Of a DNA stretch of 64,000 nt, positions 1 through 64,000 are shown one piece after another (position 1 is the stretch's first letter; every line of letters starts with the position of its first letter). The notes below the pieces were generated by a model. The model had not been told where the DNA came from. It ran no database searches and worked only from the letters and a program-made list of their open reading frames with translations. The DNA is from Bacteroidetes bacterium 24-39-8 (lineage in GTDB: Bacteria > Bacteroidota > Bacteroidia > Chitinophagales > Chitinophagaceae). The position numbers and the translations under genes are program-made. The stretch lies in assembly GCA_002256765.1 (NCBI GenBank), contig NCHJ01000001.1, positions 17,910-81,909 of the forward strand. Reading direction: 5' to 3'.

Positions 1-1058
1 ATGACAAAACTGCTGAGCTGCCCATTCCCGTAATCTATATTACTAAGACCGGGATTAAGGATCATTTTTCAGACAATTCTGCCAGCTTTAATTTGAGTTT
101 GAAAATTGCTATTAGTGAGCGTAAACGCAATGCTACCAATGTGGTGGGTTTTATCAATAATAATGAGGCCAATACTGTAATTCTTGGTGCGCACTATGAC
201 CACTTGGGTTATAATGAAGACAAGAATGCCTTAGACACGGGTCATATCATCCACAATGGAGCGGATGACAATGCCAGTGGAACTGCGGCTTTATTAGAAT
301 TGGCCAGATTGCTCAAAAAATCAGCGCCAAAGAACAACAACTATTTGATTATCCATTTCTCTGCAGAGGAATTGGGGCTATTTGGTAGCAAGTATTGGTT
401 AGACAATCCTACAACTGCTATCACGCCCAACTATATGCTAAACATGGATATGGTGGGTAGATATGATACTGCTCACAAATTGACCATTGGTGGATATGGC
501 ACTTCACCTGCATGGGGGGCTTATTTTACCGCCAACCCCAACGCCAATTTGATGATCAAACTAGACAGTGCAGGTAGCGGTCCTAGTGACCACGCTAGTT
601 TTTATAGAAAAGACATTCCGGTATTATTCTATTTTACAGGCAGCCACCCTGATTATCACAAAGCCACCGATGATTGGGATAAAATCAATTATGAAGCAGA
701 GCGTCAAATTGTGCAATCTATCTACCAATTAATCGTTTATATGGATGACAAGGGTAAATTGGCATTCACCAAAACCAGAGAGCAACAAGCTGGCAAACGC
801 AGTTTTAGTGTAAGCTTGGGCGTAATTCCTGATTATGGTTTTAGCGGAACAGGTATGCGTATTGACGGAGTGAGCCCCGGTAAGTTGGCAGAGAAATTGG
901 GCTTGCAAGCAGGTGACGTGCTTTTGCAACTAGGTGAGTTTAAATTTGTAGACGTAAATAGTTATATGACTTCTTTGGGCAAATTCAAAAAAGGAGACAA
1001 AACAAGTTTGAAAATCAAAAGAGGTACAGAAGAAAAAACATTTGAGGTACAATTCTAG
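1..1058 (+). CDS. M28 family metallopeptidase with C-terminal PDZ domain (5' end cut by window)
   Basis: The reading frame is open from the first complete codon at position 3, so the gene begins outside the window; the TTG at 93 is only an internal codon. A zinc aminopeptidase of family M28 is indicated by the ordered metal-site motifs GAHYDHLG, GADDNASG, SAEELGLFGS, NMDMVGR and HPDYHKATD, which supply His, bridging Asp, catalytic Glu, Asp and His. The last 80 or so residues form a PDZ domain (GVSPGKLAEKLGLQAGDVLLQL), as in secreted Bacteroidota M28 peptidases. The missing N-terminus probably holds a signal peptide and perhaps a PA domain. The next gene starts 3 bp after the stop, so they are probably co-transcribed. 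The substrate is unknown; exported peptide degradation is the usual role. Confidence 0.9.
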   Translation, partial: DKTAELPIPVIYITKTGIKDHFSDNSASFNLSLKIAISERKRNATNVVGFINNNEANTVILGAHYDHLGYNEDKNALDTGHIIHNGADDNASGTAALLELARLLKKSAPKNNNYLIIHFSAEELGLFGSKYWLDNPTTAITPNYMLNMDMVGRYDTAHKLTIGGYGTSPAWGAYFTANPNANLMIKLDSAGSGPSDHASFYRKDIPVLFYFTGSHPDYHKATDDWDKINYEAERQIVQSIYQLIVYMDDKGKLAFTKTREQQAGKRSFSVSLGVIPDYGFSGTGMRIDGVSPGKLAEKLGLQAGDVLLQLGEFKFVDVNSYMTSLGKFKKGDKTSLKIKRGTEEKTFEVQF

Positions 1059-1061
1059 GTT

Positions 1062-1508
1062 ATGAGTCAAGTGCAGAAACTGCGGTTAAACATGGATGAA
1101 ATCAATGAAGATTTCTTTGAAGACACGCGTCTGCTGGGCATTATGGCACCCTTGAAAAGTTATCAACTCTGTCTACAACTCAATGGTTTATTGGGCTATC
1201 AGTTTAGGTTAAATACGGAGATTGATATACATGTGCGCAAAAAAGATCGCAACTATTATTTCTCGGTGTATCAGTCTTCAGAAGCCAATAGTTTTTTAGA
1301 GCACTATCTCTACCACAACCAATTTGACGGTGAATATCTATTACCTGAGTTTAGGCATATTGATTATCTCTGGCTCATGAAGGGCGATTTTGTGGACGAT
1401 GAAAAATGCCAGTTTATTCGTCAAACTGTGAACAGTATTGCAGGTGTGCAATTGGTGGTAGAACTTACCAATGAACAGATCAAGAACAAGGGCAATATGA
1501 TTTTCTAG
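1062..1508 (+). CDS. IPExxxVDY family protein
   Basis: A 148-residue acidic protein without signal peptide or membrane segment. It carries LPEFRHIDY at residues 94-102, matching the signature that names the Bacteroidota IPExxxVDY family, and has the usual family length. The function of the family is not established. The gene follows the M28 peptidase after 3 bp and meets selD tail to tail only 2 bp from its own stop. Confidence 0.8.
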   Translation: MSQVQKLRLNMDEINEDFFEDTRLLGIMAPLKSYQLCLQLNGLLGYQFRLNTEIDIHVRKKDRNYYFSVYQSSEANSFLEHYLYHNQFDGEYLLPEFRHIDYLWLMKGDFVDDEKCQFIRQTVNSIAGVQLVVELTNEQIKNKGNMIF

Positions 1509-1510
1509 CT

Positions 1511-2560
1511 TTAGATTACTTGAATAGTTTTTTCTCCCGCAGCAGTTAATCTACCAATGGGTTGGGCAAATGCACCTAGTCCAAAGGATTCCAACACAGC
1601 TTGTACTTCTGCAACAGCAGCAGGTGCTGCGGCTATGAGCAAACCTCCATTGGTCTGTGGGTCCGGTAATAAATGAAAAGCTTCCATCACATTTACGCCA
1701 GGGCCAAAACCTACCTGACTGCTATAACTATTCCAATTGCGGAATGTAGCATCGGGTCCAATTTTTTGTTGTTGGTACACCCTTGCCGATTCCAAAATAG
1801 GGGTCTTGGTATAATCAAGTTCTGCCCCAAGACCACTGCCCTGAGCCATTTCCATCAAGTGGCCAATCAGACCAAAACCAGTTACATCGGTCATGGCGTG
1901 CACTCCTGGAATCTTACCCAATGCTTCGCCCGCTTTATTTAAAGTGGTTAGTTGTTTGATTAATTGTTCCAAGTGTTCGGCACTGATTTTCTCTCTTTTA
2001 GAAGCCGTAGCTAGAATACCCACACCAATGGCCTTGGTTAAAAAGAGTAAATCGCCTTCCTGAGCAGTATTATTTCTTTTGAGATTAGGTAGGTCTACTA
2101 ATCCAGTTACCGCCAAACCAAAAATGGGTTCGGGGCTATCAATACTATGCCCACCGGCTAATGGAATTCCTGCTTCCAAGCAAATGCTGCGCGCTCCTTC
2201 CAATACGCGTTGGGCCAATTCTGCGGGTAGTTTTTCCACGGGCCATCCCAGTATGGCAATGGCCATTAGGGGTTTTCCTCCCATGGCATAGACATCAGAA
2301 ATGCTATTGGCAGATGCTATTTGTCCAAAAGCATAAGCATCATCCACAATGGGCATAAAAAAATCCGTGGTACTAATCAGGGCGGTTCCGTTTCCCAAGT
2401 CATAAGCTGCTGCGTCATCATTGCTGGCATTACCCACCAAGAGGGAGGGGTAATCTGGCGCAATCACCGAAGTCTTTAAAATATTGCTCAGTACAGCGGG
2501 AGAGATTTTGCATCCACAGCCACCGCCATGGGAATATTGGGTTAATCGGATGTCAGACAT
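1511..2560 (-). CDS. selD: Selenide, water dikinase
   Basis: SelD makes selenophosphate from selenide and ATP, the selenium donor for selenocysteine and for 2-selenouridine in tRNA. The 349-residue length is normal. The N-terminus LTQYSHGGGCGCK matches the catalytic loop, with Cys15 and Lys18 equivalent to E. coli Cys17 and Lys20. The active-site codon is TGT, so this is the cysteine and not the selenocysteine version. TDVTGFGLIGH and PQTNGGLL are further family motifs. It stands alone, with no selA, selB, selC or mnmH in the window. A TAATTTGC stretch a few dozen bases upstream on the minus strand resembles a Bacteroidota -7 box. Confidence 0.95.
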   Translation of the reverse strand: MSDIRLTQYSHGGGCGCKISPAVLSNILKTSVIAPDYPSLLVGNASNDDAAAYDLGNGTALISTTDFFMPIVDDAYAFGQIASANSISDVYAMGGKPLMAIAILGWPVEKLPAELAQRVLEGARSICLEAGIPLAGGHSIDSPEPIFGLAVTGLVDLPNLKRNNTAQEGDLLFLTKAIGVGILATASKREKISAEHLEQLIKQLTTLNKAGEALGKIPGVHAMTDVTGFGLIGHLMEMAQGSGLGAELDYTKTPILESARVYQQQKIGPDATFRNWNSYSSQVGFGPGVNVMEAFHLLPDPQTNGGLLIAAAPAAVAEVQAVLESFGLGAFAQPIGRLTAAGEKTIQVI

Positions 2561-2654
2561 TACTTCTATTTGAGTTGCAAATTACGGTCAATCAGGGCAA
2601 TCAAAGGGTAGGGAGTTCCGATTCATGCAAGAATTGATGGAATTAGTTCCGTTT

Positions 2655-3419
2655 TCAATTGGGAATTACCCATACCAATTGACCAAGGTCATAGTCTTCT
2701 TCTATGCCATTGTCCACTACTAATCGGCCATTGGCCCTGACTTCTTTGATGATGGGTTGAAACAAAATTGTCTCTTTTTTTAAGCTAACTCGTTCACCTC
2801 TTTTGTACAAAATGCGGTTATATGCTTCCAACTGTGCTTGCATGCCCCCATTTTCCAATTCTTGGAATCTGTTTTCCAAAGATTGGCAAAGTTGCTTGGC
2901 TAGTTCTTCTGGATCAAAAGTTTTTCCGGTGATTTGTTTTAAAGAAACTGGATTTTGCAAGGAAGGGTCAAAGCTGGTTTGGTTAATATTAATGCCTATT
3001 CCCAAAACGGAATACTGCCAGATACTGCCTTTAAGGTGGTTTTCTATTAAAATTCCCCCTGCCTTTCTGTCACGCCAATACAAATCATTGGGCCATTTTA
3101 TGGTAGTTTCTTCCCCAGCATATTTACTAAAAAAGTCATAACATGCCAGCGCAGTCATGATACTGATGGCAAATTGTTGGCTAATTAAAAAAAATTGGGT
3201 GTTTAGAACAACTGATAACAATATGTTTGAACCTGAATCGTCTTTCCATTGTTTACCCATTTGACCCTTACCCTTGATTTGGTGATGGGCAAAGAAAGCC
3301 GCTCCATGAGCAGCCAAATTAGCCTGAACCTTGTCAATGGCATAGATGTTGGTACTATCTACTTGAGCTAATACCAAAAATGGGTGACCAATGGGAGTTT
3401 TAGCATTTATAGGTAACAA
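2655..3419 (-). CDS. birA: Biotin--[acetyl-CoA-carboxylase] ligase
   Basis: This protein attaches biotin to the carboxyl-carrier protein of acetyl-CoA carboxylase through biotinyl-5'-AMP. The 254 residues correspond to the catalytic and C-terminal domains only; there is no N-terminal winged helix, so it should not act as a DNA-binding repressor as in E. coli. Motifs seen are the biotinyl-AMP loop GKGQMGKQW (about residues 50-58) and KWPNDLYW (108-115), followed by AGGILIE. It is divergent from rsfS; a TACCTTTG box lies 18 bp upstream of its start. Confidence 0.92.
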   Translation of the reverse strand: MLPINAKTPIGHPFLVLAQVDSTNIYAIDKVQANLAAHGAAFFAHHQIKGKGQMGKQWKDDSGSNILLSVVLNTQFFLISQQFAISIMTALACYDFFSKYAGEETTIKWPNDLYWRDRKAGGILIENHLKGSIWQYSVLGIGININQTSFDPSLQNPVSLKQITGKTFDPEELAKQLCQSLENRFQELENGGMQAQLEAYNRILYKRGERVSLKKETILFQPIIKEVRANGRLVVDNGIEEDYDLGQLVWVIPN

Positions 3420-3436
3420 AGAATTACTATTTTTGA

Positions 3437-3444
3437 CAAAGGTA
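3437..3444 (-). promoter_or_regulatory. Putative -7 promoter box of birA
   Basis: Read on the minus strand this is TACCTTTG, an exact match to the Bacteroidota -7 consensus TAnnTTTG, 18 bp before the birA start. A CTTG lies 16 bases further upstream, closer than the usual 19-21 for a -33 box, so only the -7 part is convincing. Confidence 0.35.
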
Positions 3445-3530
3445 GTACTCCAAGGTTAACCAAGGGTTTAAAGCAACTGAGGTAAACTGGGGGTTCTCAA
3501 GATAAAATCACTATTAAACATACACAATTA

Positions 3531-3941
3531 TTGGCAACGCTTTCTCTATCTAATAGCCGAACAAAACCCACCGGTAGCCGGCTTACCCGAAATTCAAAGA
3601 TTTTCAAAACCATTGTCAAAGCCATCCAAGACAAGAAAGGGGAAGACCTGATCAGTTTGGACCTAAGAAAAATTGAAGAGGCTTCTGCTGATTTCTTTGT
3701 GATATGCCAAGCTGCTTCTACCACACAGGTAAAAGCCATCAGCGATTTTATAGAAGAGCAAGTGCGTTTGGCCTGCGGCGAATTACCCTATAAACACGAG
3801 GGTAGAACCACTGGACAATGGGCACTAATTGATTATGTGAACATTGTTGTACACGTAATGCACCCTGAAGCCCGTAAATTTTATAAATTGGAAGAAATGT
3901 GGAGTGACGCAGCGGCACAACTACACAATGACAACGAATAG
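3531..3941 (+). CDS. rsfS: Ribosome silencing factor RsfS
   Basis: RsfS binds ribosomal protein uL14 and blocks subunit joining when nutrients run low. The RsfS/Iojap core runs from about residue 23 to the end, with LDLRKIEEASADFFVIC, YKHEGRTTGQWALIDY and HVMHPEARKFYKLEEMW. The frame is bounded upstream by a stop at 3483-3485 and contains no ATG before the conserved core, so translation must begin at a non-ATG codon; the TTG at 3531 is the best candidate. ftsH follows after 48 bp, an arrangement common in Bacteroidota. Confidence 0.9.
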   Translation: MATLSLSNSRTKPTGSRLTRNSKIFKTIVKAIQDKKGEDLISLDLRKIEEASADFFVICQAASTTQVKAISDFIEEQVRLACGELPYKHEGRTTGQWALIDYVNIVVHVMHPEARKFYKLEEMWSDAAAQLHNDNE

Positions 3942-3989
3942 TATCAAGCAATTATAGATCATTATTAATTACCAGAGGGAAATCAAGAT

Positions 3990-6041
3990 ATGTCACAGGA
4001 AAATAAGAGTCCAAAATTTAACATTCAGAACGATAAGGGCGACAGCCCACGCAAGGGACCAAAATTCAATATCTATTGGATTTACGGAATCATTGCGGTG
4101 GTTTTAATCACTTCTAATCTCTGGAATTTTACCCCAGACATTACTAAAACCAATGAACTGGAATTCAAACAGGAAATGTTGGCCAAGGGCGATGTTCAAA
4201 AACTTGACCTAATTAGAAATAAAAATGCGGTTAGGGTTTTTATTTACAAAGACAGTCTTTCTAAAGCCTTCTACACACAGAAATTTAGCAAGAAGCCATT
4301 GGACAAGAAAAAGTTTGATGGGGTGGCTTTGTTTGAGTTTAACGTTACTGATTGGGAAACCTTTAATGGTAGAATGGATAAGTTTTACGCGGAACATCCA
4401 GAAATAAAACAAGTAAACGCTGTTACCAATGACGAGGGTGAATGGTTTGGTCCTATTGCAAATACCATCTTCTCATTGGTGATCATCATTGCTGCTTGGG
4501 TATTGCTCATGCGCAAAATGGGTGGACCATCAGGTGGTGGTGGACCAGGTGGTATTTTCAATATTGGAAAATCAAAAGCTACTTTGTTTGACAAAGGTGC
4601 TAAAGTAAATATCACTTTCTCTGATGTAGCTGGTTTGGATGAAGCCAAGGTAGAAGTGATGGAGATTGTAGACTTCTTAAAAAATCCCAAGAAATATACT
4701 TCCCTAGGTGGTAAGATTCCAAAAGGAGCATTGCTAATTGGACCTCCCGGTACTGGTAAAACCTTATTGGCAAAAGCCATGGCCGGAGAAGCACAAGTGC
4801 CTTTCTTTAGCTTAAGTGGTAGTGATTTTGTGGAGATGTTTGTAGGTGTGGGTGCTAGCCGTGTTCGTGACTTGTTTAAGCAAGCCCGTGAAAAAGCACC
4901 TTGTATCATTTTCATTGATGAAATTGACGCTATTGGTAGAGCACGTGGCAGAAATGCTATGATGAGCAATGACGAGCGTGAAAATACTTTGAACCAATTG
5001 TTGGTTGAAATGGATGGATTTGGTGGAGACACTGGCATCATTATCCTTGCAGCTACCAACCGTCCAGACGTTTTGGATTCCGCTCTTTTGCGTCCAGGCC
5101 GTTTTGACCGTCAGATTTCTATTGACCGCCCAGACGTGGTAGGTAGAGAAGCCATTTTCAAAGTGCATTTGATGGCCATTAAAATTTCTGAAACACTTGA
5201 TATTCATAAACTGGCCGAGCAGACCCCAGGTTTTGCTGGCGCCGATATTGCCAACGTATGTAATGAAGCCGCATTGATTGCTGCTAGAAAAGACAAGTTG
5301 GCCGTAGACATGAGTGATTTCCAAGACGCCATTGACCGTGTGATAGGTGGACTAGAGAAAAAGAACAAGATTATTTCTCCAGACGAGAAAGCAGTGATTG
5401 CTTATCACGAAGCTGGACACGCTATTTGTGGCTGGTTCTTGGAGCACGCTTATCCTTTGTTAAAAGTAACTATTGTACCAAGAGGAACCGCTGCATTGGG
5501 ATATGCCCAATACACCCCTAAGGAACAATACCTTTATACTACCGAGCAATTGATTGACCAATTGTGTATGACCTTGGGTGGAAGGGCTGCAGAAGAAATC
5601 TTCTTTGGTAAAATTTCTACTGGTGCTTCTAATGACTTGCAGCAGATTACCAAAATGGCTTATTCCATGATTACCACTTATGGTATGAATGACAAGATTG
5701 GTAATATCAGTTTCTATGATCCTTCTCAAGAAAATACCTTTACCAAGCCCTTTAGCGAGGAAACTGGAAAGATGATTGATGACGAGGTTCGTAAACTGGT
5801 AAGTGAAGCGTATCAACGCACTATTGCCTTGCTTACTGAGCGTAGGGCTGAAGTAGAACTCTTGGCTAAAGAATTATTAGACAAAGAAGTCTTGCACAAA
5901 TCTGATGTAGAAGAATTGATTGGAAAAAGGCCTTTTGAAGAAAAGAAAATCTTAGAAGTGCCCATTCCTCCAACACCAGGAGAGTTGCCCATCATACCCA
6001 TTATTGGTATAGATGAAGAACCTATTGCACCCATTAGCTAA
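3990..6041 (+). CDS. ftsH: ATP-dependent zinc metalloprotease FtsH
   Basis: Membrane-anchored AAA+ protease that extracts and degrades misfolded or regulated membrane and cytosolic proteins. Order in the 683 residues: short cytoplasmic lead, transmembrane helix near 30-46, periplasmic domain, second helix near 158-174, a Gly-rich linker, then the AAA domain with Walker A GPPGTGKT at 251-258, Walker [10 protein letters not shown], the second region of homology ending in RPGRFDRQI, and the zinc site HEAGH at 473-477. The Pro/Ile-rich tail is not conserved in the family. It follows rsfS and precedes the LUD gene by 10 bp. Confidence 0.97.
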
Positions 6042-6051
6042 TTAGTGGATT

Positions 6052-6687
6052 ATGGCCGATAACGCTAGAGAGAATATATTAAACAGGATCAAACAGGCAC
6101 TGAAAAAACCAGTGCCTGTTCCCTTTCCTGCCTCAGAAGGAAACGAGTTTTTGTTTCAACCCGCAGATCAGGATTTAGAAATCATTTTTGCTGAAAATTT
6201 TACCCAATTACAGGGTAGGTTTTCTTATTGCGCCAATGAAGCAGAATTGGCTGTTCAATTAAATACACTGTCTACTCAGCGCAAATGGTCAAAAGTCTAT
6301 TGCATAGAACCGGAATTAAAAACCATTCTTACAGAAAAAGGTTTTACCAATACTGATGCCACCGACCTTGCTTCCTGCGATGCTTCTATTACCTATTGCG
6401 AGCAGTTGGTTGCCAGAACTGGTTCTTTGTTACTCAGTAGTGGACAGGCCAGTGGCAGAACCGTGAGTGTTTACGCGCCAGTTCACATTTGCGTAGCTTA
6501 TACGGATCAATTGGTCTATGATATAGCTGATGGCATCAATGGTTTAATTGACCGTTACAGGTTAAATCTACCCTCATTAATTACCCTAGCATCGGGCCCC
6601 AGCCGTACCGCCGATATTGAAAAGACATTGGTAGTGGGTGTACATGGTCCCAAAGAAGTTTTTTGCTTTTTACTAGACAGGCAATAA
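6052..6687 (+). CDS. LUD domain (LutC/YkgG family) protein
   Basis: A 211-residue cytosolic protein of the LUD family. LutC works with LutA and LutB in lactate oxidation, but no lutA or lutB is nearby. Supporting motifs are the mid-protein ARTGSLLLSSGQASGR, the VYAPVHICVA strand and the near C-terminal ITLASGPSRTADIEKTLVVGVHGP, which are typical of single-domain LUD proteins. The position directly after ftsH is recurrent in Bacteroidota and suggests a role other than lactate use. An 11-bp perfect stem-loop lies inside its early coding region at 6092-6120. Confidence 0.85.
   Translation: MADNARENILNRIKQALKKPVPVPFPASEGNEFLFQPADQDLEIIFAENFTQLQGRFSYCANEAELAVQLNTLSTQRKWSKVYCIEPELKTILTEKGFTNTDATDLASCDASITYCEQLVARTGSLLLSSGQASGRTVSVYAPVHICVAYTDQLVYDIADGINGLIDRYRLNLPSLITLASGPSRTADIEKTLVVGVHGPKEVFCFLLDRQ
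6092..6120 (+). other. Strong stem-loop inside the start of the LUD coding region
   Basis: AACAGGCACTG at 6092-6102 pairs perfectly with CAGTGCCTGTT at 6110-6120 around a 7-base A-rich loop. It begins 40 bases after the ATG. It could be a translational or RNA-stability element, or simply coding sequence that happens to fold. Confidence 0.5.
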
Positions 6688-6710
6688 ACTGTTAGCAGTA
6701 TCTTTAACCT

Positions 6711-7148
6711 ATGAACCAAACCACCGTTCATCAGATTTTTGTTTATGGATCCCTACGCAGCGGATTCAACTCCTCGGCTTATGAATATATTAGCCGTTAT
6801 TTTCAATTGTTTGCACCCGCCAAAGTGCGAGGATTATTGTTTGATATGGGGGAATACCCAGCAGCGCTTCCAACCACAGATGACCATTTTATTATTGGAG
6901 AATTATACGCCATAAAAGAGGAAGATGAATTTGGTTGGGCCTTGGAGCAATTAGATGAATATGAGGGTATCAATGAATCCCCAGAAGACTCACCCATCTC
7001 TTTTAGAAGAGACTTGGTAGAAGTATTTACGGAGAAGGGCAATACTACTGCTTGGATCTATTGGTTCAATAGTCCTGTGCAAAACAAACCCATTATTGCC
7101 AGTGGCGATGTGTTGGAATATTTGCACCAACAGCAACAAAAAAAATAA
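6711..7148 (+). CDS. Gamma-glutamylcyclotransferase family (AIG2/YtfP-like) protein
   Basis: A 145-residue protein with the N-terminal substrate loop FVYGSLRSGF (YGSL at residues 12-15) that defines the AIG2/GGCT fold, followed by the KVRGLLFDMGEYPA strand and an acidic LDEYEGIN segment near the catalytic Glu position. Members release 5-oxoproline from gamma-glutamyl amines or peptides, but for YtfP-like proteins the real substrate is usually unknown. It lies 23 bp after the LUD gene and 1 bp before the lpxH start, so the three are probably one transcript. Confidence 0.82.
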   Translation: MNQTTVHQIFVYGSLRSGFNSSAYEYISRYFQLFAPAKVRGLLFDMGEYPAALPTTDDHFIIGELYAIKEEDEFGWALEQLDEYEGINESPEDSPISFRRDLVEVFTEKGNTTAWIYWFNSPVQNKPIIASGDVLEYLHQQQQKK

Positions 7149-7149
7149 G

Positions 7150-7908
7150 ATGGACATTAACCCAGAGAAACAGATTTATTTTTTGTCCGATTTTCACTTG
7201 GGTGCTCCCAATCATGCGCAAAGTTTGATCAGAGAAAAAAAACTTGTGGCATTCTTGGATTCCATCAAAGACAAAGCAGCAGAGATTTTTATTGTAGGAG
7301 ATATTTTTGACTTTTGGTTTGAATACAAAACCGTGGTTCCAAAAGGCTTTACCAGATTATTTGGCAAACTAGCAGAACTCTCAGATAGCGGGATTCCCAT
7401 GCATGTGTTTGTTGGCAACCACGACATGTGGATGCGTGGCTATTTTAAAGAAGAATTCAATATTCCAATATACTTTGAACCTGAAGTCATAGAACGCGCG
7501 GGCAAACGTTTTTTTATTGGCCATGGCGATGGTCTTGGACCAGGCGATCACGGATTTAAGTTTATTAAGAAAATATTTAGGAGCCCCGTTTGTCAGTGGT
7601 TGTTTGGGAATCTCTTACACCCCAATTGGGCCATTGGCTTGGCCAATTTTTTTAGCCGCAAAAGCCGAGAAAAAACAGGTGATGCCGATGCTAATTTCTT
7701 AGGCGAAGAAAATGAGTGGTTGATCATTTTTTCTAAAGACTATTTGAAAAAAGACAAGGTGGACTATTTTATTTTTGGACACCGACACTATCCCATTAAA
7801 CTTGCTTTAGACGGCGGTGCTTATTACCTAAATCTTGGTGATTGGATTAGAAATTTCACCTATGCAAGTTTTGACGGGCAAAACTTGAACCTACACAAGT
7901 GGGAATAA
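7150..7908 (+). CDS. lpxH: UDP-2,3-diacylglucosamine diphosphatase (LpxH-type)
   Basis: A calcineurin-like metallophosphoesterase of 252 residues, matching LpxH, which hydrolyses UDP-2,3-diacylglucosamine to lipid X in lipid A synthesis. The five metal motifs are present in order: SDFHLG (13-18), GDIFDFWFE, GNHDMWM, GHGDGLGPGDHGFK and FGHRHYPI. The ATG at 7150, 1 bp after the previous stop, was chosen because the 18 extra residues from 7096 overlap the upstream gene and precede the conserved start. LpxH is peripheral at the inner membrane. A related phosphoesterase with another substrate cannot be excluded. Confidence 0.87.
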   Translation: MDINPEKQIYFLSDFHLGAPNHAQSLIREKKLVAFLDSIKDKAAEIFIVGDIFDFWFEYKTVVPKGFTRLFGKLAELSDSGIPMHVFVGNHDMWMRGYFKEEFNIPIYFEPEVIERAGKRFFIGHGDGLGPGDHGFKFIKKIFRSPVCQWLFGNLLHPNWAIGLANFFSRKSREKTGDADANFLGEENEWLIIFSKDYLKKDKVDYFIFGHRHYPIKLALDGGAYYLNLGDWIRNFTYASFDGQNLNLHKWE

Positions 7909-7917
7909 TAGTTAGTT

Positions 7918-9018
7918 ATGGAAAAGATCTTACAAACTATATTACTCAACAATAGCATTGAAAGCTATTTAATGGTCATAGCTATTATAGTATTGGCCAT
8001 TGTTTGCAAGCGTTTGATCTCTAAATATTTTGCCAGCCTGCTTTATAAGATGGTGGGTAAAGCGGGAAAGAAAATTAGAAAACAATCTTTTTTTGATTTG
8101 GTGGTGCAACCACTAGACATGTTTTTGGTGGTAGTCATTTCTTTGATTGCCATTGATCAGCTCAATTATCCCAAGGCTTTTGAAGTTAAAATCTATCATA
8201 TAACACTAAGGCAACTGCTAGAATCTATAGCCAATGGTGCCATGATTATTTTGTTTATCTGGCTCTGTATTCGCGTCATTGAATTTATTGCGCTCATTCT
8301 AGAAGACAAAGCCAACCAAACGCAGGACCAGAGTGATAACCAATTGATTGTTTTTTTCAAAGACTTTTTCAAAGTACTCTTGGTGATCATTGGGTTCTTG
8401 ATGATCTTCCATTTTTCTTTTAACAAAGACGTGAGCAACCTGCTGACTGGTTTGAGTATTGTGGGAGCTGCTATTGCACTGGCCATGCGGGAAAGCATGG
8501 AAAACCTAATTGCTTCTTTTATCATTTTCTTTGACAAACCCTTTGTTACAGGTGACTTGGTCAAAGGCAGCAATTTTCAAGGAAATATTGAGAAAATTGG
8601 GTTACGCAGCACACGCATTCGAACACTTGAAAAAACCTTGATCTCCGTACCCAACAAACAAATGGTTGACAGTATTATTGATAATATTTCTCTGCGCTCT
8701 CAACGCAAGGTTGAGTTGAAATTAGAATTGAGTTTGCTCACCACTGCTAGTCAAACAAAGGCTTGGATGAAAGACTTACGTAGCGCTTTGCAGAATCATC
8801 CAGACATTGAAACCTATACTTTGTTTTTTGCCGATACAGGTAAAACGGTACACCAGATTAGTCTGGAATACTTTACCAGTATGGAGCAGAACATAGATGA
8901 TTTTAATGAAACCAGGGAGCAGGTTAACTTGAATATCTTGGAATTATTGGAACAACACAAAATAGAATTAGCGGCACAAAGCACAGAAGTGGTTGTCAAG
9001 AACCATACAGCGGAATAA
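7918..9018 (+). CDS. MscS-family mechanosensitive ion channel
   Basis: A 366-residue inner-membrane protein: helices near residues 17-33, 60-80 and 103-125, then the pore helix region with Gly/Ala-rich LLTGLSIVGAAIALAMRESMENLIAS, the MscS beta domain (FFDKPFVTGDLVKG, GLRSTRIRTLEKTLISVPN) and a C-terminal alpha/beta domain. It should open under membrane tension to release osmolytes. It starts 9 bp after lpxH and ends 12 bp from the convergent thioredoxin-like gene, with no clear terminator between. Confidence 0.9.
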   Translation: MEKILQTILLNNSIESYLMVIAIIVLAIVCKRLISKYFASLLYKMVGKAGKKIRKQSFFDLVVQPLDMFLVVVISLIAIDQLNYPKAFEVKIYHITLRQLLESIANGAMIILFIWLCIRVIEFIALILEDKANQTQDQSDNQLIVFFKDFFKVLLVIIGFLMIFHFSFNKDVSNLLTGLSIVGAAIALAMRESMENLIASFIIFFDKPFVTGDLVKGSNFQGNIEKIGLRSTRIRTLEKTLISVPNKQMVDSIIDNISLRSQRKVELKLELSLLTTASQTKAWMKDLRSALQNHPDIETYTLFFADTGKTVHQISLEYFTSMEQNIDDFNETREQVNLNILELLEQHKIELAAQSTEVVVKNHTAE

Positions 9019-9030
9019 GACTAGTTTTTA

Positions 9031-9558
9031 TTATAAGGCAGCAACTATTTCTCCCAATTCCTTTTCCATATAACCGGTCTTGCCATACTCTTCTACTCTG
9101 CCAACTTCCTTTCCATTTACCAAAACAACAAATGTTGGTACAGTTTTTAAATGAAATTTTTCATGTAGTTGCTGAACAGCCATTTTTCTTGTATCAACCG
9201 CAACTAAGACAATTTTTGATTCAGGAAATCCTGCTTTGTCCATTAACCTATAAAACTTGGGAAGCAGGTTTTGTGAATCATGACACCAGGTACCACAGAA
9301 TACAAGGAGCGTAATTTTTGAGCCATTTTTTTTAAAAGCAGCTACAGCACTGGCAGTTGCCTCGCCGTATTTGCCATTTTCTATAAACCATTGAAAACTG
9401 GAATCATTCAATAATATGCTTCTATTGATAATGCCTTTTAAAGCCTTGCTACCATTGGTATCAGTAAAGACCTGATAATTGGGTTTGGAACTTATTTTGC
9501 TAGTAGCGCAAGAATAGATTGTTACACAAAACAAAGCAAAGAAGAGCGCGCGTATCAT
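9031..9558 (-). CDS. Thioredoxin-fold exported protein with WCxxS active site
   Basis: 175 residues with an N-terminal hydrophobic signal ending at IYSC (Cys17), probably a lipoprotein or periplasmic protein. The thioredoxin fold follows: LLVFCGTWCHDSQ at 84-96, with the nucleophile at Cys92 and Ser95 where the resolving Cys would sit, and the cis-Pro loop KTVPTFVVL. WCxDS variants are frequent in Bacteroidota thioredoxin-like proteins. A monothiol site argues against simple disulfide reduction; an isomerase-like or glutathionylation role is possible. Its start overlaps the stop of the MerR gene by 4 bp (ATGA), so translation is coupled. Confidence 0.85.
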   Translation of the reverse strand: MIRALFFALFCVTIYSCATSKISSKPNYQVFTDTNGSKALKGIINRSILLNDSSFQWFIENGKYGEATASAVAAFKKNGSKITLLVFCGTWCHDSQNLLPKFYRLMDKAGFPESKIVLVAVDTRKMAVQQLHEKFHLKTVPTFVVLVNGKEVGRVEEYGKTGYMEKELGEIVAAL

Positions 9559-10193
9559 GAAGCCAGGTTAGATTTCAATTCTAAGAGGAATCCTTTGAAC
9601 TTATTCAGGGTTTGCACCAGTTGCGACTGGGTATCGGCCTGGGCCTTATTGTTTTTTAGATAATTCTTGGCTCCTTCAATTGAGAATTTTCTTTGGCGTA
9701 GCAGAAAATAAATCAGTTGTAAATTCTTAATGTCTTCTACACGGAATAAACGGTCTCCCTTTCTGGTTTTTCTGGGTTGTAAAATGTCAAATTCATTTTC
9801 CCAGTAGCGCAACAAAGAAGTGTTTACCTTAAACCAGCCGGCAACTTCGCTAATACTATAATAGAGTTTCTGAGCCAAAATGCTTTCTTCCGGAACATCA
9901 ATCAGGTCCAATTCCGTATCCATTTCACGAAAAGATTTTCTGCCGCGTTTGCTGCTTTTCTTTTCTTCTAGAACAATGGATTCTTTGGGCTCAGCTATTT
10001 TTTTAACCTTGATCCTAACCCCAATATTTTGGTTTTCGTAGACCATGGCTGGTTCTGCCACTGGTACCTGCAATACTTCAACTGGTGGTTTGGGAGCAGC
10101 GGGTTTGGCAACAACGCGTTCCTTTTTGGCCTTTGGAGCGGCTGTTTCTATAGGAAATCCAAATAAATCTAATTGTTGCAAAGGTCCTGCCAT
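9555..10193 (-). CDS. MerR family transcriptional regulator
   Basis: 212 residues starting MAGPLQQLDLFG. A basic, low-complexity N-terminal half (about 1-80) precedes a MerR-type winged helix at about 90-165: YSISEVAGWFKVNTSLLRYWENEF, then RLFRVEDIKNLQLIYFLL. MerR proteins reshape promoters with long spacers; there is no metal-binding Cys cluster, so the signal is unknown. The ATG at 10193 was chosen because the upstream 52 residues are unlike a protein and run into the divergent promoter region. The 4-bp overlap with the thioredoxin-like gene makes them one operon. Confidence 0.85.
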   Translation of the reverse strand: MAGPLQQLDLFGFPIETAAPKAKKERVVAKPAAPKPPVEVLQVPVAEPAMVYENQNIGVRIKVKKIAEPKESIVLEEKKSSKRGRKSFREMDTELDLIDVPEESILAQKLYYSISEVAGWFKVNTSLLRYWENEFDILQPRKTRKGDRLFRVEDIKNLQLIYFLLRQRKFSIEGAKNYLKNNKAQADTQSQLVQTLNKFKGFLLELKSNLAS

Positions 10194-10305
10194 GCCATAA
10201 AAGTAACACAAGTATCCCGCCACTGTAACAGGCTTGGGTGCATGGTGGAAAAGAAGGCTTTTACTGGGGAAAGCTATTGAAATGCTAGCTTTGTAAAAAA
10301 GGGAT

Positions 10306-11169
10306 ATGCACCAAGTTAAGACCATCTGTATTTGTGGAGCCGGAACCATGGGGTCTGGTATTGCTATGGTGGCAGCACAGGCTGGTTTTCAATCCATCCT
10401 ATTTGATTTGAATGACGTTGTTTTGGAAAAAGCCCAGTCCAATATTTGGGCTAGCTGGAATGCCCTCTTGGCTAAAGGGAAAATTAACCAAGAAGACCTT
10501 GAGCGTTTTCAGTCCCAGATTCGGTTCACGGATAAATTACAAGATTGTCAGGCAGATTTGATCATTGAAGCCATTATTGAAAAATTGGTTGCTAAGACAG
10601 ACCTGTTCCGTTCTTTGGAAGAGCTCAACCCCATCAATACCATTTTAGCCAGTAATACTTCCTCTATTTCTATAAATCAAATAGCCCAACACTTGGAGCA
10701 CCCTTCTAGGTTTGTGGGCATGCATTTTTTCAATCCCGCACCGGTGATGAAATTGGTGGAGCTGGTTCAGGGAGATGATACCAATGAAAAAGTGATGACA
10801 CTGCTTCAAGCCATTTGTCAGAAAATGGGTAAGACCGCCGTGGTTTGCAAAGACGCGCCAGGTTTTATTGTAAATAGGGTAGCCAGGCACTATTATTTAG
10901 AATCCATGTGGATGATGGCTTCGGCAGAGGAAAATGGGGAGGAACTTGACCCAGCTAGCATAGACAAAATCTTAACTGCAACTGGCTTTAAAATGGGTCC
11001 CTTTCAACTCATGGACTTAATTGGTATGGATATCAATTATGGCGTTAGTCAAATTGTCTATGATGCGTTGGGTAAACCCGAGCGGCTCAAACCATCGCCC
11101 ATTCAAGCTCAGAAAGTTGCTAATGGGCAGCTGGGTAAGAAGAGTGGGAAGGGGTTCTATGATTATTAA
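10306..11169 (+). CDS. hbd: 3-hydroxyacyl-CoA (3-hydroxybutyryl-CoA) dehydrogenase
   Basis: Interconverts 3-hydroxybutyryl-CoA and acetoacetyl-CoA with NAD(P). The 287-residue length fits the stand-alone Hbd/PaaH type. The N-terminal Rossmann motif is GAGTMGSGIAMV at 11-22; the catalytic His lies in GMHFFNPAPVMKLVE, and the C-terminal helical domain contains KDAPGFIVNRVARHY and KMGPFQLMDLIGMD. The window has no thiolase or crotonase beside it. A four-copy 41-bp tandem repeat begins exactly at its stop codon. PaaH of phenylacetate degradation is an alternative assignment. Confidence 0.9.
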   Translation: MHQVKTICICGAGTMGSGIAMVAAQAGFQSILFDLNDVVLEKAQSNIWASWNALLAKGKINQEDLERFQSQIRFTDKLQDCQADLIIEAIIEKLVAKTDLFRSLEELNPINTILASNTSSISINQIAQHLEHPSRFVGMHFFNPAPVMKLVELVQGDDTNEKVMTLLQAICQKMGKTAVVCKDAPGFIVNRVARHYYLESMWMMASAEENGEELDPASIDKILTATGFKMGPFQLMDLIGMDINYGVSQIVYDALGKPERLKPSPIQAQKVANGQLGKKSGKGFYDY

Positions 11170-11331
11170 GTGAAAAGATAAGAGTGAAGAGTGAAGAGAG
11201 GGGAGGAAAGTGAAGAGATAAGAGTGAAGAGTGAAGAGAGGAGGAAGAAAGTGAAGAGATAAGAGTGAAGAGTGAAGAGAGGAGGAAGAAAGTGAAGAGA
11301 TAAGAGTGAAGAGTGAAGAGAGGAGGAAAAA
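11170..11331. repeat. Four tandem copies of a purine-rich 41-bp unit
   Basis: The unit reads GTGAAGAGATAAGAGTGAAG followed by AGTGAAGAGAGGAGGAAGAAA. Copies occupy 11170-11209 (40 bp, two differences), 11210-11250, 11251-11291 and 11292-11331 (partial end). Each unit contains three smaller GTGAAGAG-like steps, so it grew from an 8-9-bp satellite. One strand is almost pure purine. It starts 1 base after the dehydrogenase stop codon. The out-of-frame ORF on its other strand is a by-product. Confidence 0.92.
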
Positions 11332-11450
11332 TACCTTGTAAGCAATCCTTTATATATTTTGCTTTTAATCTTATTTTTTTCTAACACTACTTCTATATTT
11401 TTTGACTTTTGAATTTTGACTTTTGAATTAGCAAAGCCTAGCTTTGCTCC
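11332..11450. other. AT-rich gap with a direct repeat and a hairpin
   Basis: After the tandem repeat comes AT-rich sequence with a direct repeat of TTTTGACTTTTGAA (about 11400-11428), then the perfect stem-loop GCAAAGC-CTA-GCTTTGC at 11431-11447. The glycosyltransferase ATG is 4 bases later, so the stem would cover the normal ribosome landing zone. Confidence 0.6.
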
Positions 11451-12575
11451 ATGCTTATAGCAGTAAATGCAATATTTCTTCAAAAGGGTAAAATGGAAGG
11501 CTATGGATGGTTTGTGCAAGAGGTTTTTAGCCGCTTAGCAAACAAATATCCTGAGCACGAATTTCTCCTAGTTTTTGACCGCCCTTATGATGAAAGTTTT
11601 CTGTTTGCGCCTAATTGTACACCCATTGTGGTGGGTCCAGCAGCCAGACATCCCGCCAGTTTTTTTTATTGGTATAATATTGCCGCACCTGCTGCGCTTA
11701 GCAAATACAAACCGGATGTTTGGGTAAATCCCTATGGTTTTTGCAGTACCAGTAGCAGCATTCCACAATTATTAATGATCCATGATCTGGCTTATCTGCA
11801 CTATCCAAAATTCATTGCTTGGCACCAGTACTGGTACTATAAATTATTCACCCCAGGATTTATTAAAAAAGCGGCCAGTATTCTAACCGTATCGGAATTT
11901 TCTAAGCAGGATCTGAACAAGCATTTTCCAAAAGCAGCTCCTAAGGTTAGTACCGTGTATCCCGCTGCCCGTAAGGATTTTCAGCCAATTAGTTGGGAAG
12001 ATAAATCACAGGCAAAGGATAGTTTTTCTGATGGTAGAGAGTATTTTTTATTTGTTGGTGGTGTTCACCCCAGGAAAAATTTGCTCAATTTATTAAAAGC
12101 TTTTTCGCTGTTTAAAAAATGGCAGAAAAGTAATATGAAATTATTGGTGGCCGGTAGAATGGCCTGGCAATATGAAGACTTGTTAGAAAAAATTAAGACC
12201 TATAAATACCGGGATGATTTGGTTTTATTAGGCCCTTTAGATGAAGCACAATTAACTAGGGTTACGGCATCGGCATACGCCTTGGTCTATCCTAGTTTTT
12301 TTGAAGGATTTGGTATGCCCATTCTAGAAGCCATGCAGTCTGGTGTGCCCGTAATTACCAGTAATACCAGCAGCATGCCAGAAGTAGGTGCTGATGCGGC
12401 TTTGTATGCTGACCCCAATGATCCCGATGCCATTGCCCAACAAATGCTCCTGCTCTATAAAGATGAAAAACTCCGCAATTTTCAAATAGAAAAAGGTTTG
12501 GCCAGGGCCGATGCATTTAGTTGGGACCAGACTGCTGAAAAGGTTTGGGAAAAGATCCTTGCCATAGCCAAATAA
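11451..12575 (+). CDS. GT-B glycosyltransferase (family 4-like)
   Basis: A 374-residue retaining glycosyltransferase. The N-terminal domain opens with a Rossmann strand (LIAVNAIFLQ). The C-terminal domain has the donor-binding block FLFVGGVHPRKNLLNLLKAF, LVLLGPLDEAQL and the EX7E motif in FFEGFGMPILEAMQSGVPVI. Such enzymes usually add a mannose, glucose or rhamnose to a lipid-linked glycan at the cytoplasmic face. It is not in an obvious polysaccharide operon; neighbours are housekeeping genes and a tandem repeat. Acceptor and sugar are unknown. Confidence 0.87.
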   Translation: MLIAVNAIFLQKGKMEGYGWFVQEVFSRLANKYPEHEFLLVFDRPYDESFLFAPNCTPIVVGPAARHPASFFYWYNIAAPAALSKYKPDVWVNPYGFCSTSSSIPQLLMIHDLAYLHYPKFIAWHQYWYYKLFTPGFIKKAASILTVSEFSKQDLNKHFPKAAPKVSTVYPAARKDFQPISWEDKSQAKDSFSDGREYFLFVGGVHPRKNLLNLLKAFSLFKKWQKSNMKLLVAGRMAWQYEDLLEKIKTYKYRDDLVLLGPLDEAQLTRVTASAYALVYPSFFEGFGMPILEAMQSGVPVITSNTSSMPEVGADAALYADPNDPDAIAQQMLLLYKDEKLRNFQIEKGLARADAFSWDQTAEKVWEKILAIAK

Positions 12576-12595
12576 ACTACTTGCAACAGAAAACG

Positions 12596-12603
12596 TAGTT
12601 TTG
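12596..12603 (+). promoter_or_regulatory. Putative -7 promoter box of gldC
   Basis: TAGTTTTG followed by C matches the Bacteroidota consensus TAnnTTTG and lies 23 bp before the gldC ATG. No good -33 TTG lies 17-21 bp upstream, so the call rests on the -7 box alone. Confidence 0.35.
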
Positions 12604-12626
12604 CGCCAGTATTTAAAAATAGCAAT

Positions 12627-12971
12627 ATGCACAAATCAACCATTTCCATTGATATTCATTTAGATGAAAACAAAGTTCCTGATCAGATCAATTGGTCAGC
12701 TTCTGATTCTACCGCCGATGCCATGCAACCCGCCAAGTCTATGATGGTGGCTTTTTGGGACGCCCAAGACAAGTCTGCCCTTAGGATTGACCTTTGGACC
12801 AAAGACATGATGGTAGACGAGATGGCCGATTTTTATTACCAAACTTTTATGGGTATGGCCGATACTTTTCAGCGTGCTACCCAACAAACTGAATTGGTAG
12901 CAGAAATGAAAGCCTATGCCAAGGACTTTTATAAAAAATTCAGAGACATTCAATTAAAAGAGAACAAATAA
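12627..12971 (+). CDS. gldC: Gliding motility protein GldC-like
   Basis: 114 residues, soluble, matching the small Bacteroidota protein GldC by length and by the segments SIDIHLDENKVPDQINWSAS, LRIDLWTKDMMVDEM and TFMGMADTFQRAT. GldC in Flavobacterium aids gliding, and homologues occur in non-gliding species, so motility cannot be concluded. No other gld or spr gene is in the window. yqeY follows after 10 bp and cvpA after it, suggesting a small operon. Confidence 0.85.
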   Translation: MHKSTISIDIHLDENKVPDQINWSASDSTADAMQPAKSMMVAFWDAQDKSALRIDLWTKDMMVDEMADFYYQTFMGMADTFQRATQQTELVAEMKAYAKDFYKKFRDIQLKENK

Positions 12972-12981
12972 AACAGCGAAT

Positions 12982-13431
12982 ATGAGTTTAGAAACACAGG
13001 TAATGGACCAGATGAAAGATGCCATGAAGTCTAAGAACGAACCGCTTTTGCGTGGTTTGAGGGCCATAAAAGCTGAGATTATCAAGGCCAAAACTGAGCC
13101 AGGAGCCAACGGAGAAATTAATGCTGATACAGAAATAAAATTGTTGCAAAAACTGGTTAAGTCTAGAAAAGACTCACTAGAAATTTATCAAACACAGAAT
13201 AGACCAGACTTAGCAGCTAAGGAATCTGAAGAGATTGCAGTGATTGAAAAATTCCTACCCCAACAAATGAGTGCAGAAGAATTAGAAGCTGCTTTAAAAG
13301 CCATTATTGCTGAGACAGGTGCAGCTGGTGCAAAAGACATGGGTAAGGTAATGGGTGTTGCAAGCAAACAATTGGCAGGCAAGGCCGAGGGTAAAGCCAT
13401 TTCTGCAGCAGTGAAAACCCTTTTGGGATAA
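12982..13431 (+). CDS. GatB/YqeY domain-containing protein
   Basis: 149 residues spanning the YqeY fold, related to the tail domain of GatB in tRNA amidotransferase. Typical segments are LRGLRAIKAEIIKAKTE, EIAVIEKFLPQQMSAEEL and DMGKVMGVASKQLAGKAEG. The domain is thought to touch tRNA, but the role of stand-alone YqeY proteins is not settled. It lies between gldC (10 bp) and cvpA (10 bp). Confidence 0.9.
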   Translation: MSLETQVMDQMKDAMKSKNEPLLRGLRAIKAEIIKAKTEPGANGEINADTEIKLLQKLVKSRKDSLEIYQTQNRPDLAAKESEEIAVIEKFLPQQMSAEELEAALKAIIAETGAAGAKDMGKVMGVASKQLAGKAEGKAISAAVKTLLG

Positions 13432-13441
13432 TTGCAACAAT

Positions 13442-13975
13442 ATGGGTAGCATAGATGTGATTTGCCTAGTCCTATTGGCATTGGCCATTTACAAAGGGTT
13501 TAATAAAGGCCTGATTGTAGCGGTTTTTGCTTTTCTGGGCATTTTCATAGGCCTAGCTGCAGCACTAAAATTAAGTGCCATGTTGGCCAAGACCCTTGGA
13601 GACTATACCCATATTGCCGCAAGTTGGTTACCCTTTTTGGCTTTTTTATTGATCATGCTGGGCGTTTGGGTCTTGGTGCGAATGGGTGCAGCCTTGGTAA
13701 AAGCTGCTTTTGAAATGGTCTTATTGGGATGGTTAAATACGGTAGGAGGCATTTTGGTCTATGGATTTTTGTACCTGACTGTATTTAGCATTCTGCTGTT
13801 TTATGGCAAACAGTTGCAGCTATTAACATCGGTTGATCTTACTGCATCAAAATCCTATCCATATTTGGAATCTCTTGCACCTACCATGATGCACTGGTTT
13901 GGAAAGATCATTCCCATTTTCAAGGATAGCTTTCAAGAATTGACCCTGTTTTTTGAAAGAATTGCCAAAAACTAA
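13442..13975 (+). CDS. CvpA family membrane protein
   Basis: 177 residues with four predicted helices (about 5-35, 62-83, 98-120 and a weaker one near 28-45) and an N-terminal IDVICLVLLALAIYKGFNKGLI typical of CvpA. E. coli CvpA is needed for colicin V production and supports envelope stress tolerance. It is the last gene of the gldC-yqeY-cvpA run; a 152-bp gap follows. Confidence 0.85.
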   Translation: MGSIDVICLVLLALAIYKGFNKGLIVAVFAFLGIFIGLAAALKLSAMLAKTLGDYTHIAASWLPFLAFLLIMLGVWVLVRMGAALVKAAFEMVLLGWLNTVGGILVYGFLYLTVFSILLFYGKQLQLLTSVDLTASKSYPYLESLAPTMMHWFGKIIPIFKDSFQELTLFFERIAKN

Positions 13976-14127
13976 GCAGATAACCTATTGTTAAAGTTGA
14001 TGAATGCCCTGTTTTAGCTTAAAATCTGTATTTTGCAGATGCAGATACGATTGTTAGAGAAAAAGCGTTTTAAACCAGGGCAGTGCTGTTATTAGAAACC
14101 AAGCGTGCTTGCATAAGAAATTATAAC

Positions 14128-14907
14128 ATGGATTACGAGATCAAACAACAGGATAAATTCAAATTTATAGAGGAGGGAGAGGGAGAGCCGCTTTTACTGT
14201 TACACGGGCTTTTTGGTGCACTGAGCAATTTTGCAGATTTGGTGGAACATTTTAGGGGTAAGTACAAGGTAATTGTACCCTTATTGCCTCTGTTTGAATT
14301 AGACATTTTTCATACCACAGTAGGTGGTTTGCAAAAACACGTACACAAGTTCATTGAATTAAGAGGATACAACAATATTCATTTATTGGGTAATTCCTTG
14401 GGTGGACACGTGGCATTGGTACACGTACTTAAGCAACCCGAAAAAATTAAATCACTCATCCTCACTGGAAGCAGTGGCTTGTTTGAAAATGGCATGGGCG
14501 ATAGTTATCCCAAACGTGGAGACTATGAATACATCAAGAAAAAGACGCAAGTTACTTTCTATGATCCCGCTACTGCCACCAAAGAATTAGTAGACGAAGT
14601 TTTTGAAATCACCAATAATAGGATCAAAGTCATCAAGATTATTTCCTTAGCCAAAAGTGCTATCCGTAATAATCTGGGTGAAGAAATTAGTGGGATTAAA
14701 CAACCTACTTTGTTGATTTGGGGAAATAATGACAGCATTACACCCCCATTTGTTGGACAGGAATTCAATAAATTGATTCCCAATTCAGAGCTGCATTTTA
14801 TAGATAAATGTGGTCATGCACCTATGATGGAAGTACCAGGTGAATTCAATCAAATCTTAGAAGGATTCTTAGATAAATTGAAGGCGCCAGCAGCAACCCT
14901 TGCTTGA
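14128..14907 (+). CDS. Alpha/beta hydrolase
   Basis: 259 residues with a complete alpha/beta-hydrolase triad: oxyanion loop LLLLHGLFG, nucleophile elbow LLGNSLGGHVAL, acid in WGNNDSITPP and histidine in KCGHAPMMEVP. It has no signal peptide, so it is cytosolic. The GTG at 14083 gives 15 extra residues unlike the family, so the ATG at 14128 was taken. Esterase, lipase or C-C hydrolase activity is possible. The CBS gene starts 28 bp later. Confidence 0.85.
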   Translation: MDYEIKQQDKFKFIEEGEGEPLLLLHGLFGALSNFADLVEHFRGKYKVIVPLLPLFELDIFHTTVGGLQKHVHKFIELRGYNNIHLLGNSLGGHVALVHVLKQPEKIKSLILTGSSGLFENGMGDSYPKRGDYEYIKKKTQVTFYDPATATKELVDEVFEITNNRIKVIKIISLAKSAIRNNLGEEISGIKQPTLLIWGNNDSITPPFVGQEFNKLIPNSELHFIDKCGHAPMMEVPGEFNQILEGFLDKLKAPAATLA

Positions 14908-14935
14908 TTTTTGTTGTATCAATTGAAAACGGCAC

Positions 14936-15595
14936 ATGTTAGCTTCACAGATACTGCATACTGGATTCCCCTCTTTGCACCTCACAGACAGGGTTTCATT
15001 AGCCTTACAGTTAATGGATGAATATGACGTGCAACACTTACCGGTGTTGAGCGAGGAACACTATGTAGGTCTGATAGCAAAATCTGATTTGCTAGACGTA
15101 GACGAGTTTCAAACCATTGCAACTATACAGGATCAATTTGCCAACCTTTCAATTAAAGGAGAAGAACATTTTTTAGTGGCTTTGAAAATGGCTGCGGAAA
15201 GAGAATTTTCCTTGGTTCCAGTCATCAATGAACAAGCTGAATTATTGGGTGTGATTACACTCTCTAGTCTTATTCAACAATTGTCTCGTTTTGTAGGCAA
15301 TGAAGAAAAAGGCGGTGTAATTGTGCTAGAGATTTCCAAAAGAAATTACAGTTTTGGAGAGATTAGCCGTCTGGTAGAAACCAATGACGCTTTGATTACC
15401 CAGTGTAATACATTTACGGAACCTGAAACAGGGCTAATCATCATCACACTCAAAGTAAATAAGATAGAAATTTCTGCTATTGTTGCAACTTTTCAGCGTT
15501 ATGATTACGCGGTGCGATACTATTTTGGTGAAGAATCTTACACCAATGAATTGAAAGACAATTATAACCACCTTCTGGCTTATCTGAATGTCTAG
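14936..15595 (+). CDS. CBS domain protein
   Basis: 219 residues: two tandem CBS motifs cover about residues 1-125 (LQLMDEYDVQHLPVLSEEHYVGLIAKSDLLD and EREFSLVPVINEQAELLGVITLSSLI), followed by an ACT-like C-terminal part (GGVIVLEISKRNYSFGEISRLVE). CBS pairs bind adenine nucleotides. The gene heads a conserved Bacteroidota cluster with nadK, uppS, bamA and the Skp chaperones. Its last 8 bp overlap the next start, so translation is coupled. Confidence 0.87.
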   Translation: MLASQILHTGFPSLHLTDRVSLALQLMDEYDVQHLPVLSEEHYVGLIAKSDLLDVDEFQTIATIQDQFANLSIKGEEHFLVALKMAAEREFSLVPVINEQAELLGVITLSSLIQQLSRFVGNEEKGGVIVLEISKRNYSFGEISRLVETNDALITQCNTFTEPETGLIIITLKVNKIEISAIVATFQRYDYAVRYYFGEESYTNELKDNYNHLLAYLNV

Positions 15596-17069
15596 CCAGT
15601 CTACTTTCAATAATTTTTTATTTCTTGTGCCCAAGGGGCTACATGGTGCTATTATTTTTGTCAGCTGCCTTTTGTTCTTGGGTAATCTTCAAGCACAAGA
15701 TCTAGAGCTAGTAAAGAAAATAAAAATTGATACTGTTTTATTTCATGCTAACCCCACTGATTCCATTAGGGTAAAACAGATTGCCATTGTTGGCAATAAG
15801 CGCACCAAACCCATGATCATCTTGAGAGAATTACCTTTTCAAGAAGGCACCCGTATTGCCAAGCATGATTTAGAAAGGGAACTGTTGTTAGCTAAGCGAC
15901 AATTGATCAATACCGCTTTATTTGTTGACGCACAAGTACAGCCAATACTTTCAGATAGTTTGGTTGAAATGCAAGTAGTTGTAAAAGAGCGCTGGTATTT
16001 ATTTCCACTTCCCTATTTCAAATTGATTGATAGAAATTTTAACCAGTGGTGGGTTGATCAAAAAAGAAGTTTAGAAAGGGTGAATTATGGGGTCAAATTT
16101 ATTCAAAACAATTTTACGGGTAGAAATGACAACCTAGATATTTGGTTGATTACTGGTTACACACAACAGGTAACACTTAGATATGATTTGCCCTTTATTG
16201 ATAAAAAATTAAGAAGTGGATTCAATATAGGATTGGCGTATAGCACACAGCGAGAAGTGAATTATGCTACATCGGATAATAAACAACAATTTTTCAGGTT
16301 AGATGACCGCTATTTGAGAAAATTAATTAGAGCAGATCTTACTTATTCCTATCGCCCTGGCGTAAAACAAAGACATAGTTTTCGCATAGCCTATGTTGAT
16401 GAATCTGTAGATGATACCATCATTAAAAAAACGCCTAATTATTTTGTCAACCAAGAAAAACAATTCCAATACATAGACTTTAACTATCGGTTTAAATTCT
16501 ATAATGCAGATTACAATGCCTACCCAACCAATGGCTTTTTATTTGAGGGAAATCTCTACCATCGTGGGGGATTTGGACCTACCCAACTTTGGCTGATCAA
16601 TACCCGTGCAGTGTATGCGCTTCCACTTGCTAAAACGTCTTTTTTACATTTAGAGGGATTGCTTCAAATGAAATTTCCAGTCAATAACGCCTTTACTGAC
16701 CAACGATTATTGGGTTATGGGAGCATGCAAATGCGTGGTTTGGAATACAATGTGGTTGATGGCATGAAGGGCGGCATACTCAAAACCACCATTCACCAAA
16801 AATTGATAGGGTTTGACATAAGAAACCCTTTTAAAAGCAAGACCCATGATAAAATTCCCTTCAGGCTCTATTTAAAGGCTTATACAGATCTTGGGTATGC
16901 CCATATTACCAACCCAAAAATAGATAATACGCTCAATAACAAGGTGTTACATACTTATGGTTTTGGACTTGACATTATTTCTATCTATGATTTTGTGTTT
17001 AAGATTGAATATAGCTTTAACCAGCTAGGCAAGTATGGCTTATATTTACAAAGCAGAAACGATTTCTAG
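15588..17069 (+). CDS. Outer membrane BamA/TamA-like protein with a single POTRA domain
   Basis: 493 residues. A signal peptide (hydrophobic 17-35, cleaved after LQAQ) is followed by one POTRA domain at about 58-125 (VKQIAIVGNKRTKPMIILRE ... FVDAQV ... VVVKERWY) and a roughly 350-residue outer-membrane beta barrel rich in alternating aromatic strands and ending with a C-terminal Phe. The single POTRA separates it from BamA, encoded 2.8 kb downstream. It may insert or move a particular client. It sits between the CBS gene and nadK. Confidence 0.82.
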   Translation: MSSQSTFNNFLFLVPKGLHGAIIFVSCLLFLGNLQAQDLELVKKIKIDTVLFHANPTDSIRVKQIAIVGNKRTKPMIILRELPFQEGTRIAKHDLERELLLAKRQLINTALFVDAQVQPILSDSLVEMQVVVKERWYLFPLPYFKLIDRNFNQWWVDQKRSLERVNYGVKFIQNNFTGRNDNLDIWLITGYTQQVTLRYDLPFIDKKLRSGFNIGLAYSTQREVNYATSDNKQQFFRLDDRYLRKLIRADLTYSYRPGVKQRHSFRIAYVDESVDDTIIKKTPNYFVNQEKQFQYIDFNYRFKFYNADYNAYPTNGFLFEGNLYHRGGFGPTQLWLINTRAVYALPLAKTSFLHLEGLLQMKFPVNNAFTDQRLLGYGSMQMRGLEYNVVDGMKGGILKTTIHQKLIGFDIRNPFKSKTHDKIPFRLYLKAYTDLGYAHITNPKIDNTLNNKVLHTYGFGLDIISIYDFVFKIEYSFNQLGKYGLYLQSRNDF

Positions 17070-17096
17070 TGACCTAGAAACCACTCAATTACAGCA

Positions 17097-17975
17097 ATGA
17101 AAGTAGCCATCTACAGCCGCGGTTTGGATTTTGAGCAGGAGAATCCCATTCAATTATTGTTAGAAGAATTGATGCGGCATGAAACCAGCATATTGATCTT
17201 CCACCAATTATTGGAGCAATTTAGTTTTACTGGTCCCATTCAAGATAAACTCAAGCCTTTTTATAATTCAGATGACCTGAGTAATGATATTGATATTTTG
17301 ATTAGCCTGGGCGGCGATGGCACCATGTTAGACGCCGTTACCTTGGTTAAACAAAAGAATATTCCCATACTAGGTATCAATTTTGGCCGATTGGGATTTT
17401 TGGCTAGCATCAGTAGGAATGAACTGTCATTGGCAGTAGACGCGTTGATTAATAGGACTTTCCTGATTGAGAAAAGAACCCTGATTCACTTGGATTCAAA
17501 TGAAGGTCTGTTTGGAGATATTCCCTTTGCCCTAAATGAATTTGCCATACACAAAAGGGATATTTCTCCCATGGTAAAGATTCATACTTATTTGAACGGA
17601 GAATTCCTGAACACCTACTGGGCCGATGGTTTGATAGTTTCTACCCCAACGGGTTCAACGGGTTATAATATGAGTTGTAATGGACCCATTGTTTTCCCTG
17701 AGTCTAGCAGTTTTGTGATAACACCAGTGGCGCCACACAACCTAAACGTGCGTTCCATCGTAGTACCTGATTCCAATGTGATTTCATTTGAAGTAGAAGG
17801 CCGTGCCGATCAGTTTATTTGTGCTTTGGATGCCAGAAGAGAGATTGTGAACAAGACCATTCAATTGGCGGTAAGAAAAGAGAATTTTTACGTGAATTTG
17901 GCCCGATTAAATGAAAATAATTTCCTTTCTACCCTCCGAACCAAACTTACTTGGGGGTTAGATAAAAGAAATTAA
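17097..17975 (+). CDS. nadK: NAD kinase
   Basis: Phosphorylates NAD to NADP. 292 residues, normal for the family. The signature GGDGTML is at 72-78, followed by ILGINFGRLGFLA, NEFAIHK and the second conserved turn PTGSTGYNMSCNGPIV. It lies 27 bp after the POTRA barrel gene and 55 bp before the DUF6089 gene. Confidence 0.96.
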   Translation: MKVAIYSRGLDFEQENPIQLLLEELMRHETSILIFHQLLEQFSFTGPIQDKLKPFYNSDDLSNDIDILISLGGDGTMLDAVTLVKQKNIPILGINFGRLGFLASISRNELSLAVDALINRTFLIEKRTLIHLDSNEGLFGDIPFALNEFAIHKRDISPMVKIHTYLNGEFLNTYWADGLIVSTPTGSTGYNMSCNGPIVFPESSSFVITPVAPHNLNVRSIVVPDSNVISFEVEGRADQFICALDARREIVNKTIQLAVRKENFYVNLARLNENNFLSTLRTKLTWGLDKRN

Positions 17976-18030
17976 CTTTTACGTTCAAAAAAATTGGTGC
18001 TATTTTACAATAACCAGATCCAATAGTCAC

Positions 18031-18882
18031 ATGCGTAACAGAATTGCAGTTGTTGTTTTACTGTTTTTATCTTTCTTGACTGCAAAATCGCAGAGCATGG
18101 AAAGCTATGTGCACCAAGGTGAAATTGGCTTTGGTGTTGGTCTAGGCCATTATTTTGGGGACCTGAACACCAATATGCAGATCAATAGACCCAAATTCTC
18201 GGGTAGTTTGTTCTTTAGAAAACAGTTTAACAATTACATTGGGGTAAGGGTTACAGGGGGTTATGCCTTTTTGGGTTATTCCGATACTTATAGCAGTAAC
18301 CCTACAGAAAAACAGCGCAACCTGAGCTTTAATAGCAATGTTTGGGAGCTCAGTGTTTCTGGCGATTTCAACTTTTTCAAATTCATTCCAGGGTTTGACC
18401 AATACCGCTATACACCCTATATCAGCCTTGGTGTGGGCGTTATGTCATTTGATCCCTATGCCTATTTAAATGGGGAGAAACATTTGCTTAGACCATTGGG
18501 TACAGAGGGCCAAGGCAGTAGTTTATATCCAGACCGTTTGCCCTATAATCCCATTGCCATCACCATTCCTTTTGGAGTTGGTGTCAAATATGCACTTTCA
18601 GATAGGATGAATATTTTTGGAGAAGCGGTTTACCATTTTACCAGAACCGATTATTTAGACGATGTAAGTACTACTTATGCCCCAGATGCTTTTCCAGCCC
18701 TACCAGATGGATCACCTTCTACCGCTTTTTTACTCCAAGACAGGAGTTATGAGACTGGAACTTCAATTGGAACCAAGGGTAGGCAAAGGGGTAATAGTCT
18801 TCAAAAAGACGCTTATTTGACCCTTCAAGTGGGTCTTTCCTTTAATCTTCAGAGCTATCGTTGCCCTAAACCAAGCAATTAA
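18031..18882 (+). CDS. DUF6089 family outer-membrane beta-barrel protein
   Basis: 283 residues with a signal peptide (about 1-22, hydrophobic VVVLLFLSFLTAKSQS) and a small barrel of the OmpA/OprF-like type: GEIGFGVGLGHYFGDLN, VRVTGGYAFLGY, YTPYISLGVGVMSFDPYAYL and VGVKYALSDRMNIFGEAVYHF. Proteins of this kind sit between nadK and uppS in many Bacteroidota. The function is unknown; a structural or assembly-linked role fits the neighbourhood. Confidence 0.82.
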   Translation: MRNRIAVVVLLFLSFLTAKSQSMESYVHQGEIGFGVGLGHYFGDLNTNMQINRPKFSGSLFFRKQFNNYIGVRVTGGYAFLGYSDTYSSNPTEKQRNLSFNSNVWELSVSGDFNFFKFIPGFDQYRYTPYISLGVGVMSFDPYAYLNGEKHLLRPLGTEGQGSSLYPDRLPYNPIAITIPFGVGVKYALSDRMNIFGEAVYHFTRTDYLDDVSTTYAPDAFPALPDGSPSTAFLLQDRSYETGTSIGTKGRQRGNSLQKDAYLTLQVGLSFNLQSYRCPKPSN

Positions 18883-18959
18883 GCAGTTAAAATCTTGCTT
18901 AATCAGGGTATTGTCCCCTTTTTTCTGCAATTAAATCCTGTCAACACAAGCCTTTTTGT

Positions 18960-18967
18960 TAATTTTG
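18960..18967 (+). promoter_or_regulatory. Putative -7 promoter box of uppS
   Basis: TAATTTTG followed by C matches TAnnTTTG. It ends 22 bp before the uppS ATG. A CTG (not TTG) lies 19 bp upstream, a weak -33 candidate. Confidence 0.4.
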
Positions 18968-18989
18968 CAGCCTAAATGAAGGGAATACC

Positions 18990-19754
18990 ATGCTGGACAA
19001 CCTCATTGCTAAAATAAAAACTGATCGCCTGCCTAGGCATATTGCCATCATTATGGATGGTAATGGACGTTGGGCAGAGGAGCAAGGCCAGGAGCGCCTC
19101 TATGGGCATTTCCATGGGGTGGAGTCTGTAAGAATTATTGTAGAAGGCTGTGCAGAATTGGGTATTGAATACCTGACTTTATATGCTTTTAGTACAGAAA
19201 ACTGGGATAGGCCCAAAAAAGAAGTAGAAGGACTAATGTCTTTGTTTGTAGACACTATTCGCAAGGAAGTGCCTGTACTAAACAAAAACAATATTCGCTT
19301 GCACGTGATTGGCGATTTGAGTTTATTGCCTCAGGATGCACATCGTGAATTGCACGAAGCATTGGATATGACTAGTCATAATACCGGTCTTAATGTGATT
19401 CTAGCCCTGAGTTATAGCAGCCGTTGGGAACTGGTTAATGCTGTAAAACAAATTGGCCTAGACGTTGAAGCAGGAAAGATTCATGCAGAAGGGATTAATC
19501 AAGAAGTATTGGAGCAATACCTTGCTACCAGTGAGTTTCCTGACCCTGAACTGATGATTAGAACCAGTGGAGAATACCGCATTAGTAATTTTTTATTATA
19601 CCAATTGGCTTATGCGGAACTCTATTTTACCAATACTCGTTGGCCCGATTTCAGGAAAGAAAACCTGGTAGAAGCCATACTGGATTTCCAAGGTAGGAAA
19701 CGCCGTTTTGGGAAGACAGATAAACAGATTGAGGAGGAAGCCCAATTGGTCTGA
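18990..19754 (+). CDS. uppS: Isoprenyl transferase (undecaprenyl diphosphate synthase type)
   Basis: cis-Prenyltransferase that makes the C55 lipid carrier for peptidoglycan and O-glycans from farnesyl diphosphate and IPP. 254 residues. Catalytic Asp23 lies in IMDGNGRW (21-28); the IPP-binding block is DPELMIRTSGEYRISNFLL, followed by YAELYFTNTRWPDF. Its own -7 promoter box lies just upstream, and bamA follows after an 89-150-bp gap depending on its start. Confidence 0.95.
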   Translation: MLDNLIAKIKTDRLPRHIAIIMDGNGRWAEEQGQERLYGHFHGVESVRIIVEGCAELGIEYLTLYAFSTENWDRPKKEVEGLMSLFVDTIRKEVPVLNKNNIRLHVIGDLSLLPQDAHRELHEALDMTSHNTGLNVILALSYSSRWELVNAVKQIGLDVEAGKIHAEGINQEVLEQYLATSEFPDPELMIRTSGEYRISNFLLYQLAYAELYFTNTRWPDFRKENLVEAILDFQGRKRRFGKTDKQIEEEAQLV

Positions 19755-19905
19755 AACACTTTATATTCAAAACAGTTGGCTAATAAAGGGGGTTTTAACA
19801 AACACTTTTAATTATTCCCGTTAATTTGCCCAACTTAAAACCTTGAAAAACGCTGAAAGCAGCATGGAACCTGTTTTCAGACTGGAATATCACAAAAAGA
19901 ACCGG

Positions 19906-22653
19906 ATGCAGAAATTGTACAAATATTTAGTGTTGGCTTTCCTTGTTTTGTTGTTGGGTAATAAGGCCCAGTCTCAATCATCCACAGGTTCAACAGATAC
20001 TACCATTACTTCTATTGAAGCAGATTTGGTAAATATCTTCCAACAAAAAGCACCCAAGAATTACAAAGTGGCTGGCGTGAAAGTGGTGGGTAACCGTTTC
20101 TTTGACGAGAACTTGCTTATTTCTATTGCCAATATCAACGTGGGTGATGACATTAAAATTCCTGGTGGAGATAATTTTGCCAAAGCCATTACCAAACTTT
20201 GGAGTCAAAACTATTTCAGCAATATTGAAATCTATTTGACCAAATTAGAAGGGAAAAATATTTGGGTAGAAATTGAAGTAACAGAAAGACCTAGGTTGTC
20301 TAAATTTTATTTTAGAAATACCCGCAAGACGGAGAGTGAAGACCTCTCTGGTAAAACAGGATTAGTGCCTAACCGTGTGGTAACTGAGAACATGAAGATT
20401 ACAGCGGTAGAAGCCATTAAAAAATATTACGCTGAAAAAGGTTTCCAAGACGCCAAAGTAGAGATTCAAGAAACCAAGGATTCTAGTATAAACAATACCT
20501 TGACTTTGAATTTTATTGTTGACAAGGGTATTAAAGTGCATATCAACAATATCAATTTTGGAGGCAATGCCAATGTAGAGGAAAGCAAGCTGAAAAAGCA
20601 ATTAAAAGATACGCATGAGCAATCAAGATTTACCCTGTTTCCAACCTATGATAAGGGCATGATTGTAGAAGCCAAGCACTATACTTTTGACGACTATTTA
20701 AAAGAAAAGGGCTACCTCACTTATAGCCGTACCAAAAAAGTATTGGATCCTTATGTTCGAATTAAGTTCTCTTCTGCCAAATTCAATCAAAATAAATTTG
20801 AATCAGATTTAGACAATATCCTGAATTACTATAATAGCTTGGGCTATCGCGATGCGGTAATCTTGCAAGACACCGTATATCATACCAAGAAAGGTGATTT
20901 GAATGTAGACATCAAATTACAAGAAGGTAGAAAATACTATTTTGGAAATATCACTTGGAGGGGTAATACCAAATTCAGTGATTCTGTTTTAACTTCTATT
21001 ATGGGTATCCGCAAGGGCGATACTTATAACATGGAGATCTTAGATAAAAAATTGGGTAAGAACGCATCGCCCGAAGGGGGAGATATTAGCGGTCTGTACC
21101 AAGATGATGGTTACTTGTTCTTCCGTACAGATCCTGTAGAAACGGCGGTATACAATGATACCATTGACTTTGAAATTAGAATTGTAGAAGGTCCTCAAGC
21201 TACTATCAAGAATATTCGTATTGCCGGAAATGACCGTACCAAAGAGTATGTCATTAGAAGGGAATTGAGAACCATTCCTGGTGAGAAATTTAGCAGAACT
21301 GACTTGGTGCGTTCTAATCGTGAGATTGCGCAGTTGAACTATTTTAACCAAGAGAAAATTAATATTCAACCCATTCCCAATCCAGAAGACGGAACGGTAG
21401 ATATTAACTATACCGTAGAAGAAAAATCCAGCGACCAGTTGGAGTTGAGTGCCGGTTGGGGTGGTGTGATTGGTTTAACAGGTACACTAGGTGTGTCTTT
21501 TAATAACTTCTCTATCCGTAATATTTGGAAAAAGTCTGCTTGGGATCCATTACCCATGGGAGATGGTCAAAAACTAAGTTTGCGTATTCAAAGTAATGGT
21601 AAGGCCTTCCGTTCTTATAACTTCTCTTTTACCGAGCCTTGGTTTGGTGGTAAGAAAAGAAATGCCCTATCCTTTAGTATTTATAATACCAAGTATGGAC
21701 AAACTTATAACCCCATTACTGGTCAGTATGACCCCAACTATTCTAACCAAAGTTCTATTACTACCACTGGCGTAACCGTGGCTTTGGCTAAGCAGTTGAA
21801 ATGGCCTGATGACTATTTCTCTTTAACTACTGCTGTTAGCTTTACGCGATATAATTTAAACAACTATGCCATTGACCCAGTAAACCTACCCGGTTTTGAC
21901 AACGGTTATGCGCATAACGTGAACATGAAATTGACTTTACAGCGTTCATCTGTTGACCAGCCGCTATTCCCTAGAAGTGGTTCTAACTTCTTGGCCAGTG
22001 TGCAGTTTACGCCACCTTATACCATGATTAGTGATAAAATTGCTAATTCAACCAATCCTTATGAGTGGATTGAATACCATAAATGGCGTTTCAACGGGGA
22101 ATGGTTTATTCCTTTGGGTAAGCCAGGTGGTGCTGAGAAAAACAAGCAGTTTGTAATTAGGACTTCTGTAAAATTGGGATTCTTGGGCAGGTATAACCAA
22201 GACTTACAAGTATCTCCTTTTGAAAGATTCCAAGTGGGTGATGCCGGTTTGAGTAACCAGTTTGCGCTCTTGGGTTATGATATCATTGCTCACCGCGGAT
22301 ATCCTGTGTATAGCAGTTCTAATCCTAAGATTAACCCTGACCAACAAAGTACCCGTCAGTACTTTACCATATTCAATAAATACACCATGGAGTTGCGCTA
22401 TCCATTGAGTTTAAACCCAAGTAGTACTATCTACGCTTTGGGCTTTTTTGAAGCGGCCAATGGTTGGTATTCTATGAAAGATTACAATCCTTTCCAGCTT
22501 AGAAGGTCCGTTGGTATTGGTATGCGCTTCTTTTTGCCCATGTTCGGTCTGCTTGGATTTGATTATGGCATAGGATTGGATAGGTTTACACCAAACAACG
22601 CGTTGAAAGATGCAGCAAGATTTACTTTCATGCTGGGCTTTGAACCGGAATAA
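19906..22653 (+). CDS. bamA: Outer membrane protein assembly factor BamA
   Basis: Central BAM subunit that folds beta-barrel proteins into the outer membrane. From the ATG at 19906 the protein is 915 residues with a clear signal peptide (YLVLAFLVLLLGNKAQSQ). Five POTRA-like units follow to about residue 500 (for example VAGVKVVGNRFFDENLL and IKNIRIAGNDRTKEYVIRREL), then the 16-strand barrel with VEEKSSDQLELSAGWGG, FTEPWFGGKKRN and QVGDAGLSNQFALLGYD, ending in GFEPE. The frame is open to a TTG at 19843 and has another ATG at 19864; 19906 was preferred for the signal peptide. Two Skp-like genes follow directly. Confidence 0.95.
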   Translation: MQKLYKYLVLAFLVLLLGNKAQSQSSTGSTDTTITSIEADLVNIFQQKAPKNYKVAGVKVVGNRFFDENLLISIANINVGDDIKIPGGDNFAKAITKLWSQNYFSNIEIYLTKLEGKNIWVEIEVTERPRLSKFYFRNTRKTESEDLSGKTGLVPNRVVTENMKITAVEAIKKYYAEKGFQDAKVEIQETKDSSINNTLTLNFIVDKGIKVHINNINFGGNANVEESKLKKQLKDTHEQSRFTLFPTYDKGMIVEAKHYTFDDYLKEKGYLTYSRTKKVLDPYVRIKFSSAKFNQNKFESDLDNILNYYNSLGYRDAVILQDTVYHTKKGDLNVDIKLQEGRKYYFGNITWRGNTKFSDSVLTSIMGIRKGDTYNMEILDKKLGKNASPEGGDISGLYQDDGYLFFRTDPVETAVYNDTIDFEIRIVEGPQATIKNIRIAGNDRTKEYVIRRELRTIPGEKFSRTDLVRSNREIAQLNYFNQEKINIQPIPNPEDGTVDINYTVEEKSSDQLELSAGWGGVIGLTGTLGVSFNNFSIRNIWKKSAWDPLPMGDGQKLSLRIQSNGKAFRSYNFSFTEPWFGGKKRNALSFSIYNTKYGQTYNPITGQYDPNYSNQSSITTTGVTVALAKQLKWPDDYFSLTTAVSFTRYNLNNYAIDPVNLPGFDNGYAHNVNMKLTLQRSSVDQPLFPRSGSNFLASVQFTPPYTMISDKIANSTNPYEWIEYHKWRFNGEWFIPLGKPGGAEKNKQFVIRTSVKLGFLGRYNQDLQVSPFERFQVGDAGLSNQFALLGYDIIAHRGYPVYSSSNPKINPDQQSTRQYFTIFNKYTMELRYPLSLNPSSTIYALGFFEAANGWYSMKDYNPFQLRRSVGIGMRFFLPMFGLLGFDYGIGLDRFTPNNALKDAARFTFMLGFEPE

Positions 22654-22671
22654 ACCTAAAAACCAAGTATC

Positions 22672-23190
22672 ATGAAAAAATTAGTACTCTCTTTGGTTAT
22701 GATTCTCTGCTTGGCAGGGGCTTCTCAAGCACAGCAACGCTATGCAGTGATTGACACTAAGTATATCCTGGACAAGGTTCCAGAGTATAAAGACGCTGAC
22801 AAGAAATTGGCGGCAGTGAGCCAACAATGGCAAAAGGAAATTGATGACCGTCAGGCAGTCTTAGACAAAATGTATAAGAATTATGAGGCCGAGCAGTTTA
22901 TGTTAACGGACGAACTCAAGAAAAAAAGGGAAGACGAGCTTTTTGTCAGGGAAAAAGAGGTAAGGGAATTACAAAAAAAGCGTTTTGGCTATGAGGGAGA
23001 CCTATTCAAAGAACGCCAAAGACTGGTAAAACCCATTCAAGACAAGATTTACAATGCCATTCAGAAACTAGCTACCGCCAGAAACTATGATTTTGTACTA
23101 GATAAAAGTGAAGGAATTACCGTTATATTTGCCGACCCAAAGCTGGACAAGAGCGATGACGTTCTGAAAGAATTGGGCATAAAATTTTAA
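22672..23190 (+). CDS. OmpH/Skp family periplasmic chaperone (first copy)
   Basis: 172 residues with a signal peptide (cleaved after ASQAQ) and a long charged coiled coil at about 40-125, the tentacle part of Skp, which keeps unfolded outer-membrane proteins soluble for BamA. RYAVIDTKYILDKVPEY is the family start. It lies 18 bp after bamA and 27 bp before a second copy. Confidence 0.9.
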   Translation: MKKLVLSLVMILCLAGASQAQQRYAVIDTKYILDKVPEYKDADKKLAAVSQQWQKEIDDRQAVLDKMYKNYEAEQFMLTDELKKKREDELFVREKEVRELQKKRFGYEGDLFKERQRLVKPIQDKIYNAIQKLATARNYDFVLDKSEGITVIFADPKLDKSDDVLKELGIKF

Positions 23191-23217
23191 ACAACCAACA
23201 ATTATAAATTCTCAAAG

Positions 23218-23796
23218 ATGAAGAAAGTATTATTTGTGTTTGCGGCTGTACTTGGAAGCCTTATGTTCAGCAGCAACACCAATGCACAAACCAAAATAGG
23301 CACTTTTGACGAAGAAAGCGTTTTGGGTTTGATGCCAGATATTGACAAGGTTACCACTGCTTTGCAGAGCTACGCTAAGGATTCATTACAAGTTGACTAT
23401 GAATACAAAGTGGTTGAATTTCAACGCAGAGATAGCATTTTCAAGAAAGACAGTGCTACCATGCCAGCTAGGGCTCGTGAACAAGCCTTAAAAGAAATTA
23501 ACCAATTAAAATACCAATTGGTGAATTGGCAGCAGTTTCAACAACAAGCAGTTCAACAAAAACAAGAAGAACTGTTGGTTCCTTACAAGCAAAAAATCTA
23601 TGCTTCATTGGAAAAAATTATCCGTGAGCAGAAATACACGCATATCTTCCGTAGCGATGCTTTGTTAAAGTCTCCTATTGGCGATAACCTTTCTATTAAA
23701 GTAGCGTTAGACTTAAAACTAACCTTACCTAAAGAAGTCTTAGACGAGTTAAAAGCTCAAGGTGCTCCAGTACCAGCAGCTCCTGTTAAGAAGTAA
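23218..23796 (+). CDS. OmpH/Skp family periplasmic chaperone (second copy)
   Basis: 192 residues with a signal peptide (ending SSNTNAQ), the strand KIGTFDEESVLGLMP and a Gln/Lys-rich coiled coil at about 60-125. It is clearly diverged from the first copy and has an extra Ala/Pro tail. Paired skp genes after bamA are common in Bacteroidota and may form separate trimers. A terminator-like hairpin follows. Confidence 0.88.
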   Translation: MKKVLFVFAAVLGSLMFSSNTNAQTKIGTFDEESVLGLMPDIDKVTTALQSYAKDSLQVDYEYKVVEFQRRDSIFKKDSATMPARAREQALKEINQLKYQLVNWQQFQQQAVQQKQEELLVPYKQKIYASLEKIIREQKYTHIFRSDALLKSPIGDNLSIKVALDLKLTLPKEVLDELKAQGAPVPAAPVKK

Positions 23797-23825
23797 TTCA
23801 AGAAAACTTAGCAATTTTAATATTG

Positions 23826-23858
23826 GAACCCTGTCCTTGCGGCAGGGTTCTTATTTTT
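23826..23858 (+). terminator. Terminator after the bamA-skp-skp run
   Basis: GAACCCTG (23826-23833) pairs with CAGGGTTC (23843-23850), with inner CC/GG pairs and a TTGC loop, followed by TTATTTTT. Confidence 0.75.
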
Positions 23859-23873
23859 GGGTAAGCAAATCAA

Positions 23874-24707
23874 ATGGGTATGCAGCATAAACCAATTGGT
23901 GTATTTGACAGTGGCTATGGGGGGCTTACCGTGCTAAAGGAAATTGTAGCACAATTGCCCCAGTATGATTATCTCTATCTAGGAGATAATGCCCGTGCAC
24001 CCTATGGTCCAAGGTCTTTTGACACGGTGTATCAGTATACTTTAGAATGCGTAGAATGGTTTTTCAAACAAGGATGCGAATTGGTGATCCTAGCCTGTAA
24101 TACGGCATCGGCAAAAGCTTTGCGCAATATTCAACAAAAGGATCTGCCAGGCATTGATCCATTTAAACGCGTATTAGGTGTCATTAGACCAACAACAGAA
24201 ATCATTGGCAACTATTCAACAACCGGTCAATTAGGTATTTTAGGAACCCAGGGAACCGTAATCAGTAATAGTTATCCCATAGAGATCCAGAAATTCTTTC
24301 CATCTATGCAAGTTTTTCAAGAAGCCTGCCCCATGTGGGTGCCCTTGGTAGAGAACGGGGCAGCCAATGAACCGGGAGCTGATTATTTTGTCCAAAAACA
24401 TTTGAACCAACTTTTGTCTCAGTCTCCTAAAATTGACACCATTTTGTTGGCATGTACCCATTATCCTTTATTGCTCAACAAGATTAAAGCCTTTGCACCA
24501 GCAAGTATGACCATTGTTTCTCAGGGTGAAATTGTTGCAAAAAGTTTGGCTGATTATCTGGACAAACACTTGAGCATGGCTGAGAAATGTTCCAAAAATG
24601 GTCAGATTCGCTTTTGTACCACAGATTCGGCGGTAGATTTTGATGCACACGCTAGTCTATTTTTTGGTCAGGCAGTTATTTCACAACACGTTGATTTACA
24701 GGGGTAA
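23874..24707 (+). CDS. murI: Glutamate racemase
   Basis: Supplies D-glutamate for peptidoglycan. 277 residues. Both catalytic cysteines are present: Cys75 in ILACNTASAKAL and Cys194 in LLACTHYPLLL, with the N-terminal GVFDSGYGGLTVL and the YLGDNARAPYG loop. An alternative start two codons downstream (ATG at 23880) is equally possible. A TATTTTTG box at 23852-23859, overlapping the terminator tail, could be its promoter. Confidence 0.95.
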   Translation: MGMQHKPIGVFDSGYGGLTVLKEIVAQLPQYDYLYLGDNARAPYGPRSFDTVYQYTLECVEWFFKQGCELVILACNTASAKALRNIQQKDLPGIDPFKRVLGVIRPTTEIIGNYSTTGQLGILGTQGTVISNSYPIEIQKFFPSMQVFQEACPMWVPLVENGAANEPGADYFVQKHLNQLLSQSPKIDTILLACTHYPLLLNKIKAFAPASMTIVSQGEIVAKSLADYLDKHLSMAEKCSKNGQIRFCTTDSAVDFDAHASLFFGQAVISQHVDLQG

Positions 24708-24815
24708 TTTGGACTTTTTAGATTCATGTCTGAAGGCAAAACAGCATGATTTTTGGGCTGAAAACCGCCATATGAAAGGCTTTGCCCATTTTTTTAGGGC
24801 TTTTTTTGATATTCC

Positions 24816-24847
24816 TTTGCCAGTTTCCAACACAACCATTACCTTTG
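24816..24847 (+). promoter_or_regulatory. Bacteroidota-type promoter of rpmH
   Basis: TTTG at 24816-24819, a 20-bp spacer, then TACCTTTG at 24840-24847 match the Bacteroidota primary-sigma consensus (TTTG, about 19-21 bp, TAnnTTTG). It lies about 80 bp before the rpmH ATG. It is the best-formed promoter I found in the window. Confidence 0.65.
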
Positions 24848-24927
24848 CCGTCCTTTCACAAGCAGCAGTATGGTGACTGCAGGCATGAAACGTAACAATA
24901 TTACCGGGTTAGTAAAAAATCGATAAA

Positions 24928-25083
24928 ATGAAACGTACATTCCAACCACACAAACGTCGCAGAAAAACCGTTCACGGTTTCCGCAAACGTATGGAGTCTG
25001 CCAACGGCCGCAAAGTATTAGCTAGCCGTAGAGCGAAAGGTCGTAAGAAACTTTCTGTTTCTAGCGAAAAAGGATTAAAATAA
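24928..25083 (+). CDS. rpmH: Ribosomal protein bL34
   Basis: 51 residues beginning [19 protein letters not shown] and ending [12 protein letters not shown], an unmistakable bL34 of the 60S-like core of the 50S subunit. The gene is below a 60-residue cut-off and easily missed. It lies between a good promoter and a strong terminator, and before rnpA, the usual bacterial order. The N-terminal [13 protein letters not shown] form is typical of Bacteroidota. Confidence 0.97.
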
Positions 25084-25110
25084 TTCCACTACTAAGTAGT
25101 AAAAATATTT

Positions 25111-25146
25111 AGCCCTGTTCCGTTCATTCGGAACGGGGCTTTTTTA
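25111..25146 (+). terminator. Strong terminator after rpmH
   Basis: AGCCCTGTTCCG pairs with CGGAACGGGGCT (12 bp, one G-T pair) around TTCATT, followed by six T. It lies between rpmH and rnpA, 10 bp before the rnpA ATG, so rnpA expression may depend on read-through or on a promoter within this region. Confidence 0.88.
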
Positions 25147-25156
25147 ATTTTGACAA

Positions 25157-25591
25157 ATGCATCAAGGGCCATTTACTTTTCCACGCAACCAAAAGCTTAA
25201 GAGCCGCAAGCTCTTAGGAAAATTGTTTGCTTCAGGTAAATCCTTGAATGCCTTTCCGCTTAAATTGATTTATCAAACCAATAGCCCTGTTAATGCTGAG
25301 ATCCTGATGGCGGGGGTAGGGGCTAGTTCTAGAAATTTTAAAAAAGCGGTTGACCGCAACCGCATCAAGCGTTTGCTGCGCGAATCTTATCGCTTACAGA
25401 AAAATATTTTGCAAGACGGGCTGCCCCAAGACCGTCAGTGGCAATTGTTTTTTATCTATACTGGCAAAGAATTGCCTGAGTCAAAATTGATTGCTGAGAA
25501 AATGCAGTTCCTAATGCAAAAACTAATAGACCAATTTGGAACTAAAACGGCATTAGATAATTCATCACCAACACCAAATGAAGGAGCATGA
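25157..25591 (+). CDS. rnpA: Ribonuclease P protein component
   Basis: Protein subunit of RNase P, which trims tRNA 5' ends. 144 residues with the central RNR-type motif [19 protein letters not shown] and an N-terminal [17 protein letters not shown]. The protein is basic, as expected. Its stop overlaps the yidD start by 4 bp (ATGA), so the two are coupled. Confidence 0.93.
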
Positions 25592-25821
25592 AGGCGTTAT
25601 TAAAGCAATTATTGATCTTTCCCTTTATGGTATTGATTCGGTTCTACCAATGGGTTTTATCGCCCGCCATGGGCCCTAAATGCCGCTTTACACCTACCTG
25701 TTCTCAATATGCGGCAGAAGCCCTAAAAAAACATGGAATTTGGAAGGGAGGGAGGCTAGCTATTAGAAGAATCTCCAAATGTCATCCAGGTGGGCCACAC
25801 GGCTATGACCCAGTTCCTTAA
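25588..25821 (+). CDS. yidD: Membrane protein insertion efficiency factor YidD
   Basis: 77 residues. An amphipathic N-terminal helix ([19 protein letters not shown]) is followed by the signature [19 protein letters not shown] and [17 protein letters not shown]. YidD helps YidC-dependent insertion of membrane proteins. The rpmH-rnpA-yidD order is the classical one; yidC is not in the window. Confidence 0.95.
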
Positions 25822-25837
25822 TGCATTGGAATATCCC

Positions 25838-25859
25838 CTTTAAAAATGATTTTTTAAAG
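25838..25859. terminator. AT-rich hairpin between convergent yidD and lipoprotein gene
   Basis: CTTTAAAAA and TTTTTAAAG form a 9-bp A-T-rich stem with a 4-base loop. It could serve as a weak two-way terminator between genes that meet here, but the stem has little GC. Confidence 0.3.
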
Positions 25860-25898
25860 CAAAGATTGAAAACTTAAATTCCTTAAAGCCTAACTCGA

Positions 25899-26513
25899 TT
25901 ATTTTTTGGCAGGTTCTGAAGCCGTAGTGGGTTTGGTCAATTCTTCTAATTTGCCAATGGTTTCTCTGATTTCACGAATGCTGTAAAAGCGATATACTTC
26001 TGGTGCTTGTCCGTCTACTTTTTCAGCAGAACGCATTTGGTGATAAGGAGTAACAATAATGGCTTCTAAATTGTCAGTAATCTTAACTACTTGGTTGGGT
26101 AGGATAAAGAAATTCTTTTCTTTTGAAACAATTTTTCCAGCTACTAATTGTTGTAAACTATCAATCTTTAGTTTCAAGTCTTCCTGTGTCAATAAGTTCT
26201 GTTGCAACTTGGGTGCTGTATAGTTTTGCAAAGCGCCAATAATGGTATCATTCTTTACGTTCAATACATACAAGCCTTTATCAGTAAGGGTTACAGAAGT
26301 TTTACCAGCTGGGGCGTCTAATTGAATGGTGGTAGTAGCATCGGTATAATTCACCACTTTTTCTTCATGACCGGTACCGTCTTTGGCACTAATAGTCTTT
26401 GCAGCTTCGTCAACTGTTGCAGGTCCCTTACTCAACACATATACGCGTTTGATACTAGAAGAACAAGAAGCTAATAAGATTAATGCAAGTAGGCTGTAAG
26501 TCAGTTGTTTCAT
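25899..26513 (-). CDS. Lipoprotein of unknown function
   Basis: 204 residues from the ATG at 26513, chosen because it opens a clean lipoprotein signal (MKQLTYSLLALILLASC). The mature part has alternating strands (VSLTDKGLYVLNVKNDTIIGALQNY) and a Lys/Glu-rich C-terminus, with no known domain recognised. The longer frame to 26591 would cross the superoxide dismutase terminator. Probably anchored in an envelope membrane facing the periplasm. Confidence 0.75.
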   Translation of the reverse strand: MKQLTYSLLALILLASCSSSIKRVYVLSKGPATVDEAAKTISAKDGTGHEEKVVNYTDATTTIQLDAPAGKTSVTLTDKGLYVLNVKNDTIIGALQNYTAPKLQQNLLTQEDLKLKIDSLQQLVAGKIVSKEKNFFILPNQVVKITDNLEAIIVTPYHQMRSAEKVDGQAPEVYRFYSIREIRETIGKLEELTKPTTASEPAKK

Positions 26514-26520
26514 GATGAAT

Positions 26521-26553
26521 TTTTTTAAAAAATAATCCCGCCGAAGCGGGATT
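26521..26553 (-). terminator. Terminator of superoxide dismutase gene
   Basis: On the minus strand AATCCCGC-TTCG-GCGGGATT is an 8-bp stem closed by a stable UUCG tetraloop, followed by ATTATTTTTT. Confidence 0.85.
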
Positions 26554-26606
26554 AAAACTAAGCTATTTTCTTTGATTGGTTGTTTTACCAATCTGCTTTT
26601 AGTAGA

Positions 26607-27212
26607 TTATTTAGCAGCTGCAAAACGCTCTGCAACCTTGGTCCAATTCACTACATTCCAGAAAGCAGCTAGATAGTCTGCTCTGCGGTTTTGATACTTC
26701 AAATAATAAGCGTGTTCCCAAACATCAGCGCCCAAGATGGGTTGACCCTTAACTTCAGCCACATCCATTAAAGGATTGTCTTGGTTAGGTGTAGAAGAAA
26801 CTTCTAGTTTGCCGTCTTTTACAATCAACCAAGCCCAACCGCTTCCAAAGCGAGTCATACCTGCTGCTGCAAATTTTTCTTTGAAAGCATCAAATGAACC
26901 AAAGGCTGCGGTAATAGCATCGCCCAAAGCGCCTGCTGGTGCACCACCTGCATTAGGGGCCAAGCTTTCCCAGAAGAAAGTATGGTTCCAGTGACCACCG
27001 CCATTGTTTCTAACTGCAGGGCTAATGCTACCTGCTACTGCTACCAATTCAGCAAGGGTCTTGCCTTCATTTGCTGTGCCAGCAACGGCTTTGTTCAAAT
27101 TATCTACATAAGCTTGGTGGTGCTTGCCATGGTGAATCTGCATGGTAAGGGTGTCAATATGTGGTTCCAAAGCTTCGTGTGCGTACGGTAAAGGTGCTAG
27201 TGTAAATGACAT
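26607..27212 (-). CDS. Superoxide dismutase (Fe/Mn family)
   Basis: Converts superoxide to peroxide and oxygen. 201 residues with all metal ligands: His27 in MQIHHGKHH, His77 in GHWNHTFFW, Asp163 and His167 in [10 protein letters not shown] cannot separate iron from manganese use from sequence alone, so no symbol is given. It lacks a signal peptide and is cytosolic. A TAAATTTG box lies 30 bp upstream, and a UUCG terminator follows. Confidence 0.95.
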
Positions 27213-27241
27213 ATAATGATGGTTTTTATAAAAGGTGAAAA

Positions 27242-27249
27242 CAAATTTA
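27242..27249 (-). promoter_or_regulatory. Putative -7 box of superoxide dismutase
   Basis: Minus-strand TAAATTTG matches TAnnTTTG, 30 bp before the start codon. No clear -33 TTTG at the right distance. Confidence 0.35.
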
Positions 27250-27308
27250 CTCCCTTAAAGTTGATTAATCCCGGAACATTTCAATTCTTTCCCATCTCGA
27301 AAACGGGC

Positions 27309-27755
27309 TTATCGCTTGGCTCTAAAAAAACTTTGGATGATAAAACTGCAATCGGCTTCTAAAATCCCACCCACCAATTCAGTTTTAACATGAAAAGGAG
27401 ATTGCTCCTTGGTAATATGTTGGTAGCCATTTTTTACATCATAAGCCCCAAAAACAACGCGGCCAATCTTACTCCAATAAAGGGCACCAGCGCACATGAG
27501 ACAGGGCTCTAGGGTTACATACAGGGTGGCATCTGGTAAATACTTGGCTCCCATAAAGGCAAAGGCCGATGTGATGGCCAGAATCTCTGCATGGGCTGTA
27601 GCATCATTGAGCAATTCTACTTGGTTATGACCTCTGGCAATGATCTTACCATCTTGTACCACTATAGCGCCAACAGGTACTTCGTCTGCATCGTAAGCTT
27701 TCTGTGCCTCTTTGAGCGCCTGTTGCATATAGTATTCATCACGCTGAATTTCCAT
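27309..27755 (-). CDS. tadA: tRNA-specific adenosine deaminase
   Basis: Zinc deaminase that makes inosine-34 in tRNA-Arg. From the ATG at 27755 the protein is 148 residues, normal for TadA; the ten residues before it are unlike the family. Zinc and catalytic residues are His55 and Glu57 in TAHAEIL and Cys85/Cys88 in EPCLMCAGAL. The general nucleoside-deaminase family is the alternative, but ARGHNQVELLNDATAHAE fits TadA well. Confidence 0.88.
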   Translation of the reverse strand: MEIQRDEYYMQQALKEAQKAYDADEVPVGAIVVQDGKIIARGHNQVELLNDATAHAEILAITSAFAFMGAKYLPDATLYVTLEPCLMCAGALYWSKIGRVVFGAYDVKNGYQHITKEQSPFHVKTELVGGILEADCSFIIQSFFRAKR

Positions 27756-27784
27756 GGCGCTAAGATAAAGCAAATGCATGGGCA

Positions 27785-27811
27785 CAAAAAAGCCATCCCC
27801 TAGAGGATGGC
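27785..27811 (-). terminator. Terminator of the DUF1080 operon
   Basis: On the minus strand GCCATCC and GGATGGC form a 7-bp stem followed by six T (27786-27791). It closes the leftward arm of the sugar locus. Confidence 0.75.
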
Positions 27812-27842
27812 AATTGTTGGTATTGGTTGTTGTTTGAGTGTT

Positions 27843-28562
27843 TTAGAGTTGCTTGATGCGAATATTGCGGAAATAGACGTCATTGCCATGGTCTTGCAAA
27901 GCAATATGTCCTTTAAATGACTTGCCAAAATCTGGTTTGGTTTTAAACTTGCTTCCTGCAATCAGGTTCTTCCAGTTTTCATCGCCGTAGGTGGTTGAAA
28001 CAACTACTACACCGTTTAATAGCAATTCCAGTTTCCCTTTATTGCTAATTACTTCTGCTAAGTTCCATTCTCCAACGGGTTTAACTACGCCTTCTTTTCC
28101 TTCTACTAAATCATAGAGATTGCCCGCACGGTGTTTGATAATCTTACCATCGCTATGGCCGTCATTATCTAATACCTGCATTTCAGGGCCAGTCCACCAA
28201 GATTCCTTGTATTTGGATGTGTCTTCCTGCGCATAAAAAATGATCCCGCTATTACCATTGGGAGAAATTTTCCATTCCATTTTCAAATGAAAATTTTCAT
28301 AAGCGCCGTCCGTAATCAGGTCTCCACCGCCACTGCCTTTATTGGCTTTTTTGTATGCAGCATCTAGATGAATAACACCATCTGTTACCTTCCAGGCTTC
28401 TCCACCTGATTTGTTGCCGTATACATGCCAACCTTTGGTGGTCTTGCCATCAAAGAGTGACTTGAAACCCTTTTCAGTTTGATTGGACGGTGTTGTTGGT
28501 TTGTCAGGATTGCCCACAAGTAGGGAAAGGGAAACAAGACTGGCTAAAAGCAATGTTTGCAT
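27843..28562 (-). CDS. DUF1080 (3-keto-disaccharide hydrolase family) exported protein
   Basis: 239 residues with a Sec-type signal peptide (MQTLLLASLVSLSLLVG). The rest is the concanavalin-like DUF1080 domain: FKSLFDGKTTKGWHVYGN, WKVTDGVIHLDA, GGGDLITDGAYENFHLKMEWKISPNGNSGI and the C-terminal GHIALQDHGNDVYFRNIRIK. Family members cleave glycosides already oxidised at C3. It is the last gene of the leftward operon with cytochrome c, a TIM-barrel isomerase and a Gfo/Idh dehydrogenase, and ends at a terminator. The exact substrate cannot be read from sequence. Confidence 0.88.
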   Translation of the reverse strand: MQTLLLASLVSLSLLVGNPDKPTTPSNQTEKGFKSLFDGKTTKGWHVYGNKSGGEAWKVTDGVIHLDAAYKKANKGSGGGDLITDGAYENFHLKMEWKISPNGNSGIIFYAQEDTSKYKESWWTGPEMQVLDNDGHSDGKIIKHRAGNLYDLVEGKEGVVKPVGEWNLAEVISNKGKLELLLNGVVVVSTTYGDENWKNLIAGSKFKTKPDFGKSFKGHIALQDHGNDVYFRNIRIKQL

Positions 28563-28568
28563 GTTGGT

Positions 28569-28970
28569 TTATTTGCGTAGTAAGAAAATATATTTCACCA
28601 TTTGTTTGGCGTCTTCTTCTGTCATGGCAGGATGTGGTGTCATAGGCACTTGACCCCAAACACCTGAACCACCTTTGATAATTTTTCCTGCTAATAAAGT
28701 CAGGTTCTCTTCATTGTTTTCATATTTGGCTGCAACGTCTTTATAAGCCGGTCCAATATTCTTGGTATCGGTTTTATGACAAGTTAAACAGTCAGATTTG
28801 GCAATCAAAGTCAATCCCTTTTCGTAGTCAGGATTAGCGCTGATGTCATTGGCCGCAGGTGCTGCTGGTTCTGCACTAACACTTGGGTTGTCTTTTTTCT
28901 CTGGAGTGCTGCTTCCTCCGCATGCTGCCAAAAATGCAATGGCAGTCAATGCTACTAAATACTTTTTCAA
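28569..28970 (-). CDS. Lipoprotein cytochrome c
   Basis: 133 residues starting at a TTG (28970), the only sensible start: it gives KKYLVALTAIAFLAAC with lipobox Cys17, while in-frame ATGs lie inside the next gene. A Ser/Pro/Ala linker leads to a class I mono-heme domain with CLTCH at 61-65 and the likely axial Met110 in GQVPM. It is probably membrane-anchored in the periplasm and is a natural electron acceptor for the GMC dehydrogenase across the divergent promoter. It lies 6 bp upstream of the DUF1080 gene. Confidence 0.87.
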   Translation of the reverse strand: MKKYLVALTAIAFLAACGGSSTPEKKDNPSVSAEPAAPAANDISANPDYEKGLTLIAKSDCLTCHKTDTKNIGPAYKDVAAKYENNEENLTLLAGKIIKGGSGVWGQVPMTPHPAMTEEDAKQMVKYIFLLRK

Positions 28971-29004
28971 TGCTCTGAATTTTAAATATGAATGGTTAAA
29001 GTTA

Positions 29005-30060
29005 TTACTGAATTCCCAATATGCGTTTATTAAATGCTTCGTCAGAACCGGTATTGGCAAAATCGTCAAAAGCTTTTTCGGTAACGCGAATAATATGGTC
29101 TTTGATAAATACAGAACCCTCTGCTGCACCGGTTTCTGGGTGCTTAATGGCGCATTCCCATTCCATGACGGCCCAGCCCTTATAGTTATAAGCAGCTAGT
29201 TTGCTAAAGATAGATTTGAAATCTACCTGACCATCGCCCAAGGAACGGAACCTACCTGCACGGTCTATCCAGTTTTGGTAGCCACCGTAAACACCTTGTT
29301 TACCCGTTGGATTAAACTCTGCGTCTTTTACATGGAACATTTTAATGCGCTCATGATAGTAATCTATATAAGCTAGATAGTCTAGGCTTTGTAGCACAAA
29401 ATGCGATGGATCATAGAGTAGGTTGGCCCTTTTGTGGTTGCCTACTTTTTCCAAAAACATTTCATAACTAATCCCGTCATGCAGGTCTTCTCCTGGATGA
29501 ATTTCATAGCAAAGGTCTACTCCAACCTCGTCAAATTTGTTGAGGATGGGCAACCAACGATTGGCTAGTTCTGTAAATCCGGTTTCTACTAGTCCTGCTG
29601 GTCTTTGTGGCCATGGATACACGGTATGCCATAATAAAGCTCCGCTAAAAGTAGCGTGTGCGTCTAAACCCAAGTTGCGTGATGCTTTGGCTGCATATTC
29701 CAATTGCTGTACCGCCCATGCGGTTCTAGCGGTTGGATTATTGCGAACAGCCTCAGGTGCAAATCCGTCAAACAAAGCGTCATAAGCGGGATTTACCGCT
29801 ACCAACTGTCCTTGCAAATGAGAACTAAGTTCTGTGATTTCCAAACCAGCTGCGTTCACTATGCCCTTGATCTCGTCGGCATAGGTTTTACTTTCGGCTG
29901 CTTTTTGTAAATCAATGCATCTTGGATCCCAACTAGGAATTTGCACACCTACAAAACCCAAACTCTTGGCCCAAGCACAAATAGTGTCTAGTTGATTAAA
30001 TGGGGCTGTATCTCCCATGAATTGGGCCAGAAAAATTCCGGGTCCTTTAATATTGGTCAT
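29005..30060 (-). CDS. Sugar phosphate isomerase/epimerase (TIM barrel), cytosolic
   Basis: 351 residues of the AP-endonuclease-2/xylose-isomerase-like barrel, without signal peptide. Metal-site motifs are visible in order: CYEIHPGEDLHDG (Glu), LLYDPSHFVLQ (Asp and His), MFHVKDAEF (His) and AVMEWECAI (Glu). Members isomerise or epimerise sugars, and some relatives cleave 3-keto-glycosides. It lies 34 bp upstream of cytochrome c and 18 bp downstream of Gfo/Idh in one leftward operon. Confidence 0.87.
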   Translation of the reverse strand: MTNIKGPGIFLAQFMGDTAPFNQLDTICAWAKSLGFVGVQIPSWDPRCIDLQKAAESKTYADEIKGIVNAAGLEITELSSHLQGQLVAVNPAYDALFDGFAPEAVRNNPTARTAWAVQQLEYAAKASRNLGLDAHATFSGALLWHTVYPWPQRPAGLVETGFTELANRWLPILNKFDEVGVDLCYEIHPGEDLHDGISYEMFLEKVGNHKRANLLYDPSHFVLQSLDYLAYIDYYHERIKMFHVKDAEFNPTGKQGVYGGYQNWIDRAGRFRSLGDGQVDFKSIFSKLAAYNYKGWAVMEWECAIKHPETGAAEGSVFIKDHIIRVTEKAFDDFANTGSDEAFNKRILGIQ

Positions 30061-30078
30061 AAGAACTGATTAATTGGT

Positions 30079-31245
30079 TTAGATCTTGTATTCGGTCCAT
30101 TTAATATCTGATTGCGCAGAAGCCACCACATTGTCTATAAATGCCATGCCCCTGATACCATCGGCCACGCCTGGAAAATCTAATTCTTCCTTGGTGGGTT
30201 CAGTTCCGTCTATTCTAGCAGAAAGGGTTTTGGCAAAATTGTGGTAGATATTGGCAAATGCTTCTAAGTATCCTTCTGGGTGTCCGCCCGGAGTGCGGCA
30301 ATTCATGGTAGCATAACTGCTCAAGCGGTCTCCATAATTACCCCCTGCGCGCAGGATTTGGGTTGGAGCGTCTAACCATTTTACCAACAAGGTATTGGGT
30401 TCATGCTGTGCCCATTCAATACCACCCTTCTCTCCGTAAACGCGAATCTTGAGTGCATTCTCTTCACCAGCAGCTACCTGAGAAGCCATTAATACTCCGT
30501 GAGCGCCATTGCTAAATTTCAACAAAACATTGCCGTCATCATCCAGCATACGGCCGGGTACCATGGCATTCAAATCTGCACAGAGATGGGTAATCTGAGC
30601 GCCAGTAATATATTCAGATAAGTGTGCTGCGTGGGTGCCTATATCGCCCATGCAACCACTCTTACCGCTTTTCTTAGGATCTGTTCTCCATGCTGCTTGG
30701 GCATTACCCTCGCGTTCAGACAATTTACTCAACCAGCCTTGGGGATATTCAACCCAAACCTTGCGAATGGCACCAAGTACCCCATCGGCCACCATGGCCC
30801 TGGCTTGTTTTACCAATGGATATCCGGAATAAGTATGGGTGAGGCAAAGGATCAAACCAGTCTCTTCTACTTTTTGTTTGAGTTGTAGGGCTTCATCTAA
30901 GGTAAAAGCAATAGGCTTTTCAATAACTACGTGAAAACCGTGCTCCAAAGCCATCATGGCTGGGGCAAAATGCGCAAAATTGGGTGTTACAATGGTCACA
31001 AAGTCAATGCGCTTGTCTGCAGGAAGGGCTGACTCCTTCTCAATCATTTCCTGAAAGGTTAAATAAGTTCTTTCAGCAGGCAGGAATAGCATTTTGCCTG
31101 ATTCAACAGCAACTTCTGGATTGATGCTCAATGCACCAGCTGCCACTTCAATTAATCCATCCATATTGGCGGCAAAACGGTGGATGGCTCCAATGAAAGC
31201 GTCTTTACCGCCTCCAATCATGCCCATTCTGAGTTTACGATTCAT
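30079..31245 (-). CDS. Gfo/Idh/MocA family oxidoreductase, cytosolic
   Basis: 388 residues. N-terminal NAD(P) fold with GMIGGGKDAFIGAIHR, then TPNFAHFAPAMMALEHGFHVVIEKPIAF containing the family EKP motif; the C-terminal sheet follows with GDIGTHAAHL supplying the catalytic His. There is no signal peptide. It is first in the leftward arm of the sugar locus. Reduction of a 3-keto sugar to the free sugar is a reasonable inference; inositol or other polyol oxidation is an alternative. Confidence 0.88.
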   Translation of the reverse strand: MNRKLRMGMIGGGKDAFIGAIHRFAANMDGLIEVAAGALSINPEVAVESGKMLFLPAERTYLTFQEMIEKESALPADKRIDFVTIVTPNFAHFAPAMMALEHGFHVVIEKPIAFTLDEALQLKQKVEETGLILCLTHTYSGYPLVKQARAMVADGVLGAIRKVWVEYPQGWLSKLSEREGNAQAAWRTDPKKSGKSGCMGDIGTHAAHLSEYITGAQITHLCADLNAMVPGRMLDDDGNVLLKFSNGAHGVLMASQVAAGEENALKIRVYGEKGGIEWAQHEPNTLLVKWLDAPTQILRAGGNYGDRLSSYATMNCRTPGGHPEGYLEAFANIYHNFAKTLSARIDGTEPTKEELDFPGVADGIRGMAFIDNVVASAQSDIKWTEYKI

Positions 31246-31536
31246 ATAGCTTTATTATAATTAATGATGCAATCGGGTATAGCTTAAAAAATTCCTTTCA
31301 AATTTAATACAAGCAAAGCAGTGATGGATGAATATTTTGACAAAGGTTAAGGGCTTGATACTTTTTTGTTCTAGGCAGCTGTTTTTTTGACTTTTACATA
31401 GTGTCAAACAGACACAAAGCAATGTTTTAGCCAAATGACCGAAAAAAATAGCTTGATTGCCGATGAATTCAAGCCATTTTTAAAAATAAAAAATTACATT
31501 TAGTTCCTAAACATTGCTTTCCATAATTCTATCAAC
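31246..31536. promoter_or_regulatory. Divergent regulatory gap of the sugar locus
   Basis: 291 bp between divergent operons. A minus-strand -7 box TAAATTTG lies at 31299-31306, 54 bp before the Gfo/Idh start. Repeated TTTGAC/GTCAAA half-sites occur: TTTTGACAAA at 31335-31344, the inverted pair TTTGAC (31386-31391) and GTCAAA (31403-31408), and GTGTC-AAACA-GACAC at 31401-31415. They look like an operator cluster. I see no ORF or RNA here. Confidence 0.45.
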
Positions 31537-32811
31537 ATGCAAACTACCCCACAGCGTAGCCAATTATTTGTTGCCAGTTGTCTGGCCTTATTGGTAACTT
31601 CTTTATCTTTTGGAATCCGTGCAGGCATTCTTGGTCAACTTGGTACCGAGTTTCATTTAAATGCCGAAGAACTAGGAACCATTGCCGCCACCGCATTCTG
31701 GGGTTTTCCCTTAGCCGTAGTCATTGGAGGTATTTTTGTAGATATTATTGGCATGAAAAAACTATTGCTGGTTGCATTTAGTTTTCACTTGATTGGAATC
31801 CTACTCACCATTTTTGCTGGTGGTTATTGGAGTTTGTTTATCTCTACCTTATGTATAGGTATTGCTAATGGAACTGTTGAAGCTGCATGTAATCCGCTAG
31901 TAGCAACCATTTATTCTGATAACAAAACCACCAAACTGAACCACTTTCACCTTTGGTTTCCCGGAGGAATTGTGATTGGTACCCTCATTGTTTATTTCTT
32001 GAGCAAGTTGGGCATTAGCTGGCAAATTCAAGTTGGTCTAATGATCATACCTACTATTCTCTATGGTTACTTATTCAGTAAATTAAGCTTTCCTGTTACA
32101 GAACGTGTTGCCAGCGGGGTTTCTACAGCTGATATGTACAAAGCCGTATTAAATCCTTTGTTCCTCTTCATGATTGTCTTGATGTTTGGAACCGCTATTA
32201 CAGAATTATTTACAGGTCAGTGGATTGACGTTTTGTTGAAAAATGTTTCTGATAATGCCATTTTATTATTGACCATTGAAACCGGTGTAATGGTTTTGGG
32301 CAGGGCATTTGCGGAACCTGTGGTACACAAATTTTCTCCTGCAGGAGTGTTATTGATTTCAGCTATTTTGGCTGCATTGGGTCTTTATCTGCTAGGCCAT
32401 ACCACGGGTAATATGTTATTTGTTGGAGCCATAGTATTTGGAATGGGTGTATGTTATTTCTGGCCTACCATGCTTGGCTTTGTTTCTGAGAATTTGCCTA
32501 AAACTGGTGCTATTGGCATGAACTTTATGGGTGGAGCCGGTATGTTTGCCGTTTCTGTTTATATGATGTTTATGGGTGGTTATTATGACCGTTTGATTTC
32601 TGGCAAGTTGCCAGCTGGCGCCGATATGAAACAATACGCAGACGCTGCCCCAGGAACTGATTTTGCCAATGTGTTAAATGAAGCTAAAAAAGCGGCTGGT
32701 CCTGAAATTATCAATGCAACTTTAGTGATCCCTGTTATCTTGGTGGTGGCTTTTGCAGGTTTACTGTTTTACATGAAAGGCAAACAAAAAGAAACATTGA
32801 CAAAAGCATAG
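31537..32811 (+). CDS. MFS sugar transporter
   Basis: 424 residues with 12 predicted helices and a central loop near residues 185-205. Loop motif GGIFVDIIGMKK between helices 2 and 3 and ACNPLVATIY are typical of fucose/glucose-type MFS permeases. The first gene of the rightward arm, 26 bp before a Tat TIM-barrel gene. It is the only permease in the locus and so likely imports the oxidised sugar or aglycone. Substrate not determined. Confidence 0.85.
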   Translation: MQTTPQRSQLFVASCLALLVTSLSFGIRAGILGQLGTEFHLNAEELGTIAATAFWGFPLAVVIGGIFVDIIGMKKLLLVAFSFHLIGILLTIFAGGYWSLFISTLCIGIANGTVEAACNPLVATIYSDNKTTKLNHFHLWFPGGIVIGTLIVYFLSKLGISWQIQVGLMIIPTILYGYLFSKLSFPVTERVASGVSTADMYKAVLNPLFLFMIVLMFGTAITELFTGQWIDVLLKNVSDNAILLLTIETGVMVLGRAFAEPVVHKFSPAGVLLISAILAALGLYLLGHTTGNMLFVGAIVFGMGVCYFWPTMLGFVSENLPKTGAIGMNFMGGAGMFAVSVYMMFMGGYYDRLISGKLPAGADMKQYADAAPGTDFANVLNEAKKAAGPEIINATLVIPVILVVAFAGLLFYMKGKQKETLTKA

Positions 32812-32836
32812 ATTATTCTCATTTTATTTGATCCTT

Positions 32837-33721
32837 ATGTCCCAAACATCCAATAGAAGAAACGCCATCAAAAACATTGTTGCAGGATCTGCAGCCTTGG
32901 CTACTGGTGCCGGATTGTCTTCATTTAAATCCGATATGAATCAAGCATCACAAGCCCTGAAAGGCAATATCAACCATTCAGCCTGCCGCTGGTGTTATAA
33001 TTCTATTCCTTTAGAACAGCTTTGTAGCCAGTTTAAAGAATTGGGTCTGGTAGGCATGGACTTAGTAGGTCCTAAAGACTGGCCCATGCTCAAAAAATAC
33101 AACCTCATTTCTACCATGTGCAATGGGGCTGAATTGGGTTTAACCAAGGGTTGGAATGACAAACAATACCACGGCCAGTTGATTAAAAATTATACGGAAC
33201 ATATTGACCTTGTAGCTGCAGCAGGATATACTAATTTGTTTTGTGCCAGTGGAAACCGCGGAACCATTGATGATGAAACCGGTTTAAAAAACTGTACCGA
33301 AGGTTTGAAACAAATTGTAGGCCAGGCAGAGAAAAAAGGCGTAGTCCTAGTCATGGAATTACTAAATAGCAAAGTGGATCACAAAGACTATATGTGTGAC
33401 CGTAGCACTTGGGGCGTAGAACTAGTAAAACGTGTGGGTTCACCAAATTTCAAATTGCTCTATGATATTTACCATATGCAAATTGACGAGGGCGATGTGA
33501 TCCGTACCATTCGTGCCAATCACGAATATTATGGACACTATCATACCGGTGGAGTACCCGGCCGTCATGAAATTGACGAGACCCAAGAGCTCTATTATCC
33601 CGCCATCATGAAAGCCATTCATGAAACAGGATTCAAAGGTTATGTGGCACAGGAATTTATTCCATCTGCCCCAGACCCCATTGCATCTCTGCGCAAGGCA
33701 ATTCAAATCTGCGACATCTAA
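32837..33721 (+). CDS. Tat-exported TIM-barrel protein (hydroxypyruvate isomerase-like)
   Basis: 294 residues from the ATG at 32837; the TTG at 32828 only adds three residues. A twin-arginine signal (SNRRNAIKNIVAGSAALATG) leads to a barrel with VLVMELLNSKVDH (Glu), LLYDIYHMQIDEGD (Asp) and GYVAQEFIP (Glu). Hyi isomerises hydroxypyruvate in the cytosol, but export here points to another substrate, perhaps a 3-keto-glycoside as for CarB-type lyases. GMC starts 35 bp later. Confidence 0.83.
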   Translation: MSQTSNRRNAIKNIVAGSAALATGAGLSSFKSDMNQASQALKGNINHSACRWCYNSIPLEQLCSQFKELGLVGMDLVGPKDWPMLKKYNLISTMCNGAELGLTKGWNDKQYHGQLIKNYTEHIDLVAAAGYTNLFCASGNRGTIDDETGLKNCTEGLKQIVGQAEKKGVVLVMELLNSKVDHKDYMCDRSTWGVELVKRVGSPNFKLLYDIYHMQIDEGDVIRTIRANHEYYGHYHTGGVPGRHEIDETQELYYPAIMKAIHETGFKGYVAQEFIPSAPDPIASLRKAIQICDI

Positions 33722-33756
33722 ACAAATCCATAACATCCAAAAACAAACCCACAAAA

Positions 33757-35436
33757 ATGGCCGATCAAACTTATGACGCAATTGTAGTTGGTTCAGGAAT
33801 CAGCGGTGGCTGGGCCGCCAAAGAATTGACTGAAAAGGGTCTGAAAGTATTGCTACTGGAAAGAGGGCGCAATATTGAACACGTAAAGGACTATGTTTCC
33901 GCCAACAAAGAGGCTTGGGACTTTCCACACCGTGGAAGAAGAACCCAACAAATGATTCAGGATTATCCCAATTTGAAAAGGGATTATCCTTTAAATGAAA
34001 TCAATTTAGATTTTTGGTGCAAGGATAATGAGCATCCTTATACAGAAGTAAAACCGTTCTACTGGTTCCGCGGATACCATGTGGGTGGTAAATCTTTGAT
34101 GTGGGGAAGACAAAGTTATCGCTGGAGCGATTTAGACTTTGAAGCCAACGCAAAAGATGGGCATGGTGTTGACTGGCCTGTGCGTTATAAAGACATTGCA
34201 CCTTGGTATGACTATGTAGAAAAATTTGCCGGCATTAGTGGAAACAAAGACGGGTTGGCGGTTTTGCCTGATGGTCAGTTTCTACCTCCTATGGATATGA
34301 CCTGCGTTGAAAAAGACGTAGCTGCTAGAATCAAAGATTTGTACAAAGGTGAGCGCGCCATGATCATTGGCCGTACTGCTAACCTAACTGTTCCTCATGA
34401 AGGAAGAACCAATTGCCAGTTTAGAAATAAGTGCTGGTTGGGTTGTCCTTTTGGCGGATACTTTAGTACCCAATCTTCTACTTTACCTGCTGCACAAAAA
34501 ACAGGTAATCTTACTTTGCGTCCTTTCTCTATTGTTACCAAAGTCTTGTATGACAAAGACAAGAAAAAAGCAACAGGCGTTGAAGTACTGGATAGCGAAA
34601 CAAATAAAACAGTTGAATACAAAGCCAAGATTATCTTCTTAAATGCGGGTACCTTGGATAGTGCTAAAATTTTGATGAACTCCGCTACCGATGTATGGCC
34701 TGATGGTTTGGGTAGCAGTTCAAATGAATTGGGTCATAACCTAATGGACCATCACTTGGGAACTGGTGCTGGTGGTAAAGTAGAAGGATATGAAGACAAA
34801 TACTATTTTGGACGCCGCGCCAATGGCATCTATATTCCTAGGTACCGTAACGTAGGTAATGACAAACGCGACTATGTTCGTGGATTTGGTTACCAAGGTG
34901 GTGGAACCAGAGAAGGATGGAGCCGTCAGGTTGCTGAGTTTAGTATTGGTGCTGACTTTAAAGACTCCCTAACAGAACCAGGTTCATGGACCATGGGTAT
35001 GGGTGGCTTTGGAGAAATGTTACCTTACCATGACAATAAGATTAGCATTGACAAAAACAAGAAAGACAAATGGGGTCTGAATGTTTTGGCCATTGACTGC
35101 GAACTCAAAGAGAACGAGAAGAAAATGCGTAAAGACTGCGTAGCAGATGCTATTGAAATGCTTACTGCTGCTGGTGTTAAAGACGTAAAAGGATGGGATG
35201 GTGACGGTACTCCAGGAAAAGGGATCCATGAAATGGGTACGGCTAGAATGGGTAAAGACCGCAAAACATCTGTCTTGAACGGCAATAACCAAGTATGGGA
35301 TGCGCCAAACGTATTTGTTACCGATGGTGCGTTTATGACTTCTGCATCTTGCGTGAATCCAAGCTTGACTTATATGGCATTCACTGCTAGGGCTGCGGCT
35401 TTTGCAGTAGAAGAACTTAAAAAACAAAACCTTTAA
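33757..35436 (+). CDS. GMC family FAD-dependent oxidoreductase (sugar dehydrogenase large subunit)
   Basis: 559 residues. FAD-binding GxGxxG at 12-17 (VVGSGISGG), a GRQSYRWSDLDFE region, Cys-rich NCQFRNKCWLGCPFGG, and the catalytic pair His491 (IHEMGTARMG) and Asn534 (SCVNPSLTY). It has no signal peptide of its own; the small subunit encoded next to it carries a Tat signal, as in gluconate, fructose and glucose dehydrogenases where the large subunit is carried along. Likely role: oxidation of a sugar or glycoside, possibly at C3, with electrons to cytochrome c. Confidence 0.9.
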   Translation: MADQTYDAIVVGSGISGGWAAKELTEKGLKVLLLERGRNIEHVKDYVSANKEAWDFPHRGRRTQQMIQDYPNLKRDYPLNEINLDFWCKDNEHPYTEVKPFYWFRGYHVGGKSLMWGRQSYRWSDLDFEANAKDGHGVDWPVRYKDIAPWYDYVEKFAGISGNKDGLAVLPDGQFLPPMDMTCVEKDVAARIKDLYKGERAMIIGRTANLTVPHEGRTNCQFRNKCWLGCPFGGYFSTQSSTLPAAQKTGNLTLRPFSIVTKVLYDKDKKKATGVEVLDSETNKTVEYKAKIIFLNAGTLDSAKILMNSATDVWPDGLGSSSNELGHNLMDHHLGTGAGGKVEGYEDKYYFGRRANGIYIPRYRNVGNDKRDYVRGFGYQGGGTREGWSRQVAEFSIGADFKDSLTEPGSWTMGMGGFGEMLPYHDNKISIDKNKKDKWGLNVLAIDCELKENEKKMRKDCVADAIEMLTAAGVKDVKGWDGDGTPGKGIHEMGTARMGKDRKTSVLNGNNQVWDAPNVFVTDGAFMTSASCVNPSLTYMAFTARAAAFAVEELKKQNL

Positions 35437-35458
35437 TCAAACACTTAAACAAAAGATA

Positions 35459-36028
35459 ATGAACAGAAGAGAAGCCATTTCCAGTGTTGCATTACTGTTG
35501 GGCGGAACTTTGATTGGAGCAGAAGCATTTCTGTCTGGTTGCAAAACTTCAGACAAGGGTGCAGCTGGTTTCAATTTAAGCAAGGACGATATTGCCTTCC
35601 TCAATGAAGTAGGCGAAACCATCTTACCTGCCACCGCCACACCCGGTGCCAAAGAAGCCAAAGTGGGCGAATTCATGAGCGTCTATGTTAAGGACTGCTA
35701 TGAAGAAAAAGACCAAACCATTTTCTTAGAAGGATTTAAAAAGCTAGATGAAGCTGCTAAGAAAAAATCTGGTAAGTCTTTCTTAGAAAGCACAGCAGAA
35801 CAAAGACATGATTTATTGGTAGACTTGGACAAAGAAACCAAGGAATACCAAAAAGCTAAAAAAGACACGGACCCTAACCACTATTTCAAGATGATGAAAG
35901 AATTGACCCTATTGGGCTTCTTTACTTCTGAAGTAGGTGCTACCAAGGCATTGCGCTATGTAGCGGTTCCAGGAAAATACGAAGGCTGTATTCCTTACAA
36001 AAAAGGAGACAAGGCCTGGGCTACCTAG
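35459..36028 (+). CDS. Gluconate 2-dehydrogenase subunit 3 family protein (Tat small subunit)
   Basis: 189 residues. N-terminal RREAISSVALLLGGTLIGAEAFLSGC has a twin-arginine start and a lipobox-like Cys. The helical domain with FNLSKDDIAFLNEVGETILPATATPGAKEA and HYFKMMKELTLLGFFTSEVGATKALRY matches the small (gamma, hitch-hiker) subunit family. It starts 22 bp after the GMC gene. It should export and anchor the GMC flavoprotein. Confidence 0.9.
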   Translation: MNRREAISSVALLLGGTLIGAEAFLSGCKTSDKGAAGFNLSKDDIAFLNEVGETILPATATPGAKEAKVGEFMSVYVKDCYEEKDQTIFLEGFKKLDEAAKKKSGKSFLESTAEQRHDLLVDLDKETKEYQKAKKDTDPNHYFKMMKELTLLGFFTSEVGATKALRYVAVPGKYEGCIPYKKGDKAWAT

Positions 36029-36048
36029 TAGTATTCAATTTGATTTTT

Positions 36049-36076
36049 ATCCCGGGATGAATTTTCATTCCGGGAT
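36049..36076 (+). terminator. Hairpin between the dehydrogenase small subunit and the next TIM-barrel gene
   Basis: ATCCCGGGATGAA pairs with the following TTCATTCCGGGAT (about 12 pairs including one G-T). The T-tract after it is poor (TATTCATTGTT), so it may attenuate rather than stop transcription of the next gene. Confidence 0.55.
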
Positions 36077-36099
36077 TATTCATTGTTAAAAACGATTGT

Positions 36100-36969
36100 A
36101 TGAATAACAACAGAAGAGATTTCCTGCGCATGAGTGCTTTTGCAGCTGCAGGTTTATCCTTGCCATTTGCTGGAAAATCAGCCTCCCTATTTGAAGGATT
36201 CGGTGCTAAGAAATTGCCCGCATTCGGTATTCAACTTTGGACCGTTAAAGAAGACATGGCCAAAGACGCCAAAGGCACTTTGAAAAAATTGGCTGCTTAC
36301 GGTTACAAACAAATTGAAAGCTTTGAAGGGTCTAAAGGAATTTTTTGGGGCATGGACCACAAAGATTTCAAAAAGTACATGGATGAGCTGGGTATGAAAA
36401 TTGTTTCTGCACACTGCGATACCAATAAGGATTTTGAGCGCAAAGCTGCTGAAGCTGCTGCCATTGGAATGAAGTATTTAATCTGCCCTTATAAAGGAGC
36501 TCAGAAATCAATAGACGACTACAAGAAATTTGCAGACGAGTTTAACAAGAACGGTGATATCTGTAAGAAGAATGGGATTCGCTTTGCCTATCATAACCAT
36601 GACTATTCTTTTGTTCCTATGAATGGACAAGTACCTCAGGATGTGATGATGGATAATACCAATAAAGACACGGTTGATTTTGAAATGGATATTTATTGGG
36701 TAGTTGCTGCTGGCATTGACCCTATTGCTTATTTCAAAAAATATCCCAACCGTTTCCGTCTCTGTCATATCAAGGACTTGACCAAGACCAAGTCTGGTCA
36801 TGAGTCTTGCCACTTAGGTAAAGGCACTATTGACTTTAAGTCTATTGTCAAAGCTGGAACAGACGCCGGCTTGAAATATTATGTGGTAGAGCAGGAAGCA
36901 TTCACAGGTTCCAATCCATTGGAAAGTGCTGAATTAGACAGCGCCTATTTACAAAGCTTTAGTTTCTAG
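36100..36969 (+). CDS. Tat-exported sugar phosphate isomerase/epimerase (TIM barrel)
   Basis: 289 residues with the consensus-like twin-arginine signal NNRRDFLRMSAFAAAGLSL. Barrel motifs: FGIQLWTVKEDM, RFAYHNHDYSF, VDFEMDIYWVVAAG (Glu, Asp) and CHIKDLTKT. This subfamily is widely annotated as sugar phosphate isomerase but export makes a phosphorylated substrate unlikely. It closes the rightward arm of the locus and ends at a bidirectional terminator. Confidence 0.86.
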   Translation: MNNNRRDFLRMSAFAAAGLSLPFAGKSASLFEGFGAKKLPAFGIQLWTVKEDMAKDAKGTLKKLAAYGYKQIESFEGSKGIFWGMDHKDFKKYMDELGMKIVSAHCDTNKDFERKAAEAAAIGMKYLICPYKGAQKSIDDYKKFADEFNKNGDICKKNGIRFAYHNHDYSFVPMNGQVPQDVMMDNTNKDTVDFEMDIYWVVAAGIDPIAYFKKYPNRFRLCHIKDLTKTKSGHESCHLGKGTIDFKSIVKAGTDAGLKYYVVEQEAFTGSNPLESAELDSAYLQSFSF

Positions 36970-36991
36970 TACTTACTACAAACACAAATAA

Positions 36992-37023
36992 AAAGCGACC
37001 CCAAATCAAATTGGGGTCGCTTT
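36992..37023. terminator. Bidirectional terminator between the TIM-barrel and Gfo/Idh genes
   Basis: AAAGCGACCCCAA and TTGGGGTCGCTTT form a 13-bp perfect stem with a 6-base loop; A-rich on one side and T-rich on the other, so it works in both directions. Confidence 0.9.
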
Positions 37024-37043
37024 GTTTTATCAGATTATGTAGA

Positions 37044-38498
37044 CTAAACGCCGAGTGACCAGCCGTCGCGGTAAGTACGCTTCACAAACTGATTGGCTTC
37101 GTCAAAATTGGTAATCTTCATATTTGGTCCATCCCAAAGTAATTTGATAAATCTTCCTGGATGATCCATACCCCCTTTGGCATTTTTCTTTTCTAGGTCA
37201 TAGCTTCTTATGGCTAGGTTACCCATTAAGATACTTTCGGTTAAAGGACCAGCAATATCAAAATGAGAACTTAGGTTCTTGGCTTTATCAGAACCATATC
37301 CGGCAATAGCTGCTTCAACCCATGCTGCATAGTGGCCATTATCGCCTTTAGGCACCCTAGCAATGGTTTGAGGAACTATAACGGTCTTGGTTCTTTCTGT
37401 TGGCAATAACTGAGGTTTAATACCATAAGTACCACACATCATCTTGCCCTTGGTTCCAATAAAGATGGCGCCATTACCACCATCACCCATCACTTCATTG
37501 GGTCCTAGTTCTTCTGGACGCTCTGGTTGAATACCACCATCCATCCAGTGTAGTTTTAAATCGGGTTTACCATTCTTGCCTTTAAAGGTTAGAATAATAT
37601 GAGAAGAGATGGGTCCGCTTTCTGGATAAGCAGCTTTGGTCCAGTTGGCTACATACCTGGTTGCAACGCTACATTCTGCCGCATCTGGATAACCCAGACC
37701 TAATACTGCAAAGGCTGGAGCCATAATATGGCAAGCCATATCGCCAAGGGCACCGGTACCATAATCCCACCAACCGCGCCAGTTAAATGGTAAAAGCCCT
37801 TCTACATAATCTTTTCCTGGAGCAGTTCCCTGCCATAGATCCCAATCCAATTCTTTGGGGATGGGTGCATTTTGTTTAGCCCAAGCAATACCCTGTGGCC
37901 AAACAGGACGGTCAGTATAACAGTAAATGGTATGCACGTCTCCAAGAAGACCAGCATTGTACCATTCCATTAATTGGCGTACGCCGTCACCAGAAGAACC
38001 TTGGTTACCCATTTGTGTAACCACTTTATAATCATGAGCCGCTTTGGTAACCATGCGCGCTTCATAGATATCGTGTGTCAATGGTTTTTGAACATAGACA
38101 TGCTTTTTCAATTGCATGGCTGCCATGGCTTGCACAGCGTGTTGGTGGTCAGGGGTAGACACAGAACAAGCATCAATAAACTTGTGTTCCTTGTCTAGCA
38201 TCTCCCTATAATCTTTGTAAACCTTTGCATTTGGATAGCGTGCACGGCTCTTGGCTGTTTGGCGTTCGTCTACGTCACAGAGAAAAGCAATATCGGCCTT
38301 GCCACTTTGAAAGAAATTCCAAAGATCGCTCTCACCCTTACCACCAGCGCCAATACCGGCCACTTGCAGTTTATCACTTGGTGCAATAAAACCCCTGCCC
38401 AAAACGTGACGGGGAACAATGGTAAAACCGGCTAAAGCCAGTGCCCCGTTGCGTAAAAAGCCGCGGCGGGCAGTGTTTGTTGGTTCGTTTTTTTTCAT
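37044..38498 (-). CDS. Tat-exported Gfo/Idh/MocA family oxidoreductase
   Basis: 484 residues with a twin-arginine signal (TARRGFLRNGALALAGF). Rossmann-like part VAGIGAGGKGESD, then STPDHQHAVQAMAAMQLKKHVYVQKPLTH with QKP in place of EKP, and WWDYGTGALGDMACH with the catalytic His. Exported members keep tightly bound NAD and include GH109-type glycosidases, so this may be a periplasmic glycosidase or redox epimerase instead of a soluble dehydrogenase. It converges with the sugar locus and is divergent from aldehyde dehydrogenase. Confidence 0.85.
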   Translation of the reverse strand: MKKNEPTNTARRGFLRNGALALAGFTIVPRHVLGRGFIAPSDKLQVAGIGAGGKGESDLWNFFQSGKADIAFLCDVDERQTAKSRARYPNAKVYKDYREMLDKEHKFIDACSVSTPDHQHAVQAMAAMQLKKHVYVQKPLTHDIYEARMVTKAAHDYKVVTQMGNQGSSGDGVRQLMEWYNAGLLGDVHTIYCYTDRPVWPQGIAWAKQNAPIPKELDWDLWQGTAPGKDYVEGLLPFNWRGWWDYGTGALGDMACHIMAPAFAVLGLGYPDAAECSVATRYVANWTKAAYPESGPISSHIILTFKGKNGKPDLKLHWMDGGIQPERPEELGPNEVMGDGGNGAIFIGTKGKMMCGTYGIKPQLLPTERTKTVIVPQTIARVPKGDNGHYAAWVEAAIAGYGSDKAKNLSSHFDIAGPLTESILMGNLAIRSYDLEKKNAKGGMDHPGRFIKLLWDGPNMKITNFDEANQFVKRTYRDGWSLGV

Positions 38499-38577
38499 GG
38501 AAGAATCGTTGGTGTGGTTGTACTTGTAATTTAGGCTATGAATTTATTGATTTTGCAAGAGATTGCAAGAAGAATTA

Positions 38578-38593
38578 TAACTTACCCAAGTTA
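38578..38593. promoter_or_regulatory. Inverted repeat upstream of aldehyde dehydrogenase
   Basis: TAACTT-ACCC-AAGTTA is a perfect 6-bp inverted repeat with a 4-base spacer, 10 bp before the ALDH ATG. It could be an operator or a small hairpin over the ribosome site. Confidence 0.35.
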
Positions 38594-38603
38594 AATCTAC
38601 AAT

Positions 38604-39971
38604 ATGGAACAGATGCTTGCCAGCATGCGCAGTTATTTTCAATCTGGAGCTACTAAGTCTTTGGCTTTTCGTAAAGACCAATTAATCAAGCTACGCAACG
38701 CTATTGTGGCAAATGAAGACGCATTATATAGCGCTTTATACCAAGATTTGAAAAAGGGTAAAGAAGAATGTTGGGTTACCGAAAACGGTTTCGTAATTTC
38801 TGAACTCAATGCTACTATTAGCAACCTAGAAGCTTGGTTAGAGCCTACACCCGTGCGCACCAATTTGTTGAACCTGCCTTCTAGCAGTAGAATTGAAAAA
38901 GAACCCTTGGGTGTAGTACTCATTATTGGCCCCTGGAATTATCCTTTTCAATTATTGTTTACGCCACTAATAGGTGCCATCGCCGCAGGCAATTGCGTGG
39001 TGCTAAAACCCAGTGAATTTGCTGCTGCTACCGAGCAAGTGATGAAGACTATTATTGCATCTTGTTTTGCGCCAGAATATATTAGCTATATTCCAGGTGA
39101 TGGGGCTAGCGTGATTCCCAACATGATGCAGTCCTTTGTATTTGATCATGTGTTTTATACAGGAAGCACTGCCGTAGGCAGACTCATTTATAAAATGGCT
39201 GCTGAAAATTTAGTACCCGTTACACTAGAGTTAGGTGGAAAAAGCCCTTGTGTGGTAGAAGCCGATGCCAATATTGAGATTGCGGCCAAACGGATAGTGA
39301 TGACTAAGTTTTCTAATGCGGGTCAAATGTGCGTGGCACCTGATTATGTATTGGTTCATGCCAGTAAAAAAGACGCATTGGTCAATGCCATGCGTAAAAG
39401 AATAGTACAGTATTTTGGGGCATTACCAGAAGAGAGTGAGAACTATGGCAAGATTATCAATACAAAACAATTTGATAGGGTAAGTGCTTATCTGAGTGAA
39501 GGAATGATTTTATATGGGGGTAGGGTTAATAGAGAGATTCTATTTATTGAACCCACTTTATTAGAAGCTGTTTCATTAGATGCCACTATTATGCTGGATG
39601 AAATTTTTGGTCCTATTCTTCCCATCTTTAGTTTTGAAACAAAGGAGCAAGCATTGCAAATTATTCAACGCCATCCCAACCCTTTGGCATTTTATGTGTT
39701 TACTGCCTCAGGGTCTGTTGAAAGAGAATGGTTGAACGCAGTGCCTTGTGGAGGGGCTTGTGTAAACAATGCCAGCTGGCATTTAACCAATCATAATCTA
39801 CCCTTTGGTGGAAGGGGTTTTAGTGGCACGGGTGCCTATCATGGCAAGTTCTCTATTGAAACCTTCAGTCATCAAAAAGCAGTCATGAAAACACCTACCT
39901 GGTTTGATCCTGCCATGAAGTATCCGCCACTGAAGGGTAAACTGAAATTATTCAAATGGATCATTCGATAA
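38604..39971 (+). CDS. Aldehyde dehydrogenase (ALDH3-like)
   Basis: 455 residues, the short type close to class 3 and coniferyl aldehyde dehydrogenases. NAD site and catalysis: IGPWNYPFQL, FYTGSTAVGRLI, Glu in TLELGGKSPC and the catalytic Cys in NAGQMCVAPDYVLVH; C-terminal LPFGGRGFSGTGAYHG. It oxidises aldehydes to acids, probably for fatty or aromatic aldehydes. The redoxin gene starts 1 bp after its stop, so they form an operon. Confidence 0.93.
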   Translation: MEQMLASMRSYFQSGATKSLAFRKDQLIKLRNAIVANEDALYSALYQDLKKGKEECWVTENGFVISELNATISNLEAWLEPTPVRTNLLNLPSSSRIEKEPLGVVLIIGPWNYPFQLLFTPLIGAIAAGNCVVLKPSEFAAATEQVMKTIIASCFAPEYISYIPGDGASVIPNMMQSFVFDHVFYTGSTAVGRLIYKMAAENLVPVTLELGGKSPCVVEADANIEIAAKRIVMTKFSNAGQMCVAPDYVLVHASKKDALVNAMRKRIVQYFGALPEESENYGKIINTKQFDRVSAYLSEGMILYGGRVNREILFIEPTLLEAVSLDATIMLDEIFGPILPIFSFETKEQALQIIQRHPNPLAFYVFTASGSVEREWLNAVPCGGACVNNASWHLTNHNLPFGGRGFSGTGAYHGKFSIETFSHQKAVMKTPTWFDPAMKYPPLKGKLKLFKWIIR

Positions 39972-39972
39972 T

Positions 39973-40626
39973 ATGAAAAAACTCATCCTGCTTTTAGTAG
40001 TGCTAGTAGTAGCCCTGCTCTTAGTTAAACAAGAAAACATGACTTATAGGCAATCTATTTTAAAAGCCATTTATCCACTGATAATGCTTCCTGGTAAATT
40101 ATTTGGATCGGCCAAAGCCATTCAAAAAAATACGGCCAACAAACTACCTGCTTTGAGCATCTATGATTTGGAATTGGAATTAAACAATGGAACAAAAATT
40201 AGGATGGATCAATTCAAGGGTAAGAAAATTTTATTGGCCAATACTGCTAGTGATTGTGGTTATACAGGGCAGTATGAAGCATTAGAACAATTGCACAAAC
40301 AATATGGAAGCAAATTAGTAGTGATTGGATTTCCTGCCAATGACTTTAAAGACCAAGAGAAAAAAGACGATGCCGCCATTGCTGAATTTTGCAAAGTCAA
40401 TTATGGGGTAAGTTTTTTATTGGCTAAAAAATCATCCGTTGTTAAGGGCAATGATCAGAACCCTTTGTTTGCTTGGCTATCACACGCAGAGCAAAATGGT
40501 TGGTGTAACCAGGAACCCGTTTGGAATTTTAGTAAATACTTGGTGAATGAAACAGGCGTGCTTACGCATTTTTTTGCGCAAACCGTTTCTCCATTAGACG
40601 CTGCAGTAATAGATCAAATTCAATAA
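39973..40626 (+). CDS. Membrane-anchored glutathione peroxidase-like redoxin
   Basis: 217 residues. An N-terminal hydrophobic anchor (LILLLVVLVVALLLV) precedes a GPx fold with peroxidatic Cys in NTASDCGYTGQYEAL, then GFPANDF and WNFSKYLV. The tetrad Gln of GFPCNQF is Asp here and its resolving Cys is Ala, while Trp and Asn of WNF are kept. The active-site codon is TGT, so cysteine and not selenocysteine. It likely removes peroxides at the inner membrane, periplasmic side. Confidence 0.83.
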   Translation: MKKLILLLVVLVVALLLVKQENMTYRQSILKAIYPLIMLPGKLFGSAKAIQKNTANKLPALSIYDLELELNNGTKIRMDQFKGKKILLANTASDCGYTGQYEALEQLHKQYGSKLVVIGFPANDFKDQEKKDDAAIAEFCKVNYGVSFLLAKKSSVVKGNDQNPLFAWLSHAEQNGWCNQEPVWNFSKYLVNETGVLTHFFAQTVSPLDAAVIDQIQ

Positions 40627-40632
40627 ATTATT

Positions 40633-41148
40633 ATGTTGACCAAGACCTTGATTGAAAAATATTTTCTGGCAGAGAAAAACGAGAGCTTGCTTTTTATGGC
40701 CATTGGTTTTTTAGCTATCGTATTGGCGGTTTTGGGTTGGCTCTATTTTAAAACTTCCTTTTGGAAGGGAGCTTCTATACCCTTTTTAGCCATTGCCCTA
40801 ATACAATTGATTGTGGGTTACACCGTTTATTCGCGGAGCGATGAACAAAGAATTGACATGGTCTATAACTTAGACATGAACCCGGATCAAATAACTAACG
40901 TGGAACTTCCCAGAATGGAAGTAGTGAACCGGAATTTTGTTATTTACCGATGGGTAGAAATTTTTCTTGTGCTAGTAGGATTGGGACTCTATGTCTATTT
41001 TAGAGAAAATACGCCCCAAGAATTCTGGAAAGGTGTTGGTTTTGCGCTTTGTTTGCAAGCTTTATTGATGCTTGGAGCAGACTATTTTGCAGAGCAACGG
41101 GCTCATACTTACACAGAGGCTATTCGCCTATTTTCTGTTAAAAAATAA
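40633..41148 (+). CDS. Conserved hypothetical membrane protein
   Basis: 171 residues with four hydrophobic helices at about 19-38, 48-64, 106-124 and 133-150, and no domain I recognise. A hydrophilic middle part (RSDEQRIDMVYNLDMN) lies between helices 2 and 3. It follows the redoxin by 6 bp and probably shares its transcript. Confidence 0.7.
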   Translation: MLTKTLIEKYFLAEKNESLLFMAIGFLAIVLAVLGWLYFKTSFWKGASIPFLAIALIQLIVGYTVYSRSDEQRIDMVYNLDMNPDQITNVELPRMEVVNRNFVIYRWVEIFLVLVGLGLYVYFRENTPQEFWKGVGFALCLQALLMLGADYFAEQRAHTYTEAIRLFSVKK

Positions 41149-41163
41149 GCTAGATTAAACAGT

Positions 41164-41211
41164 TTTTAGGTCTATTAGTCCTAAAATAGACAACACTATG
41201 CCCTATGGCAT
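41164..41211 (+). promoter_or_regulatory. Mutually exclusive stem-loops upstream of the repeat protein gene
   Basis: TTTTAGG (41164-41170) can pair with CCTAAAA (41180-41186). Alternatively GTCTATT (41170-41176) can pair with AATAGAC (41185-41191); the two stems share bases and cannot form together. ATGCC-CTAT-GGCAT follows at 41198-41211. A TATCTTG box at 41228-41234 lies nearer the start codon, so these stems may belong to upstream transcription. Confidence 0.35.
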
Positions 41212-41251
41212 GGATTTTGGAATTAACTATCTTGCACACGATAAATTAACT

Positions 41252-43612
41252 ATGATGAACAATTTCAAAAAAGCATCCATATTCTTTTTGCTCCTAATGG
41301 GCATGAATTTGGCTGCTTGGTCACAGTCTGATTGGCCAAAAGAAATTCCCTATGGATCTGGTGGTAAAATCACCATTTACCAGCCACAACCTGAAAAATT
41401 AGAGGGCATTAAATTGTCAGGTAGAGCAGCCGTTTCTATTAGAAAAAAATCCGGCGAAGAGCCCATTTTTGGAGCTATTTGGATAGACGGAGTATTGGAT
41501 ACTGATAAAGGAAATGGAACAGCCACTTTGGAGAGTCTGAAAATTACCCAGTCTAAATTTCCGGGTATTGATGACGCTAAGCAAATAGAAGCATTATCAG
41601 CTGCTATTGAAAAAGAAGTTCCCAAATGGGATTTGGTCATGTCTTTAGACAGGTTAAAAGCCAGCATTAAACAAGAGCAGACCATCAACAATCCCAATTT
41701 GAAAAATGACCCTCCTAAAATCATATATACCACCAAGCCTTCTACTTTGGTGACTATTGATGGAGAACCCAAGATTCAACAGGATAAGAACCTGGGTATG
41801 GAACGCGTCATCAACACGCCTTCCTTAATTGTCCGTTATCCAGAAGACAAAAAATTCTATCTCTATGGAGGTGGAAACTGGTATGTATCAGATAATGCCA
41901 CCAATGGATATAGCAATGTAAAAAAGCTACCAACTAAGTTGAAAGAGTTGGACAAAAAAATCAAGGAACAAGAAGCGGCTGCGGCCAAAGAGAAAGAGCC
42001 TGTAGAAAAGCAAACTACTCCAACTGAAATAGTGATTTCCACTGTTCCTGCAGAATTAATTCAAACAGAAGGAGAAGCTTCTTTTAAAAATATTTCTGGT
42101 ACCAGTTTGCTTTATGCAGACAATACACTAGATGAGATTTTCAAAGACATCAATTCTCAGAAGAATTATATTTTGATTGCAGGACGTTGGTATAGCAGCA
42201 GCTCCATGAATGGTCCTTGGGATTTTGTGGCAGCTGACCAATTGCCTACAGACTTTGCCAAAATTCCTGCAGGCTCAGAGAAAGATGGTGTGTTAGCAAG
42301 TGTAGCAGGTACAGACGCGGCTGAAGAGGCCAAGGCCGATGCCGTAATTCCTCAAACAGCCAAGATTGATAGGGCTACCGCAAAGTGTACCGTTACCTAT
42401 GATGGTAATCCTAAGTTCTCTCCCATTGACAATACCACACTTTATGTTGCCGATAATAGTAATATCACGGTAATTAAAGCAGGTAATAAATATTTTGCTG
42501 TAGAGAATGGGGTTTGGTTCCAGAGCAAGCAAGCTACTGGTCCATGGGAAGTAAGTACAGAAAGACCAAGTGATGTAGATAAGATTCCTCCTAGCAGCTC
42601 AGCTTACAATACCAAGTATGTGTACGTCTATGAAAGCACGCCTCAATATGTATATACTGGTTACACGCCAGGATATATGGGTGGTTATATTTATGGGCCT
42701 ACTGTAGTTTGGGGAACAGGTTGGTATTACAGACCTTGGTATGGTAGCATTTACTATCCACGTCCGGTTACTTATGGATTTGGAATGCATTACAATCCCT
42801 ATTCTGGTTGGAGTATGAGTTTTGGTATGAGCTTTAACGTAGGCTGGTTCCATTTTGGCTATAGCACAGGTGGTTATGGATATGGTTATGGCGGTGGTTG
42901 GTTTGGACCCCCAATGTACCGTCCTCCTTATGGCGGATGGGGATACCATGGTGGTTATTATGGTGGTGGCTACGGCCGTCCAGGATATAGACCAGGTGGT
43001 GGTAATAATATTGTGATCAATAATCCCAATATCAATATCAACCGTCCCAACAATAGCATCAATATTGGCAACAATAATAACATCAACAATAGTCATAACA
43101 ACCTGTATAAAAACAGGAAGGATGTGGTTAGTACCAATAATGTTGATCGTAGACCCGGAAGCTTGAATAATAACAAGCCTGCCAATAATAGCAGACCAAA
43201 TAATAATGGTAATAGCAACGTGAACAATCGTTTGCCCAATAACAATTCAAACAATAGTCGTCCTAGCGGTTTTGACAGACCTGATGCTAAACCGGCCGCT
43301 GGTGGATCCAATAATATTTTCTCTGATAAAGAAGGAAATATTTTCCAAAAAGACAATAAAGGAAATTGGAACCAACGCGATAAAAATCAGTGGAAACCCG
43401 CTGACAACAATCGCTTACCCAGTGATATTACCAGAGATGATCGCAGCCGCGATAGGGGTAATTCCAGAGAGCAAATGCAGCGTCCTTCAACAAGACCTAG
43501 TATGCCACAGAACAGACCAACACCTCAAGCTAGACCAACACCACAGTCTAGACCTGCGCCACAGAGCAGACCCGCACCTGCTGGTGGTAGAGGAAGGGTT
43601 GGAAGAGGATAA
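41252..43612 (+). CDS. Large exported protein with three internal GPW-type repeats and low-complexity C-terminus
   Basis: 786 residues from the ATG at 41252; the first 18 codons of the longer frame do not resemble a signal peptide, whereas this start gives ASIFFLLLMGMNLAAWSQ. Three related units of about 100 residues follow, each ending with W-Y/F and a GPW-like turn (NWYVSDNATNGYS, RWYSSSSMNGPWDF at 321-323, VWFQSKQATGPWEV at 430-432). Then come Gly/Tyr-rich, Asn-rich (about 583-617) and Arg/Pro-rich (about 730-786) tails. It resembles proteins annotated as carbohydrate-binding family V/XII; the function is unknown. Confidence 0.75.
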   Translation: MMNNFKKASIFFLLLMGMNLAAWSQSDWPKEIPYGSGGKITIYQPQPEKLEGIKLSGRAAVSIRKKSGEEPIFGAIWIDGVLDTDKGNGTATLESLKITQSKFPGIDDAKQIEALSAAIEKEVPKWDLVMSLDRLKASIKQEQTINNPNLKNDPPKIIYTTKPSTLVTIDGEPKIQQDKNLGMERVINTPSLIVRYPEDKKFYLYGGGNWYVSDNATNGYSNVKKLPTKLKELDKKIKEQEAAAAKEKEPVEKQTTPTEIVISTVPAELIQTEGEASFKNISGTSLLYADNTLDEIFKDINSQKNYILIAGRWYSSSSMNGPWDFVAADQLPTDFAKIPAGSEKDGVLASVAGTDAAEEAKADAVIPQTAKIDRATAKCTVTYDGNPKFSPIDNTTLYVADNSNITVIKAGNKYFAVENGVWFQSKQATGPWEVSTERPSDVDKIPPSSSAYNTKYVYVYESTPQYVYTGYTPGYMGGYIYGPTVVWGTGWYYRPWYGSIYYPRPVTYGFGMHYNPYSGWSMSFGMSFNVGWFHFGYSTGGYGYGYGGGWFGPPMYRPPYGGWGYHGGYYGGGYGRPGYRPGGGNNIVINNPNININRPNNSINIGNNNNINNSHNNLYKNRKDVVSTNNVDRRPGSLNNNKPANNSRPNNNGNSNVNNRLPNNNSNNSRPSGFDRPDAKPAAGGSNNIFSDKEGNIFQKDNKGNWNQRDKNQWKPADNNRLPSDITRDDRSRDRGNSREQMQRPSTRPSMPQNRPTPQARPTPQSRPAPQSRPAPAGGRGRVGRG

Positions 43613-43633
43613 AACTTACAATATACATTAGAG

Positions 43634-43659
43634 AACCGCTCCAGATTGGGGCGGTTTTT
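43634..43659 (+). terminator. Terminator after the repeat protein gene
   Basis: AACCGCTCC and GGGGCGGTT form a 9-bp stem (one T-G pair) with loop AGATT, followed by TTT. Confidence 0.8.
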
Positions 43660-43678
43660 GTTTGTCTGTAACAATCAT

Positions 43679-44332
43679 TTAGACGCTTGCATAACCGATT
43701 TTTTCAAGGTCATTTAAACTGCTAGCTAGATATGTTTTTCCATTTGCAAGAACATAAAGTTTATCACAAATACCAATAACATCTTGATACAAGTGATCTG
43801 TAATAATCAAACCTTTATTGGCTTTTTCTTCTTGAATCAATGTTTTAACCTGTTCTATTTGAATGGGGCTCAAATGGGTAAATGGTTCATCCAATAAAGC
43901 AAATTGAGCTTTTGATTTGAGTATTACATATAATTCCACCAGACGATGCTCACCACCTGATAAGCTTTCAATAGTTGATGCAGATTTTGATTTGAATGTA
44001 TCAAATTGTTGCTCAAATTGAGAATAGTCAATTTCAAAATCTTGGAAGACCCTTTTTAGGGAAAGATGTTTTGGTATAAAATTAAATTGAGGCAGGTACT
44101 TGATTAGATCTGTCCGTTGGTATGCAAAATGCTCTGATTGATTGTCAAATCGAATTGATTTTTCAGCAGCCATACTTCCGTAAATAATTTTCAGCAAGCT
44201 GGACTTGCCTTCTCCATTTCTACCAAGTAGGCCAGTAATCTTTCCTGTTTCAACCTTCAAATAAATGTCTGATAAGATCTTTCTCTCATCAAAAGACAAT
44301 TGAATACTATCTGCTTCCAGTTTGTGCATCAT
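43679..44332 (-). CDS. ABC transporter ATP-binding protein
   Basis: 217 residues from the ATG at 44332, which overlaps the upstream stop as ATGA. Walker A GLLGRNGEGKSSL, signature LSGGEHRLVEL, Walker B FALLDEP and H-loop IITDH are all present, so it should be an active ATPase. The only membrane partner nearby is the 102-residue protein translated just before it. AT-rich, accessory in character. Substrate unknown. Confidence 0.87.
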   Translation of the reverse strand: MMHKLEADSIQLSFDERKILSDIYLKVETGKITGLLGRNGEGKSSLLKIIYGSMAAEKSIRFDNQSEHFAYQRTDLIKYLPQFNFIPKHLSLKRVFQDFEIDYSQFEQQFDTFKSKSASTIESLSGGEHRLVELYVILKSKAQFALLDEPFTHLSPIQIEQVKTLIQEEKANKGLIITDHLYQDVIGICDKLYVLANGKTYLASSLNDLEKIGYASV

Positions 44333-44637
44333 TTGAATTGATAAGTCAAAAAGATAAGTGTTAAGTAGCAAACTAAATCAAAAATGAGTGTAGAAGCCCA
44401 AAGCTGCAATTTTGAAATTCCTAGATTATAATAGTAATAGTACTCTTTGTTTTTATAGCTATTAAGAAAATAATAGGTTAGCCCAAGGCTGGCTATTTTA
44501 AACCAAAAAATTACATTAAAAATGCCCATCCCATTTAACCAAAACAGACTAATGCAACAAAGATTGATGATTAAAGAAGCTATTAAAAAGCTTTTGTAGA
44601 AAGTAGCTAAAAGCCTAATCTTTTTAATTGCAAGCAT
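44329..44637 (-). CDS. Small membrane protein paired with the ABC ATPase
   Basis: 102 residues with three hydrophobic segments (about 14-34, 38-56, 78-100) and a Tyr-rich loop (KNKEYYYYYNLGISK). No known domain. Its stop overlaps the ABC start by 4 bp, so the two are translated together and likely form a complex. It is much shorter than usual ABC permeases. Two 60-base lines in it are near 26 percent GC by hand count, well under neighbouring core genes. Confidence 0.7.
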   Translation of the reverse strand: MLAIKKIRLLATFYKSFLIASLIINLCCISLFWLNGMGIFNVIFWFKIASLGLTYYFLNSYKNKEYYYYYNLGISKLQLWASTLIFDLVCYLTLIFLTYQFK

Positions 44638-44680
44638 TTGGTAAGCTTAAAAGTTGATAAACTGGGAAGTTACCTATTAT

Positions 44681-45418
44681 TTAAAGAGTTTTTTTCTTTT
44701 TCAATTCTCCTGCCATTTGAATGCTGTGTTTTAATGAATTGATATTGTTCCAGTCACTATGTGAAACAATGATGTATTTTGGATCAGCAAATTTTTTCTG
44801 AACATTTAATAGGGTAGTCTCATATGCTTTAGTATTTCCATCACCTAAGTAACCTAAATTTTCTGCGTCTGCACCTTTGATTAAACATCCACCGTACAAT
44901 ATTTTTTCTTTATTAAACCAGACTACAATATTGTCAGCAGTATGTCCTTCTCCTGGATAATAAGTTTCAAAACTATATTGATCAAAATGGAAAACTGTGT
45001 CTTTGGCAATTAAGAATTCCGCTCTTTTGGCATTTTCTTTTTTGCTCAATTGATCGGTTAGGGTAGTGGTGTATGTCTTGATTCCTTGACGCCTATAATA
45101 TTCCAGACCTGCTGTTCTGTCTCCATGCCAATGTGTTGCCAAGCAAAATATCACAGATTTCTGATGCCTCTTTTTAATACTATCAAGTAGTGGTTGAAAC
45201 TGTGTGGTATCCCAAGGAGTGTCAAATAGGATAACAGCTTTTTTAGTAACTAGGTACATACCATTTGCAGGCGTCCTACTTTCTTGATAAGTATTATAGG
45301 TGGTATAAATATAAAAATCGCCTTTTAAGGCTGTAATCTTTAATGGTTGTTCATTTGACTGAGCAAATAGATTGCCATAAAATAGTATTAAAGAGATTGT
45401 TAATAAAAATTGGTTCAT
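44681..45418 (-). CDS. Subclass B1 metallo-beta-lactamase
   Basis: 245 residues with a Sec signal (FLLTISLILFYGNLFAQ). Both zinc sites of subclass B1 are intact: His96, His98 and Asp100 in THWHGDRTAG, His159 in PGEGHTADN, Cys178 in YGGCLIKGADAENLG and His220 in VSHSDWNN. These match periplasmic carbapenem-hydrolysing enzymes of environmental Bacteroidota. Activity against beta-lactams is inferred from complete ligands and loop sequence. No integron, IS or other resistance gene is next to it. Confidence 0.9.
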   Translation of the reverse strand: MNQFLLTISLILFYGNLFAQSNEQPLKITALKGDFYIYTTYNTYQESRTPANGMYLVTKKAVILFDTPWDTTQFQPLLDSIKKRHQKSVIFCLATHWHGDRTAGLEYYRRQGIKTYTTTLTDQLSKKENAKRAEFLIAKDTVFHFDQYSFETYYPGEGHTADNIVVWFNKEKILYGGCLIKGADAENLGYLGDGNTKAYETTLLNVQKKFADPKYIIVSHSDWNNINSLKHSIQMAGELKKKKTL

Positions 45419-45471
45419 CTATTTTGTATTAGAAAATTTGAATCTAATGCTGTTTTATTATTCCATATGAC

Positions 45472-45681
45472 TTATCCTAAAAACCATTGGATATGTGTGC
45501 ATTCAGAACAAACAAAACAAGTTGCTGATCTATTGGCCCAGTCTAACCCAAAGAAGGTAGCCGCGGAAGTATTTAATTGGGCGGATCTGGTCCAGAAATA
45601 ATTGTTAGAACAGATGGGGCAAATTAATTGCTTGCCCTTAACTTCTACAGTAATGGGTTCTTTCTTTTGAAATAAACGCAT
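45472..45681 (-). CDS. Small zinc-ribbon protein
   Basis: 69 residues with two CxxC pairs, LICPICSNNYFWTR and ATCFVCSECTHIQW, that would form one zinc ribbon. Such proteins often bind nucleic acid or other proteins. A 63-residue frame on the other strand has no such pattern and is taken as a shadow. It lies between the metallo-beta-lactamase and the antitoxin-like gene. Confidence 0.7.
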   Translation of the reverse strand: MRLFQKKEPITVEVKGKQLICPICSNNYFWTRSAQLNTSAATFFGLDWANRSATCFVCSECTHIQWFLG

Positions 45682-45731
45682 GATAGTTGATTTAAATATT
45701 TTAGATGAGGACCATTTATTCTTTTTAACCT

Positions 45732-45980
45732 TTAGATTCTAGAATGTTTTTTTTCTAGATAAGTATGAAATTCCTCCTTTTCTTTAAATTTCTTAGGAAG
45801 CTTAACCGCGCCAATTATTTTATTTAACTTAGGTGAAATGTCCTGAATTTGATTCTCTCTAATAAGATTTTTGAGGTATTGTTCAACATTTTTAGAAAGA
45901 CTTGTGCCTGAATTTTTAGCATACAATTTTGCAGCGACAATAAGATCTTTATCAAGAGTTAAAGTAAGCTTTGTTATCAT
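45732..45980 (-). CDS. DUF6364 family (ribbon-helix-helix antitoxin-like) protein
   Basis: 82 residues. KLTLTLDKDLIVAAKLYAKNSGTSLSKNVEQYLKNLI is a ribbon-helix-helix N-terminus and the C-terminal AVKLPKKFKEKEEFHTYLEKK is the toxin-binding type of tail found in antitoxins next to PIN toxins. Downstream on the same strand only 50 bp separate it from the zinc-ribbon gene, so no toxin is present. It may be an orphan or act in trans. Confidence 0.75.
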   Translation of the reverse strand: MITKLTLTLDKDLIVAAKLYAKNSGTSLSKNVEQYLKNLIRENQIQDISPKLNKIIGAVKLPKKFKEKEEFHTYLEKKHSRI

Positions 45981-46041
45981 TTCATTTGTCTTGAAATAAA
46001 AATACTATTAGATACCTGTTGAAACTTGACTAATCAAAAAT

Positions 46042-46070
46042 CAAAACTAAAATTATATTACACCGGACAA
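46042..46070 (-). promoter_or_regulatory. Putative promoter of the DUF6364 gene
   Basis: On the minus strand TTG (46068-46070), an 18-bp spacer and TAGTTTTG (46042-46049) approximate the Bacteroidota promoter. It overlaps the 3' end of dusB, 62 bp before the start codon. Confidence 0.4.
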
Positions 46071-47095
46071 TTTTGATGATAGTCAATTAACTCAATATTG
46101 AGTCGTTCAAATTCATAGCCCTTGTAGTGTACCGCAATTTCATCCAGCACGGCTTCTACTTCTTCCACGGTATTAAGTGTAACTAAGCGACCGCGGAATT
46201 CTTTGATATTGGGTAGGCCTTTTAAGTAATTGGTATAGTGTCTGCGCATTTCATAAATACCCGCTATGCCACCCTTCCATTCAAAGGATTTGTGCAAGTG
46301 TTTTTTGCAGACAATGATGCGTTCTTCTAATGTGGGTGGGGCCATTATCTCGCCCTTTTCTATAAAGTGTTTGATCTCTCTGAAGATCCAAGGATATCCA
46401 ATGGCTGCGCGTCCAATCATAATTCCGTCAACACCATAGCGGTCTTTGTAAGCTTTGGCTTTTTGAGGGGAATTAATATCGCCATTGCCAAAAATGGGCA
46501 TGTTAATTCTGGGATTGTTTTTCACCTTGGCTATCAAGGTCCAGTCTGCTTCTCCCTTGTATAATTGAGCGCGGGTTCTGCCATGGATAGAAACTGCTTT
46601 TACCCCTACGTCTTGTAATCGCTCCGCTACTTCTTCAATATTCAAACTATTATTGTCCCAGCCCAATCTGGTCTTGACCGTTACAGGAAGCTTGGTGCTT
46701 TTGACAACTGCTTCTGTTAGGCGAATCATTAGGTCAACGTCTTTTAAGACTCCTGCCCCTGCTCCCTTGCTCACAACTTTTTTTACCGGACAGCCAAAAT
46801 TAATGTCTAGCAAATCTGGGTTCACGGTTTCTACAATTCGGGCACTCAGTGCCATTGCGTCTTCATCGCCCCCAAAAATTTGGATCCCAATGGGTCTTTC
46901 GTAGTCAAATATGTCTAGCTTTTGACGGCTCTTGATAGCATCACGGATTAGGCCCTCACTGCTAATAAATTCAGTATACATTAGATCTGCCCCATTGTCT
47001 TTGCAAACGGCCCTAAATGGCGGGTCGCTCACGTCTTCCATAGGCGCTAAAAGCAGCGGAAAATCGGGTAATGCTATATTTTCTATTTTGACCAT
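46058..47095 (-). CDS. dusB: tRNA-dihydrouridine synthase
   Basis: FMN enzyme that reduces uridine in the tRNA D-loop. 345 residues; LLAPMEDVSDPPFRA opens the barrel, and the catalytic Cys lies in DINFGCPVKKVVSKGAGAGVL. SIHGRTRAQLYKG and GRAAIGYPWIF are FMN-phosphate segments. The DusB subfamily is favoured by the length and the FGCPVKK loop. Divergent from the CPBP gene. Confidence 0.92.
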   Translation of the reverse strand: MVKIENIALPDFPLLLAPMEDVSDPPFRAVCKDNGADLMYTEFISSEGLIRDAIKSRQKLDIFDYERPIGIQIFGGDEDAMALSARIVETVNPDLLDINFGCPVKKVVSKGAGAGVLKDVDLMIRLTEAVVKSTKLPVTVKTRLGWDNNSLNIEEVAERLQDVGVKAVSIHGRTRAQLYKGEADWTLIAKVKNNPRINMPIFGNGDINSPQKAKAYKDRYGVDGIMIGRAAIGYPWIFREIKHFIEKGEIMAPPTLEERIIVCKKHLHKSFEWKGGIAGIYEMRRHYTNYLKGLPNIKEFRGRLVTLNTVEEVEAVLDEIAVHYKGYEFERLNIELIDYHQNCPV

Positions 47096-47209
47096 GAAAC
47101 CTTTGATATTGCTTTTGGGCGTTTTGAATTGATTCCGGCCTGCCTTTTATCCTTTAACTTGCAGCCGCATTGCACAAAAATGCAAATTTACAGGCTTATT
47201 CTCAGTTTT

Positions 47210-48157
47210 ATGCAGCAAAGGACTTTTCCGCTTACATATGCTTCCCAGTTTGCCCTTTTATTGGGGTTCTTAGGTGCAGGTATGATTGTAGGAAATTTGC
47301 TGGTTTTATCACTGGGTGCCATGATCATGCACATTCCTTTTGATCAAGTAGCCAAAGCCCTTACCCAACCAGGTCATTTGCAAGCCACCCGCTTTTTAAA
47401 TACCCTAGCTTCTTTTCTGGTTTTTTGTACTCCGGCGCTGATTCTAGCCAAGATTATGGACAAAAAACCCATGCAATGGCTTGGTTTTAATAGGGTTATG
47501 CTACCTAAGCAGTTTCTTTTAGTAGTATTAATTGGCTTTACAGGATTGATTTTAAGTGGTGCTTTGGGTGAGTTAAATCAAAATATTCCTATGCCTGCCA
47601 AATGGTTGACCAAGGCCAAAGAACTAGAAGCCAGCTACAAACAATCCATGATGGCCATGATTACCATGAAATCTGTATGGGATTATTTACTAGCCATGTT
47701 GGTAATGGCTGCTGCGCCCGCCATGTTTGAAGAAATCCTGTTTAGGGGCGGATTCCAACAGATTTTTATTGGTTGGACCAAGAATGCTTTTTTGGGAATT
47801 CTAATCACCAGTATCTTATTTAGTGCCATCCATTTTTCATTTTTTGGGTTCTTACCTAGAACCGCATTGGGAATGATTCTGGGTTATGTGTTTTACTATA
47901 GTGGTAACCTATGGATGAATATTGCCATGCACTTTATGTACAATGGCCTAATTGTAACCCAACTCTATTTTGCCAGCCTCAAGGGCAAGAGTATTGAAAA
48001 AACCATGGATGAGAATATGCCGCTTTGGTTGGGGGTGGTAGCCATTAGTGCTGTATTGTTGTTATTGCAAATGTTCCGCAGAGAATCGGCACTTGCCCTA
48101 TCTTTGGCATCCAATAACAACCCAGCATCTCATGCAACAGTGGAAGAAAATCTTTAG
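47210..48157 (+). CDS. CPBP family intramembrane metalloprotease
   Basis: Polytopic protein of about 315 residues with around eight helices. CPBP (type II CAAX/Abi) motifs: FEEILFRGGFQQ (Glu174, Glu175, Arg), AIHFSFFGFLPRTALGMILGY and NLWMNIAMHFMYN. These proteases cut or process membrane substrates; in bacteria substrates are mostly unknown. ATG 47210 is preferred; 47180 is also possible. It overlaps the DUF2007 gene by 26 bp. Confidence 0.85.
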   Translation: MQQRTFPLTYASQFALLLGFLGAGMIVGNLLVLSLGAMIMHIPFDQVAKALTQPGHLQATRFLNTLASFLVFCTPALILAKIMDKKPMQWLGFNRVMLPKQFLLVVLIGFTGLILSGALGELNQNIPMPAKWLTKAKELEASYKQSMMAMITMKSVWDYLLAMLVMAAAPAMFEEILFRGGFQQIFIGWTKNAFLGILITSILFSAIHFSFFGFLPRTALGMILGYVFYYSGNLWMNIAMHFMYNGLIVTQLYFASLKGKSIEKTMDENMPLWLGVVAISAVLLLLQMFRRESALALSLASNNNPASHATVEENL

Positions 48158-48338
48158 CACCCGTAATTACGCAGAAGCCAGTATTATACAGGGTTTGTTG
48201 GAGGAAAATGAAATACCCGTTCAGGTATTGAATAAACAAGACAGTAGTTATGTGAATTTTGGCGATATAGAAATCTATGTCCCAGACTTGTTGAATGAGA
48301 CCGCCAAGCAAATCATCAACAAAACCATCTTAAACTAG
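48132..48338 (+). CDS. DUF2007 domain protein
   Basis: 68 residues. The family pattern is IFSTRNYAEASIIQGLLEENEIPVQVLNKQDSSYV then IEIYVPDLLNETAKQII. The longer frame from 48048 was rejected because its N-terminus lies in the CPBP coding region. DUF2007 proteins are described as putative signal transducers; the role is not known. It lies 33 bp before cdsA and overlaps CPBP, so translation is probably coupled. Confidence 0.85.
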   Translation: MQQWKKIFSTRNYAEASIIQGLLEENEIPVQVLNKQDSSYVNFGDIEIYVPDLLNETAKQIINKTILN

Positions 48339-48371
48339 ACTGCCTTATTTTTAATCTCAGAATTTTCTATC

Positions 48372-49241
48372 ATGGCATTCAATATTGCAACATTTAAAAC
48401 CAGAGCGCTCAGTGCTGTATTCTTTGTAGCCATTATGTTGGCAGGTTTACTATGGAATCAATGGAGTTTTTTAGCATTGTTCTTGGTCATCCATACTGGT
48501 TGCTGGTGGGAGTTTTACAAATTGATGGATAAAATTGATCCTAAATTTCAGCAGGTACCTAGTTACTTACGTTATTTACTCATGGGCTTGGGTGTGGCTT
48601 TTATTTTTTGGATGAGCAGTGCTTTATCTTATCCTTTGTGGGAAGCTTGGAACTTGCACAACCTAGGTTGGTACATGATCTTAGTCATTGGAGGATTGAC
48701 CCTCTTGGCAGGGCTCATTTCCTTCAAAAAATTGACCCTTGATTCCGTACTCACTTTAATTGCTGGATTTTTATATATCTCACTTTCATGGGCCCTCATG
48801 GTAAAATTACGTGGCAGAATTACCGCTGGATTTCAGGCCGATCTTGGATGGGTATTACCCGTAATATTAATTGCTTCTATCTGGATCAATGATACCATGG
48901 CCTATATCACGGGTTCTATTTTTGGTAGAACACCCTTATCCAAGATTTCACCCAATAAAACATGGGAAGGAACTATAGGGGGGATTATTTTGGCTGTAAT
49001 GGTAGTGAGTTATGGTGGGAATGGGTTATTTGATTTACCACTGCGTCCTTTAATTTTTGTCTCATTAATTGCCTCGGTTATTGGTACGCTGGGCGATTTA
49101 TTAGAGAGTAAAATCAAGCGAATGGCGGGTGTAAAAGATAGTGGTCAAATGATGCCCGGACATGGCGGTTTTCTAGACCGATTTGATTCACTATTGTTGG
49201 CTACACCTTATGTTTGGATCTTTGCTGACCTGTTTTTATAA
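48372..49241 (+). CDS. cdsA: Phosphatidate cytidylyltransferase
   Basis: Makes CDP-diacylglycerol from phosphatidic acid and CTP, the branch point of phospholipid synthesis. 289 residues with about eight helices; the signature SPNKTWEGTIGG and KRMAGVKDSGQMMPGHGGFLDRFDSLL are unmistakable. psd follows after 32 bp, giving the route to phosphatidylethanolamine with a phosphatidylserine synthase encoded elsewhere. Confidence 0.94.
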   Translation: MAFNIATFKTRALSAVFFVAIMLAGLLWNQWSFLALFLVIHTGCWWEFYKLMDKIDPKFQQVPSYLRYLLMGLGVAFIFWMSSALSYPLWEAWNLHNLGWYMILVIGGLTLLAGLISFKKLTLDSVLTLIAGFLYISLSWALMVKLRGRITAGFQADLGWVLPVILIASIWINDTMAYITGSIFGRTPLSKISPNKTWEGTIGGIILAVMVVSYGGNGLFDLPLRPLIFVSLIASVIGTLGDLLESKIKRMAGVKDSGQMMPGHGGFLDRFDSLLLATPYVWIFADLFL

Positions 49242-49273
49242 ATCAATTACATTTGCCCCTCAATATTTGAAAT

Positions 49274-49930
49274 ATGACCATACACAAAGAAGGATATCAG
49301 ACCATTGGCATTGCCGCATTGGTTTTTGGTGGGATTAACCTTGCTTCTTTTACTTTTTTAAGCGCTAGCCTACCTTGGTTGGCCATTCTCATTTTTTTTA
49401 TAACACTGGCTGTATTCCTGTTCTTGGTGTCATTTTTCAGGATGCCTACAAGGGTACATACCATTAACCCTAACCAAATCATCTGCCCTGCTGATGGTAA
49501 AGTGGTAGTGATTGAAGAAGTAACTGATGTAGAGTATTTTCATGACCGCAGGATTCAGTTGAGCGTCTTTATGAGTCCAGCCAATGTACACGTAAACCGC
49601 AATCCAGTAGACGGAGAAGTGGTCTATAACCAATACCATAAGGGTAAATACTTGGTGGCTTGGCACCCTAAGTCTTCTACTGAGAATGAGCGTTGGAGCG
49701 TGGTAGTTAAAAATCCGCATGGAGAAATTTTGTACAAACAAATTGCGGGTGCCCTTGCAAAAAGGATTTGCAACTATACCAAAGTGGGACAACAAGTAAA
49801 ACAAACTGAGGAATACGGGTTTATCAAGTTTGGAAGTAGGGTAGACTTGTTATTACCGTTAAATGCCAAAATTAACGTAGAGCTGAATCAGGTGGTAAAA
49901 GGTGGCGTAACGGTTTTAGCATCCTGGTAA
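49274..49930 (+). CDS. psd: Phosphatidylserine decarboxylase family proenzyme
   Basis: Produces phosphatidylethanolamine. 218 residues, the short PSD-A type. Two N-terminal hydrophobic helices (about 8-28 and 34-55) anchor it; the autocatalytic Gly187-Ser188 lies in IKFGSRVDLLLP, where cleavage generates the pyruvoyl group. VFMSPANVHVNRNPVDGEV is the conserved central block. Follows cdsA. Confidence 0.93.
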   Translation: MTIHKEGYQTIGIAALVFGGINLASFTFLSASLPWLAILIFFITLAVFLFLVSFFRMPTRVHTINPNQIICPADGKVVVIEEVTDVEYFHDRRIQLSVFMSPANVHVNRNPVDGEVVYNQYHKGKYLVAWHPKSSTENERWSVVVKNPHGEILYKQIAGALAKRICNYTKVGQQVKQTEEYGFIKFGSRVDLLLPLNAKINVELNQVVKGGVTVLASW

Positions 49931-49980
49931 CAGTATTTTCTACTGATTTGCTTATATTCACACTTATAAAACAAAGACAT

Positions 49981-50172
49981 ATGAAAAAAGTAATTGTACT
50001 GGCTACTGCCGCTTTCTTATTTGTAGGAGTTGCAAACGCAAATTTTTGTGAGAAAGGAAAGAAATGTGATGGTAAAGAATGCAAAAAAGACGCCAAAGGT
50101 AAAGGCAAAGAATGCTGCAAAAAAGAAACAAAAACAGCTACCGTAAAAACTACTCCTAAGCCCAAAGCATAG
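49981..50172 (+). CDS. Small exported Cys/Lys-rich protein
   Basis: 63 residues from the ATG at 49981. A signal peptide (MKKVIVLATAAFLFVGVANA) leaves a mature part of about 43 residues with five Cys and many Lys (FCEKGKKCDGKECKKDAKGK, then ECCKKE) followed by a Thr/Pro/Lys tail. A metal-binding or disulfide-linked peptide is likely. A palindromic terminator follows. The function is unknown. Confidence 0.65.
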   Translation: MKKVIVLATAAFLFVGVANANFCEKGKKCDGKECKKDAKGKGKECCKKETKTATVKTTPKPKA

Positions 50173-50193
50173 TGGACTAGTTTATAAGAATTT

Positions 50194-50219
50194 AAAAGCC
50201 TCCAATTGGAGGCTTTTTT
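50194..50219. terminator. Bidirectional terminator
   Basis: AAAAGCCTCC-AATT-GGAGGCTTTT is a 24-base perfect palindrome, flanked by T residues on the right, between the convergent Cys-rich peptide gene and the HAD gene. Confidence 0.9.
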
Positions 50220-50221
50220 GA

Positions 50222-50917
50222 TTAAAAGATGTTTTCTAATTCTTGTAAATGCTCAATGGTATAAGTGGCTTTGATTTTTGGAATCACCCGCAAATGGTTT
50301 ACAAAAATGGTATCAAAACCAGCATCCATTCCACCCTTGATATCGGCGTCTTGGTTGTCTCCAATCATAATACTTTCTTCCACCTTGGCACCCGCTTTAA
50401 ATAAAGCATAATCAAAAATCTCTTTATTTGGTTTAAGACTATTGCTGGCTTCAGAAGTAATCACTTGTTGAAAATAGCCAGCCATGCCACTTTCTCTGAT
50501 CTTATTGTGTTGTACGTTTTCAAATCCATTAGTTACCAAATGCATCTGATAACCCTTGGCTTTGAGGTATTCCAAAATCTCAATGGTATAAGGGAATAAT
50601 TTTTTCTTATTTGGAAGACCCTCCAAAAACTGCACCGCCAATTTTCTTGACAATGGTTCATCGGCAATCTTGAATTCTAAGAGAGATAGCCACATTCTTT
50701 TCCAACGCAGTTCTTCCTGTTTAATAAAACCCTTGGTATACCTATCCCAAAGACGTTCATTGTGATAACTATAATGTTTAAAAAAAACTTCAAAATCACT
50801 TACCCCCCGAGCGGCCAATTGGTTGGCGTCATAGATATCTTCTAAAGTCTCCTTAGCATTGGTTTCAAAATCCCATAAAGTGTGATCCAAGTCAAAAAAC
50901 AAGTGACGATATTGCAT
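50222..50917 (-). CDS. HAD phosphatase, YjjG-type noncanonical pyrimidine nucleotidase
   Basis: 231 residues with HAD motifs FFDLDHTLWDFE (nucleophile and acid Asp), HLVTNGF (Ser/Thr site), and IMIGDNQDADIKGGMDAG (acidic loop). The FxxLDHTLWDF start and cap are typical of YjjG, which cleans non-canonical pyrimidine nucleotides. Other HAD substrates are possible. Confidence 0.87.
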   Translation of the reverse strand: MQYRHLFFDLDHTLWDFETNAKETLEDIYDANQLAARGVSDFEVFFKHYSYHNERLWDRYTKGFIKQEELRWKRMWLSLLEFKIADEPLSRKLAVQFLEGLPNKKKLFPYTIEILEYLKAKGYQMHLVTNGFENVQHNKIRESGMAGYFQQVITSEASNSLKPNKEIFDYALFKAGAKVEESIMIGDNQDADIKGGMDAGFDTIFVNHLRVIPKIKATYTIEHLQELENIF

Positions 50918-51003
50918 GCCGCAAAATACTAACTAAATCCAAAACTGCCCACATGGTCAGTGTTCAATAAAATGTTCGAACTTAGCAGATAGAAATTGGA
51001 ACC

Positions 51004-51702
51004 ATGAATATTATTGTAACAGGAGCATCAAAGGGAATTGGAAAAGCCATTGTGGAAGCTTTTGCTAAAGATGGGCATCAGCTATTGGTTTGCAGCCGTA
51101 ATGAAGTGGAATTATACGGTTTAGTGGCAACGGTAATGGAGCAATACCCCAATGCGGTCATCAAAGCCAAAGCGGCTGACCTTTCTGTTAGGGAAGAACT
51201 AGATGCTTTTGCTGACTGGTGTTTGCAATATGGAACTCCGGATGTCTTGGTTAACAATGCGGGACAATTTCAGCCAGGTTCTGTGTACAATGAAGCAGAG
51301 GGCTTATTAGAGCAAATGATGCAAGTAAATCTCTACAGTGCTTATCATTTAACCCGAGCCATTTTGCCATCCATGATGGAAGCTAAAAAAGGACATGTTT
51401 TTAATATATGTTCCATAGCGTCTTTACAAGCCTATTCCAACGGGGGTGCTTATAGTATTAGCAAATTTGCCATGCTAGGCTTTAGTAAAAACCTGCGTGA
51501 AGAAATGAAACCTCATGGCGTAAAAGTCACGTCGGTTTGCCCTGGTGCCACATTGAGTGCTAGTTGGGATGGATTTGAGATTGATCCCACAAGAATTATG
51601 GAAACAGAGGATATTGCCAAGATGATTCTTGCAGCATCTTCCCTATCGCCGCAGGCAGTAGTAGAAGATATTATTATGCGCCCGCAATTGGGAGACTTAT
51701 AA
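51004..51702 (+). CDS. SDR family oxidoreductase
   Basis: 232 residues. NAD(P)-binding TGASKGIGKAIVEAF, NNAG motif and the catalytic Ser, Tyr and Lys in ICSIASLQAYSNGGAYSISKFAM. A C-terminal VCPGATLSASW loop is present. It could be a carbonyl or 3-oxoacyl reductase; no substrate is indicated by the neighbours. Convergent with the flavin reductase gene, 1 bp away. Confidence 0.88.
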   Translation: MNIIVTGASKGIGKAIVEAFAKDGHQLLVCSRNEVELYGLVATVMEQYPNAVIKAKAADLSVREELDAFADWCLQYGTPDVLVNNAGQFQPGSVYNEAEGLLEQMMQVNLYSAYHLTRAILPSMMEAKKGHVFNICSIASLQAYSNGGAYSISKFAMLGFSKNLREEMKPHGVKVTSVCPGATLSASWDGFEIDPTRIMETEDIAKMILAASSLSPQAVVEDIIMRPQLGDL

Positions 51703-51703
51703 T

Positions 51704-52591
51704 TTACACATTTTCCAAAGCCAACAAAACCTGCCATGCTGCGTCAACATGATTGCTATTGAGCAGTTCTGCCGCATAATGGTGTAATTCCTTTTCCATC
51801 TCGTGAGGGTTCACGCTATAGTATTGGATAATACTTTTTAACCTATCGTCTTCATAAGCGGGATTCACTTCTGGTAGGTCATGTACATTGCCCAATAGTC
51901 CTAAGTGGTTGCCTGTAAGAATGGTACTTTTTCTAATGCCCTCAGGTAAACTATCAATGCCAATGCCCAATTGGGTATTGGGTTTATTTACTTGAAACAT
52001 ATTGCCGCTTTCTACCCGGCAATACCAGTCTCCTCCTAGTCTAGCTACCAAGTGCAATTGGTGTTGGTCAATTTTTCCATCCTTACCAATGACGCTATCT
52101 GCTACATGCATACAAAGCACTTCTGCAATGACTAATTGTCCAGCGCCAGCTTGTTCTCCCAAACTTTTTACTTCTAGCACTTTACACTCTAATTGAAGCT
52201 TGGCTTCCGCTACCATGGAGGGTTTTACCATGCTGGCTGCTGTTTTGGTAAATCCTGCTTTTACAAATTCATCCACGCCTTTTGGAAACTCACAGCTGGC
52301 CAAACTCATTTGTTGCACCATGTTAAAGTCTACCATATTAATCACCACTTCTGGTACTTCCAATACATTTTCCAAGGTATGTTTTATGGTATTGTCCCTG
52401 CCTCTTCTAGAGGGAGAGAAAACCACCACGGGCGGGTTAGAAGAGAATAAGTTGAAAAAACTAAAGGGTGCTAAATTTTGGTTACCTGCTGCATCAACCG
52501 TGCTAGCAAAACAAATGGGTCTTGGAGCAATAGCGCTTTGAAGCCACTGCTGTTTTTCCATGGTATTGAGTTCACTAAAATTGATGCGCAT
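51704..52591 (-). CDS. Flavin reductase family protein (FMN-binding split barrel)
   Basis: 295 residues. PRPICFASTVDAAGNQNLAPFSFFNLFSSNPPVVVFSPS is the FMN-binding domain of the flavin reductase-like family; the C-terminal third is a family-specific extension. Members reduce flavin for partner oxygenases or bind FMN in degradation pathways. It lies 3 bp from a fumarylacetoacetate hydrolase gene transcribed in the same direction, suggesting an aromatic-compound role, but no oxygenase is seen. Confidence 0.87.
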   Translation of the reverse strand: MRINFSELNTMEKQQWLQSAIAPRPICFASTVDAAGNQNLAPFSFFNLFSSNPPVVVFSPSRRGRDNTIKHTLENVLEVPEVVINMVDFNMVQQMSLASCEFPKGVDEFVKAGFTKTAASMVKPSMVAEAKLQLECKVLEVKSLGEQAGAGQLVIAEVLCMHVADSVIGKDGKIDQHQLHLVARLGGDWYCRVESGNMFQVNKPNTQLGIGIDSLPEGIRKSTILTGNHLGLLGNVHDLPEVNPAYEDDRLKSIIQYYSVNPHEMEKELHHYAAELLNSNHVDAAWQVLLALENV

Positions 52592-52594
52592 GGT

Positions 52595-53602
52595 TTAGAT
52601 TTTTTTGCGTGCAAGAATAGAAAAATCAGAATCCTCTTTTTCAATTTGGTTCACCAATTTGCCAAGCCCTGCTATTTCCATTTCTACTAAATCACCCGCT
52701 TGCAACCACTGTTCTTGGTAGTCTGGGTTATTCAATTTGCCTGTGCCATTGAGTTCTAAGAAACAACCTGTTCCAACCGTACCACTTCCAATGACATCGC
52801 CGGGTTGTAGATCAACGCCATAAGCACAGCGTTCCAGGATCTCTGCAAAAGTCCAATCCATCTGGCTTACATTGCCTTCACTCACTTGTACCCCATTGAC
52901 TTTGCAGGTCATAGAAAGGTTCCAGCTCTTTCCTACATGTCCTTCTTTGGCAGCTACTTCAAAATCTTCCAACTCATCTAAGGTTACTAATGCAGGTCCA
53001 ATACAAGTGGCAAAATCCTTTCCCTTTGCTGGTCCTAGATTGAGTAGCATTTCTTCCATCTGTAAACGCCTTGCACTCATATCGTTCATGATCATGAGAC
53101 CACCAATATAACTATCTGCTTCCTCTGCCGTAATATTTCTACCCGCTTTACAAACCACAATGGCCACTTCTAATTCAAAGTCTAATTTTTCAAAATGATC
53201 CGGCATGCATTTTATAGGTCCGGGTCCTTGAACACTATGGTGATTGGTAAAATAAAAAATAGGGTATTGGTCAAATTCTGGAATCATGTCTACTTTTCTA
53301 TTTCTTCTAGCCGCTGCCACATGTTGTCTAAAAGCATAACCATCTCTGCAAGAAGTTGGAAAAGGAACAGGGGCCAAAATATCCTGACCTTCAAAAGGAA
53401 TGGCTCTATCTGGGCTAATCTTTCCAGACTTGATAGCCGCGTCTACTTGTTGTGCAATGGGAAACATATCTTCCCAGTAATGCAAAAACATATTCATGCT
53501 ATTGGGTAGTTCTGGGTGCATCAGGTCACAATCATAGAGATTGCCTTCTACCAAAAAGGCCAATTGATCACGGCCATCGGCCATATAAGAGACAAGCTTC
53601 AT
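52595..53602 (-). CDS. Fumarylacetoacetate hydrolase family protein
   Basis: 335 residues. The FAH fold is shown by FELEVAIVVCKAGRNITAEEADSYIGGLMIMNDMSAR (metal Glu residues), KDFATCIGPALVT, GNVSQMDWTFAEILERCAYG and GDVIGSGTVGTGCFLELNG. Family enzymes cleave C-C bonds in acylpyruvates or homogentisate products. The last step of tyrosine breakdown is possible but not proven. Operon with flavin reductase. Confidence 0.9.
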   Translation of the reverse strand: MKLVSYMADGRDQLAFLVEGNLYDCDLMHPELPNSMNMFLHYWEDMFPIAQQVDAAIKSGKISPDRAIPFEGQDILAPVPFPTSCRDGYAFRQHVAAARRNRKVDMIPEFDQYPIFYFTNHHSVQGPGPIKCMPDHFEKLDFELEVAIVVCKAGRNITAEEADSYIGGLMIMNDMSARRLQMEEMLLNLGPAKGKDFATCIGPALVTLDELEDFEVAAKEGHVGKSWNLSMTCKVNGVQVSEGNVSQMDWTFAEILERCAYGVDLQPGDVIGSGTVGTGCFLELNGTGKLNNPDYQEQWLQAGDLVEMEIAGLGKLVNQIEKEDSDFSILARKKI

Positions 53603-53646
53603 AGTTCAAGATTTGAAAGGCGAAAATAGCGGAAATTCTTCTGTGA

Positions 53647-53931
53647 TTACCATCTTTCATCTTCTGGAATATCCTCGGGATTTTGACGGAATTGTTCACG
53701 GCTAAGGCGTTTTTGTTCCTGTCTTTCCAACATCAATTGTGCAATGATTTTCCCTGCGTTTTCTCCGGGATTTTCTGCTAATAATTGTTTGAGTTTTTTC
53801 TCAGGCACGTCTACCGCATAGAGTAGGTAAACCAGTTTGGAAAAATCATGGGCAATCAAGTGATTGATATGGGCTATCAAATCAGCTAGACTCATTTTCT
53901 CCAAGGCCTGTAATTCTGTGTTTGTATTCAT
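53647..53931 (-). CDS. Hypothetical protein
   Basis: 94 residues, hydrophilic and mostly helical; LIAHINHLIAHDFSKLVYLLYAVDVPEKKLKQLL has no recognised domain, and the tail (about 72-94) is Gln/Arg/Glu-rich. No signal peptide. The gene lies 12 bp downstream of TIGR02757 on the same strand and is probably co-transcribed. Confidence 0.65.
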   Translation of the reverse strand: MNTNTELQALEKMSLADLIAHINHLIAHDFSKLVYLLYAVDVPEKKLKQLLAENPGENAGKIIAQLMLERQEQKRLSREQFRQNPEDIPEDERW

Positions 53932-53943
53932 GAGCTACAACTG

Positions 53944-54741
53944 TCAAACATATTTTTCCATCACACCCAATCCAAATAAAGCAAAATCGTATTTCACTGG
54001 GTCCTTTGCATCCAAGGTACGCAAGTATTGGGTTAGTTCCACGGCTGCGGCCCAATCGGTTTGTTTTCTATCTAGTAATTGAAAGCGTTTGGCAACCCTA
54101 GCCACGTGCAGGTCAATGGGGCAAATTAGATCTGCAGGTTTAATACTTTTCCAAATGCCAAAATCAACCCCTTTATGATCCTTACGCACCATCCAGCGCA
54201 GGTACATATTCAATCTTTTACAAGATGAATTTTTAAAAGGGGTGGCAATATGTTTTCTGGTTCTATTGGGTGCGTCTTCTAAAGAAAAAAAGTATTGGTG
54301 AAATTGGGTTAGCGCAGCTTCTATTCTCTTGTCTTGAACCTCTGCCAAAACTTGCTTGTTGAAAAAAGCCGTTTCCAAACTCAGGTGTTGGCTAAAATGC
54401 ATCTGCAAAAAGCTAATGCTATACAAGAGGTCAGTGGCATTAAAAGTTCTATGTTTAAAACCCAGCATTCTTTTTAAATCAGATTCTTGATGGTTCAAAC
54501 AAAAATCATGGGGAGCCATATCCATGAGTTGCATCAGTTCCTTGGCCTTGTTAATGATGGTGGTTCTATTACCCCAGGCAAAGATGGCAGCATAGAAGCC
54601 TGCAATTTCTATGTCCTGTTTTTTGCTAAATAGATGGGGTATAGCAATAGGGTCTGCCGCAATAAAATCTGGCCGATTATATCTATCTACTTTTTCATTC
54701 AAAAAGACTGTGAGTGATGCTAGATTTTTGACCTGTTCCAA
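53944..54741 (-). CDS. TIGR02757 family protein
   Basis: 265 residues, cytosolic. It matches the Bacteroidota TIGR02757 family by ADPIAIPHLFSKKQDIEIAGFYAAIFAWGNRTTIINKAKELM, FKNSSCKRLNMYLRWMVRKD and IDLHVARVAKRF. The middle resembles helix-hairpin-helix DNA glycosylase folds, so a role in DNA repair has been suggested for such proteins, but I know of no firm function. The hypothetical gene follows. Confidence 0.85.
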   Translation of the reverse strand: MEQVKNLASLTVFLNEKVDRYNRPDFIAADPIAIPHLFSKKQDIEIAGFYAAIFAWGNRTTIINKAKELMQLMDMAPHDFCLNHQESDLKRMLGFKHRTFNATDLLYSISFLQMHFSQHLSLETAFFNKQVLAEVQDKRIEAALTQFHQYFFSLEDAPNRTRKHIATPFKNSSCKRLNMYLRWMVRKDHKGVDFGIWKSIKPADLICPIDLHVARVAKRFQLLDRKQTDWAAAVELTQYLRTLDAKDPVKYDFALFGLGVMEKYV

Positions 54742-54860
54742 TACTTGGTGGTTTTTTAGCCGATAATGGTGAAAATTAGTGTTTCATCGGGAATATGTGC
54801 GTTTCTTGGTTAACTTTATGTCTCGATTGTAAACGATTTCAATCATCTTAATTTCAACAT

Positions 54861-57122
54861 ATGAGAAAGCAGTTTTTTGCAGTGGCAACCCTTCTAGTCA
54901 TGGCCATTGCAGTGCAGGCTCAAAATAGCAAGCCTGCTAGCACCCCTTTGTACAAAAATGCCAAAGCTCCCATTGAACAGCGCATCAAAGACTTGTTGCA
55001 GCGCATGACTTTGGAAGAAAAAGCTGGGCAATTAAACCAAGTAAATGGTGGAGTGTTCACGGGCCCTGCTGCTAATGACCCTGGTCAAAAAGCCAAATTG
55101 GAATTGGCTAAAAAAGGAGGTGTGGGTTCTTTCTTAAACGTGATTGGGGTTGCAGAAACTAGGAACGCCCAAAAAGCTGTGGTAGAAAATTCACGTTTGG
55201 GTATTCCCTTATTATTTGGATTTGACGTAATTCATGGATATAGAACCGTATTCCCAATTCCATTGGCAGAAGCCGGTACATGGGATTTAGCTGGCATTGA
55301 AAAAAACGCTACCGTGCACGCTAAAGAAGCAGCAGCAGCCGGGGTACACTGGACTTTTGCACCCATGTGCGATATTAGCAATGACCCACGTTGGGGTCGT
55401 GTCATGGAAGGTGGTGGAGAAGATCCTTATTTGGGTGGATTGGTGGCAGCAGCTCGTGTAAAAGGTTTACAGGGAAAGCAATATGACACCGAACATATTA
55501 TGGCTTGTATCAAACATTTTGCGGTCTATGGTGCTGTTGAAGCTGGAAGAGAATACAATAATGTAGACGTATCGCGCGTAGCTCTTTGGAATAAATACTT
55601 GCCTCCCTATAAAGCAGCAGTAGAAGCTGGAGCAGCAACTGTGATGAATTCTTTTAACGTATTTGATGGCATTCCTGCTGGCGGTAACAAATATTTGGTA
55701 ACCGATATCTTACAGAAAAAATGGGGTTTCAAAGGTTTTGTGGTAAGTGACTGGGGAAGTTTTGGAGAAATGATTAACCATGGTTATGCAGTGGATGAAA
55801 AAGACGCTGCTTTAAAAGCTTTGCAAGCTGGTAGCCATATGGATATGGAAGCAAATGTTTCTGGCCGATTTGTACCACAGTTAGTAAAAGAAGGAAAGTT
55901 GAGCATGGCACAATTGGATGATGCTGTTGGTAGAATTTTATATTTCAAATTCAAACTAGGTTTATTTGAAGATCCCTATAAATATTCCAATGCAGACAGA
56001 GAAGCAGCTACTTTGTTCAATGCTGCCAATCGTGCTCAAGCACTGGAAGCGGCTAAGAAAAGTATTCTTTTACTAAAGAACAATCATGAAGTATTGCCAC
56101 TGAAAACTGATGGCACCAAGATTGCGTTGATTGGCCTTTATGCCAATAGTAAAGAAGACATGTTTGATTTTTGGATTGCCAATGGAACCGCAAATGATGC
56201 AGTTACCGTGAAGGAAGGAATGGAGAAAAGATTTGGTGCCAATAATGTGAACTATGCACCAGGTTATTTAGCCGATGGTAGCACAGACGAACAATTGGTA
56301 AAAGACGCAGTAGCTGCTGCTGATAAAGCAGCTGTAGTAGTGGTGAATATTGGCATTAGCGGCAAGATGGCTGGAGAAGACAGAGCTTTAGCCAATATCA
56401 ATATTCCAGAAGGACAAATTAGATTATTGCGTGCTTTGCAAAAACAGGGCAGACCTGTGATTGCATTGGTGAGCAGCGGTAGACCATTGGTGTTAACCAA
56501 TATTCAAGACATTACTACAGCGATAGTTCAAACCTGGATTCTAGGAACAGAAACAGGAAATGCAGTTGCAGCTATGTTAGCTGGTGATTATAATCCTTCT
56601 GCAAAAGCAGTGATGACTTTTCCTTATGCATTGGGTCAAGTGCCTGTGTACTACAACCATTTCAATACCAATAGACCTGCACCAGAAACTGGAGATGCTA
56701 GTTGGAAGTCTCGCTACCGCGATATTCCCAATGAACCACTCTATCCTTTTGGATTTGGTTTAAGTTATACTTCTTATAACTATTCTAACTTAAGTGTTAG
56801 TTCTGAAAAAATTTCGCGCTCTCAACCCTTGCAAGTGCGCGTAACCGTAAAGAACAGCGGAAAGGTTGACGGAGAAGAAGTAGTGCAATTATATATCCGA
56901 GATATTGCGGCTTCTATTGTTCGTCCAGTAAAAGAGTTGAAAGCTTTTCAGAAAGTATTCCTAAAAGCTGGTGAGTCAAAAGAAATCAGTTTTGTGCTTA
57001 CAGGCAAAGACCTATCCTTCTATGACGGAGAAGGCAACGCTCGTTTAGAAAATGGCGCTTTTAAAGTAATGGTGGGTGGTGATTCTAAAACTGTATTGGA
57101 AAAAGGATTTGAGTTACAATAG
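54861..57122 (+). CDS. bglX: Periplasmic beta-glucosidase (glycoside hydrolase family 3)
   Basis: 753 residues. Signal peptide (FFAVATLLVMAIAVQAQ) followed by the GH3 TIM barrel, with catalytic Asp297 in VVSDWGSFGE; the alpha/beta sandwich (around 400-590) and C-terminal fibronectin III-like domain (VTVKNSGKVDGEEVVQLYI) complete the BglX architecture. It cleaves terminal beta-glucosides in the periplasm. It is unlinked to the sugar locus at 28-38 kb but could feed it. Confidence 0.93.
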   Translation: MRKQFFAVATLLVMAIAVQAQNSKPASTPLYKNAKAPIEQRIKDLLQRMTLEEKAGQLNQVNGGVFTGPAANDPGQKAKLELAKKGGVGSFLNVIGVAETRNAQKAVVENSRLGIPLLFGFDVIHGYRTVFPIPLAEAGTWDLAGIEKNATVHAKEAAAAGVHWTFAPMCDISNDPRWGRVMEGGGEDPYLGGLVAAARVKGLQGKQYDTEHIMACIKHFAVYGAVEAGREYNNVDVSRVALWNKYLPPYKAAVEAGAATVMNSFNVFDGIPAGGNKYLVTDILQKKWGFKGFVVSDWGSFGEMINHGYAVDEKDAALKALQAGSHMDMEANVSGRFVPQLVKEGKLSMAQLDDAVGRILYFKFKLGLFEDPYKYSNADREAATLFNAANRAQALEAAKKSILLLKNNHEVLPLKTDGTKIALIGLYANSKEDMFDFWIANGTANDAVTVKEGMEKRFGANNVNYAPGYLADGSTDEQLVKDAVAAADKAAVVVVNIGISGKMAGEDRALANINIPEGQIRLLRALQKQGRPVIALVSSGRPLVLTNIQDITTAIVQTWILGTETGNAVAAMLAGDYNPSAKAVMTFPYALGQVPVYYNHFNTNRPAPETGDASWKSRYRDIPNEPLYPFGFGLSYTSYNYSNLSVSSEKISRSQPLQVRVTVKNSGKVDGEEVVQLYIRDIAASIVRPVKELKAFQKVFLKAGESKEISFVLTGKDLSFYDGEGNARLENGAFKVMVGGDSKTVLEKGFELQ

Positions 57123-57150
57123 ATAATTGTCCAATTGATGGTAAAATAAA

Positions 57151-57187
57151 AAAGGACCCCGATTTTAATCGGGGTCCTTTTTTTATA
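57151..57187. terminator. Bidirectional terminator after the GH3 gene
   Basis: AAAGGACCCCGAT-TTTA-ATCGGGGTCCTTT is a 13-bp stem, flanked by A-rich and T-rich tracts. It separates the convergent bglX and PLP enzyme genes. Confidence 0.92.
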
Positions 57188-57200
57188 ATAGCTTTTTTTA

Positions 57201-58367
57201 TTATCCTATTGCCTGATCTAGGTCTTCTATTAGGTCTTCTACGTCTTCAATACCCACGCTCAAGCGAATCAAGGAATCTGAGAGGCCGTTTTTAATACGC
57301 TCATCTCTTGGAATAGAAGCATGTGTCATGCTAGCTGGGTGATTGATCAAAGATTCAACACCACCCAGGCTTTCTGCCAAAGAAAACACCTTGGTAGAGC
57401 TGAGCACGCGTTTGGCATTCTCAACACTATCATCTTTAAGTGTAAAGCTCATCATGCCACCATAACCACGCATTTGCTGTTTGGCAATAGCATAATTGTG
57501 ATGGTCTTCAAAACCACACCAGTAAACCCTTTCTACTTTTGGATGGTTGCGCAAATGACGGGCAATTTTTTCGCCGTTTTCACAATGGCGTTGCATACGA
57601 ACATGCAAGGTCTTGATTCCGCGCAACACCAAGAAGCAATCCATGGGCCCAGGAACTGCACCACATGATTTTTGAATAAAATATAATTGCTCACGCAAAT
57701 CAGCGTCATTCATCATCAAGCATCCTTGAATTAAATCACTATGACCGCCCAAGTACTTGGTGGCAGAGTGCATGACAATATCAGCACCAAGCGTTAAGGG
57801 GTTTTGTAAATAAGGTGAGGCAAAAGTATTGTCTACACAAAGCAACGCACCTGCTGATTTTGCAATCACAGATACTGCAGCAATATCCGTAATGTTCATC
57901 AATGGGTTGGTTGGTGTTTCAATCCAGATAAGTTTGGTAGCAGGGCTAATGGCTTTACTAATATTGCTTACATCGGTAGTGTCTACATAAATAAACCTGA
58001 TACCAAATTTGGCAAAGATCTTTGTAAACAATCTATAAGTACCACCATACATATCATTGGCAGCAATGACTTCGTCGCCAGGTGCCAAGAGTTTGATTAC
58101 GGCATCTGTGGCTGCAACACCACTACTAAAAGCCAAACCAAATTTCCCTTCTTCTAATTGAGCATATGCTTCTTCTAATGCTTTGCGAGTAGGGTTTTGG
58201 CTTCGGGCATATTCAAAACCTTTGTTTACACCAGGTGCTTCTTGTACATAAGTAGAAGTCTGGTAAATAGGGGTCATGATAGCGCCGGTAGACGGATCTG
58301 GTTCCGCACCTGCATGTATATATTTGGTACCTAGTCTAACGCCGGGTGCTTGTTTGTCTTGGCTCAT
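57201..58367 (-). CDS. Cystathionine gamma-synthase/lyase family PLP enzyme
   Basis: 388 residues, normal length for Cys/Met metabolism enzymes. TKYIHAGAEPDPSTGAIMTPIYQTSTYVQ, SGVAATDAV, and the PLP-Lys block HSATKYLGGHSDLIQG are typical. Synthase and lyase cannot be separated with confidence; the active site with QTSTYVQ suits both. DUF2911 lies 3 bp upstream on the same strand. Confidence 0.9.
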   Translation of the reverse strand: MSQDKQAPGVRLGTKYIHAGAEPDPSTGAIMTPIYQTSTYVQEAPGVNKGFEYARSQNPTRKALEEAYAQLEEGKFGLAFSSGVAATDAVIKLLAPGDEVIAANDMYGGTYRLFTKIFAKFGIRFIYVDTTDVSNISKAISPATKLIWIETPTNPLMNITDIAAVSVIAKSAGALLCVDNTFASPYLQNPLTLGADIVMHSATKYLGGHSDLIQGCLMMNDADLREQLYFIQKSCGAVPGPMDCFLVLRGIKTLHVRMQRHCENGEKIARHLRNHPKVERVYWCGFEDHHNYAIAKQQMRGYGGMMSFTLKDDSVENAKRVLSSTKVFSLAESLGGVESLINHPASMTHASIPRDERIKNGLSDSLIRLSVGIEDVEDLIEDLDQAIG

Positions 58368-58369
58368 AA

Positions 58370-58951
58370 TTATTTTTTTGCAGTTTTTTCTGGTGCTAGT
58401 GTAATGGGTAGAACGGATTTGATTTCATCCCAAACTATGACCATATTGGCGCCATTCTTAATATCGTCAAAGTAAATAGTAAACGCTTCTACATTCTCGC
58501 TATTTTTTTCTATCTCAACATCGGTTCTTAACAAATCTTTTTTGCCATCATAAGTGAAATTTCCCCAACAAAAATTGTCTTTATTCAGGATTAAAGTCCA
58601 TTTTTTTTCTGTGGGCATACAATAGAATGTGTACCTGCCTTTTGCAACCAATTTTCCAGCAATCTTTACATTTTTAAAAAATTCAATTTCTGTTGCCTCA
58701 TTAGCACCCATTCTCCAGAGTTCATTGTATTTGATAATACCCCCAAAAATGGTTCTACCCCCTTTTAATGGTCTGCCATAAATTACCCTAGCAATGGGCT
58801 GATCTTTTGCCATACCCTTCATTTTTAAAAGGGGATAATTGGCAGGCCAATAACTCATGTCCATGGGCGATTTGTCCAGGTCAGTAGGTTTGGGCTGCGC
58901 CATGACAATGGTTGAAATAAAAAGACAGCTGATAGCTAAAAATTGTTTCAT
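58370..58951 (-). CDS. DUF2911 family exported protein
   Basis: 193 residues with signal peptide (LAISCLFISTIVMAQ). The DUF2911 core is visible in ARVIYGRPLKGGRTIFGGIIKYNELWRMGANEATEIEF and GRYTFYCMPTEKKWTLILNK. The family function is unknown. It is encoded 3 bp from the PLP gene, probably one transcript. Confidence 0.87.
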   Translation of the reverse strand: MKQFLAISCLFISTIVMAQPKPTDLDKSPMDMSYWPANYPLLKMKGMAKDQPIARVIYGRPLKGGRTIFGGIIKYNELWRMGANEATEIEFFKNVKIAGKLVAKGRYTFYCMPTEKKWTLILNKDNFCWGNFTYDGKKDLLRTDVEIEKNSENVEAFTIYFDDIKNGANMVIVWDEIKSVLPITLAPEKTAKK

Positions 58952-58997
58952 AATGCTAGGTACTTGTAGGTTGATAAGCTAGAACAAAGATAAGGGG

Positions 58998-59591
58998 CTA
59001 AAGGTTCTGCAAATTCTGCCATTCCAATTCTGCCATTTTTTTAACAGCTGGAAAAAATTCATTGTAACAATTGGCCAAAAAGGGAAGATTTGCTAAAAAC
59101 AACTCATATGCAGGAGCACTATCATTAAGATAAGCTGCTCTTCTTACCAAGCCGCCAAAGCTTTTTTCTATGCCCCAGGTATATCTATAGTTGTATAACC
59201 AGTCCTGGGTTTGCATATAGGGCAACATGCGTGCAAATTTTTCCGGCAAAAACACTTGTTGGTCAATCAAGGAAGCATAGACCCCTACAGTAAATTCTTG
59301 CCATCCATTTTCATTCAATTGGCTATTGTCTAGTGCCAGAAAATGGTCGTAAACAACATCCATAAAAGCGCCGGCATATAAGCCTACTGCTGGTTTAAAA
59401 ATCGCTTTGCCCCTAGCCGTTGCAGGATGAATATCTGTAAATGTATCAATGGCCCTATGCAAACGAATGCCCTGTTGAATCCCCAAGGGATAATCATATT
59501 GTTTCTTTCCTTTAACATAGTCACTAATCATATTACCCACCAAGAGTTCTGGTTGACCAAAAGATAGGTAAGCATGTGCCAGTAGATTCAT
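58998..59591 (-). CDS. Acyl carrier protein phosphodiesterase family (AcpH/DUF479)
   Basis: 197 residues starting at MNLLAHAYLSFGQPELLVGNMISDY; the 18 residues before it overlap the neighbouring gene end. GIRLHRAIDTFTDIHPATARGKAIF and MDVVYDHFLALD are metal-binding HD-like segments of AcpH, which removes phosphopantetheine from ACP. The 30-bp gap to the upstream hydrolase suggests an operon. Confidence 0.87.
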   Translation of the reverse strand: MNLLAHAYLSFGQPELLVGNMISDYVKGKKQYDYPLGIQQGIRLHRAIDTFTDIHPATARGKAIFKPAVGLYAGAFMDVVYDHFLALDNSQLNENGWQEFTVGVYASLIDQQVFLPEKFARMLPYMQTQDWLYNYRYTWGIEKSFGGLVRRAAYLNDSAPAYELFLANLPFLANCYNEFFPAVKKMAELEWQNLQNL

Positions 59592-59620
59592 GTTGCAATA
59601 ATAACCGAAACCTTGCTTTG

Positions 59621-61051
59621 TTAATGAGTTGTTTTCAAAATCCAAGCCCCTATCAAGTTAGCTGCCTCTGGAGAAAAGGTCTCATCAATAGTATCATAAG
59701 TCTGCACTTTGGTCTTAGCAGTTTGGAATAAGTGGTTCAAGCCAGGAATTGCATGCACTTCATATTTTTTGTTCCTTCCCTTTTTTAATGCCGCTTCAAT
59801 AGCTAATAGGTTTTCATCAGAAGTCACTTGAATATCAAAAGTTCCATTTAAAGCTAGAACCGGAATTTTCAGTTTTTCTAAGTTGGTGCTTGGTTGATAA
59901 TTTAAGAAATAATTCAGCCATGCAAGACCTCCTTGAAATTGTTTGGCCATTGCCAACATGCCTGCCTGCGGCGATATAAAAAATATTTTTTTCTCCAAAT
60001 CATCTGATACAGATTTTTTCCAATTAGCATATGCCAATTTCATTTCTGATTCCACCATTGATAAATCAGTATATTTTGCAAATGGAGCATTCATATTAAT
60101 AATCAGACTATCTGCTAATTCCTTATCAGATGCAGAAAGATTGACTGATTCAAAACTGCGAATCATCTGAAAATTCCAGATTTCCAGACCCTTTTGGCCA
60201 GGGCCTGCCAGCAAAACAATAAAAGCTACTTGTTTATTATTCACGGCTACCATGGGTGCTATCATGCCACCCTCACTATGTCCAATCAAACCAATTTTTT
60301 TCTTGTCTACATCTGGCCTGCTCATTAAGTAATGGATACTGTTATTTACATCTCCCGCAAAATCAACCGATGTGAGTTTAGATGGGTTGGGACCCAAGCT
60401 GCTTTTGCCAATACCACGGTCGTCCACGCGCAAAACAGCAATGCCTTGTTTGGTTAATAAATCAGCCAATACCGCATAAGTTTTATGACCAAACATGGTT
60501 CCATCCCTGTCTTGTGTACCACTGCCACTGATCAGAATGACAGTTGGAAAATTAGTTCCCTGTGAAGGTTTGGTAAATGTGGCACCATATTGCAAACTGC
60601 TATCGGCATTTTTATAAATTACTTCTTCTGCCAAATAGCCAAAAGGAGCTTTGGGTGTTTGTGGACGAACAGGCACAGTTGGTGGTTTTGGAATATCTTT
60701 TTCCTCCACCCTTTTCATATTCAAAGCCGTTTTGAAATTACCCTGTTTAAAATTACCATAAATACTATCCTTCCCATTCCAAAGACCTCTATAACCGGCA
60801 TTCATGGTTTTAATCTCTACCAAGATACTATCTGCCACCCAATCTGTTTTACTACCCTGTAAGCCAAAGCTATTTTGGTCAGGACTATCAAAGCTTGAAC
60901 GGTATTCGTTACCCGTTTTCTCTACATGCATGACAAAACGAATTTGTCTACCACCAACACCAAGAAACCCCTGCCAAATACCAACAATACTTTGTGCTTG
61001 GGAGATATGCATGAAGGCCAAAAGGCAAATCAGCAAGGATATTTTTTTCAT
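59621..61051 (-). CDS. Secreted alpha/beta hydrolase with N-terminal beta domain
   Basis: 476 residues from the ATG at 61051. After a signal peptide (SLLICLLAFMHISQAQS) there is a beta-rich domain of about 100 residues (IVGIWQGFLGVGGRQIRFVMHVEK) and an alpha/beta hydrolase with GSGTQDRDG (oxyanion), GLIGHSEGGMIAPM (nucleophile Ser), NGTFDIQVTSDE (Asp) and GLNHLFQ (His). Likely an esterase or peptidase acting in the periplasm. Confidence 0.87.
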   Translation of the reverse strand: MKKISLLICLLAFMHISQAQSIVGIWQGFLGVGGRQIRFVMHVEKTGNEYRSSFDSPDQNSFGLQGSKTDWVADSILVEIKTMNAGYRGLWNGKDSIYGNFKQGNFKTALNMKRVEEKDIPKPPTVPVRPQTPKAPFGYLAEEVIYKNADSSLQYGATFTKPSQGTNFPTVILISGSGTQDRDGTMFGHKTYAVLADLLTKQGIAVLRVDDRGIGKSSLGPNPSKLTSVDFAGDVNNSIHYLMSRPDVDKKKIGLIGHSEGGMIAPMVAVNNKQVAFIVLLAGPGQKGLEIWNFQMIRSFESVNLSASDKELADSLIINMNAPFAKYTDLSMVESEMKLAYANWKKSVSDDLEKKIFFISPQAGMLAMAKQFQGGLAWLNYFLNYQPSTNLEKLKIPVLALNGTFDIQVTSDENLLAIEAALKKGRNKKYEVHAIPGLNHLFQTAKTKVQTYDTIDETFSPEAANLIGAWILKTTH

Positions 61052-61409
61052 ACTATTTCTTTTGTAACGGTAAGGTAGCTTAGGAGATTCCAAAAATGAT
61101 TAGTGCTAGTAGTACAAATCTAAATGAAGCAGTTCAAATTGCTAATGTTAACCGATGTTAAAACCGCTTTTAATTTTTAACCCAATGGTAACCGGGTTTT
61201 AAGAAAATTTTGTGAAACCATGTACAACTATTGTTAATAAAGGATTTCAGGCGTTTATTAACCCTGCTTAACAGTCATTTTAACACCGTTCATCCCAAAA
61301 CAGCAGCTAGCAAAAAAACCTCATCACATTCCGGAAAACAAAGTCAAAACCATTTCTATGTTTGGTCTGTCAAAACAATCATCCAATATCCAAACAAAAA
61401 ACCAACAAA
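61052..61409. other. 358-bp intergenic region without a gene
   Basis: AT-rich divergent gap. A GTTAA element recurs (around 61147-61160 and 61255), and AACCC...GGGTT (61179-61198) encloses GGTAACC. A TATGTTTG box at 61357-61364 matches TAnnTTTG and could be the -7 of the PepSY-like gene, 46 bp before its ATG. Short frames here are not convincing. No RNA gene seen. Confidence 0.4.
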
Positions 61410-61850
61410 ATGAAAAAGATCATCATCGCCGCCCTTTTTGCCGTTAGCATTGTCAGTACTGCTTTTGCCGCAGACGCTAGTAAAGTAAGTTTAAAAATCA
61501 TGGACAATTTTAAAAAGCAATTTCGCAATGCGTCTCAAGTAGAATGGACCATTAAAGAACAGTTTACCAAGGCAGATTTTTCAGTAAATGGCATTCAGGT
61601 AGAAGCATTCTTTGACAAAGAAGGAGAATTAATTGGCACCAGCCGTCACGCAGATTTTAACCAATTGCCTTTAACTGCTATTGAAAAAATTAAGGCAGAT
61701 TACCCCAATTACCAAATTAGTTCTACCATTGAGTTTGATCATAAAGGTGATCGCAATTTCTATGTGTCACTAGAAAAAGGAAATAAGAAACAAATCCTAA
61801 CAGTATCGCTTTATGGAGATGTAAATAAATTTGAAGGGTTGGGAAAATAA
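61410..61850 (+). CDS. Exported PepSY-like/BLIP-fold protein
   Basis: 146 residues from the ATG at 61410: MKKIIIAALFAVSIVSTAFAA is the signal peptide. The mature part has two repeated alpha/beta units (KVSLKIMDNFKKQFRNASQVEWTIKEQFTKADFSVNGIQVEAFFDKEGELIGTSR) as in PepSY-like proteins of Bacteroidota. These are thought to bind peptides or ligands in the periplasm; the function is unproven. Confidence 0.78.
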   Translation: MKKIIIAALFAVSIVSTAFAADASKVSLKIMDNFKKQFRNASQVEWTIKEQFTKADFSVNGIQVEAFFDKEGELIGTSRHADFNQLPLTAIEKIKADYPNYQISSTIEFDHKGDRNFYVSLEKGNKKQILTVSLYGDVNKFEGLGK

Positions 61851-61871
61851 CCCAGCCAACCTATGAAAACC

Positions 61872-61896
61872 AGCCCTGCTTACGCGGGGCTTTTTT
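61872..61896. terminator. Terminator between PepSY-like gene and deacetylase
   Basis: AGCCCTGC-TTAC-GCGGGGCT (8 pairs, one T-G) followed by five T; it overlaps the end of the convergent deacetylase gene at 61880. Confidence 0.82.
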
Positions 61897-62656
61897 GTTG
61901 CAGATAGTTACCCATATTATTGAATCCATACCCAGCTGCTTTCAAATCTTTGATCAATTGGTCTAGTTTGTCTAACAACTTTGGTCCACAATCTGTTCTG
62001 GTATAAGCAGGTAATCCATAAGCTTCAATTGGAACAAATTCCCAAGGATGAAAATAGAGACAGACATAGCCGTCTTTTTTTAAGGTGTTTTTGGTCCAAG
62101 CAAGAAATAAGGAGTAGGGAAAATTTTTAAAACTCAACCAGAACAAGGGAATGCGCATGGGCGATACCGATGCTGGCATCCTTGTCATGCCCTGATCTTG
62201 GTATACCGTTCTGGGTAAATGCAAATTATTATACCTGCCAGGAATCCATGTAGGATTAATAGAAGAGTCATAGCTAAAACCAGCTTTGATTACTTCTGTC
62301 ATTGCTACTTTTCGCATTCTTGGCATACGCAATCCTCTAATCTCCTGACCACTAATAGTAGCTAAGACCTGTCTTGATTGTAATAAGTGTTCATTCTCAA
62401 AATCTGAATGATAAAAAGTATGAGAAGCAATCTCGTGTTTGATTGCGTGTTCGCGAATGGCATCTGGATAATGTTGGGCAAAATTGGCTGTAGTGAATAG
62501 GGTAGAAGCAACCGAATGACTATCTATCATGGGCATCAGTGCATCCAATCCAGCCTTTCCCACTTGCATTTGTTCTTTTGCAGAAATAGGAAAATGATAT
62601 TCCAAGGGCATGTCAAATTCCTCCACATCAAAACTCAACAATACTTGCCCGCTCAT
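61880..62656 (-). CDS. Polysaccharide deacetylase family protein
   Basis: 258 residues. SFDVEEFDMP has the metal-binding Asp of the NodB-like domain, here in the DVEE variant, and EIASHTFYHSDF supplies the HxxxH pair; GLRMPRM and YFHPWEF are later conserved turns. It lacks a signal peptide, so a lipid-linked or cytosolic glycan substrate is likely. The stop and start of GT2 overlap by 4 bp, so the genes are coupled. Confidence 0.85.
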   Translation of the reverse strand: MSGQVLLSFDVEEFDMPLEYHFPISAKEQMQVGKAGLDALMPMIDSHSVASTLFTTANFAQHYPDAIREHAIKHEIASHTFYHSDFENEHLLQSRQVLATISGQEIRGLRMPRMRKVAMTEVIKAGFSYDSSINPTWIPGRYNNLHLPRTVYQDQGMTRMPASVSPMRIPLFWLSFKNFPYSLFLAWTKNTLKKDGYVCLYFHPWEFVPIEAYGLPAYTRTDCGPKLLDKLDQLIKDLKAAGYGFNNMGNYLQQKSPA

Positions 62657-63579
62657 AGCAAATTGGTTTCCTTGACAATATAATGCGGGCGTTGTTTACT
62701 TTGTTGAAACAGTTTGCCCAAGTACATACCAATAATTCCTAAGATCATTAATTGTAAACCGCCAAAAAAGGCAATGGTGGCAATGATTGAAGTCCAACCA
62801 GAAATAGCTTGTCCAAAGTAGAAGCCATATATAATATAAGGAATGTATAAGAGTGAGATTAATGAAAAACACATACCCAAATAAGTGGCTATATACAAGG
62901 GTTTGGTGCTAAAAGAAGTGATTCCTTGCAAAGCAAATCGAATCATTTTCTTCATGGTATATTTTGACTTGCCTTTTAGTCTTTCTGCGGGTTCGTATTC
63001 AATGCCTACTTGTTGAAACCCCATCCACTTCACCAAACCACGCAAAAACAAATCGGTTTCTTTGAACTCTTTAAAAACGTCTATTACGCGTCTATCCATG
63101 AGTCTAAAATCGGCTGTGCCCTGTTCTAATTCAATATCTGATAAGTTGTTGATGAGGTTATAAAACATATTGGATGTTTTACGTTTCATCATGGGCATGT
63201 CTTGATGGTCTTTACGAATGGTGTAGACAATGTCATTACCTGCTTCCCATTGTTCCAATAGTACTGGAATCAATTCGGGTGGGTGTTGCATGTCTCCATC
63301 CATCATGATTACCGCATGGCCTCCGGCCAAATCAAGTCCCGCTTTTAATGCGTTCTGGTGACCAAAATTTCTGGACAAACCTATATAACGGATATGCTGA
63401 TTAGATGTAGAAATGGCTTTTAATAAGGCCAATGTGCCATCAGTGCTGCCATCATCAACAAAGATCAATTGGTATTCATAATTCAACTTGCCCATTACCT
63501 GATCCACGGCATCTATTAATACGGGGATATTGCCTTCTTCATTGCAAGCTGGAACTACAATTGAAATTTTATTTTTCAT
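62653..63579 (-). CDS. Polyprenol-phosphate-type GT2 glycosyltransferase
   Basis: 308 residues starting at ATG 63579 (a TTG at 63582 just precedes it). GT2 motifs: SIVVPACNEEGN, FVDDGSTDGTLALL, MDGDMQHPPEL and DFRLMDRRV. Two C-terminal helices (about 228-250 and 262-285) as in DPM1/GtrB/ArnC enzymes, which load a sugar on undecaprenyl phosphate. Overlaps the deacetylase start; 11-bp overlap with the upstream membrane protein. Confidence 0.9.
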   Translation of the reverse strand: MKNKISIVVPACNEEGNIPVLIDAVDQVMGKLNYEYQLIFVDDGSTDGTLALLKAISTSNQHIRYIGLSRNFGHQNALKAGLDLAGGHAVIMMDGDMQHPPELIPVLLEQWEAGNDIVYTIRKDHQDMPMMKRKTSNMFYNLINNLSDIELEQGTADFRLMDRRVIDVFKEFKETDLFLRGLVKWMGFQQVGIEYEPAERLKGKSKYTMKKMIRFALQGITSFSTKPLYIATYLGMCFSLISLLYIPYIIYGFYFGQAISGWTSIIATIAFFGGLQLMILGIIGMYLGKLFQQSKQRPHYIVKETNLL

Positions 63580-64000
63580 CAATAATATTTAGAGATAGCC
63601 TTTGTTTCCAAATTGAAATGATAAGATGGCACCAAATAATTAAACTGGGTAAAGCTTTGAGCGCAAATTTAACAATAAACTCTTTTCTTATTGTTGCTGG
63701 AACAATATCTGTGGGGGATAAAATAGTTAATAAGAAAACTAATACTAAAATGATACGCTCATAAATGCTTACGGGTAATCCTAAAGTTACAAACCAAATA
63801 GCGCATCCAGTAACTGCAATAATATATGTAGGACTCTCAGAGGCTGGACTAAATATTACAATACTTATTAATGCTAAAGCCAAATACTTCAAATCCATAT
63901 TTTTTGCACTGCTAATTTTTTTGGAAAAAATAGGAAGTAAAATTAGGATTGCCCCAACTAAAATTAAATACAAATCAATTGAACCAAAATATTTAAAAAT
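63569..64000 (-). CDS. Polytopic membrane protein, GT87/DUF2029-like C-terminal part (cut by window)
   Basis: The frame is open to the window edge at 64000, so the N-terminus is missing; the TTG at 63973 is internal. About 144 residues with several helices (YLILVGAILILLPIF, ALALISIVIF, IILVLVFLLTI). The FSPASESPTYIIAVTGCAIWF stretch resembles the end of GT87 mannosyltransferases that use polyprenyl-sugar. This fits the downstream GT2, which would make that donor. Confidence 0.7.
   Translation of the reverse strand: MFKYFGSIDLYLILVGAILILLPIFSKKISSAKNMDLKYLALALISIVIFSPASESPTYIIAVTGCAIWFVTLGLPVSIYERIILVLVFLLTILSPTDIVPATIRKEFIVKFALKALPSLIIWCHLIISIWKQRLSLNIIDEK

Follow-up and report, generated by a model that had tools for sequence, protein, structure and literature searches.

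Organization of the locus

The window analysed here is a stretch of 64,000 nt from contig NCHJ01000001.1 of Bacteroidetes bacterium 24-39-8. A preliminary description of the sequence had placed ten open reading frames (ORFs) at positions 27843-38498. Their positions and implied strands were confirmed, as were the families proposed for them, since each of the ten matched at least one Pfam model above its gathering score. The block is organized in two divergent arms and one separate gene. The arm on the complement strand encodes a DUF1080 protein, a cytochrome c, a TIM-barrel protein (TIM-1) and a Gfo/Idh protein (Gfo/Idh-1), and the forward arm encodes an MFS permease, TIM-2, a GMC flavoprotein, its small subunit and TIM-3; the separate gene encodes Gfo/Idh-2. 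AP_endonuc_2 scored 121, 83 and 62 bits in the three TIM barrels, and Pfam assigned two ORFs to the Gfo/Idh/MocA family. In line with the earlier description, Pfam detected neither a SusC nor a SusD among the ten ORFs, and none of the ten is a regulator gene.

Twin-arginine signals were judged by eye from the sequence, without a predictor. On this basis the small subunit, TIM-2, TIM-3 and Gfo/Idh-2 appear to carry Tat-type signals, in agreement with the preliminary description, and a TatC gene is present in the source genome. The divergent intergenic region (31246-31536) contains the inverted repeat TGTC-N5-GACA at 31402-31414. This repeat was found in 5 of 59 intergenic regions (those of the window, L001, L002, L003 and L005), compared to 0.3 expected from mononucleotide shuffles, and is possibly an operator.

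A probable GMC dehydrogenase complex with a small subunit and a cytochrome c

The GMC flavoprotein (33757-35436, forward strand; GMC_oxred N and C domains) is a LacA/GlycDH-like candidate catalytic subunit. Its nearest PDB entries are glucose and fructose dehydrogenases with small subunits (114 and 109 bits; E 9e-32 to 5e-29), whereas choline oxidases in the PDB reached at most 28 bits, so that it does not group with the latter. All NCBIfam matches, including those to choline dehydrogenase (57 bits, cut-off 605) and cholesterol oxidase (59 bits, cut-off 850), were far under their cut-offs. In an alignment of 80 sequences, residues C220, C226, C230, H491 and N534 each show at least 97% conservation. 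The protein has no export signal of its own. The hitch-hiker small subunit (35459-36028, forward strand; Gluconate_2-dh3, PF13618, 136 bits) shows, by eye, a twin-arginine signal followed by a lipobox-like LSGC. For the cytochrome c (28569-28970, complement; Cytochrom_C, 36.9 bits), the best start is a TTG at 28970, giving a protein of 133 aa that replaces the 186-aa ORF originally listed; a lipobox (LAAC) and a heme motif (CLTCH) can be read from its sequence. A Tat-type PF13618 small subunit and a cytochrome c are thus encoded near the GMC gene, as in LacABC-type systems. Matches to PF13618 and PF06439 were also present in Caulobacter vibrioides, which served as control genome.

According to the mechanism we propose, the GMC protein would be exported together with the Tat lipoprotein small subunit and oxidise the C3 hydroxyl group of a glycoside, and the electrons would pass to the lipoprotein cytochrome c, a LacB-like acceptor.

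Conservation of the gene set

Eighty relatives were fetched, of which 41 loci with enough flanking sequence were counted and 39 were left out. The neighbourhood proved to be conserved when the same families were searched for, as the preliminary description had suggested doing. Both TIM-1 and Gfo/Idh-1 lie near the GMC gene in all 41 loci, followed by TIM-2 (40), the small subunit (39), DUF1080 and cytochrome c (38 each), MFS (30), TIM-3 (29) and Gfo/Idh-2 (22). In the wider phylum, Gfo/Idh-1 was matched in 33 of 35 loci, one of these matches being weak and distant.

Homologues of TIM-1 and GMC above a cut-off of 500 bits were also counted by hand across 148 genomes sampled from the phylum. A TIM-1 homologue was found in 33 genomes, all of which have a GMC relative, compared to 11 of the 115 genomes lacking such a TIM-1 homologue (Fisher p about 8e-24, not corrected for relatedness). 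With the window's own genome excluded, the two genes lie within 12 kb of each other in 19 of 32 genomes; in the other 13, some of which have short contigs, no GMC gene above the cut-off lies within this distance of TIM-1. On a Phyllobacterium plasmid, the 16 kb examined contain TIM-1, Gfo/Idh-1 and an ABC transporter but lack a GMC gene. By annotation, nine of the ten gene kinds lie together on a Xanthomonas plasmid. Since the gene set recurs in relatives, on this plasmid and in the wider phylum, the block is no chance grouping. The initial claim that the combination is unusual is not supported, given this plasmid and the similar set described for Caulobacter, with comparable clusters elsewhere; pathways of this kind are in the literature, and other bacteria share much of the gene set.

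Could the GMC complex instead be an unspecialised periplasmic dehydrogenase of sugars or alcohols, supplying the respiratory chain by incomplete oxidation, with the other genes serving a different sugar such as an inositol or a ketose? Its best PDB sequence relatives are indeed glucose and fructose dehydrogenases, and TIM-1 and TIM-3 weakly resemble the inosose dehydratase IolE and TIM-2 hydroxypyruvate isomerase. However, the IolE scores are 67 and 54 bits, respectively (cut-off 290), TIM-2 scores 94.7 bits (NCBIfam cut-off 353), and the association of GMC with TIM-1, together with an Agrobacterium operon (PMC10628242), ties this pairing to 3-keto chemistry. We therefore regard this explanation as very improbable.

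Proposed hydration, reduction and import

TIM-1 (29005-30060, complement), which is predicted to be cytosolic, is identical in 236 of 350 positions (67%; E 1e-171) to PDB 8ro4, deposited as '2-hydroxy-3-keto-glucal hydratase', an entry that we take to be AtHYD. Such a close relationship to a hydratase implies that cleavage occurs by beta-elimination. Gfo/Idh-1 (30079-31245, complement), also predicted to be cytosolic, matched PDB 3v5n, an entry whose function is not named, with 356 bits. We propose that the cleavage product enters the cytoplasm, in this organism probably through the MFS permease, that TIM-1, as a candidate hydratase, converts it into a 3-keto-hexose, and that Gfo/Idh-1 probably reduces the latter to the hexose with NAD(P)H. 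The conservation of the genes and the identity between TIM-1 and 8ro4 make C3 oxidation, beta-elimination, import, hydration and reduction to hexose the likely route. Of the earlier suggestion that the sugar is 'reduced or isomerised inside', reduction is retained; the hydration step, indicated by the solved hydratase, had been missed.

The role of the MFS permease (31537-32811, forward strand; MFS_1, 73 bits) is the weakest step, because the transporter differs between lineages. Import by this protein had been proposed before, but the gene is absent from 11 of the 41 near loci, was found in only 2 of 35 wider-phylum loci, and most other lineages have another transporter. In seven plasmid stretches no tblastn match to it was obtained; six of them have an annotated transporter ('nucleoside permease', another MFS protein or a sugar ABC transporter). 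The sugar ABC transporter present in the Paracoccus and Palleronia clusters fits the import of a sugar-sized product.

Candidate enzymes for periplasmic cleavage

The DUF1080 protein (27843-28562, complement) matched PF06439 with 172 bits (gathering score 26.8) and PDB entries 8rr2, 3osd and 8tda with E about 4e-37, and shows, by eye, a Sec-type signal. It is a candidate 3-keto-glycoside lyase or hydrolase; its similarity to the proteins of the plasmid clusters is low (24-27%). TIM-3 (36100-36969, forward strand) is a candidate 3-keto-O-glycoside beta-eliminase or periplasmic hydratase. Both of its twin arginines are kept in 51 of 51 aligned sequences, and so are H165-N-H167, D197, H223 and E264, a set that corresponds in order and spacing to H132/H134/D163/H189/E233 of AtOGE. 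AtOGE (8bvk, 58 bits) is not the closest solved relative of TIM-3, as 8tct, 8tcs and 8tcd scored 122-125 bits; these three were deposited under generic names.

In the proposed elimination, loss of the acidified C2 proton would expel the aglycone or the second sugar, so that DUF1080 and/or TIM-3 would release 2-hydroxy-3-keto-glucal or its galactose counterpart in the periplasm. Alternatively, DUF1080 might hydrolyse 3-keto-glycosides directly to a free 3-keto sugar, with TIM-1 acting on another compound, perhaps in the role of 3-keto-sugar isomerase or dehydratase. The Pfam name and PMC9007349 propose hydrolysis, and the DUF1080 gene is present in 38 of the 41 near loci. We nevertheless consider direct hydrolysis rather unlikely, as a hydratase is needed only when a glycal is released, and the close homologue of the deposited hydratase is found in every one of these loci.

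We judge it likely that the ten genes specify an oxidative, non-hydrolytic pathway for small glycosides with steps on both sides of the inner membrane. Gene content, signal motifs, conservation, homology and conserved residues are read from the sequences, whereas the reactions, their substrate, the transport direction and the path of the electrons are inferred from them. Homology and conservation support the order proposed earlier, with predicted C3 oxidation and cleavage outside the cytoplasm and reduction inside. Against this explanation count the inconstant transporter, the low similarity of DUF1080 to its plasmid counterparts, the 13 genomes with no GMC relative near TIM-1 and the Phyllobacterium plasmid. 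Mutant data also count against it: in PMC9007349, no DUF1080 mutant of Pedobacter had a lactose phenotype, and in one study BT2157 and BT2158 mutants of B. thetaiotaomicron grew normally on raffinose-family sugars.

Possible functions of TIM-2 and Gfo/Idh-2

For TIM-2 (32837-33721, forward strand), the ATG at 32837 is the probable start. Both twin arginines and the residues E174, D210, H236 and E273, an epimerase-type E-D-H-E metal site, are kept in 66 of 66 aligned sequences, and D-psicose 3-epimerase aligns E, D, H and E at these positions. In profile searches YcjR was matched with E 5e-6, behind psicose/tagatose epimerases. Among the 50 Foldseek matches listed, YcjR (6wn6) ranked seventh by E-value and had the highest TM-scores (0.69/0.77), exceeding the others by about 0.01. 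The hydroxypyruvate isomerase assignment was rejected. TIM-2 is a candidate 3-keto-hexoside epimerase and would probably act on a 3-keto sugar in the periplasm. Gfo/Idh-2 (37044-38498, complement) scored 475 bits against the BT_2158 family NF058561, under the curated cut-off of 750, and matched PDB 8tdf with E 4e-101. It may be an additional periplasmic glycoside 3-dehydrogenase.

A more speculative reading, to which we give a low probability, is a periplasmic relay of two dehydrogenases. The respiratory GMC complex would only prime the system, and Gfo/Idh-2, already folded around its NAD(H) when exported by Tat, would oxidise each new glycoside at C3 and be re-oxidised by the 3-keto sugar released in the previous round. 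Cleavage would then be redox-neutral in a compartment without an NAD pool. TIM-2 would act as a 3-keto-hexoside 4-epimerase, turning 3-keto-galactosides into 3-keto-glucosides; if true, this would explain the fate of 3-ketogalactose, a question raised in the literature. The relay is supported by the ping-pong reaction of DgpA with bound NAD and 3-oxo-glucose (PMC11239390), by the description of BT2158 as periplasmic (PMC11300592), by Gfo/Idh-2 homologues inside the cluster in several families, and by the invariant metal site of TIM-2 with YcjR among its best structural matches.

Another alternative, to which we give a fairly low probability, is that two modules lie side by side, kept together by ordinary gene order: a LacABC-type pathway (GMC, small subunit, cytochrome c, DUF1080, TIM-1, Gfo/Idh-1, MFS and TIM-2) and a BT2156-2158-like periplasmic pair of TIM-3 and Gfo/Idh-2. 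Gfo/Idh-2 occurs in the near loci about as often as ordinary flanking genes do (ALDH 19, GPx 19, tadA 20 and SOD 18 of 41), and the Xanthomonas, Paracoccus, Palleronia and Hymenobacter stretches have no counterpart of it, barring weak overlaps with Gfo/Idh-1. However, 11 of the 35 wider-phylum stretches have a Gfo/Idh-2 homologue. It is located between the GMC and small-subunit genes in L120 and L126 and between cytochrome c and DUF1080 in L129, L130, L132 and L134, and none of the four flanking genes was found in these six loci. TIM-3 homologues also occur in the Hymenobacter (36%), Xanthomonas (26%), Paracoccus (26%) and Palleronia (24%) clusters.

Comparison with known systems

The preferred route is further supported by published systems that match it step for step (PMC10628242; PMC9007349, section 10). 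Section 10 of PMC9007349 describes for Caulobacter a cluster that combines LacABC with DUF1080, a transporter, a reductase and two epimerases. It also reports similar clusters in Indibacter, Algoriphagus and Halomonas, a LacABC-like dehydrogenase in Pedobacter, and mutant phenotypes on lactose. If LacABC is taken to be GMC, small subunit and cytochrome c, the block shares these genes, with DUF1080 nearby, and in the Xanthomonas cluster (L111) genes of the same kinds precede the one for cytochrome c. Unlike the cluster described, the block is divided into divergent arms and a separate gene and lacks a regulator gene; section 10 mentions neither TIM-2 nor Gfo/Idh-2.

The Agrobacterium operon encodes GlycDH, AtOGE, AtHYD and Gfo for oxidation, elimination, hydration and reduction, and a Rhizobium GMC glycoside 3-dehydrogenase was used with a TAT-pathway protein (PMC10628242). 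The block likewise has a GMC protein, a TIM-barrel eliminase candidate, a hydratase homologue and a Gfo reductase candidate, but it also contains DUF1080 and cytochrome c genes, and its eliminase candidates carry export signals, in contrast to its hydratase homologue and Gfo/Idh-1. It thereby joins LacABC/DUF1080 clusters, for which mutant phenotypes are available and the fate of the keto sugar is unknown, with Agrobacterium enzymes of defined chemistry. This predicts that one 'epimerase' of LacABC clusters is a glycal hydratase and the reductase a 3-keto-hexose reductase, on the presumed orthology to the Caulobacter epimerases. TIM-2 and Gfo/Idh-2, which are conserved and probably exported, bear on the entry of galactosides and on a nicotinamide enzyme in the periplasm.

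With the disaccharide/glucosinolate cluster BT2156-BT2160 of Bacteroides, the block shares homologues of DUF1080 (BT2157) and of the periplasmic Gfo/Idh glycoside 3-dehydrogenase (BT2158). That cluster is not known to include a GMC protein, a cytochrome c or an AtHYD-type hydratase. The levoglucosan pathway LgdA-B1-B2-C follows the same four-step logic, and its enzymes include a Gfo/Idh reductase and a pair annotated as sugar phosphate isomerases; unlike the block, it starts with an NAD-dependent dehydrogenase, acts on an intramolecular anhydro bond and has no GMC or DUF1080 protein among its four described enzymes (PMC7676230). DUF1080 domains are numerous in the source genome (9 matches), so that better annotation would reach other genes as well.

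Gene layout and export signals

An open reading frame check and a domain search placed all ten genes of the block (27843-38498) where the preliminary description had put them, on the same strands and in the same families. Two starts were moved on inspection of the sequence, that of the cytochrome c gene to a TTG at 28970 (complement) and that of TIM-2 to an ATG at 32837. The minus arm is transcribed in the order Gfo/Idh-1 (30079..31245), TIM-1 (29005..30060), cytochrome c (28569..28970) and DUF1080 (27843..28562). The plus arm reads MFS (31537..32811), TIM-2 (32837..33721), GMC (33757..35436), small subunit (35459..36028) and TIM-3 (36100..36969), followed by Gfo/Idh-2 on the minus strand (37044..38498).

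Twin-arginine motifs were recognized by eye in TIM-2, the small subunit, TIM-3 and Gfo/Idh-2, and TatC is encoded in the genome (a 212-contig assembly rated 86% complete). The same visual inspection revealed no export signal in TIM-1, Gfo/Idh-1 or GMC. GMC, having no signal of its own, would be carried out along with the Tat-dependent small subunit. The divergent promoter region holds an inverted repeat, TGTC-N5-GACA (31402-31414), which was found in 5/59 divergent regions (the window and four near loci) with conserved arms and a variable spacer. A general operator is ruled out by its presence in just these five regions.

Putative functions of the proteins

The preliminary description had named a grouping of the GMC flavoprotein with choline oxidases as the case against a glycoside pathway. 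Instead, the closest PDB entries are glucose and fructose dehydrogenases, and NCBIfam and PDB sequence comparisons rule out a choline or alcohol oxidase. Residues C220, C226, C230, His491 and Asn534 are each at least 97% conserved across 80 sequences. In the Burkholderia glucose dehydrogenase three cysteines have a [3Fe-4S] role, and C220/C226/C230 are presumably akin to those holding that iron-sulfur cluster; His and Asn are the catalytic residues of GMC enzymes.

TIM-1 is 67% identical to PDB 8ro4, a 2-hydroxy-3-keto-glucal hydratase. A glycal hydratase is useful only after a beta-elimination, so the route would run from C3 oxidation through beta-elimination, import and hydration to reduction, and its first two reactions would take place outside the cytoplasm. 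We regard this route as the probable explanation of the block. The eliminase would be either DUF1080 or TIM-3, and the product crossing the membrane either a glycal or a 3-keto sugar. The DUF1080 protein is a clear family member by Pfam and PDB matches. What counts against its role is that, according to PMC9007349, no DUF1080 mutant of Pedobacter had a lactose phenotype.

TIM-3 is related to 8tct, 8tcs and 8tcd (122-125 bits) compared to only 58 bits for the Agrobacterium eliminase AtOGE (8bvk). The 8tc/8td structures reportedly belong to a study of the oxidative breakdown of glycans published in Nature in 2024. A set of residues (H-N-H, D, H, E) is present in 51/51 TIM-3 sequences, in the order and spacing of the AtOGE site described in PMC10628242. 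Alternatively, TIM-3 may act as a hydratase in the periplasm, where it would form, together with Gfo/Idh-2, a second branch confined to that compartment.

Gfo/Idh-2 matches 8tdf/8tdh and the BT_2158 family, with a score under that family's cut-off. The periplasm is not known to have an NAD pool, and the Tat-exported GFOR is a precedent for an exported nicotinamide enzyme. Among the published cases considered here, the best precedent for a Tat-exported nicotinamide enzyme such as Gfo/Idh-2 would, by analogy, be DgpA, which according to PMC11239390 holds NAD(H) and is itself re-oxidised by 3-oxo-glucose. BT2158 is described as periplasmic in PMC11300592.

The nearest NCBIfam model to TIM-2 is hydroxypyruvate isomerase, an assignment ruled out by a score far under the cut-off (95 vs 353 bits). 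The TIM-2 profile aligns with D-psicose 3-epimerases across E174, D210, H236 and E273. An AlphaFold2 model of TIM-2, with a mean pLDDT of 82.5 and low confidence at residues 1-37 and 180-186, was matched by Foldseek to TIM-barrel epimerases, including the 3-keto-D-glucoside 4-epimerase YcjR; the best match by E-value was 3ngf, an unassigned Brucella protein. 3-Keto-guloside and 3-keto-galactoside are one and the same structure.

Conservation in related loci

Near loci were taken as the best 80 among the matches listed when the GMC protein was scanned against genome contigs, and by title they belong mostly to Chitinophagaceae and unclassified Bacteroidota MAGs. Genes were counted in the 41/80 loci whose sequence extends beyond GMC by over 8.5 kb on the left and over 4.5 kb on the right, the other 39 being left out for their short flanks. 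These counts use fixed identity cut-offs and vary with them, the relatives are not independent, and MAG loci can be short. TIM-1 and Gfo/Idh-1 were each found in 41 loci, TIM-2 in 40, the small subunit in 39, DUF1080 and cytochrome c in 38 each, MFS in 30, TIM-3 in 29 and Gfo/Idh-2 in 22, compared to 18-20 for the unrelated flanking genes. All ten genes occur together in 9/41 loci. The seven core genes (all except MFS, TIM-3 and Gfo/Idh-2) do so in 34/41, and the set is also found elsewhere in the phylum, so that the neighbourhood is conserved in relatives, as the preliminary description had asked.

The phylum was sampled evenly with 148 genomes (homologue threshold 500 bits, counts tallied from the rows listed); TIM-1 was detected in 33 of them and a GMC relative in 44. 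All 33 TIM-1 genomes are among the 44 (Fisher p about 8e-24, ignoring relatedness). Eight of the 11 genomes with GMC and without TIM-1 above the threshold carry a weaker TIM-1 relative (32-34% identity), which in both of the cases examined (L156 and L157) is clustered with GMC and Gfo/Idh-1. GMC lies at most 12 kb from TIM-1 in 19/32 genomes, the window's own being left out.

Wider loci comprised 35 stretches, none longer than 20 kb, taken from 34 other genomes; TIM-1 served to pick 33 of them and GMC the other two. Gfo/Idh-1 was matched in 33, one of these hits being weak and distant. GMC was matched in 21, DUF1080 in 20 (of which two score 50 bits or less), the small subunit in 19, TIM-2 in 16 (three below 80 bits), and cytochrome c and TIM-3 in 14 each. 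Gfo/Idh-2 was matched in 11, and an MFS of the window's type in 2. The near loci alone pointed to Gfo/Idh-2 as a mere gene-order neighbour, but the wider loci contradict this: it is interleaved among other genes of the set in six of them (L120, L126, L129, L130, L132, L134) and adjoins the small subunit in L127, and is therefore more than a neighbour.

Plasmid relatives and transport

In Xanthomonas sacchari (NZ_CP010410.1) one strand carries LacI, TIM-1, a 'nucleoside permease', Gfo/Idh, a TIM barrel and cytochrome c, and the opposite strand DUF1080, the small subunit, GMC and TIM-2. Identities to the window proteins (tblastn) were 71% for GMC, 64% for TIM-1, 56% for TIM-2, 41% for the small subunit, 30% for Gfo/Idh-1, 26% for TIM-3 and 25% for DUF1080; the window's MFS and cytochrome c had no tblastn match in this cluster. 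The set also occurs in Hymenobacter volaticus, where TIM-3 has two homologues, a 'nucleoside permease' is present and SusC/SusD lie a few genes away. In Novosphingobium capsulatum GMC is accompanied by the small subunit, TIM-1, Gfo/Idh and two MFS genes. The transporter in the Paracoccus liaowanqingii and Palleronia clusters is of the sugar ABC type, and an annotated cytochrome c was not found in these two stretches.

A Phyllobacterium zundukense plasmid (L115, NZ_CP104971.1) encodes the TIM-1 hydratase, Gfo/Idh-1, a LacI regulator and a sugar ABC transporter, with no GMC gene within the 16-kb stretch; this gene set is possibly a scavenger of 3-keto sugars produced by other cells. On a Parabacteroides distasonis plasmid (L116, NZ_OY725755.1, 7915-8781) a TIM-2 homologue (52% identity) stands alone, the rest of the set not being found in the surrounding 18 kb, so TIM-2 can act outside the pathway.

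A transporter is thus usually part of the set, and its type changes between the plasmid relatives. An MFS protein shared with the plasmid clusters is ruled out, as their 'nucleoside permeases' and other transporters are unmatched by the window's MFS. Part of the near loci lack the MFS gene in its slot (31537-32811 in the window; e.g., L010, L018 and L022, with several titled Sediminibacterium among those lacking it), and the remaining cluster is kept. Import of a sugar-sized product is thus plausible, but its assignment to this particular MFS protein, as proposed in the preliminary description, is the weakest step.

Comparison with known systems

For Caulobacter, PMC9007349 describes LacABC, a lactose-3-dehydrogenase system, alongside DUF1080, a transporter, two epimerases and a reductase. 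The combination is thus not as unusual as had been supposed, and since LacABC/DUF1080 clusters are in print there, the block's kind is already known. The same paper reports that comparable clusters occur in Indibacter, Algoriphagus and Halomonas and that Pedobacter shows a LacABC-like phenotype; it places the first two steps of LacABC systems outside the cytoplasm, as we propose for the block, and calls the fate of 3-ketogalactose unknown. The oxidation-elimination-hydration-reduction logic of the proposed route is common to the Agrobacterium pathway (PMC10628242) and the levoglucosan pathway (PMC7676230). Our analysis joins the LacABC/DUF1080 work to hydratase chemistry, shows that Gfo/Idh-2 and TIM-2 recur in the set, and offers a testable role for each.

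Other observations

A BglX-type GH3 beta-glucosidase (54861-57122, plus strand; 752 bits, cut-off 666) represents a conventional hydrolytic route within the window. A subclass B1 metallo-beta-lactamase gene lies at 44681-45418 on the minus strand (NF033088, 247 bits, cut-off 200; BlaB/IND/MUS family, 287 bits, cut-off 270). Outside the window, the genome carries further GMC relatives (32-70% identity) on contigs C113, C169, C166, C80 and C158, with a tandem pair on C113. Counting the window's own, DUF1080 domains are matched nine times in the genome and the small subunit four times.
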